DNA of 47,414 nucleotides from Gloeocapsa sp. DLM2.Bin57 (GTDB lineage: Bacteria; Cyanobacteriota; Cyanobacteriia; Cyanobacteriales; Gloeocapsaceae). This document shows positions 1-47,414 of the stretch, one piece after another. The stretch spans positions 1-47,414 of the forward strand of contig RECR01000072.1 of the NCBI GenBank assembly GCA_007693955.1, given 5' to 3'. How positions within the stretch are numbered: the stretch's first letter is position 1; each line of letters begins with the position of its first letter. The position numbers were made by a program, and so were the translations under genes. Below the pieces are notes generated by a model that was not told the origin of the DNA, ran no database searches, and saw only the letters and a list, made by a program, of their open reading frames with translations.

Positions 1-92
1 TTGTTGTATATACTGAAAGAAACGGGGAGATCCGTCTGATTTCAGCAAGAAAAGCCAATAAAAAGGAGAAAAAACAATATGAATCCTTATGA
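1..92 (+). CDS. brnT: BrnT-type toxin, C-terminal fragment (5' end outside window)
   Basis: The frame that starts at base 3 stays open from the window edge and stops with TGA at 90-92. It reads as the end of a BrnT ribonuclease toxin: a strand with VVYTERNGEIRLISARKA followed by a lysine/glutamate-rich tail. The ISARKA motif is typical of the BrnT C-terminus. The stop lies 14 bases inside the next gene (brnA), the usual BrnT-BrnA coupling. The catalytic N-terminal part is outside the window, so integrity cannot be judged. The family identity rests on this short motif together with the antitoxin downstream. Confidence 0.75.
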   Translation, partial: VVYTERNGEIRLISARKANKKEKKQYESL

Positions 93-357
93 TTTTGCTA
101 ATATGTCAGAAGAAGAAAGACATAAAACTTTATTGGAAATGTCCGATGAAGATATTGATTACTCTGATATACCAGAGCTAGATGAAGAGTTTTTTAAAAA
201 TGCTAAAAGAATCAAACAACTAAAACCAAAAGTAGATAGCATTAATATTAGATCTGATATATTAGACTGGTTCAAAAGTCATGCTCAAGAAAAAAAATAT
301 GAAGATTTAATCAATGATGTTCTAGAAAGTTATATTAATAATCAAAAGAAATGCTAA
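79..357 (+). CDS. brnA: BrnA-type antitoxin
   Basis: A 92-aa acidic protein whose middle contains DIPELDEEFFKNAKR, the signature of BrnA antitoxins (COG3514). The C-terminal half, with DSINIRSDILDWFKSH and a final helix, fits the ribbon-helix-helix DNA-binding fold by which BrnA dimerises and represses its own operon. A good Shine-Dalgarno (AAAAGGAG) lies just before the ATG. It overlaps the end of brnT by 14 bases, so the pair is translationally coupled. It should neutralise BrnT and autoregulate the operon. About 250 bases after it hold no gene that I can recognise. Confidence 0.82.
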   Translation: MNPYDFANMSEEERHKTLLEMSDEDIDYSDIPELDEEFFKNAKRIKQLKPKVDSINIRSDILDWFKSHAQEKKYEDLINDVLESYINNQKKC

Positions 358-607
358 GTAGGTAGGTCTAAATAAACGTTAATATAATTGACCCTATAAT
401 AGTTATAGAGACCTTGCGGTTGCTACGCAGAGCCTAATGCTGAACTTCGTTTCGATTTTATTATAGTGATTTAACCGACATGATATTACTTAATAGTATG
501 ATTGTGTAGGTAATTGGCAGGTGGAAAGAGGAAAAAAGTCTAATTTTAGAGACAATTTTCCCCATAATGCGAAAAGATCTAGATAGCAAAATACGTATTT
601 TTTAGTG

Positions 608-1390
608 CTACATAAAAGTAGGTAAATCGATCGCCTTTTTCATCTTTTTAATCGTTGTTTCAGGAACACGATCAATTCCTGGGGAGGGCCAATGAGCTTT
701 AGGTTTAGGTTGCTCAAGAGGTTTTTCTTGACTTTCAGGAGTAGGTTTAGTTACAGAATTATTAGCTAACAGAATTGTGGCGCTACTTTCTTTAAAACAT
801 TCTTCTAAAACAGTTTTATATTCTAAAGTATAGCGCTGTTGTCTTAATAACCTTCCATGTAATTCTTGTAACTGTTTTTCTGTTTCTAGAAGTTTGTAAG
901 TCTGTTGATTATAGTTATCTTGAACTTGGGAACATTCCCTCTCTAAATTTGATAAATGTTCTTGAGTTTCGGCTAATTGACGAGAGAGAGTTTCGATCAT
1001 TAACTGTTGATTTTTAATCGTTTGCTGAGCTATTTCTAATTGGTTAATTAAGAGTTCAGTTTCAGGATTTTCTTGAGGAGTTTGAGCAGAATTAATCACA
1101 GATTCTAACTCAGTTATTTTAGCCTTAAGTTGAGAATTTTCTAATTCTAAATCATGATTGGTTTCAACTTCTACAGGTTCAGAAACAGGAAGTTCATAAA
1201 CATTAACTTGAGGTAGAGTAGGTTCGGATTCTTCAACCAAACAATCGACCAAATCATCAATAATATTATCAGCTAAAAACTCTTGATTTTCCGTAATAAT
1301 TTCTGGGGGAGATTCAATCTGAAAAGAAAACATAATTTTTTGAATCTCAGACTGTATAGATGAATCAGTATTAGGATTTAACTCACTCAT
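608..1390 (-). CDS. Coiled-coil protein of unknown function
   Basis: I do not recognise a named family. The 260-aa protein has an acidic N-terminal third, a long glutamine/glutamate-rich coiled coil (about residues 80-190), a Pro/Lys-rich linker, and a compact basic tail containing HWPSPGIDRVPE. There is no signal peptide or membrane segment, so it is probably cytosolic. Its ATG lies 5 bases before the csaB stop codon on the same strand (an 8-base overlap), so the two are almost certainly co-transcribed and translationally coupled. This suggests a scaffold or partner role in envelope polysaccharide work, which is inference only. Confidence 0.7.
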   Translation of the reverse strand: MSELNPNTDSSIQSEIQKIMFSFQIESPPEIITENQEFLADNIIDDLVDCLVEESEPTLPQVNVYELPVSEPVEVETNHDLELENSQLKAKITELESVINSAQTPQENPETELLINQLEIAQQTIKNQQLMIETLSRQLAETQEHLSNLERECSQVQDNYNQQTYKLLETEKQLQELHGRLLRQQRYTLEYKTVLEECFKESSATILLANNSVTKPTPESQEKPLEQPKPKAHWPSPGIDRVPETTIKKMKKAIDLPTFM

Positions 1391-2432
1391 AGAAATACTC
1401 CTTATAAAGTTGTTGATGTAACCAGGAACGATCTACTAAAGATTGAATTTGAGCAGAATTAAGAGAATCTCCGTTAACATATTCATTAAGCCAAGTAGTA
1501 CTAATTAAATCAGCACTCTCAGGAAGATCTGCTAAATGCCAACCAGGGATACTTAACTCTAACTGCAATTGAGTAACTTTAGGATCATAGCTTAACGCAA
1601 AACAACGACAACCTTCAGCCATCGCCATAATAAAGCTATGCAAACGCATACCTATCAGCATTTCTACACCGCGGAAAACACCTTTTAAAGCGCGAGGATC
1701 ATCTAAACAGAGAATATGATAATCACCAGAAAGTTCAGCGGTAACCTGTTTAATCAGAGGAAGATCTTGACTAACTTGAAAAGGGAGAAAAATTAAAGAC
1801 GCGTTAGTAGCTAATTGAAAATCTTTTAAAGCTTTAGTAAGATAACTAAGACGTGAAGGAGTAAGAGCAGCTGTAGGACGTAAATTAACAGCTACTCTAG
1901 GAGATCTGATTTTTTGAATCTCTTTAACAGGATAAGATTCTAGAGACCACACTGGATCTGGAGCAATTAAACAAGGTATTTGCCAATCCTGGAGTAACTT
2001 AGCCGAAGCATTATCTCTGACACTAATTTTCGTGCAATTATGCAGGACAGATTTAGTCAATTTTTGGGTAATTTGCGCTTTTACTGGACCAATACCTTGA
2101 GACCAAGCAAAAGTTTTTAAACCTAGTCGTTGAGCAAAAGTCATTAAACCAAGATAATAATAAGGACTAGCTAAACTAGTCACATCCTGTAATAAACTAC
2201 CTCCACCCCAAATAAATAAATCAGCAGTAGATAAAGATGATAAGACAGGGAAAAGCGATCGCCTCGGAATACTTTCTACACCATAAATAGCCCTAGTTGC
2301 TGTAGGATCAGCAGAAAGGACAATAGGAGTGATTGAAGGAGGTAACATTTGCAAAAGAGATAACAATAAAGCCTCATCTCCCGCGTTACCCTTACCATAA
2401 TAACCGCTAACTATTGCCCTAGGTTTGTTCAT
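1383..2432 (-). CDS. csaB: CsaB-like polysaccharide pyruvyl transferase
   Basis: A 349-aa protein of the polysaccharide pyruvyl transferase family. The N-terminus (SGYYGKGNAGDEALLLSLL) carries the NxGDE motif of the family, followed by WGGGSLLQD and, near residue 265, a GMRLHSFI motif typical of the CsaB branch. CsaB enzymes add ketal pyruvate to cell-wall polysaccharide, which can serve as an anchor for SLH-domain surface proteins. The length fits the family. Its start lies only 10 bases from the divergent start chosen for the next gene, so its promoter must lie inside that gene. The coiled-coil gene follows in the same operon. Confidence 0.85.
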   Translation of the reverse strand: MNKPRAIVSGYYGKGNAGDEALLLSLLQMLPPSITPIVLSADPTATRAIYGVESIPRRSLFPVLSSLSTADLFIWGGGSLLQDVTSLASPYYYLGLMTFAQRLGLKTFAWSQGIGPVKAQITQKLTKSVLHNCTKISVRDNASAKLLQDWQIPCLIAPDPVWSLESYPVKEIQKIRSPRVAVNLRPTAALTPSRLSYLTKALKDFQLATNASLIFLPFQVSQDLPLIKQVTAELSGDYHILCLDDPRALKGVFRGVEMLIGMRLHSFIMAMAEGCRCFALSYDPKVTQLQLELSIPGWHLADLPESADLISTTWLNEYVNGDSLNSAQIQSLVDRSWLHQQLYKEYFYE

Positions 2433-2442
2433 AATTACATCT

Positions 2443-4485
2443 ATGCGTTATCAATTAGAGGCGATCGCCGCCTGTTGTCATAATAGTACCATTGGTAAGC
2501 TATTACCCCAAGCACTCTATGTTCACAAATATTATCTAACAGAACTTGATCCCCTTTTGCAAAAGTATGAACAAGTAGCTAGTACAGTCAACGAGCAGAG
2601 TAAAAATGCTACCTTGGTTAAATTTAGTACCAATAAATTATTAGTTTCCTACTTATTTTATCCCCACTTTGAAGATGATCCCCATCCTGCTTTAGCTACT
2701 AGTATCATCATCAATATGGATACCCTAGAAGAGAAAATCTGGGATTATACTCAAAGTAAAAATCCTCCGATACTCCATCGTAAAGAAACCTTTGTTAATC
2801 GCAATCACCCTGGTTACCAAAAATTTAGTTATCTTACCCACATAGAAGAACAATTAGGATTACTAGAGCAATCTCATTTAATCGGTAATCGGTTAGAATG
2901 GCAACAACGCTTAAAAGCACAACATCTAGAGTTTAGAGGACATAATCTGGTTTGTACTCTTCAACCTAAACTAGAGACAATAATCGTAGAACGTCACAAA
3001 GCAGCTATACATCGTCGTCGGCTATCTCGTCCTGTACGTTTAGCGTTACACGCGGGTTTATTCACTCCTGAAACAACTTTCTTTGACTATGGTTGTGGTC
3101 ATGGAGAAGATGTCCGTCAAATAGCAGATCTTGGTTATCAAAGTAGCGGATGGGATCCTCATTACTGTAAAGATCAACCCCTAATTAATAGTGATATCGT
3201 CAATTTAGGGTATATCCTCAACGTGATTGAAGACTTTAACGAACGTCGTCAAACCTTACAACAAGCTTGGGAATTAACCAAACAAGTATTAATAGTAGCA
3301 GCTCAAGTGTTATTAGACGATAGTTATCAAGGTTGGTTAAGTTATGGAGATGGCGTGATTACTAATCGCAATACCTTCCAGAAATATTATCACCCAACTG
3401 AGTTAAAAAATTATCTTGACCAAGTCTTAGGAGTAGATGCGATTCCCGTAGATTTAGGTATATTTTTTATCTTTCGGGATCAAGTGGTTGGCGAAAATTT
3501 CCGCGCTAGTTGTTTACAGCGAAGGTTACGCATACCTGGTTTATCTCACTCTAGTAAACGTTATGAGGATTATCAGGAGTTATTAGCACCCTTAATGGGT
3601 TTTATGACTCGTAGGGGACGTCTTCCCGTCAAAGGAGAATTAAGTAACGAATCAGAGGTGATCTCTGAATTAGGGAGTATTCGTCGCGGGTTTAAATTGA
3701 TTTCTCAGGTTACCGACGTTAACGAATGGGAAGCGATCGCCGAACAACGTCGTCAAGATTTACTTCTCTATATTGCTTTGAGTACTTTTCGGGTTCGTCC
3801 TACTTTTAAACAACTACCCCCTCTAGTTAGACAGGATATTAAAGCTTTGTTTGGTAGTTATCAAAAAGCTTGTCTTTTAGCTAGTTTAATGCTCATCAGT
3901 CTCCATGATTTGGAAAATCTCCAAGATTTAGCCGATAATAGTCCCATTGGGCAAAAATCTGCTGATTCTTTTTTAATTCATATTACTGCTTTAGATAGTT
4001 TAGATCCGATGTTGCGTTTATACGAAGGTTGTGCTAGTCGTAACTTTGGACGTTTAGAAGCAACTAACTTGATTAAATTTTCTTGGCAAAAACCCCAAAT
4101 TACCTATTTAGCTTGTCCCGATTTTGACACCACAGCCCATCCTTTGGTAAAGCATACCATGAGCGTTGCTTTAGATACCCTAAAAATTGATTATCTTGAC
4201 TACCTAGAGGATGATAACCCCCCGATTATCCACCGCAAAGATAGTTTAGTTCATCCTGAGTACCCTAATTATGCTAAATTTGCTAATCTAACTCGCCAAG
4301 AAAAGCAATGGGGTTTATACACCGATAAGGGTAAAATCAGTCGTCTCAAGGGTTGGTTAGAATGTTTAGCAACACAGGGAGCTGTTATTCGAGGTCATCG
4401 TTTAGTTTGGCGAAAAGATTTAGATCCCTATCAACTAAAATTATTACGTGCTCAAGTACAAGCGCGCAAGCGTCAAGGTAAATAA
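2443..4485 (+). CDS. DNA phosphorothioation-associated putative methyltransferase
   Basis: A 680-aa protein resembling the family named DNA phosphorothioation-associated putative methyltransferase (TIGR04096). The centre (about residues 185-345) is a SAM-binding Rossmann domain with the glycine motif FDYGCGHGED and a WDPHY acidic strand. It is flanked by two related domains, about 34-170 and 520-655, sharing YE, DTL, NPPI(L/I)HRK, P-x-Y-x-KF and RGHxLV. An ATG 18 bases upstream exists, but the 2443 start avoids overlapping csaB and begins with the family-like MRYQLEA. No dnd sulfur-transfer gene is present in the window, so it is an orphan here. The substrate is unknown. Confidence 0.78.
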   Translation: MRYQLEAIAACCHNSTIGKLLPQALYVHKYYLTELDPLLQKYEQVASTVNEQSKNATLVKFSTNKLLVSYLFYPHFEDDPHPALATSIIINMDTLEEKIWDYTQSKNPPILHRKETFVNRNHPGYQKFSYLTHIEEQLGLLEQSHLIGNRLEWQQRLKAQHLEFRGHNLVCTLQPKLETIIVERHKAAIHRRRLSRPVRLALHAGLFTPETTFFDYGCGHGEDVRQIADLGYQSSGWDPHYCKDQPLINSDIVNLGYILNVIEDFNERRQTLQQAWELTKQVLIVAAQVLLDDSYQGWLSYGDGVITNRNTFQKYYHPTELKNYLDQVLGVDAIPVDLGIFFIFRDQVVGENFRASCLQRRLRIPGLSHSSKRYEDYQELLAPLMGFMTRRGRLPVKGELSNESEVISELGSIRRGFKLISQVTDVNEWEAIAEQRRQDLLLYIALSTFRVRPTFKQLPPLVRQDIKALFGSYQKACLLASLMLISLHDLENLQDLADNSPIGQKSADSFLIHITALDSLDPMLRLYEGCASRNFGRLEATNLIKFSWQKPQITYLACPDFDTTAHPLVKHTMSVALDTLKIDYLDYLEDDNPPIIHRKDSLVHPEYPNYAKFANLTRQEKQWGLYTDKGKISRLKGWLECLATQGAVIRGHRLVWRKDLDPYQLKLLRAQVQARKRQGK

Positions 4486-4493
4486 ATATTTCT

Positions 4494-5441
4494 ATGTTTT
4501 TTAGTGTTGTTATTCCTACCTATAATCGTCAACCTATTTTAGCCAAGTGTTTACTAGCTTTAGAAACACAATTTATTACTAGTGGTTATATAAATGGTTA
4601 TGAAGTAATTGTCGTTGATGATGGCTCAACAGATAATACCTTAACCTGGTTATCTGAAGCTAAAGCACAATTACCCCATGTTAAGGTTATCACCCAAAAT
4701 CACGCAGGACCGGCCCTAGCGCGCAATCTAGGGGTAGCTAAAGCAACGGGAGATATAATTATCTTTATTGACAGTGATTTGGTGGTTACAGCTAATTTTA
4801 TCGAAGCTCACGCTCATTGTCTGATCACTAACCAAACAAAATTAGGAAACGATCGCCTCTTCACCTATGGAAGGGTAGTCAATACCGCTAACTTTGATGA
4901 TCCTACCTCAGAGCCCTATAAGTTAACCGACTTCTCCGCGGCTTACTTCGCTACAGGTAATGTGGCGATCGCCAAAAAATGGCTAGAAACCGCAGGATTA
5001 TTTGATACTAGATTTCAACTTTATGGTTGGGAAGATTTGGAATTAGGTGTACGTCTGCAAAAACTAGGGTTAAAATTAATTAAATGTCCTCAAGCAGTAG
5101 GTTATCATTGGCATCCTCCCTTTAGTTTAGAACAAATTCCTAATTTAATCGAAAAAGAAAAACAAAGGGGACGCATGGGTATCCTGTTTTACGAAAAACA
5201 CCCAACTTTTAACGTTCGGATGATGATTCAAATGACTTGGTTACATCGTCTCCTCTGGGGGATGCTTACTCTCAATGGGAGACTTAACGAAAAAACCCTG
5301 AGCACCTTTTTAGGAAAGTTAATCAAGCAAGGACAATCTCAATTAGCCTTAGAAATTGCTCGAATCTTTCTAAATTGGTATAATGTGCAAGCAGTTTATG
5401 AGGCTTATGCTGAAAAGAACTTAAACAAACCAAAATATTAA
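4494..5441 (+). CDS. Family 2 glycosyltransferase
   Basis: A 315-aa GT-A fold glycosyltransferase. The N-terminus FSVVIPTYNR is the classic GT2 opening, VVDDGSTDNT follows near residue 40, the DSD metal/nucleotide-sugar motif (FIDSDL) is near residue 95, and GWEDLELGVRL near residue 180 supplies the ED acceptor/catalytic motif of the galactosyltransferase-like C-terminal part. No transmembrane segment is obvious, so it is probably membrane-peripheral. It starts 8 bases after the methyltransferase gene and is probably co-transcribed with it. The sugar donor and acceptor cannot be deduced. The csaB gene nearby suggests surface polysaccharide. Confidence 0.85.
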   Translation: MFFSVVIPTYNRQPILAKCLLALETQFITSGYINGYEVIVVDDGSTDNTLTWLSEAKAQLPHVKVITQNHAGPALARNLGVAKATGDIIIFIDSDLVVTANFIEAHAHCLITNQTKLGNDRLFTYGRVVNTANFDDPTSEPYKLTDFSAAYFATGNVAIAKKWLETAGLFDTRFQLYGWEDLELGVRLQKLGLKLIKCPQAVGYHWHPPFSLEQIPNLIEKEKQRGRMGILFYEKHPTFNVRMMIQMTWLHRLLWGMLTLNGRLNEKTLSTFLGKLIKQGQSQLALEIARIFLNWYNVQAVYEAYAEKNLNKPKY

Positions 5442-5554
5442 GATTAGTTAATTTTAGCATCAGACTAAATTTCAAGTAAGATTTCTGTTGCCAAATCTCA
5501 AAAAAAGTGCTCTTAATAAAAAACACTTAAAATTAAGCAAATTAGGAGGTAATC

Positions 5555-7195
5555 ATGTCAGCCGCTTTAATAGGATTCGCCATAGGTTTAGCAGTAGGAA
5601 TTGGTTTTGTCTTTTGGCAAAAACAACAATTACAAGCTCAAGAACAAAAACTCAAACAACTAAAACAAGAATCTAACAAAAAAATTCGCGACGTAGAAAG
5701 AGAAAACGAGATTCTCAAAGAAGATACTACAACCCTAAGACTAGAAAAAGAACAGTTAGAACAACGATTAAATGGTTTAACCGAAGATCAACAGTCTCAA
5801 ATTCAACAAGTAGAACAATCATATACTCAACAAATCCATCAGTTAGAACAGATTAAGGGGAATTATGAACGTCAACTAGCTGAGTTAGAAGAGTCTCATC
5901 AACAAAGTCAAGAAAGAATTCAACAATTACAACAATCTCGTCCTCATGATTCGGGCGATCGCGCTGAATTAGAAGAACTTAAACAGTTAACAGCAAACTA
6001 CCAAGACAGAATACACGATTTAGAAAGAGCTTATAATGAAACGGCAAATCGTAATAGCGCTTTAACTCGGGAACTAGAATCAGTCAAACAAGATTACGAA
6101 GAACGCATCAGAGATTTAACAACAACATCAACTCAAACAACTCCCGAATTCCTAGAGGAAGCACCAACTATTGTAGCTACAACAACTACAGCACCCCAAG
6201 AAGAAATAGAAGAGTTAGTATCTCAACCAGAAGCTATTTATACCCAAGAGGAAATAGAAGAGTTAGTATCTCAACCAGAAGCAATCTCTACTGAAACGGA
6301 AATCTATACCCAAGAGGAAATAGAAGAGTTAGTATCTCAACCAGAAGCAATCTCTACTGAAACGGAAATCTATACCCAAGAGGAAATAGAAGAGTTAGTA
6401 TCTCAACCAGAAGCAATCTCTACTGAAACGGAAATCTATACCCAAGAGGAAATAGAAGAGTTAGTATCTCAACCAGAAGCAATCTCTACTGAAACGGAAA
6501 TCTATACCCAAGAGGAAATAGAAGAGTTAGTATCTCAACCAGAAGCAATCTCTACTGAAACGGAAATCTATACCCAAGAGGACATAGAAGAATTTGCAGA
6601 AATAGATACCGATAACATGGTTTACCCATTTCCAGAACAAGAAACTGGAGTCAGTCGTGATACGGAAATTATTAGCTCTGAAGAAATTAATGCTATGCTC
6701 AGAGCTGAAGAATCAGCCACAATAGAAGAACAAGAAGATCCCTTCTCAGAACTAATTTCTGTAGAAGAATTAGAAGCTTTTTCCGAGGAATCATCACCTG
6801 TAGTCAATAGCGATGATCCCTTCTCAGAGATGATTAGTACCGATGAGTTTAACCCCTTTGACAGTGAGTTAGAAGCTACTCAAGAGTCTAATGACTTAGA
6901 TGATTTGTTCTTGGTTGAAGAAGAAACCCCAAATATAACAGCCGAAGAATCTCTAACCGATGATGCGGATTTAATGGATTTAATCGGTGGTGACGATGAT
7001 CTAGGTGATTTGATGTCTTTTGAAGAAAATCAGCTCAATAATAGTCAAACAGAAGATGATCTAGATCTTATGGAAATGTTAGGAGAAGATAATTCTGATG
7101 ATGATTTAGCAGCTTTATTAGAATTAGACGATTTAGAAAAAGATGTTCAAAGTGACGATTTTGAACTATTTTCCGATTTCGATGAGGATAAATAG
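5555..7195 (+). CDS. Membrane-anchored coiled-coil protein with tandem repeats
   Basis: No named family recognised. The 546-aa protein begins with a single hydrophobic helix (residues 3-22, AALIGFAIGLAVGIGFVFW), so it is probably anchored in a membrane with the rest on one side. Residues 25-200 are a Gln/Glu/Lys-rich coiled coil. Residues 216-341 are one 16-aa and five 22-aa copies of an acidic repeat (EEIEELVSQPEAI...YTQ). The C-terminal 200 residues are very acidic with recurring DPFSE(L/M)IS and DDLxxLL segments that look like short linear docking motifs. The Shine-Dalgarno AGGAGGT is very strong. It lies 21 bases before hisB and is probably co-transcribed with it. A scaffold role is a guess. 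Confidence 0.75.
   Translation: MSAALIGFAIGLAVGIGFVFWQKQQLQAQEQKLKQLKQESNKKIRDVERENEILKEDTTTLRLEKEQLEQRLNGLTEDQQSQIQQVEQSYTQQIHQLEQIKGNYERQLAELEESHQQSQERIQQLQQSRPHDSGDRAELEELKQLTANYQDRIHDLERAYNETANRNSALTRELESVKQDYEERIRDLTTTSTQTTPEFLEEAPTIVATTTTAPQEEIEELVSQPEAIYTQEEIEELVSQPEAISTETEIYTQEEIEELVSQPEAISTETEIYTQEEIEELVSQPEAISTETEIYTQEEIEELVSQPEAISTETEIYTQEEIEELVSQPEAISTETEIYTQEDIEEFAEIDTDNMVYPFPEQETGVSRDTEIISSEEINAMLRAEESATIEEQEDPFSELISVEELEAFSEESSPVVNSDDPFSEMISTDEFNPFDSELEATQESNDLDDLFLVEEETPNITAEESLTDDADLMDLIGGDDDLGDLMSFEENQLNNSQTEDDLDLMEMLGEDNSDDDLAALLELDDLEKDVQSDDFELFSDFDEDK
6200..6577 (+). repeat. Perfect 66-bp in-frame tandem repeats
   Basis: One shortened 48-bp unit (6200-6247) is followed by five consecutive 66-bp units (6248-6577) that read as identical at the base level, each coding for 22 residues. 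A diverged start of a further unit follows (GAGGACATAGAAGAA). Identity at synonymous positions points to very recent expansion or ongoing homogenisation. Copy number could be misassembled with short reads. Confidence 0.95.
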
Positions 7196-7216
7196 TAATT
7201 AGGAGAGTTTGACCAT

Positions 7217-7843
7217 ATGTCCACAGAAATAAAAACAACAGATTATCTGACAGGAAATAGAGTAGCTTCTCTCAATAGAACTACAGGGGAAACCGATGTA
7301 CAGGTTGATATCAATCTCGATGGTAGAGGTCAATGTCAAGTTAACACGGGTATTCCTTTTTTAGATCATATGTTACATCAATTAGCATCCCATGGTCTGA
7401 TTGATTTGGAAATTAAAGCAACAGGAGACTGGGAAATCGATGACCATCATACTAACGAAGATGTGGGAATTACCCTAGGACAAGCGATCGCCAAAGCTAT
7501 CGGCGATCGCCGTGGTATAGTCAGATTTGGTAACTTTGTTGCTCCTCTAGATGAAGCTTTAGTTCAAGTTACCCTAGATTTTTCGGGACGTCCCTATTTA
7601 AACTATAGTCTAGAGATTCCTACCGAAAGGGTGGGAAATTATGACACTCAACTAGTGAGAGAGTTTTTTGTCGCTTTGGTTAACCATAGTCAGATAACCC
7701 TACATATACGTCAACTAGAGGGGATTAATTCTCATCATATTATTGAAGCTACTTTTAAAGCTTTTGCTCGCGCTTTACGTATGGCGATCGCCATCGATCC
7801 TTTACGTGCTAGTCAGATTCCTAGTTCTAAAGGAATACTCTAA
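7217..7843 (+). CDS. hisB: Imidazoleglycerol-phosphate dehydratase
   Basis: A 208-aa HisB, the sixth enzyme of histidine synthesis, converting imidazole-glycerol phosphate to imidazole-acetol phosphate. It shows the duplicated HisB fold with its manganese-binding histidine motifs: [10 protein letters not shown] near residue 55, [11 protein letters not shown] near residue 78, NHSQITLHI near residue 155 and [16 protein letters not shown] near residue 172. This is the stand-alone form without a phosphatase domain. The ATG follows the ribosome site TAGGAGAG. It lies 21 bases after the coiled-coil gene and ends in a clear terminator. HIP1 octamers occur within the gene. Confidence 0.96.
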
Positions 7844-7858
7844 CATACTCACAATCAA

Positions 7859-7902
7859 AACCTCCATCTAATCCCTGTAGTCATGAAGATGGGGGTTTTT
7901 TT
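7859..7902 (+). terminator. Rho-independent terminator after hisB
   Basis: An 11-bp stem (AACCTCCATCT pairing with AGATGGGGGTT, one G-T pair) with a 17-base loop, followed by seven T. It sits 16 bases after the hisB stop and closes the coiled-coil protein/hisB unit. Confidence 0.9.
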
Positions 7903-8176
7903 ATTGAGTAGATTAATACTCACACCCTATCTGATTAATTACTCTACCTAACCTCAAAAATGATCACACCCTAACCCCCAAAAAATTTTCTAAATTTTTC
8001 TAAACTATACCTAGTAATAGTAGTAATTTTTGAGTTTTTTTTAATTATTTTTAATTAAGTTAATTTAATGTTTTTCTACTCGGGCATATTTTTAAAAAGC
8101 TATGATGAATTCAGTAACAAAGAACACCAAAAGAAAAACGATTAAGTTCAGATTGAACAAAAAGGAGTTAAGGATT

Positions 8177-8812
8177 ATGATAATGTTAAAAGCTTCCCAA
8201 ATCATGACTACCGAAGTTGTAACTATTCGCGGATCTGCTACAGTAGCTGAAGCTGTAAAATTAATGAAACTACACAATCTCCAAGCTTTGGTTGTAGATA
8301 TACGCAATTCTCAAGACGCTTATGGAATTATTACCAATAATGATATCGTTACTAAAGTAGTTGCTTATGGAAAAGATACAACTAAAGTTCGGGTTTATGA
8401 AGTCATGACCAAACCTTGTATCGTTGTCAACCCAGATTTAGGAGTAGAATACATCGCGCGCTTATTTGCTCAAACAGGCATACGTATCGCTCCTGTTATC
8501 CAAGGCGAATTATTAGGCATAATTTCTGAAAGAGATATTCTACATAAAGGTGATTTTGTCGAAAATCCTAAAGCACCCCTGCTCAAACGTGAATTAGCCA
8601 GAGCGATCGAAGAAGCACGCTCTCTAGCAGCCATTAACGGTGCAACCTCTCCTAGTTGTTTAGAAGCTTGGGCTTTAGTAGATGAATTAGAAACAGAAAT
8701 AGCCTATCAAAATGGCGATGATGCTCCTGAAATGACAGCCTTTCAAGTATTTTGCGCTGAACATCCCGAAGTCTTACAAATACATCACAAAGAATTAGTC
8801 AATGCTCAATGA
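8177..8812 (+). CDS. CBS-CP12 fusion protein (cysteine pairs incomplete)
   Basis: About 211 aa. Residues 1-125 are two CBS domains (MTTEVVTIRGSATVAEAVKL, then MTKPCIVVNPDLGVEYIARL, ending GIISERDIL), which usually bind adenine nucleotides. Residues 140-211 form a CP12 module: GATSPSCLEAWALVDELE matches the CP12 AWxxVEEL core, and FCAEHPE matches its C-terminal part. CP12 regulates GAPDH and phosphoribulokinase, and CBS-CP12 fusions are known in cyanobacteria. Here only one cysteine of each CP12 disulfide pair remains. I chose the ATG at 8177 because AAAGGAG lies 9 bases upstream and the CBS fold begins directly after it; an in-frame ATG lies at 8102. Confidence 0.85.
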   Translation: MIMLKASQIMTTEVVTIRGSATVAEAVKLMKLHNLQALVVDIRNSQDAYGIITNNDIVTKVVAYGKDTTKVRVYEVMTKPCIVVNPDLGVEYIARLFAQTGIRIAPVIQGELLGIISERDILHKGDFVENPKAPLLKRELARAIEEARSLAAINGATSPSCLEAWALVDELETEIAYQNGDDAPEMTAFQVFCAEHPEVLQIHHKELVNAQ

Positions 8813-8818
8813 TGTTAA

Positions 8819-8856
8819 AGAAAAAATACCCCGCGTTACTCGCGGGGCTTTTTTTT
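8819..8856. terminator. Bidirectional terminator between CBS-CP12 and psbM
   Basis: A perfect 7-bp GC stem (CCCCGCG / CGCGGGG) with a 5-base loop has an A run on its left and eight T on its right, so it works for both converging transcripts. The T run reaches into the psbM stop codon. Confidence 0.92.
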
Positions 8857-8965
8857 ATCTTTCTCTTTGACCTGAGTCGGTTTGGATAAATAGAATTAGT
8901 AGAAAAACGGTAGGAACTAATACAAAGAGAATTGTTGCCACAAAACCAAGATCATTAACTTGCAT
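8855..8965 (-). CDS. psbM: Photosystem II reaction centre protein PsbM
   Basis: A 36-aa single-helix membrane protein starting [18 protein letters not shown] and continuing with a hydrophobic helix to [10 protein letters not shown], an almost textbook PsbM. PsbM sits at the dimer interface of photosystem II in the thylakoid membrane. The helix spans residues 6-27, and the hydrophilic tail faces one side of the membrane. It lies 66 bases downstream of the ferredoxin gene on the same strand and probably shares its transcript. The stop codon lies inside the T run of the bidirectional terminator. Confidence 0.97.
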
Positions 8966-9031
8966 AGAAAAACACCTGTAAACTAATTAATCCGAGCTAA
9001 AGATAGGATATCATTTTTTGCTCACAACAGA

Positions 9032-9325
9032 CTAAGGCTTTGTATTGACGCTAACAGGACCATTGACCAAGGTTTGACAAGCTAAACGATAATTACTAGG
9101 CTTTTTCTTGAGTTTACGTTGTTCAAATTCCGTAGGCTCAGAGAGATTCTCCATCCCCTCGACTATTTCCACGATACAAGTACCACATTGACCATAACCC
9201 CCACAATTCATCAATTTTCCCTTTAAAGTGTACAAATCTATGCCATTTTGCAAGGCTTTCTCTCTCAGATTTGCTCCAGTGGCTACAACAACTTCTTTCT
9301 TTTCTTTGATAAAGTTAATGGTCAC
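9032..9325 (-). CDS. [2Fe-2S] ferredoxin-like protein
   Basis: A 97-aa plant-type [2Fe-2S] ferredoxin domain protein. The cluster ligands are visible in [10 protein letters not shown] (three cysteines) and the distant fourth in [10 protein letters not shown]. The sequence begins with a short beta strand ([16 protein letters not shown]) as in this branch, and differs from photosynthetic PetF in being shorter and having a basic insertion ([10 protein letters not shown]). The start is GTG, with GGAG about 11 bases upstream. Ferredoxins of this type occur next to psbM or psbB in other cyanobacteria (from memory), and the partner is unknown. It is probably co-transcribed with psbM. Confidence 0.88.
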
Positions 9326-9471
9326 GTGCTTTTCTCCATATTAATATATATTAAAAATTATAAATTTTTTTTAACCTAATCTTTGAGAATCTTAAAAATT
9401 TACAAAAAAACAGAATACTTAAACAATTGTTATTTATATTAGAGTCAATAATCTAGTAAATATAAAGTTTT

Positions 9472-10908
9472 ATGGATTTTTTCAGCAATACAGTCGCTCT
9501 ATCGCGAACCCAATTCGCTTTAACAGCGATATTTCATATGCTTTGGCCCGTATTAACTACGGGAATGTCCATCTATCTAGTCATAGTAGAGGGATTATGG
9601 TTAAAAACCCGTAACCCTGCTTACTATCATCACGCTAGGTTTTGGGCAAAACTCTACGTACTTAACTTCGGGATTGGGGTAGCTAGTGGTGTACCCATGG
9701 AATTCCAATTCGGTACAAATTGGGCACCCTTTTCTGAAGCAGTAGGAGACTTTTTCGGTAGTGTCCTCGGTTTTGAAGCCTCTATGGCGTTTATGCTAGA
9801 AGCAGGTTTCTTAGGAATTATGCTCTTTGGTTGGGAACGGGTTAACCCCCTCATCCACTATTTAGCAACTATCCTAGTAGCCTTTGGCGCTAACCTATCT
9901 ACATTCTGGATTTTAACCGCTAATTCTTGGCTACAAACACCCGCAGGCGGTGAATTGGTTAACGGCAAATTTATCGTTAAAGATTTTTTTGCCGCCATTT
10001 TTAATCCCTTTATGGCAAAAAGCGTTTTACATATGTCCCTAGCTACTTGGGAAACCTCCCTATTCGTTATCGGTGGAATCAGCGCTTGGTATATCCTCAA
10101 TCAACGTCATCAAGAATTTTTTAGCAAATCATTCAAAATAGTCTTGATAGCAGCGATCGCCATCGCCCCACTGCAAATTTACGCAGGACATCTCAGCGGT
10201 GAACAAGTCTATCAATATCAACCCACTAAACTAGCAGCGATGGAAGCCCAATGGGAAACTATCCCCGCAGGAGTAAGCGCTCCCTGGAGTATGCTAGCTT
10301 TACCTAATGAAGCTGAAGAAAAAAACGACTGGGAAATAAGCTTTCCTAACGCTCTCGGTTATATCCTCGAACTAAAAAAAGAACTACCCTCACCTGTATT
10401 GGGATTAAAAGAGTGGCAACCAACAGAACGCCCCAAAATGATTGGTCTAATCTACTACTCCTTCCGCATCATGATCGCCGTGGGCTTCTTTTTAGCAGGA
10501 TTAATGTTAATTACCCTCATTCAATGGTTACGCGGTAGTCTCTCTAACGAAAAAATTATTAAACAACGCTGGTTATTACTAAGTTGGCTATTTGCAGGAC
10601 CTCTGGGTTATTTAGCCATTGAGTGCGGTTGGATTGTACGTTGTGTGGGCAGACAACCCTGGGCTCTTTACGGACAAATTCGCACCGCTGATGCTGCTTC
10701 GGTTATCCCTCCTAGTGACGTACTCGGCTCACTGATCGGTTTTGTCACAGTCTATTCTATTCTCTTTGTCTGTGCTCTCTATTTTGGTCGTCGCATTATT
10801 ATCACAGGTCCTAATCTTGACCTACCTATTCCAGGTGAACCCATAGTTGGTCTTAAAGTAGAGCCCGCTGAACACAGACCAGATAGTCGCCCTGTTGAAG
10901 CACAATAA
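9472..10908 (+). CDS. cydA: Cytochrome bd-type quinol oxidase subunit I
   Basis: A 478-aa multi-helix membrane protein, the haem-bearing subunit of a bd oxidase that reduces oxygen with plastoquinol or a related quinol. Visible motifs: the early haem histidine (AIFHMLWPVLTTG, His22), FEASMAFMLEAGFLG carrying the two conserved glutamates of the proton path, KLAAMEAQWET of the quinol site, and GRQPW near residue 395. The region after KLAAMEA is short, so this is the short Q-loop (CIO-like) type. The residue three before the Arg of GRQPW, glutamate in the E. coli protein, is cysteine here. cydB follows after 11 bases. Confidence 0.94.
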   Translation: MDFFSNTVALSRTQFALTAIFHMLWPVLTTGMSIYLVIVEGLWLKTRNPAYYHHARFWAKLYVLNFGIGVASGVPMEFQFGTNWAPFSEAVGDFFGSVLGFEASMAFMLEAGFLGIMLFGWERVNPLIHYLATILVAFGANLSTFWILTANSWLQTPAGGELVNGKFIVKDFFAAIFNPFMAKSVLHMSLATWETSLFVIGGISAWYILNQRHQEFFSKSFKIVLIAAIAIAPLQIYAGHLSGEQVYQYQPTKLAAMEAQWETIPAGVSAPWSMLALPNEAEEKNDWEISFPNALGYILELKKELPSPVLGLKEWQPTERPKMIGLIYYSFRIMIAVGFFLAGLMLITLIQWLRGSLSNEKIIKQRWLLLSWLFAGPLGYLAIECGWIVRCVGRQPWALYGQIRTADAASVIPPSDVLGSLIGFVTVYSILFVCALYFGRRIIITGPNLDLPIPGEPIVGLKVEPAEHRPDSRPVEAQ

Positions 10909-10919
10909 GGAGATTAACT

Positions 10920-11933
10920 ATGGAAACACTCGGCTATTTTTTACCCCAAGTTTGGTTTTTTATCCTCGTACTGTTTTTATTTCTCTACGTTGTGCTCGAT
11001 GGTTTTGACTTGGGTGTGGGGATTCTCTCTCTGACTGCTTCTAGTGAGGAAAGACGCGGTATTCTCATGACTAGTTTAGGTAATGTCTGGGATGCTAATG
11101 AAACTTGGCTAGTTTTAATGGGTGGCGCATTATTTGGGGCTTTTCCCCTAGCCTATGGTACGATTCTCACCGCGTTATATATCCCTATCTTAACTATGGT
11201 GTTTGGTTTTATCTTCCGCGCTGTGGCTTTTGAATTTCGCGAACATTCTGATAATAAGATCTTTTGGAATTTTGCTTTTGGTGCGGGAAGTTTTCTGGCT
11301 GCACTTGGTCAAGGATTCTCTCTCGGTGCGGTTATCGATGGGATTAAGGTAGATGCAAGTGGTCATTTTATTGGCTCTACCTGGGATTGGTTAAATTGGC
11401 ACAATGCTATAGTAGCTTTGACTTTGATTCAGGGTTATGTCTTGATTGGCTCTACTTATCTGGTGATGAAAACAGAGGGTAAGTTACAAGAAACTCATTA
11501 TAAAACCGCTAAAATCGCTGCGGTAACTACTCTCATCGGCGCTGTAGCCATCACTGTTGCTACTCCTTTCCTCTCTGATGAGATTCGATTACGTTTATTT
11601 CAACAACCCTTTGTTTACATTTTTGCTCTGATTCCTGTTGTAGGAACTTTCTTGATTTGGCGCTTAATTACTGGGTTGAATAAACGTCAGGAAGTAACCC
11701 CTTTTGTGATGACTATCCTTATTTATGTCCTCACTTTTTTGGGGTTGGCTTTGATCGTTTTTCCTTATATCATTCCACCGACTATTACTATCTATCAAGC
11801 TGCTGCTTCTCCTAGCTCTTTGGTATTTATGCTCATTTTTATCGGTGTGTTGATTCCGATTATGTTGTTCTATAACATTTATCAATACGTTGTCTTCCGC
11901 GGTAAGGTGAAAACTAGTATCTACGGGGATTAA
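10920..11933 (+). CDS. cydB: Cytochrome bd-type quinol oxidase subunit II
   Basis: A 337-aa integral membrane protein with about eight to nine hydrophobic helices, the partner of CydA. The N-terminal helix carries the family motif YVVLDGFDLGVGIL, followed by GNVWDANETWLVLMGGALFGAFP, both diagnostic for CydB/CioB. The ATG follows AAGGAG at good spacing, 11 bases after cydA, so the two form an operon. No cydX-like gene or CydCD assembly transporter is seen. The stop codon overlaps the stop of the convergent histidine kinase gene by 4 bases (TTAA). Confidence 0.95.
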   Translation: METLGYFLPQVWFFILVLFLFLYVVLDGFDLGVGILSLTASSEERRGILMTSLGNVWDANETWLVLMGGALFGAFPLAYGTILTALYIPILTMVFGFIFRAVAFEFREHSDNKIFWNFAFGAGSFLAALGQGFSLGAVIDGIKVDASGHFIGSTWDWLNWHNAIVALTLIQGYVLIGSTYLVMKTEGKLQETHYKTAKIAAVTTLIGAVAITVATPFLSDEIRLRLFQQPFVYIFALIPVVGTFLIWRLITGLNKRQEVTPFVMTILIYVLTFLGLALIVFPYIIPPTITIYQAAASPSSLVFMLIFIGVLIPIMLFYNIYQYVVFRGKVKTSIYGD

Positions 11934-13828
11934 TTTTGTTGAACTTGACCATTTAAACTACTAATGGCAAGTTCTTCTTTTTGGCATAATAATGGTAACC
12001 TGATTTGTACAGTAGTTCCTTGCTCGATTCCTTCACTATACAGATCAATTGTCCCTCCCATTAATTCTGTATAGCTGCGGGAAATGGCTAATCCTAATCC
12101 TGTTCCTTCGTTTTTACGAGTAGTTGAAGAGTCAATCATCTCAAAGGGTCTAAATAGTTTACTTTGTAATTCTGGCGCTATACCAATTCCTGTGTCTTTA
12201 ATACTAATGATCACTAAATTATCGACTATTTGACTACTAATACTAATCATTCCTGTTTCGGTAAATTTGATGGCATTATGAATGACATTAGTCAGAACTT
12301 GTTTTAATTTGAGACTGTCTGCATACACCATTAGGATATTATCAGATAAATTAACGGCTAACCTTAAACCTTTTTTGTCTATCTCTATTTTCTTTAAATC
12401 AACAATATTTTTAATTAAATTATTAAGATCTAAAGACTCTAATTGTACTGAAGCTTTACCAGATTCTATTTGGGTAATATCTAAAATGGAATTAATTATA
12501 CTGAGTAAATATCTGGCTGATTCTTCTGATTTTTGTAACCATTCTTGCTTTTCTTCTTCACTGTTATAAAATCCTCCTCTTACTAACTCGATCAAGTTAA
12601 TTATGCCATTGAGTGGTGTTCTTAATTCATGAGATGTTGTGGCGAGAAATTGGATTTTTAATTGGTTGGCTATTTTGGCTTCTTCCCAATATTGCTCTAC
12701 TTTTTTTCCCCAAGTTTTTAACTGATCAATCATTAGATTTAAACCTTCGGAAAGTTGCTTGATTTCTCGAATATAAAAATCTTGAGGTATTTTTTCGTTA
12801 GATTCTAAATGTTTAGTTTCTAAAGCATAATCTCTGAGTCTTTCTAATGGACGTGCTAAGGTATTGGCAATTAATAACATTACCCAAGCACTAATTATAA
12901 ACATTAAAACTCCCATTCCTAATAAAACTTGCCAAATATCTCCTAAAGGAATAAGTGCATCTTCTAGAGGAGTTACTGCTAAAATAACCCACATTTGTCC
13001 TTCTTCTAAGGTAACAGGATTGGGAAGGGAACTATAACCGGCTACTACTTCTAAACCATTTTTTTCTAACGCGAATAAGTGTAAAAAATTCTCTTCACCT
13101 GCGATCGCGTTTTCTACTAACCTTTGTAATCTTGGTGCGTCGCTTAACTCATCTATATTACGTCCAACTTGATGGGGTAAAGGATGAGTTAAAATAACTC
13201 CTTCTTGATTAATAACCACGGGATAACCAATTAGTATCCCTGGAGTGGGTTTCTCTTGTTTGAGTAAAGCTGCTTTGATTACTAATCCATATGTTAAATT
13301 TCCCGACTGATTATAAACTGGCACTGCTAAAATTAACTCTAGTTGATTATCTGTATTGGTTTGTGCTTGGGGTAAAATTTGTTGTACATAAACTTGTTTA
13401 GAGGTGGTTAAAATATTTTCTTGTCTTGGTGACCATTGATTGTTCAATTCAACTAACATATTCTCAGTACAAGTATTAGCGGTTAATTGGTTAGTTGCTA
13501 AGTTAATTAGTTGCACACAGTTGATATGAGTGGGTAAATCTGTTTGCAATTGATTCAGAAAAAGTTGATAATCTGAAATGTTACCAGTTTGTAGTAAAGA
13601 ACTCTGACTCGCTGTTACTAAATGATTACGAAGAGCTTCGATTGAGTTTTGGATATCTTCTCCCTTTCTGATCGCACTTTGGGTTAAATTTTGTCTCCCT
13701 GTCTCTAAAAAAGCTGACCTAGCTTTAAGATAGGTTAAACCTATACCACCAAGTAAAACCGGCATTGTCATTCCAAATAAGCCTAAAAATAAAATGCGAC
13801 GAAAAGAAAGTTGTGGAATGGGAAACAT
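11930..13828 (-). CDS. Membrane sensor histidine kinase with extracytoplasmic Cache-like domain
   Basis: About 632 aa. One N-terminal membrane helix (ILFLGLFGMTMPVLLGGIGL), a roughly 270-residue extracytoplasmic part resembling a double Cache sensor, a second helix (VLLGMGVLMFIISAWVMLLI, about residues 300-320), a HAMP linker, a HisKA domain with the phospho-accepting histidine in SHELRTPLNG (residue 400), and a HATPase domain with NVIHNAIKF, DTGIGI and GTGLGLAIS. There is no receiver domain and no response regulator gene nearby, so it is an orphan kinase. The start could be 13885, but 13828 gives a normal N-terminus directly before helix 1. It overlaps cydB by 4 bases at the 3' end. Confidence 0.85.
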   Translation of the reverse strand: MFPIPQLSFRRILFLGLFGMTMPVLLGGIGLTYLKARSAFLETGRQNLTQSAIRKGEDIQNSIEALRNHLVTASQSSLLQTGNISDYQLFLNQLQTDLPTHINCVQLINLATNQLTANTCTENMLVELNNQWSPRQENILTTSKQVYVQQILPQAQTNTDNQLELILAVPVYNQSGNLTYGLVIKAALLKQEKPTPGILIGYPVVINQEGVILTHPLPHQVGRNIDELSDAPRLQRLVENAIAGEENFLHLFALEKNGLEVVAGYSSLPNPVTLEEGQMWVILAVTPLEDALIPLGDIWQVLLGMGVLMFIISAWVMLLIANTLARPLERLRDYALETKHLESNEKIPQDFYIREIKQLSEGLNLMIDQLKTWGKKVEQYWEEAKIANQLKIQFLATTSHELRTPLNGIINLIELVRGGFYNSEEEKQEWLQKSEESARYLLSIINSILDITQIESGKASVQLESLDLNNLIKNIVDLKKIEIDKKGLRLAVNLSDNILMVYADSLKLKQVLTNVIHNAIKFTETGMISISSQIVDNLVIISIKDTGIGIAPELQSKLFRPFEMIDSSTTRKNEGTGLGLAISRSYTELMGGTIDLYSEGIEQGTTVQIRLPLLCQKEELAISSLNGQVQQN

Positions 13829-14480
13829 GAGTAAAAAAATGATGATGAAGTTAACAGCTATTCTAGCAATGACTGCTGATGGCAAAATTAGCGATCGCCA
13901 TAAAACTAGAGCTACATTTACTTCTCTTGCAGATAAACAGCACTTAAGAGAGCTTATAACTCAATTCGACGCTATTTTATTCGGAGCAGGCACATTAAGA
14001 GCTTATGGTACAACTATAACCATCCCTAACTCTCAATGGCAACCTATTAATATCGTTATTTCCTATTCTGGTGAAATTTCCCCTCAGTTACCTTTCTTTA
14101 CTCAACCTGTGTCTCGTTGGTTAATCACTACCACTACTGGTGCTGAAATCTGGCAAAATGAGCAAATTACTGCTTTTGAGCGCTTAATTATTAATGATGA
14201 GATTCAATGGTTAGCAATCTTAACTCAATTGCATCAATTGGGAATCACTAAACTAGGTGTCTTGGGAGGAGGAGAGTTAGTGGCGTCTTTATTAGCTTTA
14301 GGGTTAATTGATGAATTTTGGCTAACTATTTGTCCAATTATGTTAGGAGGTAAAGACTCACCCACCCCTGTAGATGGTTTGGGCTTACCTTCACCACAAC
14401 TCCTAGAGTTATTATCTGTTAATCAGGTTGGACAAGAGTTGTTCTTACACTACAAGTGTATAAATAATCTGTGTTTCTAA
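13827..14480 (+). CDS. RibD-type pyrimidine reductase domain protein
   Basis: A stand-alone RibD C-terminal (dihydrofolate-reductase-like) domain of about 217 aa. It starts KLTAILAMTADGKISDRH and has FGAGTLRAYG near residue 55, GVLGGGELVASLL near residue 150 and a final PIMLGGKDSPTP, as in 5-amino-6-(5-phosphoribosylamino)uracil reductases of riboflavin synthesis. The zinc deaminase half of a full RibD is absent. The exact start among clustered ATGs (13827, 13839-13845) is uncertain. The 13827 ATG shares a CATG palindrome with the divergent kinase start. The 3' end overlaps ribBA by 36 bases, tail to tail, so two riboflavin genes face each other. Confidence 0.82.
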   Translation: MSKKMMMKLTAILAMTADGKISDRHKTRATFTSLADKQHLRELITQFDAILFGAGTLRAYGTTITIPNSQWQPINIVISYSGEISPQLPFFTQPVSRWLITTTTGAEIWQNEQITAFERLIINDEIQWLAILTQLHQLGITKLGVLGGGELVASLLALGLIDEFWLTICPIMLGGKDSPTPVDGLGLPSPQLLELLSVNQVGQELFLHYKCINNLCF

Positions 14481-16115
14481 CTCCTTGGCTAGATTAACTA
14501 AAGATTGAGCACTAGGAAAGTTTCTTCTATCTAGTTTAACCTGTAAACCAGTCATGGGATCGTCTCCAGTAGAAATCAGAAATTCTAAATACTTCAGAGA
14601 AGACCAATTACTTAATTCAGTTAAAATACTAGCAATTGCTTGTAAATAGGGGTGATTCCTATCTTGATACCAATTAGATGTAGCTAAATCACTTTGATCA
14701 AAACCGAGATGGAAAATTAAAGCAGGATTATTAAAAAGGGCGATCGCTACTGGTCGTGCTTCTTCTTGTATTACTAAATGATATGTTTCAGCGAGATGGC
14801 GAATTTTAGCCAATTTCTCATAATTTTCCTGAATTGATTCTGTTTCCTGTTGCCAAGCGATCGCAATGGTGATTAAATAGGTCTGTAACAACATATGACC
14901 TAGTTTCTTGGCTTTGGTAGCTAAATAAATCGAGTTATAGTCATTTGCTTCGATTAATAGAGGTAACCTCTCTACTATTTCTAAGCCATAACCTTTTAAG
15001 CCCGCGATTTTACGCGGGTTATTGGTAATTAAACGAATTTTACTGATTCCTAAATCATTGAGCATTTGCGCACCCATACCATAGTCTCGCAAGTCAGCGG
15101 GAAAGCCCAATTTTTCGTTAGCTTGCACCGTATCTAAACCCATATCTTGGAGAGAATAGGCTTTTAGTTTATTAATTAAGCCGATACCTCTCCCTTCCTG
15201 TCTAAGATACACTACTACACCAAATCCCGCGGCTTCAATCATTTTTAATGCTGCATTTAACTGCATTCTACAGTCACAACGCAAAGAGCCAAGAGCATCC
15301 CCTGTCAGACATTCTGAGTGCATTCTCACCATTACTGGTTGATCACGGAATGACTCGATATCTCCTTTGACGATCGCTACGTGTTCACTATTATCTAAGA
15401 GATTACGATAAGCGTAGAGGTGAAATGTGCCAAACTGACTAGGTAGTTGACAGACTGCTTCTCTTTTCACAAAGCGATCGTGTTGTAAACGGTAACTAAT
15501 CAAGTCAGCGATACTAATTATTTTCAGTTGATGTTTGCGCGCGTACTCAAATAATTGCGGTAATCTCGCCATCGAACCGTCATTATTTTGGATTTCACAG
15601 ATTACCCCTGCAGGGTATAACCCCGCTAAACGTGCTAAATCGATCGCTGCTTCTGTGTGACCCGCTCTTTTTAAGACTCCTCCCTCACGCGCCCGAATGG
15701 GGAAGATATGACCAGGGCGTCGTAAATCTTCTGGTTGAGTTTGGGGATTTAAGACTATTTGTATTGTTCTAGCGCGATCTTCTGCTGAAATACCTGTGGT
15801 TACACCTAGACTGGGTGAAGCGTCAATACTTACGGTAAAGGCGGTTTGATTGGTGTCTGTATTGTTTGTTACCATTAATGGCAATTCTAAGGCGTCTAGG
15901 CGCTCCCCAGTCATCGCCAAGCAGATTAATCCTCTAGCTTCTACCGCCATGAAATTAATCATATCTGGGGTGACAAATTGAGCAGCACCGATTAAATCGC
16001 CTTCGTTTTCTCTGTTTTCGTCATCTACGACTACGATGAGGCGACCTGCTTTTAATTCTGCTAAAGCTGAATCTATACTGTCAAATTTGGCTTGATGGAC
16101 TTGGGGTTCTTCCAC
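14445..16115 (-). CDS. ribBA: Bifunctional DHBP synthase / GTP cyclohydrolase II
   Basis: A 556-aa RibBA supplying both precursors of riboflavin. Residues 1-205 are 3,4-dihydroxy-2-butanone 4-phosphate synthase (DDENRENEGD metal/acid loop, RxGHIFPIRAREGGVLKRAGHTEA). Residues 210-405 are GTP cyclohydrolase II with the zinc cysteines in CLTGDALGSLRCDC and RQEGRGIGL. The last 150 residues are an extension with no motif I recognise; a RibBA of about this length is, as I recall, usual in cyanobacteria. The coding end overlaps the convergent RibD-type reductase by 36 bases, so the two mRNAs are antisense to one another at their ends. Confidence 0.95.
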   Translation of the reverse strand: MEEPQVHQAKFDSIDSALAELKAGRLIVVVDDENRENEGDLIGAAQFVTPDMINFMAVEARGLICLAMTGERLDALELPLMVTNNTDTNQTAFTVSIDASPSLGVTTGISAEDRARTIQIVLNPQTQPEDLRRPGHIFPIRAREGGVLKRAGHTEAAIDLARLAGLYPAGVICEIQNNDGSMARLPQLFEYARKHQLKIISIADLISYRLQHDRFVKREAVCQLPSQFGTFHLYAYRNLLDNSEHVAIVKGDIESFRDQPVMVRMHSECLTGDALGSLRCDCRMQLNAALKMIEAAGFGVVVYLRQEGRGIGLINKLKAYSLQDMGLDTVQANEKLGFPADLRDYGMGAQMLNDLGISKIRLITNNPRKIAGLKGYGLEIVERLPLLIEANDYNSIYLATKAKKLGHMLLQTYLITIAIAWQQETESIQENYEKLAKIRHLAETYHLVIQEEARPVAIALFNNPALIFHLGFDQSDLATSNWYQDRNHPYLQAIASILTELSNWSSLKYLEFLISTGDDPMTGLQVKLDRRNFPSAQSLVNLAKELETQIIYTLVV

Positions 16116-16195
16116 GATAACTTATGTAAATTTTTATGACTTTTTACTCATTTTAACAGAAATCTTGACTTAGTAATTTTCCTTACGGAAGTCAC

Positions 16196-16215
16196 GGGTT
16201 ACGCTACGCTAACCC
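16196..16215. repeat. Short palindromic repeat at the radical SAM gene 3' end
   Basis: GGGTTACGCTACGCTAACCC has a 6-bp stem with an 8-base loop and resembles a short palindrome that I remember as frequent in many cyanobacterial genomes. It contains the stop codon and the last codons of the radical SAM gene (the WVSVA end). Confidence 0.5.
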
Positions 16216-17551
16216 ATCCTACGTTAATAACTTTCCTGAGTAAGTCTTCAATACCCTCAACCACTATAATAGGTATATTTAAGCGTTGGGAAACTTCACT
16301 CACTGTTAAGTCATCTAAAAAGTATTCAGAACCATACTTCAGTATCAAAGAGGGTAAAATAATCCCTTCTCCTAAGTCTTTTTCTGCTAATCCTAACAGT
16401 AAATCATGTCCCGTGAGTAACCCTGTTACTGTCATTTCTTGTCCCCAATAATCACTCTGTAAGGGTGCTAAGTTTACCTCTAAACCCTCTACTTGATTTA
16501 ATCTGGTTACTAAGGGTTGAAAAGCCATGGCTACAGCGTTTCCTACTACCCAAGTCAACCTTGTTGGCTGCTTTATACTAGCAGGTAATATTTTTTGGGC
16601 TTGAATCTGAAATTCTTTGAGAAACTGACGTATTGAACCTACCCCATTACCAATTTGGGGATAATCTTCATAAGTTGATTCTGCTGGTAATTCTCTTTGA
16701 GCTATTAAATACCACTCATCTGCTAACCAAGCAAAACGTGTACCGTATTTTTGACTAAATTTCTTTTGGATTGTTTCTACTTGCTCGATTACTTCTTGTG
16801 CTTTACTTCTGGTTACAGGGTTTAATTCATCCTCTTGGGGACGAAATCTAGTTAAACCCACGGGTACTACCGCTGCTGATAATACTGCGGGGATTTCGCC
16901 ACTATGAAAACTGCTCAAATCTAAGAGGGTTGTTTCGAGATGCTTTCCGTCGTTAATTCCTGGACAAACTACTACTTGAGCATGAATTGATAAACGTTTT
17001 TCTTTAAACCAGTTTAATTGCTCTAAAATTTGACCCGCGCGCTCATTTTTGAGTAATCTAATCCTGATATCTGGCTCTGTGGCGTGTACGGATACGTATA
17101 ATGGGGATAAGCGCATCTGTTCAATTCTTTGCCATTCTTTTTGTGTCAGATTGGTTAGGGTTAGATAACTTCCATACAAGAAACTGAGACGGTAATCATC
17201 GTCTTTTAAGTAAAGACTATCTCTTTTTCCTGGAGGTTGTTGATCAATAAAACAAAATGGACAACGATTGTTACATTGGATTAAACCATCAAATAAGGCT
17301 GTTTCAAATTCTAGCCCTAAGTCTTCGTCATAATCTTTTTCTATTTCGACTATGTGTGTTTTTCCTTGGCTGTCTAATACCTCTAAAGTCAGAAATTCAT
17401 CAGCACAAAGGTATTGATAGTCAATTAAATCTCTAGGAGATGTTCCATTGATACTAATTATGGCGTCTCCTATAGCAAATCCGATCTCTTCAGCAATTGA
17501 GTTGGGGATAATTTGGCTAATGCGCGCAGGTTGAGTAGCAGTTTTACTCAT
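16199..17551 (-). CDS. PDZ and radical SAM protein (TIGR03279-like)
   Basis: A 450-aa protein of a conserved cyanobacterial family (TIGR03279-like, with DUF512). Residues 10-80 form a small PDZ-like domain (ISQIIPNSIAEEIGFAIGDAIISINGT). The iron-sulfur motif CNNRCPFCFIDQ near residue 93 gives a CxxxCxxC radical SAM cluster, followed by LSFLYGSYLTLTNL and YVSVHATEP strands. The C-terminal part (DUF512-like) is rich in GLLTGHDLL and LPSLIL segments. The substrate is not established. The extreme C-terminus is encoded by a palindromic repeat. Its start lies 20 bases after the DUF2442 stop on the same strand, so they may share a transcript. Confidence 0.88.
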   Translation of the reverse strand: MSKTATQPARISQIIPNSIAEEIGFAIGDAIISINGTSPRDLIDYQYLCADEFLTLEVLDSQGKTHIVEIEKDYDEDLGLEFETALFDGLIQCNNRCPFCFIDQQPPGKRDSLYLKDDDYRLSFLYGSYLTLTNLTQKEWQRIEQMRLSPLYVSVHATEPDIRIRLLKNERAGQILEQLNWFKEKRLSIHAQVVVCPGINDGKHLETTLLDLSSFHSGEIPAVLSAAVVPVGLTRFRPQEDELNPVTRSKAQEVIEQVETIQKKFSQKYGTRFAWLADEWYLIAQRELPAESTYEDYPQIGNGVGSIRQFLKEFQIQAQKILPASIKQPTRLTWVVGNAVAMAFQPLVTRLNQVEGLEVNLAPLQSDYWGQEMTVTGLLTGHDLLLGLAEKDLGEGIILPSLILKYGSEYFLDDLTVSEVSQRLNIPIIVVEGIEDLLRKVINVGWVSVA

Positions 17552-17571
17552 AGTTTCTTGTTCGGTTTAAA

Positions 17572-17829
17572 CTATTTGTGTTTTAAAGGAAATCTTTGAG
17601 GATTTTGAATAATTTCTTTGCTTAAATCAATGTCTAAATCTGGCCAATAGAAATGATTGGGAAATGGTTCTTGGATGTTAAGTATTTGTTTAATTGTAGC
17701 ATTTTCAAACCAAGGAAAATCTTCATAGGAAAGAAACATCTCTTCTTCTGATAAGATCCAAATCCCCTTAGATGACACGTGAGTTACTTCAACTTTTAAA
17801 GTATTTTTTCCAGGCATTTCTGATTTCAT
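17572..17829 (-). CDS. DUF2442-like small protein
   Basis: About 85 aa. The pattern GIWILSEEEMFLSYEDFPWF followed by YWPDLDIDLS and a QRFPL tail matches DUF2442 proteins, which often follow a DUF4160 gene. I chose the ATG at 17829; a TTG at 17844 is the other option. It overlaps the upstream DUF4160 gene by about 41 bases, which suggests translational coupling. Such pairs are candidate toxin-antitoxin modules, with this member the likely antitoxin, but that role is inference from gene layout. Confidence 0.75.
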   Translation of the reverse strand: MKSEMPGKNTLKVEVTHVSSKGIWILSEEEMFLSYEDFPWFENATIKQILNIQEPFPNHFYWPDLDIDLSKEIIQNPQRFPLKHK

Positions 17830-18028
17830 CTTGTCGTTTCTCAATAATCTCTTCTATGGTTTTAAGTTGTTTTCGAGATAAACCATAATTACCGGCTAAC
17901 TCGATTTCAGGCTCAAGCCAAAATTTAGCTTCTCCTTCGGTATAATTAACATGGATGTGCATTCTCGTTTCTTCCCGAGAAAAGAAAAAGAAACGATATC
18001 CACCTTCTTGAAAAACAGTAGGACTCAT
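17789..18028 (-). CDS. DUF4160-like small protein (candidate toxin)
   Basis: A 79-aa protein beginning SPTVFQEGGYRFFFFSREE and continuing HIHVNYTEGEAKFWLEPEIELA, the DUF4160 signature. It ends in a helix-rich basic tail (LSRKQLKTIEEIIEKRQDEI). It is the first gene of a two-gene unit with the DUF2442 protein. The paired histidines in HIHV and the small size suggest a toxin-like activity, but no catalytic function has been shown to my knowledge. It lies 35 bases upstream-side of uppP, on the same strand. Confidence 0.78.
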   Translation of the reverse strand: MSPTVFQEGGYRFFFFSREETRMHIHVNYTEGEAKFWLEPEIELAGNYGLSRKQLKTIEEIIEKRQDEIRNAWKKYFKS

Positions 18029-18063
18029 TGAAAATCTATTTTAAATAGACTACATTATCTCAT

Positions 18064-19014
18064 CTAATTAGGAATAAAGTTAGTAACCACTCCAATTAAA
18101 ATAGCTATCCCAAAAATGAGACGATACCAGACAAATACCCATGTATCTTTAGTCTGTAAATATTTAATTAACCAGGCGATCGCTAGATAAGAGAATATCC
18201 CCGAGGAAATTACACCAATGACTACAGTAACAATTTCACTCTGGGCTACTCCTTGGATTAGTACTTCTTTTAATTCTACTATACCTGCTAAGGTAATCGC
18301 TGGTATTCCTAACAAAAAGGAAAAACGCGCCGCTGTTGACCTCTCTAGATTCGCAAATAATCCCGCTGTAATGGTTGAACCTGAACGGGATACCCCAGGA
18401 ATTAATGCCAATGTTTGCGCTATTCCCATCCAAATACCGTCTTTTACTGTTAATTCGTCGTAAGTTCTTTTATGTTGACTTAGTTTCTCGGCTAATGCTA
18501 GTAATAACGACATCACTATCGAAGCTATGGCGATCGCACTCATACTCCTTAAAGGGGAATTATCTAAATCGGGAACGAACAATTTTAACCCCAATCCTCC
18601 TATACAGATGGGAATTGTTCCTAATCCTATCCCCATCGCTAAGCGAAAGTCTAAAGACTGATAATCTGATCTACGAATCGCTTCAAACATCCCTCTAGTA
18701 ATCTGACTGAGATCCTGCCAAAAATACCAAATTACCGCCACCATACTCCCTAACTGAATAATCGCGGTAAAAGTTACCCCAGGATCTCCCCAACCTATCG
18801 CTACTGGTATAGCTTTTAAGTGTGCTGTACTACTAATCGGTAAAAATTCAGTAAATCCCTGAATCATCCCTAGTATAACTGCTTGAAACCAGTTAATTGG
18901 TTGACTTGTTGTTTCAGTTGTTGTAGCTAAAGCTAATTTTGGTGTTAAACTTAAACTTAGCCCTAGTATAAATCCTGTTAGATTTTGAGAGAAAAGTTTG
19001 TTTAGTTTCTTCAT
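18064..19014 (-). CDS. uppP: Undecaprenyl-diphosphatase
   Basis: A 316-aa BacA/UppP integral membrane enzyme that recycles the lipid carrier of peptidoglycan and polysaccharide synthesis by dephosphorylating undecaprenyl pyrophosphate. Catalytic motifs are both present: GMIQGFTEFLPISSTAHL near residue 50 and PGVSRSGSTITAG near residue 205. About eight hydrophobic helices. A signal-peptide-like N-terminal stretch of about 35 residues (ending LALATTTE) precedes the usual family start. The Shine-Dalgarno GAGGAGT sits well before the ATG. It probably runs on into the DUF4160/DUF2442 pair. Confidence 0.95.
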   Translation of the reverse strand: MKKLNKLFSQNLTGFILGLSLSLTPKLALATTTETTSQPINWFQAVILGMIQGFTEFLPISSTAHLKAIPVAIGWGDPGVTFTAIIQLGSMVAVIWYFWQDLSQITRGMFEAIRRSDYQSLDFRLAMGIGLGTIPICIGGLGLKLFVPDLDNSPLRSMSAIAIASIVMSLLLALAEKLSQHKRTYDELTVKDGIWMGIAQTLALIPGVSRSGSTITAGLFANLERSTAARFSFLLGIPAITLAGIVELKEVLIQGVAQSEIVTVVIGVISSGIFSYLAIAWLIKYLQTKDTWVFVWYRLIFGIAILIGVVTNFIPN

Positions 19015-19142
19015 CCTGACTCCTCATCTTTCCCCCTACTATACAAAAAAATTTTATTTTTTCATTGACTTGATTTGACAAAACTCCTTAAAAAGTGTAT
19101 ATTTAGATAATGGAAATATATCCTATATATAACTAAATAAAC

Positions 19143-19171
19143 ATATAACTAAAAATACTTTTTAGTTATAT
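19143..19171. repeat. Perfect 13-bp inverted repeat between cobI and uppP
   Basis: ATATAACTAAAAA and its exact complement are separated by TAC. A further half-copy (TATATAACTAAA) lies about 19 bases to the left, and a 6-bp GC-containing hairpin (AGCCTT...AAGGCT, 19174-19189) lies to the right. The array sits after cobI and upstream of uppP. It could be a cobI terminator, an operator for uppP, or both. No T run follows on the minus strand after the GC hairpin. Confidence 0.5.
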
Positions 19172-19200
19172 ATAGCCTTTTTCAAGGCTTCAGGTAATAG

Positions 19201-19920
19201 TTAAGACTTAGAAACAATTAGCAGAGAGAAATAAGAAAGTTTCAGATAAGGGAGATTGGGCAAATCACGATAAACTATTTGATTAGGGAAAGTAGCCCTT
19301 TCTACCACCATAGCTTGACTTAACAGATTATATTTAGCCAAAATTTGCCAAACTTGAGTATAAACAGAGCTAACCTTCATTAAAACCACCACATCCGCCC
19401 ATTGTAGAGTATTTTCTAACTCAGTCATCGAATAAAGCGCGGGTAAAATAGCTAACTTTTGGTCTCGTAGAGTGAGAGGAATACCCAAAACAGCAGCAGC
19501 AGCTAAAGGAGAAGTTACACCAGGTATAGCTTCAACCTTAACTTGGGGGTACATTTGCTGAAGATTTTGTGCTAAATAAGTAAAAGTACTGTAAAAACTC
19601 ACATCACCCTCACAAGCAAAAGCAACATCTTGATTTTGGGCTAAACATTCCCAGACTTGAGTTGCAGCTTGACACCAAGCTTGACTCAAAACAGTCAAAT
19701 CTTGTACATAGGGAAAATTGAGTGCGAGAGTACGTTGTGTAGGTTTTAACCAATCAGCGATGATTTGAGCAGCTATTCCAGGTTTATTACCTACTCCTGC
19801 GGGAAAAGCAACTACAGGGGAATTTTGCAGAATTTTTAACCCCTTCAGGGTGATTAATTCAGGATCTCCTGTACCAACACTAACACCATATAAAATACCA
19901 AGATTATCTGAAGATGCCAT
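19201..19920 (-). CDS. cobI: Precorrin-2 C20-methyltransferase
   Basis: A 239-aa SAM-dependent tetrapyrrole methyltransferase of the CobI/CbiL type, which methylates C20 of precorrin-2 (or its cobalt form) on the way to cobalamin. Visible are GVSVGTGDPELITLKGLKIL at the N-terminus, FACEGDVSFYSTFTYLA near residue 105 and EAIPGVTSPLAAAAVLG near residue 135, the standard family motifs. The length fits. Its ATG overlaps the divergent lipase-like gene by 7 bases and no other start is available nearby. The fused CobA-HemD encoded at 34341-35855 makes its precursor. Confidence 0.92.
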   Translation of the reverse strand: MASSDNLGILYGVSVGTGDPELITLKGLKILQNSPVVAFPAGVGNKPGIAAQIIADWLKPTQRTLALNFPYVQDLTVLSQAWCQAATQVWECLAQNQDVAFACEGDVSFYSTFTYLAQNLQQMYPQVKVEAIPGVTSPLAAAAVLGIPLTLRDQKLAILPALYSMTELENTLQWADVVVLMKVSSVYTQVWQILAKYNLLSQAMVVERATFPNQIVYRDLPNLPYLKLSYFSLLIVSKS

Positions 19921-20606
19921 TACCTACCGTTATTTTACCAGGGTACTTAGCCCGAGGTAGAGATTATTACCCTCTACAACAAAGTCTCATTGCCTTAGGA
20001 ATACCCACTAGGGTTGTTCCTATTCGCAAGAGAGACTGGTTACCAACCATTGGACGTTCTGTTACTCCAATTATCAAGAGTATCGACCAAACGGTTAAAG
20101 CTATTCTAACCGAATATGGCACTAAGCAAGTTAATTTAATTGGTCATTCCGCAGGTGGATGGATCGCGCGGATTTATTTGGGGGAGAAAATTTATGATAA
20201 GCACACCTGGAAAGCTCATCAGTTTGTGCATACTTTAGTTACTTTAGGTACTCCTCATTATAGTCAGGAAAGGTGGACGCGCAAAAATTTAGCCTTTGTG
20301 GAGGAAAATTATCCCGGTGCTTTTTATGATCAAGTGCGTTATATTTGCGTCGCGGGTAAAGCTGTTTATGGAGAAAAGCGTACGCCAAATTGGTTCGCTT
20401 ATAATAGTTATCGTATTACTTGTGGAGAAGGAAATACATGGGGAGATGGTATTACTCCAATTGAAGTAGCCCACCTACCTGGGGCTACTAATTTAACCCT
20501 AGAAGGTGTTAGACACGCACCCGGAGAACATGGTCAACCCTGGTATGGATCTAGTAATATTATTCCTGATTGGATTAGTCCTCTAAAATCTCATGATATA
20601 ATCTAG
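19914..20606 (+). CDS. Alpha/beta hydrolase, lipase-like
   Basis: A 230-aa alpha/beta hydrolase. It starts PLPTVILPGYLARGRDYYPL, has the nucleophile elbow GHSAGGWIARIYLG (serine in GHSAG) near residue 80, and a late GVRHAPGEHGQPWYG segment that supplies the likely catalytic histidine. This resembles plant and cyanobacterial triacylglycerol-lipase-like proteins. No signal peptide is seen, so action on an internal lipid or ester is likely. The start overlaps cobI by 7 bases head to head. Ycf23 follows 26 bases downstream, probably on the same transcript. Confidence 0.85.
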   Translation: MPLPTVILPGYLARGRDYYPLQQSLIALGIPTRVVPIRKRDWLPTIGRSVTPIIKSIDQTVKAILTEYGTKQVNLIGHSAGGWIARIYLGEKIYDKHTWKAHQFVHTLVTLGTPHYSQERWTRKNLAFVEENYPGAFYDQVRYICVAGKAVYGEKRTPNWFAYNSYRITCGEGNTWGDGITPIEVAHLPGATNLTLEGVRHAPGEHGQPWYGSSNIIPDWISPLKSHDII

Positions 20607-20632
20607 GATTGAGTCAAATTAAACGGTAAGAC

Positions 20633-21379
20633 ATGAAGATATCTTCTCAACTGAGTCAAGCTTTTGCTAGTAAAAAAGCCCTTAAAGTTATTAGCGGTTT
20701 AAATAATTTTGATCATCAACGCGTAGAGATGATCGCTAAAGCAGCAGAAAGAGGTGGCGCTAGTTATATTGATATTGCCGCAGATCCAGAATTAGTCCAA
20801 AAAATCCGTCAAATCACTAGTTTACCTATTTGTGTATCGGCAGTAGAACCAGAATTATTAGCCCAAGCAGCGATCGCAGGAGCTGATTTGTTAGAAATTG
20901 GTAATTTTGATTGTTTTTATGCTCAAGGACGCTATTTTAGTGCAGCAGAAGTTCTCGAATTGACCCAAGCAACTAAAAACTTAGTTCCAGATTTACCTCT
21001 ATCGGTAACAGTACCCCATATTTTACCCCTAGATGAACAAGTAAAATTAGCAGAATCTCTTGTAGCTAATGGGGCTGATTTAATTCAAACCGAAGGAGGT
21101 ACCAGCAGTAATCCTACTCATCCCGGGGTATTAGGTTTAATCGAAAAAGCTACCCCAACTTTAGCAGCAGCTTATAGTATCTCTAGAGCAGTATCTGTAC
21201 CAGTTATCTGTGCTTCTGGTTTATCTACAGTTACTGTACCTATGGCGATCGCCGCGGGAGCTTCTGGTGTCGGTGTTGGTTCAGCGATTAATCAATTATC
21301 TACTGAAATAGAAATGATTGCGGTAGTCCGTAGTTTAGTAGAAGCTCTCTCTACTGCTCAGGTAATTAACCACAAATAA
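20633..21379 (+). CDS. ycf23: Ycf23-like TIM-barrel protein (DUF561)
   Basis: A 248-aa protein that I recognise as Ycf23/DUF561, conserved in cyanobacteria and algal plastids. The sequence has phosphate-binding TIM-barrel features: LKVISGLNNFD at the N-terminus, GGASYIDIAADPELV near residue 40, GADLIQTEGGTSS near residue 150, VPVICASGLSTVTVPMAIAAGASGVGVGSAIN near residue 190-220. These suggest an enzyme of the phosphate-binding barrel type, but its reaction is unknown. It follows the lipase-like gene closely and is followed by a hairpin terminator region. Confidence 0.88.
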   Translation: MKISSQLSQAFASKKALKVISGLNNFDHQRVEMIAKAAERGGASYIDIAADPELVQKIRQITSLPICVSAVEPELLAQAAIAGADLLEIGNFDCFYAQGRYFSAAEVLELTQATKNLVPDLPLSVTVPHILPLDEQVKLAESLVANGADLIQTEGGTSSNPTHPGVLGLIEKATPTLAAAYSISRAVSVPVICASGLSTVTVPMAIAAGASGVGVGSAINQLSTEIEMIAVVRSLVEALSTAQVINHK

Positions 21380-21391
21380 GCTCTCAAAACT

Positions 21392-21421
21392 TACTTAGGG
21401 TGCTTTTTTTGCCCCTAAGTA
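21392..21421. terminator. Convergent terminator between ycf23 and comB
   Basis: TACTTAGGG pairs perfectly with CCCTAAGTA around a T-rich loop. It lies 12 bases after ycf23 and 18 bases after comB on the other strand, so it may serve both. The long T stretch lies in the loop rather than after the stem. Confidence 0.6.
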
Positions 21422-21439
21422 TGTACATTAAAGTAAGTA

Positions 21440-22162
21440 TTACACAGCCAAAGATTTTAAGACACCAGGTTCAGTTTGAATCGGTAAAGTATTTAGTATA
21501 TCCGTTTGAGCACAATAAGCTAAATCAGCATCACAGTTAAGTCTGAGTAGTCGTTGACCATGACTAGATTGTTTAAACAAATCTAACAGATTATCTTGCC
21601 ATTGCCTATAGAGAGCGATCGCCGCGATCACCTCATCATTACCAATCTCATACTCTGGTAGTAACTTATAAGCGATCGCCCCTGCGCAAACAGTATCTTC
21701 TAGAGAGTAACCACCTTCCCAACCTGATCCTAATAACCAAATCGTTTCGGGTTGTTTAGCCAAAATATAATCAACAGCGGCTTGACGATTAACCAAAGCT
21801 GCGGTCATAACTACTCTAGCGTCTCTAACCCTTTCTAAAGCTCTAGTCCCATTGGTGGTACTAATAAATAGGCGTTTATCCTGCATCAACTCTGGTGTAC
21901 AGTCTAGAGGAGAATTGCCCAAATCACAACCCTGTACTTTTGCTCCACCCCTTTCTCCTGCTTTCAAGCGTAGATGAGAGGGCCAAGTTGCGCTCACCTC
22001 CAGTAAAGTGTCGATTGAACTAAAAGCTTGTACAGCTTCAGCGCCGGCATGAAGAGCAGTTGCTATTGTCGTTGTAGCACGCAAAACATCGATAGCTACA
22101 GCACAATCAGGGACAATTTCACTAGGACATAGTTCTGGAGTGTGATAAACAAAGAGCTTCAC
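21440..22162 (-). CDS. comB: 2-phosphosulfolactate phosphatase family protein
   Basis: A 240-aa ComB-family phosphatase. Motifs: [23 protein letters not shown] near residue 20, [20 protein letters not shown] near residue 70 and [14 protein letters not shown] near residue 100. In archaea ComB makes sulfolactate for coenzyme M; the cyanobacterial role is unclear because coenzyme M is not expected. I chose the GTG at 22162, which gives [11 protein letters not shown] as in relatives and has GAGGA upstream. The longer frame to 22252 would start inside the psbB terminator. It lies downstream of psbB. Confidence 0.85.
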
Positions 22163-22234
22163 GATCGCTTTTATCCTCAAGAATAATAATTTAAAGTAAC
22201 AATTTATCTTCTCACAATTAGACGTTAAAACCAT

Positions 22235-22265
22235 AAAAAAAGGTAGGACCAACGTCCCACCTTTA
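22235..22265 (-). terminator. Rho-independent terminator after psbB
   Basis: Read on the minus strand, AAAGGTGGGAC pairs with GTCCTACCTTT (one G-T pair) around GTTG, followed by a T run. It lies 20 bases after the psbB stop and isolates comB from psbB transcription. Confidence 0.88.
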
Positions 22266-22284
22266 GTCTAAGTCAAAAGTTAGG

Positions 22285-23811
22285 TTATACTTCTTGCTTA
22301 CGAGTGCTGAGGTCACCAACTTTCTGGAACAGACCAAACTCTACCTGTTCTTCTAAATCTGGATCAACACCAGCGAAGACGTCGCGATAGAGAGTACGTG
22401 ATCCGTGCCAAATATGACCAAAGAAGAATAGTAAAGCAAACACTGCGTGACCGAAAGTAAACCAACCTCTGGTGCTTGTGCGGAATACACCATCAGAGTT
22501 AAGAGTTTCGCGATCAAACTCAAAAGGCTCGCCTAACTGAGCCTTACGGGCGTATTTTTTAACGGTAGGAGCATCAGAAAAGGTTTGTCCATCGTATAAA
22601 CCGCCGTAGAAACTAACAGTTACCCCAGTTTGTTCAAAGCTATACTGAGATTCAGCGCGACGGAAAGGAATAGCAGCGCGAACCACTCCATCAGCATCAG
22701 TCAAGACTACGGGGAAGGTTTCAAAGAAATTAGGCATCCTGCGTACGCTTAAAACACGACCTTCAGCGTCTTTGAACTCAGGGTGACCTAACCAAGCTTG
22801 AGGGATACCATCACCTTTATTCATTGCTCCTGTACGGAATAAACCACCTTTAGCGGGACTATTACCGATATAGTCGTAGAAAGCGAGTTTATCAGGAATT
22901 TTTGACCAAGCTTCTGAGGGAGTATCTCCGGCTGCTAGATTAGCTTCTACACGACGTTCTATTTCTTGATTGAAGTAACCCTGATCCCACTGATAACGAG
23001 TTGGACCAAATAGCTCGATAGGTGTTGTCGCAGAACCATACCACATTGTCCCAGCTACTACGAAAGCAGCAAAGAACACCGCAGCGATACTACTAGATAA
23101 CACTGTTTCGATGTTACCCATTTTCAGAGCGCGGTATAGTCTTTCTGGTGGACGAACCGTTAAATGGAATAAACCAGCAATAATACCTACCACCCCGGCA
23201 GCGATATGGTGAGCTACCACACCACCAGGATTAAAGGGGTTAAAGCCAGCGGGTCCCCATTCTGGAGCTACAGGTTGAATATGACCTGTTATACCATAAG
23301 GATCAGATACCCACATTCCTGGTCCAAATACCCCAGTTAAATGGAATGCTCCAAAACCGAAGCAAAGTAAACCAGACAAAAATAAGTGAATACCAAACAT
23401 TTTGGGTAAATCAAGAGCAGACTCACCAGTACGAGGATCGGTGAATAACTCTAAATCCCAATATACCCAGTGCCAACAAGCAGCTAAGAATAGTAAACCA
23501 GAGAGGATAATGTGTGCCGCGGCTACACCTTCAAAGGACCAGAAACCAGGATCTACACCTGTCTCACCAGTTACACTCCAACCTCTCCAAGAGCCAACTA
23601 CTCCTAGACGCGCCATAAAGGGTAAAACAAACATTCCCTGACGCCACATGGGGTTTAAGACAGGATCGCTAGGATCAAAGATAGCTAACTCATAGAGAGC
23701 CATTGAACCCGCCCAACCTGCTACTAACGCAGTGTGCATTAAGTGTACGGAAATCAAGCGCCCTGGATCATTCAGGACAACTGTGTGAACTCGATACCAA
23801 GGTAGTCCCAT
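22285..23811 (-). CDS. psbB: Photosystem II chlorophyll-binding protein CP47
   Basis: A 508-aa full-length CP47, the inner light-harvesting antenna of photosystem II in the thylakoid membrane. It starts [20 protein letters not shown], has six membrane helices with chlorophyll-ligating histidines (for example [36 protein letters not shown]) and the large lumenal loop between helices 5 and 6 containing [14 protein letters not shown]. The start is supported by GGAGGAGAG just upstream. psbT, often next to psbB, is absent here. A strong terminator follows. A long inverted repeat lies in its leader or promoter. Confidence 0.99.
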
Positions 23812-23861
23812 CGACTACTCTCCTCCTCTTGATAATTAATCTGTTGATAGTTGCTTTAATC

Positions 23862-23920
23862 AATTTTAAGCCTTCTTGGTTGATACTTAAATCTTGATTA
23901 ATATATAAAGGCTTAAAATT
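23862..23920. promoter_or_regulatory. psbB: 13-bp inverted repeat in the psbB upstream region
   Basis: AATTTTAAGCCTT (23862-23874) and its perfect complement AAGGCTTAAAATT (23908-23920) are 33 bases apart, 50-110 bases upstream of psbB. This could form a leader hairpin in the psbB mRNA or bind a dimeric regulator. TATAT-rich sequence between the arms may hold a -10 element. Function not established. Confidence 0.55.
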
Positions 23921-24084
23921 AAGTATAACCGCTATTTTACCTTAGCAATCTAACTTTTCATTTCTTTACATTTCTTTACATTGTCTGAGGGGAGATGTCG
24001 AGCTATACTGGTTAAGGCGAGACTGACAGTGGCTTCCTCTGGTATTAAGTTAAAATTAATTAAGAAGAATAAGCTCATAATTCG

Positions 24085-24474
24085 ATGAAAACAACGAGAA
24101 ACCAAAGTCAAGTATTAGATATTTTACATAAAACTTCAGGGGAAATCAGTGCTCAGCAGTTATATACCCAATTAAGAGAACAACAATCACGCATCGGTTT
24201 AGCTACAGTTTATCGGGTGCTTAAAACCTTACATCTAGAAGGAATTATCCAAGAGAGAATCAGTACCAATGGTGAAGCTTTTTATAGTTTGATTGGTCAA
24301 ACCCATCATCATCATCTCAACTGTGTTCATTGTGGAGAATCTATCCCTATAGAATGTTGTCCTGTTACACAACAACTAAAGCAATGGTGTGATGACCAAA
24401 ATTTTAAGGTTTATTATCATACCCTAGAATTTTTTGGTTTATGTCATAGTTGTCAGGAAAAAGCAGCACAGTGA
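24085..24474 (+). CDS. zur: Fur-family metalloregulator, probably Zur (FurB)
   Basis: A 129-aa Fur-family protein. Residues 1-75 are the winged helix (ISAQQLYTQLREQ, GLATVYRVLKTLHLEGIIQE). Residues 75-129 are the dimerisation domain with HHHHLNCVHCGESIPIECCPV and GLCHSCQ, giving the two CxxC structural zinc sites. The SIPIxxCPV and YYHTLEFFGLC wording matches the cyanobacterial FurB/Zur branch better than iron Fur or PerR, so zinc sensing is the best guess. The following radical SAM gene overlaps its stop by a GTGA junction, so the two are coupled. Confidence 0.85.
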   Translation: MKTTRNQSQVLDILHKTSGEISAQQLYTQLREQQSRIGLATVYRVLKTLHLEGIIQERISTNGEAFYSLIGQTHHHHLNCVHCGESIPIECCPVTQQLKQWCDDQNFKVYYHTLEFFGLCHSCQEKAAQ

Positions 24475-26069
24475 GTATCACAGAATCTGAACATTTATTA
24501 TTTACTCGGGCTATTCCCTCAGCAGAGGCTATACCAGTTATTTTCGCTTTTCCCAATGAATATAGCGTGGGTATTACTAGTCTAGGTTATCAAATCATTT
24601 GGGCTAGTTTAGCCATGCGCTCAGACTTACAGGTTAGTCGTTTATTTACCGATTGGCAAGAGTATTTACCTCCTCAACCTGAATTAATCGGTTTCTCTTT
24701 TTCTTGGGAACTAGATTATGTCAATATATTAAATATCTTAGAATCTTTAGCTATTCCTATCGATGCAGAAGCTAGAGAAGATGATCACCCCTTAGTATTT
24801 GGTGGAGGTCCTGTTTTAACCGCTAATCCTGAACCCTTTGCCGCTTTTTTTGATGTAATCTTACTAGGAGATGGGGAAGAATTATTAAGCAATTTTATCG
24901 ACACTTATCAAAAGGTCAGAAATAGCGATCGCCTTAGTAAACTACGCCATTTAGCGCAAATTCCAGGTATCTATGTACCTAGTCTCTATAACGTTACTTA
25001 TGAAAGTCTCGAAGGGGAAATTACCGCAATTGAACCAATAGATACCGATATACCCCCTCAAATTACTAAACAAACCTATCGTAGTAATGTCTTATCTGCT
25101 TCTACCGTGGTTACCCCTAAAGCAGCTTGGGAGAGTATCTATATGGTGGAAGTGGTGCGCAGTTGTCCCGAAATGTGTCGCTTTTGTCTAGCGAGTTATC
25201 TAACCCTTCCTTTTCGTACCGCTAGTTTAGAATCTTCCTTGATTCCCGCCATTGAAAGAGGTTTACAGGTTACTAACCGTTTAGGATTATTAGGTGCTTC
25301 GGTGACACAACATCCCGAATTTGAAAGTTTATTAGACTATCTGACTCAGCCTAAGTATGCAGATATTAGAGTTAGTATTGCTTCAGTGCGCACTAATACT
25401 GTGACAGAAAAATTAGCTCGTACTTTAGCTAGTAGAGATACTCGTTCTTTAACTATAGCTGTAGAAAGTGGTTCAGACAGGATTAGAAAGATTGTTAATA
25501 AAAAACTAGATAATGCAGAAATTATTCAAGCTGCGATTAATGCTAAAGCAGGAGGTTTAAAAGCACTAAAATTATACGGAATGGTAGGAATACCTCAAGA
25601 AGATATGTCGGATTTAGAAGCTACCGTTAATATGCTTAAAGAGATGAAAAAAGTAGCCGGAGGATTACGTCTAACCTTTGGTTGCAGTACTTTTGTACCT
25701 AAAGCCCATACCCCTTTTCAATGGTTAGGTGTCAATCCCGAAGCCAAAAAAAGACTACCCTGGTTAGAAAAACAACTAGCTAAACAGGGTATAGATTTAC
25801 GTCCTGAGAGTTATAATTGGTCAGTAATTCAAGCTTTAATCTCCCGAGGCGATCGCCGTCTTACGGAGGTGCTTAAATTAACTCGCTCCTATGGAGACAG
25901 TCTGGGTAGTTACAAGCGTGCTTTTAAAGAGTTGCGCGGTAAACTACCCCCCCTAGATTTCTATGTCCATCAGGATTGGTCCACAGATACTATTTTACCT
26001 TGGCATCATCTCAAAGGTCCTTTAACTAGGGAAACCCTCGCAAAACATCTCAGAGAAGCTTTAAATTAA
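24471..26069 (+). CDS. B12-binding-type radical SAM protein
   Basis: About 532 aa. The N-terminal 180 residues look like a cobalamin-binding-type Rossmann domain ([47 protein letters not shown]). The radical SAM core begins near residue 225 with CPEMCRFC (CxxxCxxC) and [14 protein letters not shown]. This matches the TIGR03960-like family (N-terminal half), widespread but poorly defined. I chose the GTG at 24471, which overlaps the zur stop as GTGA and has AGGA upstream; the alternative is a TTG at 24450. The 3' end overlaps folD by 9 bases tail to tail. Confidence 0.87.
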
Positions 26070-26951
26070 GTATTTATGCTTATAACTAGTCAAAGTATTC
26101 TGTAATAACATAGCTACAGTCATCGGACCAACACCACCAGGAACAGGAGTAATCGCAGATGCGACATCAGCCACACCAGCAAAAGCCACATCACCAACTA
26201 AGCGAGATTTACCCTCACTATCGGTGACACGGTTAATCCCCACATCAATAACAACTGCTCCCTCTTTAACCAGATCAGCTGTAATTAGTTCAGCTTTTCC
26301 TACTGCAGCCACAATAATATCAGCTTGACGGATTAAACCACCTAAATTTTGGGTACGAGAATGAGCCATAGTTACAGTAGCGTTTTCTGCTAATAACATC
26401 AAAGCAATGGGTTTACCCACTAAAATGCTGCGTCCAATCACGATCGCATTTTTTCCGGCTAATTCTATTTGATATTCCTTTAATAACTCCATTACCCCAG
26501 CAGGAGTACAACTACGTAAACCCTCTTCTCCTCGCACTAAACGTCCTAAATTAAGAGGATGAAGTCCATCCACATCTTTATCAGGGTGAATCTTATTCAA
26601 TAAAGCCACACTATCTAAGTGAGGGGGTAGGGGTAACTGAATTAAGATACCATCCACTCTAGTATCTTGATTCAATTCATCAATGACTGACTCTAATTCC
26701 TCTTGAGCAATATCTCCAGGGAAATGCTTACCAAAAGAAGTAATACCGACTTTGTTACAAGCGCGTTCTTTATTGCGCACATAAACAGTACTAGCGGGAT
26801 TATCTCCTACCATTAGCACCGCTAAACCTGGTGGACGTCCTATTGTAGGGGTTAGAGTAGATATTTGCTCTTGTAATTGTTGTTGGATTTTTTGAGCTAA
26901 GGCTTTACCATCTAAGATTTTAGCCTGACAAAGGGATTCATTTTGCACCAT
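26061..26951 (-). CDS. folD: Methylenetetrahydrofolate dehydrogenase / cyclohydrolase
   Basis: A 296-aa FolD, the bifunctional NADP-dependent enzyme that interconverts 5,10-methylene- and 10-formyl-tetrahydrofolate in one-carbon metabolism. Family motifs: [14 protein letters not shown] (active-site tyrosine and lysine) near residue 58, [14 protein letters not shown] near residue 100, [14 protein letters not shown], and [17 protein letters not shown] near residue 175, ending [15 protein letters not shown]. The N-terminus is a few residues longer than in E. coli. The promoter must lie in the 28 bases shared with the divergent Nudix gene or within that gene. Confidence 0.97.
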
Positions 26952-26979
26952 AATAATTGTACCTCTGAAAAAAATAACT

Positions 26980-27414
26980 ATGAACGCTCAACCTATTGCT
27001 GTAGCAATGGCAATTTTATATCAACAAGATAAATTCTTACTACAGTTGAGAGATGATTATCCTTTTATTCTCTATCCTGGACATTGGGGTTTATTTGGTG
27101 GTCATTTAGAATCAGGGGAATCCCCCGAAGCAGGTTTAAACAGAGAATTATTAGAAGAAATTACCTATCAACCTCCCAGGTTGAACTTATTTCGCCGTTA
27201 TGTAGATTCTAAGCGAATTAGTTATATTTACCACGCTCCCTTAACAGTTACTTTAGATCAGTTGATACAACAGGAAGGACAAGATTTAGCTTTAGTCTCA
27301 CCCGCAGCTATTCACCAGGGTTGTTATTATTCGGAGAAAATCGCCCAAACTCGACCTTTAGGAAGTCCTCATCAAAAGATTTTACAGGATTTTCTAACAT
27401 TTTATGACACCTAG
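26980..27414 (+). CDS. Nudix hydrolase
   Basis: A 144-aa Nudix-fold pyrophosphohydrolase. The Nudix box is intact: [21 protein letters not shown] near residue 41-61 (Gx5Ex7RExxEE). The protein starts [22 protein letters not shown], like NUDIX proteins that clean up or recycle nucleoside diphosphate derivatives. The substrate cannot be predicted. It is divergent from folD with a 28-base gap and converges on pdhA through a hairpin terminator. It appears to be a single-gene transcript. Confidence 0.9.
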
Positions 27415-27422
27415 GCTTAGTG

Positions 27423-27443
27423 GGGCGCTTATCAAAAGCGCCC
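27423..27443. terminator. Hairpin terminator between the Nudix gene and pdhA
   Basis: GGGCGCTT pairs perfectly with AAGCGCCC around ATCAA, directly after the Nudix stop. A second AT-rich hairpin (TAAAGC/GCTTTA) lies next to the pdhA stop. No long T run on either side, so efficiency is uncertain. Confidence 0.65.
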
Positions 27444-27463
27444 TAAAGCAGAAGTGAAAAGCT

Positions 27464-28501
27464 TTAGTCTTCAGCGAAAATATAACGGTGTAACTCTTGG
27501 GGATTGGGTTCGGGACTTTCTTGAGCAAATTTAACCGCGTCTTCGATTTGAGCTTTAATTTCGTCGTCTATAGCTTTTAACTCTTCAGTTGTGCTTAAAT
27601 TTTGCTCTAGGAGATAGTTAGTAAATCTGGTAATAGGGTCTTTTTGAGCCCAGAATTCTTTTTCATCAGGCGATCGCAATTCATCGGGATCAGCTAGAGA
27701 ATGACCACGAAAACGATAGGTTAAGGCTTCAATTAAAGTTGGACCTTCTCCCGCGCGTGCTCTAGCTACCGCTTCTTGAGCTACTGTATGCACTGCTAAT
27801 ACGTCCATACCATCTACTTCTACACCTACCATGTCAAAGACACTGGCTTTTTTATAGATTTCTGGTTGAGAGGTAGCGCGATCGTGAGCCATCCCAATCG
27901 CCCATTTATTGTTTTCTACTACGTAAATCATTGGTAATTTCCAAAGTGCTGCCATATTTAAACACTCAAAGAATTGACCATTATTACTCGCACCATCCCC
28001 AAAGAAACAAACACTCACTTGATCCCCTTCTGGATCTCCTAATACTTCTCTACGGTATTTACTTTGAAAAGCCGCACCTGTGGCTACTGGTATTCCTTCA
28101 GCTACAAACGCATAACCTCCTAGCAGGTGGTGTTCTGCTGAGAACATGTGCATTGAACCGCCACGACCTTTACTACATCCCGTTTCTTTCCCGAATAATT
28201 CCGCCATTACTTGTCTTGGTGGTACACCTGCGCTGAGAGCGTGTACGTGGTCACGATAAGTACTACATACATAATCATGATCCTGCCGTAAGGCTTTAAT
28301 TACTCCTGTAGATACGGCTTCTTGTCCATTATACAAATGCACGAACCCAAACATTTTGCCCCGATAATACATTTCCGCGCATTTATCTTCAAAAACACGA
28401 CCAAGCACCATATCTTTATATAAGATCATCGCTTCTTCGCGAGTAATGGTTACTGAATTAGGGTCAAAGGGGGGTATAGTTCGTTCTGAGATGATTGTCA
28501 T
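27464..28501 (-). CDS. pdhA: Pyruvate dehydrogenase E1 component alpha subunit
   Basis: A 345-aa thiamine-diphosphate E1 alpha subunit of the pyruvate dehydrogenase complex, feeding acetyl-CoA production. The ThDP motif [22 protein letters not shown]...VENN is near residues 165-195. [14 protein letters not shown] near residue 80 and the phosphorylation-loop-like [14 protein letters not shown] near residue 265 fit E1 alpha. The length matches cyanobacterial PdhA. The E1 beta gene is not in the window, as is common in cyanobacteria, where pdh genes are scattered. The divergent partner is the ftn2-like gene. Confidence 0.96.
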
Positions 28502-28580
28502 TATGATTAATTAATTGTTTTGCTTGTTAGAGATATGAGATAACATCATAATTGAAGATTATGTGCAAAGGAACTTAAAA

Positions 28581-30578
28581 GTGGTCAATATGCTTTCGTT
28601 AGAAGATTTTGCCTTAGAGAAGCACCCAATTAATATCCCTCTAGATTATTATCGCGTTTTAGGCGTACCTGTTCAAGCAACCACCGAACAAATAGCCCAA
28701 GCTTATCACGATCGCTCTGTACAATTACCTCGCGCTGAGTATAGTCATAAAGCGATTACAGCTCGTCAACAATTGATCAGAGAATCTTATCAAATTTTAT
28801 CTGAACCACAACAAAGACAAAATTATGATACAAAATTCCTCTCTTCTTCAACTCCTGAAATTACTATTGCTCCTACACAATTAGCAGGTGCTTTAGTTAT
28901 TTTACAAGAATTTGGGGAATACGAATTAGTAGTAAAACTTAGCCAAAATTATCAAGATTCTAATTTAACTCCCCAAGAAAATCAAGATATTCTCTTAAGT
29001 GTAGCTTTAGCTAATCTAGAATTAGGTAGAGAAAGATGGCAACAGGGTAAATACGAAAAAGCAGCATCTTTTCTCTTAGCAGGACAAAAAATTTTAGCAG
29101 AGCAACAAATCTGTTTAAAAATACAACAGGAAATTCAACAAGACCTTTGTAAACTTCGTCCCTATCGCATTATTGAATTATTGTCTTTAAATCTTAAACA
29201 TACTAAAGAGCGTCAAACTGGCTTAAATTTACTCCAAGAAATGCTGGATAAACGTCAAGGTATAGAGGGAAAAACTAATGATTATTCTGGTTTAAGTCTT
29301 GATGATTTTTTGCGATTTATTCAACAAATTCAAAGCTATTTAACCGTAACTGAACAACAAACTATTTTTGAACGAGAAGCTAAACGTCCTTCTCCTGTAG
29401 CCACCTATTTAGCATTTTATGCTCTGTTAGCTAGGGGTTTTGCACACAAACAACCTGAGTTAATTTTTAGAGCTAAAACTTTATTAAAACCCTTGCTCAA
29501 ACATCAAGACATTTATCTAGAAGAAGGAGTATGTAATTTATTATTAGGACAAACAGAAGCAGCTTTACAGTCTCTAGACAAAAGTCAAGAATCAGCAACT
29601 CTTGATTTTATTAAACAACAATCAGCAAATTCTCCTGATTTACTCCCAGGATTATGTCTATATAGTGAAAGATGGTTACAGTCAGAAGTTTTTCCCCATT
29701 TTCGAGACTTAACCGATTGCTCTACTTCTCTAGAAGACTATTTTAATGATTTAGATGTGCAAAATTATTTAAATAGTTTACCCCAAGAATTAAACCAACA
29801 ACCAGAAATAATTAAGGAAACACCCATAATAACTCCTGTTAGTGAACAATTATTTAATGCTAGTTCTCTACAAACTCTGCAACCACCAGTTAAAGAGTCT
29901 AAAACGACTGCCAATTTAACTATGGAAGAAGCAGTTAGAGAAACTAATGCTAGACAAACAAACAAGCAGAGCCAAATTTTGCAGAATAGTAATCTCTGGA
30001 AAATAGTTTTAGCTAGTCTATTAGGGATAGGATTTTTAACAATAATTGCTAGTCTGTGGAAAAAAACAACTACACCAGATTCACAATTAATATTAAGTTT
30101 AAATCAACCTATGATAGTTATACCCGAAACCAATCAAATTGAGATACCAACTCCTGTTGTTACTGAAAATATCTTACCTGAAATATTAAATAATGATCAA
30201 GCTAGTATAATAGTAGCTAAATGGTTAGAAGCAAAATCGAGAGCTTTTGGGATTAATCATGAAATTAATGCTCTCAATGAGATTTTAGTTGATCCTTTAC
30301 TAAGTAAAAGAGTAGAAATAGCTAATCTAGTTAAGAGTCAAAATAGCTACCGAGAATATGAGCATGATTTTGAGATTGAATCGGTAATTATGGATGAAAA
30401 TAACCCAGAAAAAGCGATAATAATAGCCCAAGTCAGAGAAGTTGGTAAATACTATCAAAATGAGCGTTTTCTTGCCGATAAATCCTATGATTCAACCTTA
30501 AGAGTACGTTATGATTTGAATAAAGTTGATCAACGATGGTTGATTAGCAATATCCAAGATCTTCGCTCTTCCCAGTAA
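28581..30578 (+). CDS. ftn2: Cell division protein Ftn2/ZipN (ARC6-like)
   Basis: About 665 aa. The N-terminal 75 residues are a J-like domain (IPLDYYRVLGVPVQATTEQIAQAYHDRS) without the HPD motif. Residues 100-420 are a helical TPR-like region. One membrane helix (IVLASLLGIGFLTIIASLW) lies near residue 475, followed by the C-terminal DUF4101/IMS domain (residues 540-665, ending RWLISNIQDLRSS). This is the layout of cyanobacterial Ftn2/ZipN, the FtsZ-tethering protein homologous to plastid ARC6. I chose GTG at 28581 because AAAGGAA lies 9 bases upstream; ATG at 28590 is possible. Confidence 0.92.
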   Translation: MVNMLSLEDFALEKHPINIPLDYYRVLGVPVQATTEQIAQAYHDRSVQLPRAEYSHKAITARQQLIRESYQILSEPQQRQNYDTKFLSSSTPEITIAPTQLAGALVILQEFGEYELVVKLSQNYQDSNLTPQENQDILLSVALANLELGRERWQQGKYEKAASFLLAGQKILAEQQICLKIQQEIQQDLCKLRPYRIIELLSLNLKHTKERQTGLNLLQEMLDKRQGIEGKTNDYSGLSLDDFLRFIQQIQSYLTVTEQQTIFEREAKRPSPVATYLAFYALLARGFAHKQPELIFRAKTLLKPLLKHQDIYLEEGVCNLLLGQTEAALQSLDKSQESATLDFIKQQSANSPDLLPGLCLYSERWLQSEVFPHFRDLTDCSTSLEDYFNDLDVQNYLNSLPQELNQQPEIIKETPIITPVSEQLFNASSLQTLQPPVKESKTTANLTMEEAVRETNARQTNKQSQILQNSNLWKIVLASLLGIGFLTIIASLWKKTTTPDSQLILSLNQPMIVIPETNQIEIPTPVVTENILPEILNNDQASIIVAKWLEAKSRAFGINHEINALNEILVDPLLSKRVEIANLVKSQNSYREYEHDFEIESVIMDENNPEKAIIIAQVREVGKYYQNERFLADKSYDSTLRVRYDLNKVDQRWLISNIQDLRSSQ

Positions 30579-30596
30579 GATAAACTAATTGTGACC

Positions 30597-31505
30597 ATGA
30601 CTAGTCAGTCTGAAAAAATCCCTGTATCTGTCTTGATTCCTGCTAAAAACGAAGAATTAAACTTACCTAGTTGTTTAGAAAGCGTCAATAAAGCAGCTGA
30701 AGTTTTTGTGGTTGATTCTCAAAGCGACGATCGCACTCTTGAAATTGCCACAAGTTATGGAGCACAAGTAGTGCAATTTTATTTTAAGGGAGGTTGGCCC
30801 AAAAAGAAAAATTGGGCATTAGATAATCTCCCTTTTAACTATGAGTGGGTTTTAATCGTTGACTGTGACGAAAGAATCACTCCAGAATTGTGGTCAGAAA
30901 TTGCTACAGTGATTCAACATACGGAGTACAACGGTTATTATCTCAATCGTAGGGTTTATTTTCTCGGTAAATGGATTCGTTATGGTGGGAAATATCCCGA
31001 CTGGAATTTACGGTTATTTCGACACGAAAAAGGTCGTTACGAAAATTTACATACAGAAGATGTACCCAATACAGGAGATAACGAAGTTCATGAGCATATC
31101 CTGTTAACAGGAAAAGCAGGCTATCTGCAAAATGATATGTTGCACATAGATTTTAGAGATATCTATCAATGGTTAGAGCGTCATAACCGTTATTCCAACT
31201 GGGAAGCGAGAGTTTATTATAATTTGCTTCAGGGGGGAAAACAAGAAAACACCATCAAGGCTAATTTTCTAGGTAATCCTATACAAAGAAAACGTTTTCT
31301 CAAAAAAATTTGGATTTATTTACCCTTTAAACCCCTATTGCGATTTATTTGGTTTTACTGGATTCGTTTAGGTTTTCTCGATGGTAAAGCGGGTTATATT
31401 TACGCTCGTTTACTAAGTCAATATGAATATCAAATTCAAGTAAAACTCTATGAGCTACGCAAGTTTGGCGGTAAACTCAATTTACCAGACGAATCGAGAG
31501 CATGA
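30597..31505 (+). CDS. Family 2 glycosyltransferase (WaaE-like)
   Basis: A 302-aa glycosyltransferase. It opens VSVLIPAKNEELNLPSCLES, has FVVDSQSDDRTLEIA near residue 40, KNWALDNLPFNYEWVLIVDCDERI near residue 75-95 (DCD motif), and the WNLRLFRHEKGRYE segment near 140. This is the WaaE/KdtX-like layout of short GT2 enzymes in LPS or exopolysaccharide synthesis. A GTG 6 bases upstream is an alternative start. The acetyltransferase gene downstream overlaps its stop in an ATGA junction, so the two work in one surface-glycan pathway. Confidence 0.88.
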   Translation: MTSQSEKIPVSVLIPAKNEELNLPSCLESVNKAAEVFVVDSQSDDRTLEIATSYGAQVVQFYFKGGWPKKKNWALDNLPFNYEWVLIVDCDERITPELWSEIATVIQHTEYNGYYLNRRVYFLGKWIRYGGKYPDWNLRLFRHEKGRYENLHTEDVPNTGDNEVHEHILLTGKAGYLQNDMLHIDFRDIYQWLERHNRYSNWEARVYYNLLQGGKQENTIKANFLGNPIQRKRFLKKIWIYLPFKPLLRFIWFYWIRLGFLDGKAGYIYARLLSQYEYQIQVKLYELRKFGGKLNLPDESRA

Positions 31506-32080
31506 AAACAGTAGATTTACGTAAATATGACCAATCGGGATTCGACAGAGGACGTCCAACTTGGTTTATTTTACTCTGGTGGTTAGTACAAAGTATTGGT
31601 TTTCCTTTGAGCTTACACAATTTTAACTGGTTTCGATGTGCACTGTTGCGTCTATTTGGCGCTAAAATTGGTGAACAAGTTATTATTCGTCCTACAGCTA
31701 GATTTACTTATCCTTGGAAAGTAACCATTGGTGATTATAGTTGGATTGGCGATAATGTCACCTTTTATAGTCTAGATAATATTGAGATTGGTTCTCATAC
31801 GGTAATTTCCCAAAAATCTTATCTCTGTACTGGTAGTCATGATCTAGAAGATATACACTTTGGGTTGATTACTGCACCAATTATTGTTGGTAGTGGTGTT
31901 TGGATAGCTACAGACTGTTTTATAGCTCCTGGAGTAATCATTGGTAATAATACAGTGGTAGGAGCGCGTAGCAGTGTTTTTAATGATTTATCTGAAAATT
32001 TAGTCGCTTGGGGGAATCCCTGTCGTCCTCAATATCCGAGAAAGTTGACAAAAAATAAGCTCAACTCTCCAATTTTGTAA
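31502..32080 (+). CDS. WcaF-like putative colanic-acid-type acetyltransferase
   Basis: A 192-aa left-handed beta-helix acetyltransferase. It begins with a short amphipathic segment (STWF-type WFILLWWLVQSIGFPLSLH) typical of the WcaF-like putative colanic acid acetyltransferase group. Hexapeptide repeats follow (IGDYSWIGDNVTFYSLDNIEIGSHTVIS, then PIIVGSGVWIATDCFIAPGVIIGNNTVVGA). The likely catalytic histidine is in GSHDLED near residue 113. It overlaps the glycosyltransferase by 4 bases and probably O-acetylates the same surface glycan. The gene is followed by the riboswitch leader. Confidence 0.85.
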   Translation: MKTVDLRKYDQSGFDRGRPTWFILLWWLVQSIGFPLSLHNFNWFRCALLRLFGAKIGEQVIIRPTARFTYPWKVTIGDYSWIGDNVTFYSLDNIEIGSHTVISQKSYLCTGSHDLEDIHFGLITAPIIVGSGVWIATDCFIAPGVIIGNNTVVGARSSVFNDLSENLVAWGNPCRPQYPRKLTKNKLNSPIL

Positions 32081-32111
32081 GTTATAATTATATTAATAAC
32101 AGTAAAATAAA

Positions 32112-32172
32112 AACGTTCATCTCTAGATTAGAGACGGAAGTAAGGAGATAGCTCTCCCGAAGGAACGCGCCT
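32112..32172 (+). promoter_or_regulatory. Glutamine-II type riboswitch (Downstream-peptide RNA / glnA motif)
   Basis: The RNA reads CGTTCAT...ACGGAAGTAAGG...CCGAAGGAACGCGCC, which matches the conserved blocks of the Downstream-peptide/glnA RNA family, glutamine-binding riboswitches of cyanobacteria. Three helices are visible: P1 CGTTC (32114-32118) with GAACG (32163-32167), P2 TCTCTA with TAGAGA (32120-32134), and P3 GGAGA with TCTCC (32144-32157). A -10-like TATAAT lies at 32083-32088. It sits 40 bases before a 59-codon gene, the typical context. One extra A is present in the GGAAGTA(A)GG block compared with the consensus I remember. Confidence 0.85.
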
Positions 32173-32211
32173 CATTCAGTTTACTCTTAAATTTGAGGCA
32201 AAGGTTCTTCA

Positions 32212-32391
32212 ATGATTAAACAAACACCAGAAAATCAACTTAACTCTGTCCAGCTACCCACCACCAACGTAATTAGTATTTACACTTATAAACGCGCTCT
32301 TGACCCTGTCGATGCTCAATTTGATTTTTCCTTATGGGCACAGGTGGTACGGGAGCGAATGTTAGCTGTCATTGAAAAAAAAGTTAGGTAA
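32212..32391 (+). CDS. 59-aa protein downstream of glutamine riboswitch
   Basis: A small gene with ATG at 32212 and stop at 32389-32391. The protein has a polar N-terminus (KQTPENQLNSVQLPTT), a central ISIYTYKRALDPVDAQFDFS segment, and a final amphipathic helix (LWAQVVRERMLAVIEKKVR). No cysteine, signal peptide or membrane helix. It does not resemble the glutamine synthetase inactivating factors IF7/IF17 that I know. AAAGG lies 7 bases upstream of the ATG. The glutamine aptamer before it and a terminator after it make it a monocistronic unit whose level should follow glutamine. Function unknown; a regulator of nitrogen assimilation or carbon/nitrogen balance is inferred. Confidence 0.78.
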   Translation: MIKQTPENQLNSVQLPTTNVISIYTYKRALDPVDAQFDFSLWAQVVRERMLAVIEKKVR

Positions 32392-32417
32392 GCTAGGTTT
32401 ATCATTATAGCAGATGA

Positions 32418-32450
32418 AGTCTCTCTTAGGTGGGAGGCTTTTCTTCTTTA
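32418..32450 (+). terminator. Terminator after the 59-aa gene
   Basis: AGTCTC pairs with GAGGCT (one G-T pair) around a 10-base loop, followed by TTTTCTTCTTT, 26 bases after the stop codon. Confidence 0.75.
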
Positions 32451-32535
32451 TATTTTCTTTATATTTATATAAAGTTAACCCTAATTTAACTAAAAATTTG
32501 TTAACCTATGACTAAATCAAGGTGAGGGGTAAATA

Positions 32536-32724
32536 ATGGTCTTTATACGTGAAATTGCCGAAGCGGCTATAGCTACAGGAAGTCTAACCCTGGCTAACGA
32601 ACAAAAACTAAGGCTAATGTTAAAGCAAAAATACGAGCAGGAAGATTTAGAAGCCTTCATGAGCTTACAACAAGCAGTCATCAGGGGTCAAGTTAAACAA
32701 CAATCTCGTTATATAGCTTCTTAA
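32536..32724 (+). CDS. Small conserved-looking cyanobacterial protein, 62 aa
   Basis: A 62-aa protein, all helical in appearance: FIREIAEAAIATGSLTLANE, then [21 protein letters not shown] and QQAVIRGQVKQQSR. I recall similar short proteins of unknown function in other cyanobacteria but cannot name a family. The start is supported by a strong GAGGGG eight bases upstream. The upstream gap has a GTTAAC...GTTAAC repeat pair (about 32473-32507). It is separated from the 59-aa gene by a terminator, so it has its own promoter. No function can be assigned. Confidence 0.75.
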   Translation: MVFIREIAEAAIATGSLTLANEQKLRLMLKQKYEQEDLEAFMSLQQAVIRGQVKQQSRYIAS

Positions 32725-32778
32725 ATCTTAGAACGCTAGCTTAATGCTTATTGGTTATTATCACAAAAAAATGTATCA

Positions 32779-33651
32779 ATGAGCACAATTATTTTAGAAT
32801 CAAAAGACTTCCAGCAAAAACTCAAAAACCAAATATCTCTAGCTCAACAAACAGGAGCATTACAGTCTATTCCCACCGCTTATGAAATAATATCTAATGG
32901 TGGGATAGATTTTGTCGTTAGAATTGTTAAGAATTTAAGACGTAAACAAGAAGCACAACAAAAAGAAGCGCTCAAACCCAACTTTAACCCTTTTCTACCC
33001 TACGAAACAGATTTATTTGTGACAGATATTTCTGATACTCACTTATGTCTATTGAATAAATATAATGTCATAGATGAGCACTTATTGATTGTTACTCGTG
33101 AGTTTGAAGAACAAGAAAAATTGCTCAATTTCGCTGATTTCCTAGGACTTTGGGCAATTTTAGCCCATTTTGACGGGTTAGCCTTTTACAACGCTGGCAA
33201 AATAGCAGGAGCTTCTGTTAAACACAAACATTTACAATTGATTCCTTTAGAATTAGCTCCAGGAGTTCCTGGGATTCCTATTGAAGGAGTTATGAATAAT
33301 GTCGAGTGGAAACAATCAATTGGAATAATTAAAGCTTTTCCCTTCAGTCATGTTTATACTAAATTGGAATATCAAGAATCCAAGACAATAGCAGAATTAG
33401 CTCAAATTAGTTTAAATAGCTATCAAAAATTATTAACCGCTTTGAATTTAACCGAGGGCGCACCCTATAATTTATTAATGCGAAGAGAATGGATGTTAAT
33501 AATTCCGCGCTCTCAACCTGGTTATCAAGAGATTGGTATCAATTCTTTAGGTTTTGCAGGTGCAATGTTAGTGCGTCATCAAGAGGAATTAGATTTTGTT
33601 AAGGAATATCAACCCTTAAATATTCTTCGAGCAGTTGCAATTACTAAATAG
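32779..33651 (+). CDS. apa: ATP adenylyltransferase (Ap4A phosphorylase)
   Basis: A 290-aa Ap4A phosphorylase (DUF4922 and ATP_transf domains), which splits Ap4A with phosphate into ADP and ATP. The HIT-like active site is KHKHLQLIPLEL near residue 148 (HxHxQ). NPFLPYE near residue 72 and NKYNVIDEHLLIVTREFEEQ near residue 95 are family features. The C-terminal domain has RREWMLIIPRS and SLGFAGAMLV. Length fits the family. urtE follows after 9 bases, so the two are probably co-transcribed, although no metabolic link is known. Confidence 0.93.
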   Translation: MSTIILESKDFQQKLKNQISLAQQTGALQSIPTAYEIISNGGIDFVVRIVKNLRRKQEAQQKEALKPNFNPFLPYETDLFVTDISDTHLCLLNKYNVIDEHLLIVTREFEEQEKLLNFADFLGLWAILAHFDGLAFYNAGKIAGASVKHKHLQLIPLELAPGVPGIPIEGVMNNVEWKQSIGIIKAFPFSHVYTKLEYQESKTIAELAQISLNSYQKLLTALNLTEGAPYNLLMRREWMLIIPRSQPGYQEIGINSLGFAGAMLVRHQEELDFVKEYQPLNILRAVAITK

Positions 33652-33660
33652 ATCAAAATA

Positions 33661-34362
33661 ATGCTACAGATTACTAATTTAAACGTTTACTATGGTGAGA
33701 GTCATATTCTGCGAGATGTAGATATGAATATACCTACAGGGGAAATGGTGTGTTTAATTGGGCGTAATGGGGTTGGTAAAACAACTCTGATGAAAACGAT
33801 TATGGGCTTACTCAAGCCTCGTACTGGTACAATTATTTACGACGATAAAGACTTATTGCGCTATTCTACAGATAAACGTGCACGCTTAGGTATTGGTTAT
33901 GTTCCCCAGGGAAGGGAAATTATACCCCGTTTAACGGTAAAAGAAAATTTACTGTTGGGTTTAGAGAGTCTAGGAGACAGAGGGAATGGTAAATCAGAAA
34001 TACCCGAAACGATTTACGAATTATTTCCCGTCTTAGAGACGATGTTATCTCGGATGGGAGGTGATTTAAGTGGAGGACAACAACAACAATTAGCGATCGC
34101 TCGTGCTTTAATGGGACAACCCCGTCTGTTATTATTAGATGAACCCACAGAAGGTATTCAACCCTCGATTATTTTAGAGATTGAAGCTGCAGTACGTAAA
34201 ATTATCCAAGCTACAGGTATTTCAGTATTATTGGTAGAACAACATTTACACTTTGTCCGTCAAGCTGATAGATATTATGCTATGCAAAAAGGAGGTATTG
34301 TTGCTTCTGGTTTAACCGAGGATTTAAGTAAAGAAATTATTCAAGAATTCTTAGCGGTATAA
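33661..34362 (+). CDS. urtE: Urea-type ABC transporter ATP-binding protein UrtE
   Basis: A 233-aa branched-chain-amino-acid/urea-type ABC ATPase, most like UrtE. Walker A is GRNGVGKTT near residue 38, the signature is LSGGQQQQLAIARALMG near residue 139, Walker B LLLLDEPTEGIQPS, and the switch histidine is in VEQHLHFV. LNVYYGESHILRDV and EIIPRLTVKENLLLGL are typical of UrtE. The other urt genes are absent from this window, so it must join a transporter encoded elsewhere. It overlaps the convergent cobA-hemD fusion by 22 bases. Confidence 0.85.
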   Translation: MLQITNLNVYYGESHILRDVDMNIPTGEMVCLIGRNGVGKTTLMKTIMGLLKPRTGTIIYDDKDLLRYSTDKRARLGIGYVPQGREIIPRLTVKENLLLGLESLGDRGNGKSEIPETIYELFPVLETMLSRMGGDLSGGQQQQLAIARALMGQPRLLLLDEPTEGIQPSIILEIEAAVRKIIQATGISVLLVEQHLHFVRQADRYYAMQKGGIVASGLTEDLSKEIIQEFLAV

Positions 34363-35855
34363 TCACAGATTGCTTGGGTTAAACCTGAAAGAGTATATTC
34401 TCGCGCTTCTATATCCACCCTTTGGAATAATTCTTGACAAGTTTGAGAAGTTTGTGGTCCTATAGAAGCAATAATCACCCCATCGAGACTAGACAAGGGA
34501 AGAGATGCTATTAATGTAGAGAAATTCTGTACGGTTTTAGAACTAGCAAAAGTAATGATATCTATTTCTCGGTTGAGTAAAGCAGTTTTGGTGATGTTAT
34601 CTAGATTTTGAGGACATTGAGACTGATAAGCTGCAACTTCAGTAACCATAGCACCTTGTTTAGTAAATTCTCGTACAAGTATTTCTCTCCCTCCTGTTTC
34701 TACTCTAGGAAAAAGAATCTGTAGATTAGATAATCTCTCAGGAAAATTGGCTACTAAAGAATCAGCGATAAAATTAGGGGGAATAAAATCGGGTTTGAGA
34801 TGATATTTAGTTAGACTACTAGCGGTTTTTTTGCCTACTACCGCTATTTTTAGTTTACTTAACCCGCGGATATCTCCTTTTAACTTAATTAAGCGTTGTA
34901 GAAAGTATTCAACCGCGTTAGCTGAGGTAAGAATTAGCCAATCAAAATCATCAAGAAAAGCGATCGCCCTATCTAAATCTTGCCAATCCGAGGGAGGGGT
35001 AATCTGTAGAGTTGGCATTTCTATGACCTTTGCTCCTTCATGTTGTAGCAATTGTGTAAATTCGCTCGCCTGTTCAGCAGCGCGGGTAACTAGGATAGTT
35101 TTACCCGTTAAAGGTAGAGATTGAGACATAAAACTATTTTGAATAACTTGACCAATAATTATTACTGCAGGTGAGAGAGACAAATTCTTGGTTTTTTCTA
35201 CTATATCAGCTAAAGTCCCTCGCCAAATCTTCTGTTTATTAGTACCACAAGATTGGATAATAGCGATAGGTTCACTAGGCGATCGCCCTTCTTCTTCTAG
35301 TTTATTTATAATTACTTCTAGATTATGAGTCCCCATTAAAATCACTATAGTATCTATCTTAGCTAAACCAGACCAATCTAAAGCTGTGGGTTGATGTCCA
35401 CTCACAACCACAAAATGACGACTCAAGAGAGGATCAGTCAAAGGGATACCCTCTAACAAAGGAGCAACTAAAGCAGAGGAAAGACCAGGAATAACTCGAT
35501 AAGCACAATTAGTTTGGTTTAAAGCCTCAATTTCAGCGCGAGAACGCCCAAAAATAAACGGATCACCACTTTTTAATCTGACTACTTGTTTACCCTGATG
35601 ACAATAAGCCACGAGTAACTGATTAATCTTAGTTTGAGGAGTACTTTTTTGTCCTCCCCGTTTACCCACATCTATTTTTAAACAGTCTTCGGGAACTATA
35701 TTTAACAAATCAGAGTCTATTAAAGCATCATAAATTAGTACTTCTGCTCGTTGTAATACTTCTTGAGCTTGGAGAGTCAGCAAATCTTGATTACCAGGTC
35801 CACCACCTACTAAATATACTTTCCCCTTGTTGTTATCTTTAGCAAAACGACTCAT
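34341..35855 (-). CDS. cobA-hemD: Fused uroporphyrinogen-III C-methyltransferase / uroporphyrinogen-III synthase
   Basis: A 504-aa fusion. Residues 5-240 are CobA-type SUMT (VYLVGGGPGNQDLLTLQAQEVL, VGKRGGQKS, VRLKSGDPFIFGRSRAEIEAL, YRVIPGLSSALVAPLLEGIPLT), making precorrin-2. Residues 250-500 are HemD (KTILVTRAAEQASEFTQLL, WLILTSANAVEYFL, LKIAVVGKKTA, ITFASSKTVQNF), which closes uroporphyrinogen III. Having both on one chain couples ring closure to methylation and directs tetrapyrrole flux towards siroheme and cobalamin. The CobI encoded at 19201-19920 uses its product. The 3' end overlaps urtE by 22 bases. Confidence 0.95.
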   Translation of the reverse strand: MSRFAKDNNKGKVYLVGGGPGNQDLLTLQAQEVLQRAEVLIYDALIDSDLLNIVPEDCLKIDVGKRGGQKSTPQTKINQLLVAYCHQGKQVVRLKSGDPFIFGRSRAEIEALNQTNCAYRVIPGLSSALVAPLLEGIPLTDPLLSRHFVVVSGHQPTALDWSGLAKIDTIVILMGTHNLEVIINKLEEEGRSPSEPIAIIQSCGTNKQKIWRGTLADIVEKTKNLSLSPAVIIIGQVIQNSFMSQSLPLTGKTILVTRAAEQASEFTQLLQHEGAKVIEMPTLQITPPSDWQDLDRAIAFLDDFDWLILTSANAVEYFLQRLIKLKGDIRGLSKLKIAVVGKKTASSLTKYHLKPDFIPPNFIADSLVANFPERLSNLQILFPRVETGGREILVREFTKQGAMVTEVAAYQSQCPQNLDNITKTALLNREIDIITFASSKTVQNFSTLIASLPLSSLDGVIIASIGPQTSQTCQELFQRVDIEAREYTLSGLTQAICDYTAKNS

Positions 35856-35890
35856 AATGGAAATTAGAGGTACTTAAAAAGTCAGAGACT

Positions 35891-36427
35891 ATGAATAACA
35901 ATTCAAACGATATCAAATACCATCTTAACAACGTTGGGATGAGTTACCTACTCTGGTTAGCTTGTCTGTTTGGAGTAGCTGGATTACATCGATTTTATAA
36001 TAAAAAGATTTTTACTGGTTTACTCTGGTTGTGTACCTGGGGATTTTTTGGTATAGGTCAATTTATTGACTTATTTGTCATGTCGGATATGGTAGATGAA
36101 CATAACTTTAAAGTCTATCGCAAATATGGGTTATTAAATCCTGGTTCTGTTGGCGGATCTCAACTACCCCAAGTTACCCTTACTGTACCAGATAAAAAAG
36201 CTGAAAATATTAATAATCTATCTGACCAAGAATTAATGGTTATTCTGACTAAAGCTTCACAAAAAAAACAAGGTAAACTCTCTCTCACAGACGCGGTGAT
36301 TGATACAGGGATAACTTTTGAAAAAGCCGAAGCTATTCTCTCAGAGATGGTTAAACGAGGTTATATATCTCTTACTAACCACCCTGTTACTGGAGTTTTA
36401 ATCTATGATTTTCATGACGTAGCCTAA
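35891..36427 (+). CDS. TM2-domain protein with winged-helix-like C-terminus
   Basis: A 178-aa protein. Residues 15-65 form a TM2 domain: two short membrane helices around the motif GLHRFYNKKIFTGLLW and GIGQFIDLFVM. Residues 105-175 look like a small winged-helix unit (KLSLTDAVIDTGITFEKAEAILSEMVKRGYI). TM2 proteins with such a cytoplasmic tail are common in cyanobacteria and are of unknown role. It lies 35 bases from the divergent start of cobA-hemD. Downstream begins the accessory region. Confidence 0.82.
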   Translation: MNNNSNDIKYHLNNVGMSYLLWLACLFGVAGLHRFYNKKIFTGLLWLCTWGFFGIGQFIDLFVMSDMVDEHNFKVYRKYGLLNPGSVGGSQLPQVTLTVPDKKAENINNLSDQELMVILTKASQKKQGKLSLTDAVIDTGITFEKAEAILSEMVKRGYISLTNHPVTGVLIYDFHDVA

Positions 36428-36793
36428 AGAAATAAATTGATATCCCTAGGATACAATTATGAAATTATTAGCCCAAAAATGAATTGAGGGTGACGCTCCA
36501 TACACTTACGTTCGTAAAGTGTAGGCTTCAAGCGGAAATTATCCTTCTTGAACTTCCATCGTGGTACTCCTTCTTTCCCACTACAGCTTTTTATAGTGAG
36601 GTACACGTCCAGCTCCACTAGGAAAATAGTAACACACACTGGCGATTCATCCTACACTTGGAGCGATTATTTTTGTGTCGAAAACAAAGTGTGGGACGAG
36701 AAGCCCATATTAGCTAAATCTTCTCGAAAAATAAGGGGAATAGCTTAACTGACGGGAGTATCATAATGGCGAAAGAGCCTAATCCCGATTGAT
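36428..36793. other. Gene-free accessory stretch, possible IS200/IS605 remnant
   Basis: No convincing gene here. An imperfect hairpin (ACACTTACG...CGTAAAGTGT, around 36499-36518) and the segment GTGGGACGAGAAGCCCATA (around 36691-36709), followed by GACGGGAGTATCA (36750-36762), resemble the right-end sequences of IS200/IS605 TnpB elements I remember from cyanobacteria. Short open frames on both strands (36457-36639 minus, 36548-36748 plus) carry no motif that I recognise. If this is a relic, the transposase is lost. Low certainty. Confidence 0.4.
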
Positions 36794-37252
36794 TTAGCCA
36801 ACTTGAGCTAAATTCTTGAGCAAGATATCTAATTGTCGTTTATATAATTTGTTTGTAAGTATTGGCAAAAAGCCGAAGAATAGACTCATTGACGCAAAAA
36901 ATAATACAAAAAATGGCTCAATAGAATTATCTGCTCTCAATGTCCGAAATAAAAACACACACATAACAATAAATGAGATAATTACCGTAAAACTCGCAAA
37001 AATCATCCCAAAATCAACCATTTTTTTTGTCTTAGACTCTAGAGTAATTGAACTATCCGTGACATAAATTTTAACATAAGCCAGCTCACTAAACTGTTTA
37101 TTTTCTGAGGTAAAAGGATTATTAGCAAGAGCGACAATTCCATTTTCAGTTAATGAAGTAATAACAAAACTACTTTGTATTAAAATGGTTTGAGCGGTAC
37201 CAATAACTGTTGATTTTTGACCATGAAAAGGAATAGTTTTTGTGTAAATCAT
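36794..37252 (-). CDS. Hypothetical membrane protein with two helices
   Basis: About 152 aa, not recognised. The N-terminal 85 residues are soluble (IYTKTIPFHGQKSTVIG and IYVTDSSITLESKTKK strands). Then two membrane helices follow: MIFASFTVIISFIVMCVFLF and FFVLFFASMSLFFGFLPIL. I chose the ATG at 37252; an ATG exists 24 bases upstream but there a TATAAT sequence lies inside the extra codons. It sits between a possible IS relic and the IS1634-type element and is probably accessory cargo. Confidence 0.55.
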   Translation of the reverse strand: MIYTKTIPFHGQKSTVIGTAQTILIQSSFVITSLTENGIVALANNPFTSENKQFSELAYVKIYVTDSSITLESKTKKMVDFGMIFASFTVIISFIVMCVFLFRTLRADNSIEPFFVLFFASMSLFFGFLPILTNKLYKRQLDILLKNLAQVG

Positions 37253-37469
37253 AATCACATTATAGCAACATGGCATACAAAGGTTTTTTGTATTCTACAA
37301 TATTTGATACTAAATTGCATTTTCTGGTAATCATAGGGAAAGTTTTTGACGAAAACCTTAGATAGCGCTACGCTCAAAGCAAGAAGAAAAAAAGAAGCGC
37401 TCATATAACGGAACTTCCCTTTTGACAAAAATAGAAATCTATGCTGTGTCTGAGTTTTAAGGGCGAACG

Positions 37470-39215
37470 CTAGCCATTTACATGGGTACAAAAGGGAGTA
37501 ACTTTGAGTAAATCTATCACTTTCTGTTGTAAGTCAGTCAATTCTGTAATCTTCTCAAACATCAAAGATTGACCAATAGTGACTACCTCAATAGTATTTA
37601 AACAGATTGTGCCTAAATCATTAAGTAAAGTCCGAAAACTATGTACGGGCTCATCTAGTTCATTTTTTTTCGTTCTACTCTTTCTTTTAGTTTTAGAACT
37701 AGCTTGATATTTCAGCACTCGACTTTCATCAAGACTTAATTCTTCTGGTTCTTCTTCAAATAATAAACTTGTGAGCGATTGCCGCATATACCATTCTACA
37801 TAATAAGATAGCATACACAAGAAAATGTGTGCTTTAACTCGATGATCACGATAATGATAAATTGGTCTAACTTTTAAATCTATGCTCTTCAATGAGCGAA
37901 ATGCTTGTTCAACTTTTGCTAATTTTTTATAGGCTTTTACTGTCTCAATTGCGGACATATTTGCTGCTTTTACTGACGTTCTAATCATGTATAGTCCATC
38001 CATAACCTCGTCGGCTTTTTTGATTTCTTGTTTCAGGGAATAATGGAAACTGTTGTCTGTCATTTCTAACTCAAAGTATTTCCCTACTTTATATTTATTA
38101 ATTACTTTACCTACTCTTAATCCGATTTTATCTTGACCAGATAAGGCTCTTTTTTCTCTTTGAGTTGCTGCTACTATTTTATCTAATTCAATAGCTGTAG
38201 CTTTGATTAATTCTTCCCTTTTATATTGGTTACTTGCTGCTAATAAGGGATTTTTACAGACTACTAATCTTTCTCCTGGATATTCATCTGATTCAATTTC
38301 GACTATGTTTCTTTCATCAAATAGTCCGAGCTGTATTTCTTGTCTTTCAACTAGTTGCTTGATTTGGCTTTTTCTTAATGTAGTTATCCAATCGATACTT
38401 TCACTGTTGCTTAATTCTTCTTTGATAACTAGATTAGTGAGCATTCCTTTGTCTCCTACCCACACTACTGAAGAGAGTCTAAATCTATCTCTAACTTTTT
38501 CAATTTGTTTTTTGACTGTACTAGCATCATTTGTATTTCCTGGAAACACTTCTACTGCAACAGGACATCCTTGACTGTTACAAATTAAGCCAAATACTAT
38601 TTGAGTATATCCTCTTTTTTTGTCTCTGCTATATCCATATTTTCCTAAGTTACATGCCTCTCCTTCTAAATAAGTTGAGGTGAGGTCATATAAGACTAGT
38701 GAACCTTCTCTTAATTCTTTTGCTGCTAATTTCTCTTCTATTGCTTCTTGAGAGTCTCCCAACCAATCTAAGGCTTCATATAAATCATCTTCTGTTACTT
38801 TTTCTAAGTTCAGTATTTTGCCCAAACTACTGTTAGCCGTTTCTCTTCTTAACCCTCGACTCGTGGCTAGCTTGGATTTTGGGTCAATAATTCTGGCGGT
38901 AATTAGACTTTTTATAATGGCGTTTCTCTTGTTATTTTCGCTTTCTATTATTGGCTCTAATCCTATCTTTTTAATTGTTCCTAGTATTGCGGCAATATGA
39001 CCATGTGGTAGACTTCTTTTAACCTTCAATACTGATTCAATATTATCTATAATTTTACCGCCTTTAAGAGCGGCTTTGAGATTGTCAATGACATCATCTG
39101 GTAGTTGAGAAAGATTGGCTATGGTTCTTTTGCAAATCTTATCTCCTTCGCGATATGATTCGCGAAGTAATATGGCTGGGGGAGAATTACGATTGGGAAC
39201 TCTTTCTATATACAT
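37470..39215 (-). CDS. IS1634-family DDE transposase
   Basis: A 581-aa IS4-superfamily transposase of the IS1634 type. It begins YIERVPNRNSPPAILLRESY. The DDE catalytic residues are visible in LYDLTSTYLEG (first Asp), VVWVGDKGMLT (second Asp) and KVEQAFRSLKSIDLKVRPIYH (Glu in the YREK-like region). The reading frame is intact, so the element could still be active. The last six residues (CTHVNG) are coded by one copy of the internal direct repeat, TGTACCCATGTAAAT. Confidence 0.92.
   Translation of the reverse strand: MYIERVPNRNSPPAILLRESYREGDKICKRTIANLSQLPDDVIDNLKAALKGGKIIDNIESVLKVKRSLPHGHIAAILGTIKKIGLEPIIESENNKRNAIIKSLITARIIDPKSKLATSRGLRRETANSSLGKILNLEKVTEDDLYEALDWLGDSQEAIEEKLAAKELREGSLVLYDLTSTYLEGEACNLGKYGYSRDKKRGYTQIVFGLICNSQGCPVAVEVFPGNTNDASTVKKQIEKVRDRFRLSSVVWVGDKGMLTNLVIKEELSNSESIDWITTLRKSQIKQLVERQEIQLGLFDERNIVEIESDEYPGERLVVCKNPLLAASNQYKREELIKATAIELDKIVAATQREKRALSGQDKIGLRVGKVINKYKVGKYFELEMTDNSFHYSLKQEIKKADEVMDGLYMIRTSVKAANMSAIETVKAYKKLAKVEQAFRSLKSIDLKVRPIYHYRDHRVKAHIFLCMLSYYVEWYMRQSLTSLLFEEEPEELSLDESRVLKYQASSKTKRKSRTKKNELDEPVHSFRTLLNDLGTICLNTIEVVTIGQSLMFEKITELTDLQQKVIDLLKVTPFCTHVNG
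37476..37490. repeat. 15-bp direct repeat, left copy inside the IS
   Basis: ATTTACATGGGTACA, identical and in the same orientation as 39267-39281. This copy codes for the last residues of the transposase. Confidence 0.9.
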
Positions 39216-39266
39216 GTCTACAATTTTAACATTTTCCTTAAGTCAAAAATCTTAAGAAAATCTTAA

Positions 39267-39281
39267 ATTTACATGGGTACA
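39267..39281. repeat. 15-bp direct repeat, right copy inside the IS
   Basis: ATTTACATGGGTACA, identical to 37476-37490. This copy lies about 50 bases upstream of the transposase start. Confidence 0.9.
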
Positions 39282-39366
39282 GTTCTCAGACATTATTAGG
39301 CTCAATTCTCTTCTAGAAGCTCTTTTCAGCTCTTTCTTGATTTTTTTTCAGGGGGAAGTTCCGTTA

Positions 39367-39584
39367 AAAATATATGCAAATAAGCTGCGGACGACAACAC
39401 CACAGCAGGAATACGCTTGATACCTGTGACACCAGGTAAATGGCTTGAATGGCACTAAACCATCTCCTCTTCATCGGGAAAGAGACTGTTTGCATACTGC
39501 AAAGAAAATAAGAATTTTACTTAACTGGTATTTTTCTTACTGATTTACCATATTTAGTCCGGGAGAACCTAATAAATTAGCCTA
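39367..39584. other. Gene-free flank of the IS
   Basis: No gene, RNA or clear signal. A short open frame ends in TPGKWLEWH before a stop at about 39458-39460, which reads like the tail of a lost protein, but its family is not recognisable. Together with the end of the IS (39216-39366) it makes a 370-base gene-free gap. Confidence 0.4.
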
Positions 39585-39866
39585 TTAAACTAATTCTATC
39601 TTTAATTTTTTTCCTAAAATAGATGTTGCCTTGATAATAGTTTGCAGATTAATAGAGGAGTTTTCAGGATCTAATAAACGATCTAAAGATGAACGGCTAG
39701 TATTCATTTTCTTTGCCATATCTGTTTTTGTCCATCCTTTTTTACTTATTTCTTGTTCAATTTGATAAGCAATTACCCTCTTAATAGCAACTGCTTCCAC
39801 CTCTGTCAATAAACCTTCCTCTGCTAAAAAATCATCAAAATTACTACCTAAATGCTGATTATTCAT
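39585..39866 (-). CDS. higA: HigA-like XRE-family antitoxin
   Basis: A 93-aa protein with a C-terminal helix-turn-helix (AYQIEQEISKKGWTKTDMAKKMNTSRSSLDRLLDPENSSINLQTIIKATSILG) of the XRE/HigA type often paired with HigB-like toxins. The frame is complete. It begins 7 bases after the stop of the upstream toxin frame (TGA at 39873-39875). It should repress its own operon, probably through the palindrome at 40226-40241. Its toxin partner is frameshifted, so it may be a stranded antitoxin. Confidence 0.85.
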   Translation of the reverse strand: MNNQHLGSNFDDFLAEEGLLTEVEAVAIKRVIAYQIEQEISKKGWTKTDMAKKMNTSRSSLDRLLDPENSSINLQTIIKATSILGKKLKIELV

Positions 39867-39872
39867 AATTAT

Positions 39873-40216
39873 TCATCCTTGTAACTTTTTCAATCTTGTT
39901 TGGGCTATTTCTAATTCTTGATGGGGTGTTTTTTGCGACTTTTTAATAAAACCATGTAGTAAAATCATTGATTGATCTTGAATGGTAAAGAAAAGGCAAT
40001 TTTATTATTTAAATTAACTCTTACTTCCCATAAATCACTAGATATTTTTTTGACTAATGGCATTCCTACTGGATAGGAAAATTGTACTGTTTTAATTGCT
40101 TCCCCTATCAGTTTTTTTTCTTCTTGAGACAAACTTTTTAACCACTCTCTAACTGGTTCTCGTTTACTTTCGGAACGATAAAAAATAACTGTTAAAATTA
40201 AGTTTTGGTCATCCAT
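39873..40216 (-). pseudogene. higB: HigB-like (RelE superfamily, Gp49-type) toxin, frameshifted
   Basis: The first frame encodes MDDQNLILTVIFYRSESKREPVREWLKSLS up to LWEVRVNLNNKIAF, then runs into LPFKINQ and a stop at 39965-39967. The rest of a normal toxin continues in another frame: FFTIQDQSMILLHGF followed by IKKSQKTPHQELEIAQTRLKKLQG, ending at 39873 just before higA. A small deletion near 39995-40003, probably removing the Arg codon after KIA, explains this. The toxin lacks its C-terminal catalytic strand and is almost certainly inactive unless frameshifting occurs. The start at 40216 is preferred over the longer frame to 40249. Confidence 0.85.
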
Positions 40217-40225
40217 GATGTTATT

Positions 40226-40241
40226 GTACCATATTTGGTAC
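40226..40241. promoter_or_regulatory. Palindromic operator at the higBA promoter
   Basis: GTACCATATTTGGTAC is a 6-bp inverted repeat with a 4-base centre, 10 bases upstream of the higB start, overlapping a minus-strand TACAAT -10-like hexamer (40223-40228). It is a probable HigA binding site. Confidence 0.6.
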
Positions 40242-40429
40242 TTAATCATTCCGTAATAATATCAAGATTCCCTGACATTATTTTAGAGCGCGATCGACAG
40301 CTTAATCCATAAATTAAAAGATTCATTAAAAAAAACTTATCGTATTTCAAAGCTCTGTAATCGACTAATAGCAAAGGCTTTAGATTATACGTGGTAAATA
40401 TACTTAGTTACTTCACACATCAAATATAA

Positions 40430-40891
40430 TTGACAGCGCATTTTTGGAGTCGCTCTATCCGAGAAAATTTTTATTTAGCATCACCTTTGGTTACTTTTGA
40501 AGAAATAGTTAACGCTTGTAAAATAGCAGAAGCCCACGAATTTATCAACGATTTACCACAAAAATACGATGCGGTTTTAGGGGAATTTGGGGCAAATATA
40601 TCAGGAGGTGAAAGACAACGCATTGCAGTGGCGAGGGCGATTGTCAATAATCCTCCTATTTTAATTTTAGATGAATCCACCGCCAGTTTAGATCCCATTA
40701 GTGAAGCTCAATTGCTAGATAAATTATTGAGCTATCGTCAAGATAAAACAACAATTTTAATCAGTCATCGCCCAACGGTAGTACAAAGAGCAGACTATAT
40801 TATTTATTTGGAATCAGGGAAGATTAAACAACAGGGTAGTTTGGCAGAATTAAGCAAGATAGAGGGCAAACATTTAGATTTTTTAACCTGA
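40430..40891 (+). pseudogene. ABC exporter ATPase, 5'-truncated
   Basis: Only the last 150 residues of an exporter-type (bacteriocin/peptidase-like) ABC ATPase remain. SIRENFYLASPLVTFEEIVNACKIA, the signature ISGGERQRIAVARAIV, Walker B LILDEST, D-loop SLDP and switch LISHRP are present, but Walker A and the membrane domain are missing. The frame opens with TTG in unrelated sequence, so there is no real start. It ends 5 bases before the 3' end of tRNA-Ser. This suggests an integration or deletion scar at the tRNA. Confidence 0.88.
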
Positions 40892-40896
40892 TGAAC

Positions 40897-40982
40897 GGAG
40901 AGAGAGGGATTCGAACCCTCGACACCCTTGCGGGTGTAACGATTTTCGAGACCGTCGCATTCAACCGCTCTGCCATCTCTCC
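40897..40982 (-). tRNA. trnS-CGA: tRNA-Ser (anticodon CGA)
   Basis: An 86-nt class II tRNA. On the minus strand it begins GGAGAGATGGCAGAGCGGTT (acceptor and D arm), has the anticodon loop CTCGAAA between ACGGT and ATCGT, a long variable arm (ACACCC...GGGTGT), and the T arm GAGGGTTCGAATCCCTC, ending CTCTCC. The anticodon CGA reads the Ser codon UCG. CCA is not encoded. Its 3' end faces the truncated ABC gene. Confidence 0.97.
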
Positions 40983-41018
40983 ACTATGCTAGCTACCTTA
41001 GCTTAGCATAGTTTTTGT

Positions 41019-42083
41019 TTAAATTTCGTCCCAGCCTGTGACACCAGAGGACATAACGTAACTGGTAACACTAGATTCAAAAAAGTTAGCTTTGGTAAAG
41101 GCTTCTTTTTTAGTGTCAGAAAAGCGTTCTAGATGACTATAGGGACTCTTGGTGTACTTTTCTTCAGGATAGAGAGGATTTAAACCAATTGAGCGTAATC
41201 TGATATTAGCGAGATACTTAGTATATTGTTCTGTACTTTCTTCTGTGATACCAAGAATATTATTACCCACAATGTGGTTAGTCCAGCGACACTCATGTTT
41301 AACCGCTAAATCAAACATTTCGTAAATTTGTTCCCGAGAGTGAGTAAAAGTATTCATCGCTTCGGGGATAATGCGCTGATAGAGTCTGACGTGACTTAAT
41401 TCGTCTCTGTTGATCATCTTGAAGATATCAGCTGAACCTGGCATCAACATCCGTGAGGCTAAATTATAAAAATAAATAAACCCGTTATAAAAATATAACC
41501 CTTCGAGCAAATAATCAGCTAACAAAGAAATGAAGTAATTTTCAGCACTAGGGTTATCCACGTATTGTTGATACAATTTAGCGATGAATTCACAGCGATC
41601 GGCTAAAACTTTGTCTTGACGCCAAAAATCATAGACATCACTTCTTCTCTCACTAGGAATAATCGTCTCAATAATATATTGGTAAGACTGATTGTGCATC
41701 CCTTCTTGAGAAAGCTGTTCAGCCATACACAGACTGATTTCAGGTGCTGTTATACTATTTTTAAGGTGAGGTATATTGCAGGTTTGGACAGAATCCAAAA
41801 AAGTTAGATAAGACAAAATCCCATCGTAGGCGTATCTCTCTTCAGGAGTAAGATTAGTATAATCAGTCACATCCTGGGTAATATCCAGTTTTTGTGGTAT
41901 CCAAAAATTCTCACGCATTTGTTGATACAAACCGATCGCCCAGGTGTATCTAACATCGTTTAATTGCATTAAATTAGTGGTATTACCGAACCAAATCGAA
42001 CGATTTTCAATTGCGTCATCCCCTTCTGGATTAAAGATAGGGTTGATGTGCATGGATTTGGTTTTGTCAAGAGTATAGCTCAT
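41019..42083 (-). CDS. nrdB: Class I ribonucleotide reductase beta subunit
   Basis: A 354-aa R2 protein that makes the tyrosyl radical for deoxyribonucleotide synthesis. Metal ligands and the radical tyrosine can be read: Asp in LTFLDSVQ, Glu and His in SQEGMHNQSY (with the Tyr), Glu in DYLLEGLYFY, Glu and His in NRDELSHVRLYQ. The retained Tyr points to a Tyr-radical (class Ia-like) protein. The C-terminal tail interacting with NrdA is acidic (GVTGWDEI). The ATG at 42083 is preferred over the TTG at 42086. The alpha subunit gene is not in this window. Part of its 5' region is duplicated near 42738-42845. Confidence 0.95.
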   Translation of the reverse strand: MSYTLDKTKSMHINPIFNPEGDDAIENRSIWFGNTTNLMQLNDVRYTWAIGLYQQMRENFWIPQKLDITQDVTDYTNLTPEERYAYDGILSYLTFLDSVQTCNIPHLKNSITAPEISLCMAEQLSQEGMHNQSYQYIIETIIPSERRSDVYDFWRQDKVLADRCEFIAKLYQQYVDNPSAENYFISLLADYLLEGLYFYNGFIYFYNLASRMLMPGSADIFKMINRDELSHVRLYQRIIPEAMNTFTHSREQIYEMFDLAVKHECRWTNHIVGNNILGITEESTEQYTKYLANIRLRSIGLNPLYPEEKYTKSPYSHLERFSDTKKEAFTKANFFESSVTSYVMSSGVTGWDEI

Positions 42084-42134
42084 CAAGTTTAAATTAAATG
42101 TAAGGACATTTATATCAAGATAGCAATTTCAAAA

Positions 42135-42219
42135 ATGAAACAAGAACAATCTTTACGCATAATATCTTGATTACCTAGTGCTACATAAATTCTGGCAGCT
42201 TTAAATCTAACCTCAATGA
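42135..42219 (+). pseudogene. Truncated copy of the cobalamin-binding protein gene start
   Basis: From 42135 the first 85 bases nearly match the start of the intact gene at 42899 (for example ATGAAACAAGAACAATCTTT). The copy has a TGA after MKQEQSLRIIS where the intact gene has TTA (Leu), and it is cut off at the end of the relE gene. It marks a duplicated segment, offset 764 bases from the intact copy. Confidence 0.9.
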
Positions 42220-42221
42220 TC

Positions 42222-42485
42222 TTACCTATAAATATCGCGTCGGTGTCCAAGAGCAAGGACAACTACTTTTTTGTCTTGATCATTGATCTTATAGATAACC
42301 CGATAAACTCCTATCCGAATACGCCAACCTTCTCGTCCTGTTAATTTCAAACATCCTGAAGGTCTGGGGTTTTCGGCGAGTGCCCGAATAGCATCCCGAA
42401 CTTTTTGATAATCTTCATTCGGGAGAACGCTTAAAGCTTTAGCCGCAGCTTTTTTAATAGTAATATCGTAATTTATGGACGACAA
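42222..42485 (-). CDS. relE: RelE/ParE-family toxin
   Basis: An 87-aa RelE-fold protein: YDITIKKAAAKALSVLPNEDYQKVRDAIRALAENPRP, then LTGREGWRIRIGVYRVIYKI and ALGHRRDIYR. The RIRIGVYRVIY strand and the HRRDIYR end are diagnostic of RelE-type mRNA interferases. The start is a TTG that overlaps the antitoxin end by 13 bases, so translation is probably coupled. It follows the antitoxin gene as is usual for RelBE. Confidence 0.9.
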   Translation of the reverse strand: MSSINYDITIKKAAAKALSVLPNEDYQKVRDAIRALAENPRPSGCLKLTGREGWRIRIGVYRVIYKINDQDKKVVVLALGHRRDIYR

Positions 42486-42673
42486 TTTTCAATTTCAGCC
42501 ACTGCTAGCTCAAAAGAAATTTCCTCATCATCTGATGAAACAGCCTGATCATAGGCTCGGATGGCTTCTAGTTCTTCTGATTCTTCTAAGAGTTTTTGAT
42601 ATTCTTCTATATCCAAAAGAATACCTATTCGATTACCTTGTCTATCCGTAATGTACTTTTCTGTTAACTCCAT
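42473..42673 (-). CDS. relB: RelB/Phd-type antitoxin
   Basis: A 66-aa acidic protein starting MELTEKYITDRQGNRIGILLDIEEYQKLLEESEELEAIR. The ITDRQGNRIGILLDIEEYQKLL stretch is typical of short antitoxins paired with RelE in cyanobacteria. It has an acidic C-terminal tail that would cover the toxin. The module with relE is inserted between the two copies of the nrdB/cobalamin-binding-protein junction. Confidence 0.85.
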   Translation of the reverse strand: MELTEKYITDRQGNRIGILLDIEEYQKLLEESEELEAIRAYDQAVSSDDEEISFELAVAEIENCRP

Positions 42674-42737
42674 TTTATCATCTGTTTTTTCATTGATTCT
42701 TGTCTTGATTGTAACCTAATTATACTGTTGTTGAAGA

Positions 42738-42845
42738 GTGCAATCCCTTCTTGAGACAACTGTTCAGCGATACAGAGACTAATTTCTCCAAACCGATCGC
42801 CCAGGTGTATCTAAGATAGATGTAGTTTTGTCAAGAGTATAGCTC
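42738..42845 (-). pseudogene. nrdB 5' remnant from segmental duplication
   Basis: Three blocks match the start of nrdB in order with internal gaps: 42738-42786 matches 41694-41742, 42789-42813 matches about 41928-41952, and 42814-42845 resembles about 42052-42083 (ending CAAGAGTATAGCTCAT). Deletions of about 185 and 100 bases separate them. The gene piece is not functional. Confidence 0.85.
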
Positions 42846-42898
42846 ATCAAGTTTAGATAAAATGTAAGGACATTTAGATCAAGATAGCAATTTCAAAA

Positions 42899-43828
42899 AT
42901 GAAACAAGAACAATCTTTACGCATAATATCTTTATTACCTAGTGCTACAGAAATTTTGGCAGCCTTAAATCTAACCTCCGCGATGGTGGGACGTAGTCAC
43001 GAGTGCGATTATCCACCCGAAATTATCGATTTACCGATTTGTACAGGCGCAAAACTCAGTACTAATCAATCTAGTGCTGAAATTGATACAGAAGTCCAAA
43101 AATTGTTACAAACAGCTTTAAGTATTTATGAAATCAATATTGAGGTTATTAAACAGTTAAAACCTACTCATATTGTTACTCAGGATCAATGCGATGTTTG
43201 TGCGGTTACTTTTGCTGATGTTACTAAAGCAGTAGCTACTTTAGCTGAACCTCAACCCGAAATTATCTCTCTACAACCTCATACCCTTGCTGATGTGTGG
43301 GGAGATATTACCCGTGTTGGCACAAAATTAGGTATTGACCCCCAACCTACCTTAAGTAAAATACAACAACGAGTAGAAGAATATCAACAACATAGCCAAC
43401 GGTTATTAGCAAAACCACGAGTAGCAACCTTAGAATGGCTAGATCCACTGATGGGAAGTGGTAATTGGATACCCGAACTAGTAGAATTAGCAGGAGGAGA
43501 GGATATATTCGGTACAAAAGGTAAACCATCGGTGTATTTATCTTGGCAAGACTTACTAACAGCAGATCCTGATGTGATTATTGTCATGTGTTGCGGGTTT
43601 GATTTGCAGAGAACAAAAGCAGAAATAACCGCAATCATGGATATTAACCCTAATTGGCAAAAATTACGTGCAGTTAACAGCGATCGCTTGTATATAACCG
43701 ATGGTAATGCTTATTTCAATCGTCCTGGACCTCGTTTAGTAGAATCGATAGAAATTCTCGCAGAAATACTCCATCCCGATTGGTTTAAGCTAAAACATCG
43801 AGAAATAGCCTGGAAACGGTTAAATTAA
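42899..43828 (+). CDS. Cobalamin-binding, BtuF-like periplasmic-binding-fold protein
   Basis: A 309-aa BtuF-fold protein: RIISLLPSATEILAAL, VGRSHECDYPPEI, PTHIVTQDQCDVCAV, PDVIIVMCCGFDL, ITDGNAYFNRPGPRLVESIEIL. These match the cobalamin-binding-protein family near BtuF. No signal peptide or lipobox is seen, so this form is probably cytoplasmic, as in a class of cyanobacterial relatives, and no btuCD genes are in the window. The ATG lies inside the region duplicated at 42135. It may be divergent from the ancestral nrdB junction. Cobalamin transport or sensing is inferred. Confidence 0.85.
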   Translation: MKQEQSLRIISLLPSATEILAALNLTSAMVGRSHECDYPPEIIDLPICTGAKLSTNQSSAEIDTEVQKLLQTALSIYEINIEVIKQLKPTHIVTQDQCDVCAVTFADVTKAVATLAEPQPEIISLQPHTLADVWGDITRVGTKLGIDPQPTLSKIQQRVEEYQQHSQRLLAKPRVATLEWLDPLMGSGNWIPELVELAGGEDIFGTKGKPSVYLSWQDLLTADPDVIIVMCCGFDLQRTKAEITAIMDINPNWQKLRAVNSDRLYITDGNAYFNRPGPRLVESIEILAEILHPDWFKLKHREIAWKRLN

Positions 43829-43908
43829 TATTTTTTTAAGGATTTGTAAGTTAAAATACATTGCAATTTGGTTACTCCTGATGCTGAATACGCTAATCTC
43901 AAAAGTAA

Positions 43909-43936
43909 GGGGAAATGATCAATACAATGTTTCCCC
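43909..43936. repeat. Hairpin in the leader before the EF-G-like gene
   Basis: GGGGAAA (43909-43915) and TTTCCCC (43930-43936) form a 7-bp stem with a 14-base loop, 68 bases before the EF-G-like start. There is no T run after it, so it is not an obvious terminator for the upstream gene. Confidence 0.45.
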
Positions 43937-44003
43937 AATAGATAACTAAAATCGGCAACTGAACTAAGTAAAGATTTTAGTGAGACTATATTAGGAGTAT
44001 AGT

Positions 44004-46031
44004 ATGAAAGAAAAAATGGCGATTAATAGCGTTCGTAATGTCGCCCTGGTAGGTCCTTATTCCAGCGGTAAAACTAGTTTACTAGAGAGTTTACTGTTTG
44101 TAACGGGAAAAATTAACCGCAAAGGAAGCATTAAAGAAGGAAATACAGTAGGAGATAGTAGTCCTGAAGCTAGAGAACACCAAATGAGTGTAGAGATTTC
44201 TTTAGCTAAAACAGAGTATCAAGACATAGATTTACAATTCATAGATTGTCCAGGATCTGTAGAATTTTTGCAAGAAACTTATAACGCTTTAATAGGTGTT
44301 GGCGCAGCAGTAGTAGTTTGTGAACCAGTAGTGGAAAAGGTTTTAACCCTTGCACCTTTGTTTAAGTTTCTAGACGATTGGGAAATACCTCACATCGTTT
44401 TTATCAATAAGATAGATCGCGCCAACAACCACTATCAAGAAATTTTACAAGCACTCAAAGAAGTATCAAGTCGTCCTCTAGTACCGCTACAATACCCAAT
44501 TCATCAAGGACGAGATTTAGTAGGTTATATAGACTTAGTTACCGAACAAGCTTATCACTATCATCCAGGAAGTTTAGCTGATCGGGTTTCTTTACCAGAA
44601 GAGTTAAGAGCCGAAGAAAAACAAGCTCACGCCCAGATGTTGGAAACTATAGCAGATTTTGATGATCATCTCCTCGAAGAATTGTTAGAAGATATCGAGC
44701 CACCTCAACAAGAAGTTAGAGAAGATCTCAAGAAAGAATTAGGCGCAGATCAGATTGTACCTGTTTGTTTTGGTATGGCTGAACAAGATTATGGGGTTCG
44801 TCCTCTCTTAGATATTTTGGTCAAAGAAGCTCCCGAACCTGAATTAAGTGCAGCTCGTCGAGGACTGAAAAATCAAAGTAACGATACCATCATTCAAGTT
44901 CTTAAAACCTATTATAATCCCCAAGGTGGCAGATTATCGGTAGTGAGAGTGTGGCAAGGAGAACTAACCGAAGGAATGGTGTTAAATGAGCTTCGGGTTG
45001 GTAATCTCTATCAATTGCTAGGACAACAAACACAAGGTGTAATCACCGCTCAAACTGGGGAAATAGTCGCGGTTAGTCGCTTAGAAGGAGTGAAAACAGG
45101 GGATATTCTTAGTAATGGTACGGTGAAACCGAAAAAGTTGACTAAGTTGGAACAACTTAAACCCGTTTATGCTTTGGCGATCGTCGCAGAAAATCGTAAA
45201 GATGAAGTAAAACTCAGTGCAGCTATAACTAAATTAGTAGAAGAAGATCCTAGCTTAGATTGGGAACAACATGGAGATACTCACGAAGTGATACTCTGGG
45301 GACAAGGTGAAATCCATCTAAGGGTAGCTTTAGAACGTCTCAAACGTAAGTATAATCTACCTATGCAAACCCATTTACCCCAAATTCCCTATAAAGAAAC
45401 TATCCGTCAAGGTAAAAGCGTCCACGGACGTTATAAACATCAAAGCGGTGGTCATGGTGCTTTTGGTGATGTGTATCTCGATATTAAACCTCTCTCTCGT
45501 GGTCAAGGTTTTAATTTCCAGGAAACCATCGTCGGTGGAGTTGTACCTAAACAGTATATACCTGGAGTAGAAATGGGTGTCAGAGAATACCTGCAACAAG
45601 GACCTCTGGGGTTTCCTGTGGTGGATGTAGATGTAACCCTAACTAATGGTTCTTATCACTCGGTAGATAGTTCTGAACAAGCCTTTAAACAAGCAGCGAG
45701 AATCGCTATGAGTGAGGGATTGCCAAGTTGTGAGCCGATTTTACTCGAACCGATTCTAACTGTAACTATTTCTGCTCCTAGTGAGTTTACCTCTAAAGTC
45801 TTGCAGTTAATTACCACTAGAAGAGGACAAATTCTCGGGTTTGAACCTGTTGCTAATTGGAAAGGTTGGGATCAGGTGACAGGTTATTTACCCCAAGCAG
45901 AAATGCAAAATCTGATCATTGAATTGCGCTCTCTGACTCTAGGGGTTGGCTTCTTCCACTGGGAATATGATCATCTTCAAGAAGTACCAGAGAAAATAAC
46001 TGCTAATGTGTTAGCTAGTAATGGTCATTAA
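44004..46031 (+). CDS. EF-G-like translational GTPase (EF-G2 type)
   Basis: A 675-aa EF-G paralogue with all five domain regions: G domain 1-270 (P-loop VGPYSSGKTSLLESL, G3 DCPGSVEFL, G4 NKID), a beta barrel near 290-380, and the C-terminal domain IV/V (HGRYKHQSGGHGAFGDVYLDI, then SAPSEFTSKVLQLI). In canonical EF-G the G3 motif is DTPGH with a catalytic His; here it is DCPGS. The switch I RGIT is replaced by REHQMS. It is probably a specialised factor, not the main EF-G. TAGGAG precedes the ATG. The CBS gene starts 3 bases after it. Confidence 0.85.
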   Translation: MKEKMAINSVRNVALVGPYSSGKTSLLESLLFVTGKINRKGSIKEGNTVGDSSPEAREHQMSVEISLAKTEYQDIDLQFIDCPGSVEFLQETYNALIGVGAAVVVCEPVVEKVLTLAPLFKFLDDWEIPHIVFINKIDRANNHYQEILQALKEVSSRPLVPLQYPIHQGRDLVGYIDLVTEQAYHYHPGSLADRVSLPEELRAEEKQAHAQMLETIADFDDHLLEELLEDIEPPQQEVREDLKKELGADQIVPVCFGMAEQDYGVRPLLDILVKEAPEPELSAARRGLKNQSNDTIIQVLKTYYNPQGGRLSVVRVWQGELTEGMVLNELRVGNLYQLLGQQTQGVITAQTGEIVAVSRLEGVKTGDILSNGTVKPKKLTKLEQLKPVYALAIVAENRKDEVKLSAAITKLVEEDPSLDWEQHGDTHEVILWGQGEIHLRVALERLKRKYNLPMQTHLPQIPYKETIRQGKSVHGRYKHQSGGHGAFGDVYLDIKPLSRGQGFNFQETIVGGVVPKQYIPGVEMGVREYLQQGPLGFPVVDVDVTLTNGSYHSVDSSEQAFKQAARIAMSEGLPSCEPILLEPILTVTISAPSEFTSKVLQLITTRRGQILGFEPVANWKGWDQVTGYLPQAEMQNLIIELRSLTLGVGFFHWEYDHLQEVPEKITANVLASNGH

Positions 46032-46034
46032 ATT

Positions 46035-46493
46035 ATGAATCAAACAGTAGCAGAGGTAATGACAAGAGATCCTATCACCGTTACCAGAGAAACTTCTCTG
46101 ACAGAGGCGATTAAAATTATCGCCGAAAAACGGATTAGTGGTTTACCAGTTGTCGATGATAATGGTAAATTGGTAGGGGTGATTTCAGAAACGGATTTAA
46201 TGTGGAAGGAAACGGGTATAGAGCCTCCACCCTACGTGATGTTCCTTGATAGTGTTATCTATCTAGAAAATCCCGCACGTTATGAAAAAGAGGTTCACAA
46301 AGCCCTTGGACAAACCGTAGGAGAGGTAATGACGGCTAAAGCGATTAGCATCGATCCTCAATCTTCTGTTAAGGATGCGGCTCGCTTAATGCACGATAAA
46401 CACGTACGTAGATTACCTGTAGTTAATGAAGCGGCTCAGGTAGTCGGAATAATTACCAGAGGTGATATCGTTCGGAGCATGGCAGGTTTATAA
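46035..46493 (+). CDS. Two-CBS-domain protein
   Basis: A 152-aa stand-alone pair of CBS domains: AEVMTRDPITVTRETSLTEA, GLPVVDDNGKLVGVISETDL, then GEVMTAKAISIDPQSSVKDAA and RRLPVVNEAAQVVGIITRGDIV. It probably binds AMP/ATP-like ligands and works as an energy-sensing switch. It is the middle gene of a tight operon (3 bases after the EF-G-like gene, one-base overlap with the HEAT gene). Which partner it regulates is unknown. Confidence 0.92.
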   Translation: MNQTVAEVMTRDPITVTRETSLTEAIKIIAEKRISGLPVVDDNGKLVGVISETDLMWKETGIEPPPYVMFLDSVIYLENPARYEKEVHKALGQTVGEVMTAKAISIDPQSSVKDAARLMHDKHVRRLPVVNEAAQVVGIITRGDIVRSMAGL

Positions 46494-47158
46494 TGAGCAT
46501 TACTCCAGAATCAGTTCAACAGTTAATTAATTCGGAAAATTTCGGCGATCGCATCAAAGGAATTAATCAATTACGTCACCTAAATGATCCAGATAGGAGT
46601 TTTCAAATACTTGAACCTCTGTTAAATGACGAAAACACAAGGATACGTTATGCAGCGGTTAGCCAATTGGATACATTGGGTCAAAGTGATCTCAGCAAAA
46701 CTCTAGAACTATTGCGCGATCGCCTCTATAATGACTCTGAAGTTGATGTACAAGCAGCAGCAGCAGATGTGATCGGAGGGTTAAAATTAACCGAAGCTTT
46801 TGCCGATTTGGAAAAGGTTTACTACTCCACCTCTGAATGGCTTATTCAAATGAGTATTATCGCTAGTTTGGGAGAATTTGGCGATCCTCGGGGTTTTGCA
46901 CTCCTAACAGATGCTCTCAACTCTGATAATCCTTTGGTGAAAACCGCAGCTGTCAGTTCACTAGGTGAGTTAAAAGATCCTCAAGCAATACCTTTGTTAT
47001 TACCTCTAGCTCAAGATCCTGATTGGCAAATTCGCTACCGTTTAGTACAAGCTATCTCGAATTTGGGCATCACCCCAGAATCTCGTTCTATCTTAGAACA
47101 TTTAGCACAGGATTCGGTAGAAGCGATCGCTTCTTCTGCGCAGGAACTTTTAGGATAA
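46493..47158 (+). CDS. nblB: HEAT-repeat protein, probably phycobilisome degradation protein NblB
   Basis: A 221-aa all-helical HEAT-repeat (PBS lyase-like) protein: repeats such as DRIKGINQLRHLNDPDRS, IRYAAVSQLDTLG, VDVQAAAADVIGGLK, VKTAAVSSLGELKDP, WQIRYRLVQAISNLG. The length and opening (SITPESVQQLINSENFGDR) resemble NblB, needed for phycobilisome breakdown under nutrient stress. It could also be a chaperone-like CpcE/F relative. Its ATG overlaps the CBS stop (TAATG), so the genes are coupled. Confidence 0.75.
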   Translation: MSITPESVQQLINSENFGDRIKGINQLRHLNDPDRSFQILEPLLNDENTRIRYAAVSQLDTLGQSDLSKTLELLRDRLYNDSEVDVQAAAADVIGGLKLTEAFADLEKVYYSTSEWLIQMSIIASLGEFGDPRGFALLTDALNSDNPLVKTAAVSSLGELKDPQAIPLLLPLAQDPDWQIRYRLVQAISNLGITPESRSILEHLAQDSVEAIASSAQELLG

Positions 47159-47165
47159 AATAGTT

Positions 47166-47190
47166 AGGGACGTTGTTTATCGGCGTCCTT
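47166..47190. terminator. Convergent hairpin after nblB
   Basis: AGGGACG pairs with CGTCCTT (one G-T pair) around an 11-base loop, just after nblB and touching the stop of the TPR gene on the other strand. No extended T run. Confidence 0.55.
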
Positions 47191-47414
47191 ATCTTCCTAA
47201 TTCTTGTCTTAAGTTCTCTAGATTAGTCCTCGCTAGGGGATGATTGGGGTTTAATCTAATCGCTTGTTCATAATCGGCGATCGCTTTTTGATAGTCTCTT
47301 AAATTATAGTAAGCAACCCCCCGATTATTATAGGTATCAGCATAGTTCGGATTTAGTTGTATCCCTTTGCTATAATCAACAACAGCATCATAAAACATCT
47401 GTAAACTAGCATAA
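47189..47414 (-). CDS. TPR-repeat protein, C-terminal fragment
   Basis: The frame is open to the window edge, so the start lies outside. The visible 75 residues hold two TPR units: AVVDYSKGIQLNPNYADTYNNRGVAYYNL and DYQKAIADYEQAIRLNPNHPLARTNLENL, ending RQELGR. Typical cyanobacterial TPR protein end; partner and function unknown. It converges on nblB through a hairpin. Confidence 0.85.
   Translation of the reverse strand, partial: YASLQMFYDAVVDYSKGIQLNPNYADTYNNRGVAYYNLRDYQKAIADYEQAIRLNPNHPLARTNLENLRQELGR

What the first reader, a model, noticed from the sequence alone, without database searches (positions are those of the whole stretch)
32112..32391. Glutamine-II type riboswitch controlling a 59-aa protein of unknown function
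The leader has the conserved blocks of the Downstream-peptide/glnA RNA (CGTTCAT, ACGGAAGTA, CCGAAGGAACGC) and three matching helices. It stands before a gene encoding a 59-aa protein that I cannot match to IF7 or IF17, the glutamine-synthetase inactivators whose relatives use this riboswitch. The unit is closed by its own terminator. A glutamine-sensed microprotein is a good candidate for an undescribed regulator of nitrogen status.
Basis: partly seen in the sequence, partly recalled or inferred. Interest (0 to 1): 0.78.

Follow-up and report, generated by a model that had tools for sequence, protein, structure and literature searches.

The report
Glutamine riboswitch controlling a cyanobacterial microprotein
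A well-known kind of glutamine-sensing RNA switch stands in front of a 59-residue protein that belongs to a widespread but unnamed family of small cyanobacterial proteins, making it a good candidate for a new protein that acts when cells have plenty of nitrogen.

Summary
The leader is real. Rfam puts a complete glutamine riboswitch aptamer (RF01739, glnA type = class I, not class II) at 32112-32171, 52.8 bits against a cut-off of 35. The 59-aa frame starts 40 nt later. In a sister species (G001) the same RNA and a 59%-identical frame stand together. In both, the aptamer's 3' strand can pair instead with the region before the start codon, so a glutamine-ON translational switch is predicted.

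The protein is not an orphan. It belongs to a family of small proteins with a C-terminal motif F[DN]FxLWAxxV[KR]xQMLAxLxKR, found in 115 of 388 genomes of the class; a profile built without the genus still finds it (E 6.6e-11). The 17 members scanned match no Pfam or NCBIfam cut-off. Most members lack the riboswitch: 6 of 69 distinct proteins examined have it, in two genera of two families. Profile comparison with IF7-like proteins finds no similarity.

So the riboswitch is ordinary; its pairing with this family, and the family itself, seem new. The likely role, a nitrogen-excess effector acting by protein contact through the conserved helix, is inference. Identity with PirA could not be tested by sequence.

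The parts
32112..32171 (+). glutamine class I (glnA) riboswitch aptamer; P1 formed by CGTTC (32114-32118) and GAACG (32163-32167)
   Evidence: RF01739, 52.8 bits, full model; the aptamer folded alone forms P1
32159..32210 (+). expression platform: alternative hairpin in which GAAGGA of the aptamer pairs with TTCTTC before the start codon and GCCTCA with TGAGGC; it uses part of the 3' strand of P1 and holds the AAAGG in an internal loop
   Evidence: ViennaRNA fold of the leader and of the platform alone (-16.0 kcal/mol, z -2.44 against 60 Markov shuffles); same hairpin in sister species G001 (L005, z -2.04)
32212..32391 (+). 59-aa protein; variable, probably disordered N-terminal half and conserved C-terminal helix FDFSLWAQVVRERMLAVIEKK (residues 37-57)
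   Evidence: ORF; orthologue; family profile and leave-out test; AlphaFold single-sequence model, helices 17-28 and 39-58, mean pLDDT 94 for residues 41-50 and about 50 for residues 1-30
32416..32451 (+). terminator-like hairpin and T-rich tail closing the unit
   Evidence: 10 pairs, 4 G-C; consensus scan only

Best explanation
A class I glutamine riboswitch raises translation of a small cyanobacterial protein when glutamine is plentiful. Without glutamine the 3' strand of aptamer helix P1 pairs with the region just before the start codon and hides it from ribosomes; with glutamine P1 forms and frees it. The protein belongs to an unnamed family of roughly 43-70 aa proteins: a variable N-terminal half, then one conserved Trp-containing helix. 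Most likely it binds a target in nitrogen or carbon metabolism when nitrogen is in excess, by the same logic as the inactivating factors and PirA, but with another helix and probably another target. Shown here: RNA class, position, conservation, family. Predicted from folding and from published work on this riboswitch class: glutamine-ON control. Inferred: binding to a partner and the direction of its effect.
For: RF01739 hit and the arrangement riboswitch - 39 or 40 nt - frame in both near-complete genomes of the genus; the third (77% complete) breaks off 19 nt beyond the neighbouring 62-aa gene, so it is silent. Exclusive P1 and platform hairpins in window and G001, also in the own genome's 72-aa leader. 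Of 194 census leaders, 192 have at least 4 of the 13 bases at -16 to -4 paired in the platform fold and 106 pair the P1 3' strand with the last 20 nt before the start or the start itself (these two counts have no shuffled control; mean folding z -1.23, 125 of 194 below -1). Family: 115 of 388 class genomes at E<=1e-4, best E 7.9e-20; a profile of the 15 members outside the genus scores the window frame E 6.6e-11 and the G001 frame 6e-17 among 1513 frames, next best 2.3. A second genus in another family (G402, G475, G487, G530) has members directly behind RF01739 matches of 48.2-52.7 bits. 109 of 115 family-bearing genomes also carry RF01739 somewhere, against 121 of 273 without the family (not corrected for kinship). 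The review PMC6316151 (passages) describes type 1 and type 2 glutamine riboswitches as activating expression on glutamine.
Against: Only 6 of 69 distinct family proteins examined are behind the riboswitch, so glutamine control is not a general property of the family. The platform arms are nearly identical between window and G001, so there is no covariation to prove the alternative hairpin, and in the fold the AAAGG is partly unpaired. In the own genome's IF17 leader the start-region hairpin does not use P1 and both form together in the fold; in G402 and G475 the overlap with P1 is slight, so the exclusive pairing is not shared by all leaders. No promoter match was found before the leader. The co-occurrence over the class may reflect shared ancestry. 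No expression, binding or interaction data.
Confidence: 0.6

Rival explanations
1. The 59-aa protein is a diverged glutamine synthetase inactivating factor (IF7/IF17 kind), so the unit is the usual gif gene.
For: In the riboswitch census most downstream frames are DUF4278/IF17 or IF7 type (53 DUF4278 with IF7-like tail, 64 DUF4278 other, 34 IF7-like of 196 frames, three riboswitches counted twice; motif-based sorting with some misplacement).
Against: hhalign of family profile A2 against IF7-like profile A3 gives probability 0.1%. No DUF4278 or IF7A hit for any of 17 family members, while the genome's own riboswitch-borne IF17-type gene (L001) does hit DUF4278 over its cut-off and IF7A below its cut-off.
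Confidence: 0.1
2. [quoted passage not shown]
For: PirA is small (Ssr0692 is listed with 5.85, which I read as kDa, PMC6603209), made under nitrogen excess, widespread in cyanobacteria but absent from marine picocyanobacteria (PMC8092223).
Against: The genus g8, which I take for Synechocystis from its 149-aa IF17-type gene (inference; the length of Synechocystis IF17 is recalled), shows no convincing family member in 4 genomes (best E 0.42, in a 261-aa frame), though PirA is defined in Synechocystis. The passages and section that I saw give no PirA sequence, so no direct comparison was possible.
Confidence: 0.12
3. The riboswitch drives the next gene (62 aa, 32536-32724) as well or instead; the 59-aa frame is a short leader gene.
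For: The 62-aa gene follows in the same order in G001, 84% identical, and has relatives in 25 of 40 genomes searched.
Against: A terminator-like hairpin lies between them, the platform hairpin ends just before the 59-aa start, the 59-aa frame is conserved and belongs to a family, and among the loci held at that point the 62-aa family turned up only at the window and G001 loci.
Confidence: 0.1
4. The leader is a decayed or non-switching copy and the frame is made constitutively or not at all.
For: No promoter match before it.
Against: The full aptamer model is matched well above the cut-off; frame and leader are both conserved in G001.
Confidence: 0.05

Closest known systems
Class I glutamine riboswitch (glnA RNA, RF01739) before gifB/IF17 in Synechocystis
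   Same: Same aptamer family; frame about 40 nt behind; start region predicted to lie in a hairpin
   Different: The downstream protein has no DUF4278 and no profile similarity to IF7-like proteins; in the own genome's IF17 leader the hairpin does not compete with P1 as it does here
Downstream-peptide RNA (class II, RF01704) of marine picocyanobacteria
   Same: A glutamine aptamer before a short protein
   Different: Sequence scores as RF01739; RF01704 not reached. Type 2 elements are described as apparently restricted to marine picocyanobacteria and tied to DUF4278 proteins (PMC6316151, passages)
PirA (Ssr0692), PII-interacting small protein
   Same: Small protein made in nitrogen excess; possible logic of action
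Glutamine synthetase inactivating factors IF7/IF17
   Same: Small proteins under glutamine-riboswitch or NtcA control
   Different: No profile similarity to IF7-like proteins

Membership tests
Glutamine class I riboswitch (RF01739) | Covariance score over the curated cut-off with the full model matched | tested here: met
   52.8 bits against 35, positions 1-53 of 53
Glutamine class I riboswitch (RF01739) | Expression platform exclusive with P1, before a gene | tested here: inconclusive
   Alternative hairpin 32159-32210 shares part of the P1 3' strand; folding prediction only, no covariation
Glutamine class I riboswitch (RF01739) | Binds L-glutamine and changes expression | not testable with these tools
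   Needs in-line probing and reporters
Glutamine class II riboswitch (RF01704) | Covariance score over cut-off for RF01704 | tested here: not met
   No RF01704 match at gathering threshold in the window
IF7/IF17 inactivating factors | IF7-type core or DUF4278 domain | tested here: not met
PirA | Sequence similarity to Ssr0692 | not testable with these tools
   Sequence not available to me; indirect evidence against
Unnamed F[DN]FxLWAxxV[KR]xQML small-protein family (this report) | Significant score to a profile built without the genus; conserved F39, W42, V46 of the window protein | tested here: met
   Leave-out profile of 15 members: window frame E 6.6e-11 among 1513 frames, next best 2.3; the three columns are invariant in the 17-row alignment

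The most novel reading that the evidence does not exclude
The motif family is an undescribed class of cyanobacterial regulatory microproteins whose Trp-containing helix docks on one conserved partner (PII, a transporter or an assimilation enzyme). Its synthesis has been tied to nitrogen status by different means in different lineages: a glutamine riboswitch in two genera, NtcA-type boxes in others. The locus would then add a third arm, besides the inactivating factors and PirA, to the nitrogen-excess response.
Probability: 0.3. Interest if true: 0.72.

Novelty: new variant of a known kind. Interest (0 to 1): 0.5.

Why it matters
Cyanobacteria control nitrogen flux in part with small inhibitor proteins (the inactivating factors, PirA), and a glutamine riboswitch before a gene is a strong hint that its product belongs to that network. 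The find links an unmodelled small-protein family, present in 55 of 159 genera searched, to glutamine sensing in two genera of different families, and points to strains in which to look for its partner. A census of 196 downstream frames (193 after removal of three riboswitches counted twice) also shows that these riboswitches serve several small-protein families besides the inactivating factors.

Tried and rejected
Searches that led nowhere: single-protein search of 60 relatives found only the own and the sister genome; back-translated patterns in genome contigs and viral contigs and tblastn against plasmids gave nothing, though those collections may leave out the own genome; only the profile search over whole genomes reached the family. 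Pfam's weak ABC_trans_N hits (5 of 17 members, best E 0.0016; 14.5 bits against a cut-off of 25.4 for the window protein) were set aside as chance on a short helix; this was not tested further. PDB search: best E 0.29, a 13-residue match, rejected. Conserved neighbourhood: among 29 family loci of up to 3 kb the shared neighbours came from loci of genus g138, apart from one cluster of three loci that includes another genus and the cluster of the family itself, so no functional hint.

NtcA boxes: exact GTAN8TAC (consensus recalled) within 300 nt upstream of 13 of 62 distinct non-riboswitch members, against a mean of 2.4 and a maximum of 7 in 500 Markov-shuffled sets. But 7 of the 13 come from one family (six of genus g2 at -237 to -296, one of g44 at -162), and four more lie at -87 to -214. 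Two boxes at -60/-62 (L261, L264, one genus) sit where a regulator site could. Start codons were chosen by rule, which shifts these distances. I treat this as a lead. No exact box lies in the 300 nt before the window frame. A first script for that count failed part-way and was rerun with one member of too short upstream sequence (L260) set aside.

AlphaFold was run on the single sequence only (mean pLDDT 65, pTM 0.33); no fold search was made. The sorting of census frames by motif is rough: 3 of 8 'other' frames are plainly IF7-like or two-helix frames (L073, L115, L095), and three further riboswitches had no frame in the fetched stretch. The census holds the better-scoring matches of two searches, not all matches.

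Full report
A scan of the whole window against Rfam gives two matches over threshold, a tRNA and a glutamine riboswitch aptamer RF01739 at 32112-32171 on the + strand (52.8 bits, cut-off 35, complete model). This is the glnA or class I type; class II (RF01704) did not reach its threshold. The own genome, 3.45 Mb, holds three RF01739 matches at E<=1, all over the cut-off. One stands before a 109-aa IF17-type gene with DUF4278 and an IF7-like tail (L001), one before a 72-aa hydrophobic protein with two probable membrane helices by eye (L003), and one before the 59-aa frame of the finding.

The pair is conserved. In the sister species G001 a 59%-identical frame lies 39 nt behind an RF01739 match of 57.7 bits (G001:C180:14074-14133). 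The nucleotide differences fall on codon positions 17, 14 and 28 times over 58 codons, as expected for a coding frame. The third genome of the genus is 77% complete; its contig ends 19 nt beyond the neighbouring 62-aa gene, so its lack of a match is silent.

Mechanism. The leader can fold in two exclusive ways. The aptamer alone folds with P1 made of CGTTC and GAACG. The 3' part alone folds into a long hairpin (32159-32210) in which GAAGGA of the aptamer pairs with TTCTTC before the start codon and GCCTCA pairs with TGAGGC; the AAAGG lies in an internal loop of it. The minimum-energy fold of the whole leader takes the second form, so without ligand the start would be masked and glutamine binding would free it. 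G001 gives the same hairpin, and the own genome's 72-aa leader also pairs its P1 strand with the start region. Not all leaders do: in the IF17 leader P1 and a separate start-region hairpin form together in the fold, and in G402 and G475 the overlap with P1 is slight. Of 194 census leaders, 192 have at least 4 of 13 bases before the start paired and 106 pair the P1 3' strand with the start region (these two counts have no shuffled control; mean folding z-score -1.23). A review describes type 1 and type 2 glutamine riboswitches as activating expression (PMC6316151, passages); the original work (PMC6212724) is not held. Folding is a prediction, and window and G001 are too alike for covariation.

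The protein is a member of a family. A profile of the two orthologues (A1) found weak relatives in 98 of 388 genomes of the class at E<=0.05 (a few, in very long frames or with stops, are noise). A 17-sequence profile (A2) finds the family in 115 of 388 class genomes at E<=1e-4, 55 of 159 genera, with one to three copies, and in 31 of 195 genomes of the order at E<=0.01. Because A2 contains the window protein, I rebuilt it from the 15 members outside the genus: it scores the window frame E 6.6e-11 and the G001 frame 6e-17 among 1513 frames of two sequences, the next best being 2.3. Members are mostly 43-70 aa with my choice of start. The N-terminal half varies; the C-terminal motif F[DN]FxLWAxxV[KR]xQMLAxLxKR is kept, with F39, W42 and V46 invariant in the 17-row alignment. 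Single-sequence AlphaFold gives a confident helix for residues 39-58 and low confidence before it. The 17 members scanned reach no Pfam or NCBIfam cut-off (the best weak Pfam hit is E 0.0016 to ABC_trans_N; the cut-off itself was shown only for the window protein's hit), and the best PDB match is E 0.29. A text search for six motif strings in 5.39 million open papers found none, and the searches on glutamine riboswitches and small proteins (listings) showed no paper on this family by title or abstract. That does not exclude subscription papers, supplements or figures.

Control differs within the family. I examined 79 fetched loci, 69 distinct proteins, for an upstream riboswitch: by motif within 300 nt for all, and by Rfam for 60 loci. 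Six distinct proteins have it: the window, G001, and four genomes of genus g62 in family f2 (G402, G475, G487, G530; 48.2-52.7 bits). Sixty-two do not, and one (L260) had too little upstream sequence. The further matches were not fetched. In the same family f2, the six genomes of genus g2 with a family member have no RF01739 match; they carry an exact GTAN8TAC (NtcA-type, consensus recalled) 237-296 nt upstream instead. NtcA boxes are more frequent than in shuffles overall (13 of 62 against 2.4), but over half come from that one family, so this is a lead only. Family-bearing genomes nearly all carry a glutamine riboswitch somewhere (109 of 115, against 121 of 273 others; Fisher p 2e-23), but kinship was not corrected for.

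What the protein does. By profile comparison the family is not IF7-like, and no scanned member has DUF4278. The genus that I take for Synechocystis shows no convincing member in four genomes (best E 0.42), which argues against identity. By analogy of control, size and build I propose a nitrogen-excess effector that binds a partner through the conserved helix. This step is inference; I give 0.6 to the statement as a whole, with the riboswitch part near certain and the protein's role much less so.

Novelty. The riboswitch is a plain member of a known class. The pairing with this family and the family itself are undescribed as far as the searches named above show. I therefore call it a new variant of a known kind: a glutamine-riboswitch/small-protein unit with a new protein.

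Noticed in passing
L003 (own genome, contig C66, minus strand) and L090, L094, L096, L111, L112, L127, L131, L134, L142, L144, L145, L150, L155: A second unmodelled family behind class I glutamine riboswitches: about 70-aa proteins with two hydrophobic stretches and consensus NTKEEIVKVA...FAPWxxKLL (14 of 196 census frames; 13 aligned as A4; no Pfam or NCBIfam hit for the one member scanned).
   Followed up: partly
L082, L121, L124, L193: A 35-53 aa frame with one hydrophobic stretch and motif P[TI]LCW[VI]L behind the glutamine riboswitch; no Pfam or NCBIfam hit for the one member scanned.
   Followed up: no
L098, L100, L128, L141: Frames with motif WQ.Y..LEL.P ... [YH]LE[RK]C behind the glutamine riboswitch; no Pfam or NCBIfam hit for the one scanned.
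   Followed up: no
L034, L168: A 49-51 aa frame ending SGFSTDGSWYQWVKKNRQQ[AS]IDR behind the glutamine riboswitch; the one scanned has no Pfam or NCBIfam hit.
   Followed up: no
L119, L132, L043; also L047/L149: Two riboswitch-DUF4278 units a few hundred bases apart on one contig; in L047/L149 two riboswitches but a frame found behind only one within the stretch.
   Followed up: no
window 32536-32724 (+): A 62-aa gene downstream, 84% identical and in the same order in G001, with relatives in 25 of 40 genomes and up to six matches per genome; no hit over a Pfam or NCBIfam cut-off.
   Followed up: partly
window 31502-32080 (+): The gene upstream matches NCBIfam HpsU (hormogonium polysaccharide biosynthesis acetyltransferase) over its cut-off, 324.1 against 305 bits.
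   Followed up: no
window 37470-39215 (-): A 581-aa frame that looks like an insertion-sequence transposase by eye; not searched.
   Followed up: no
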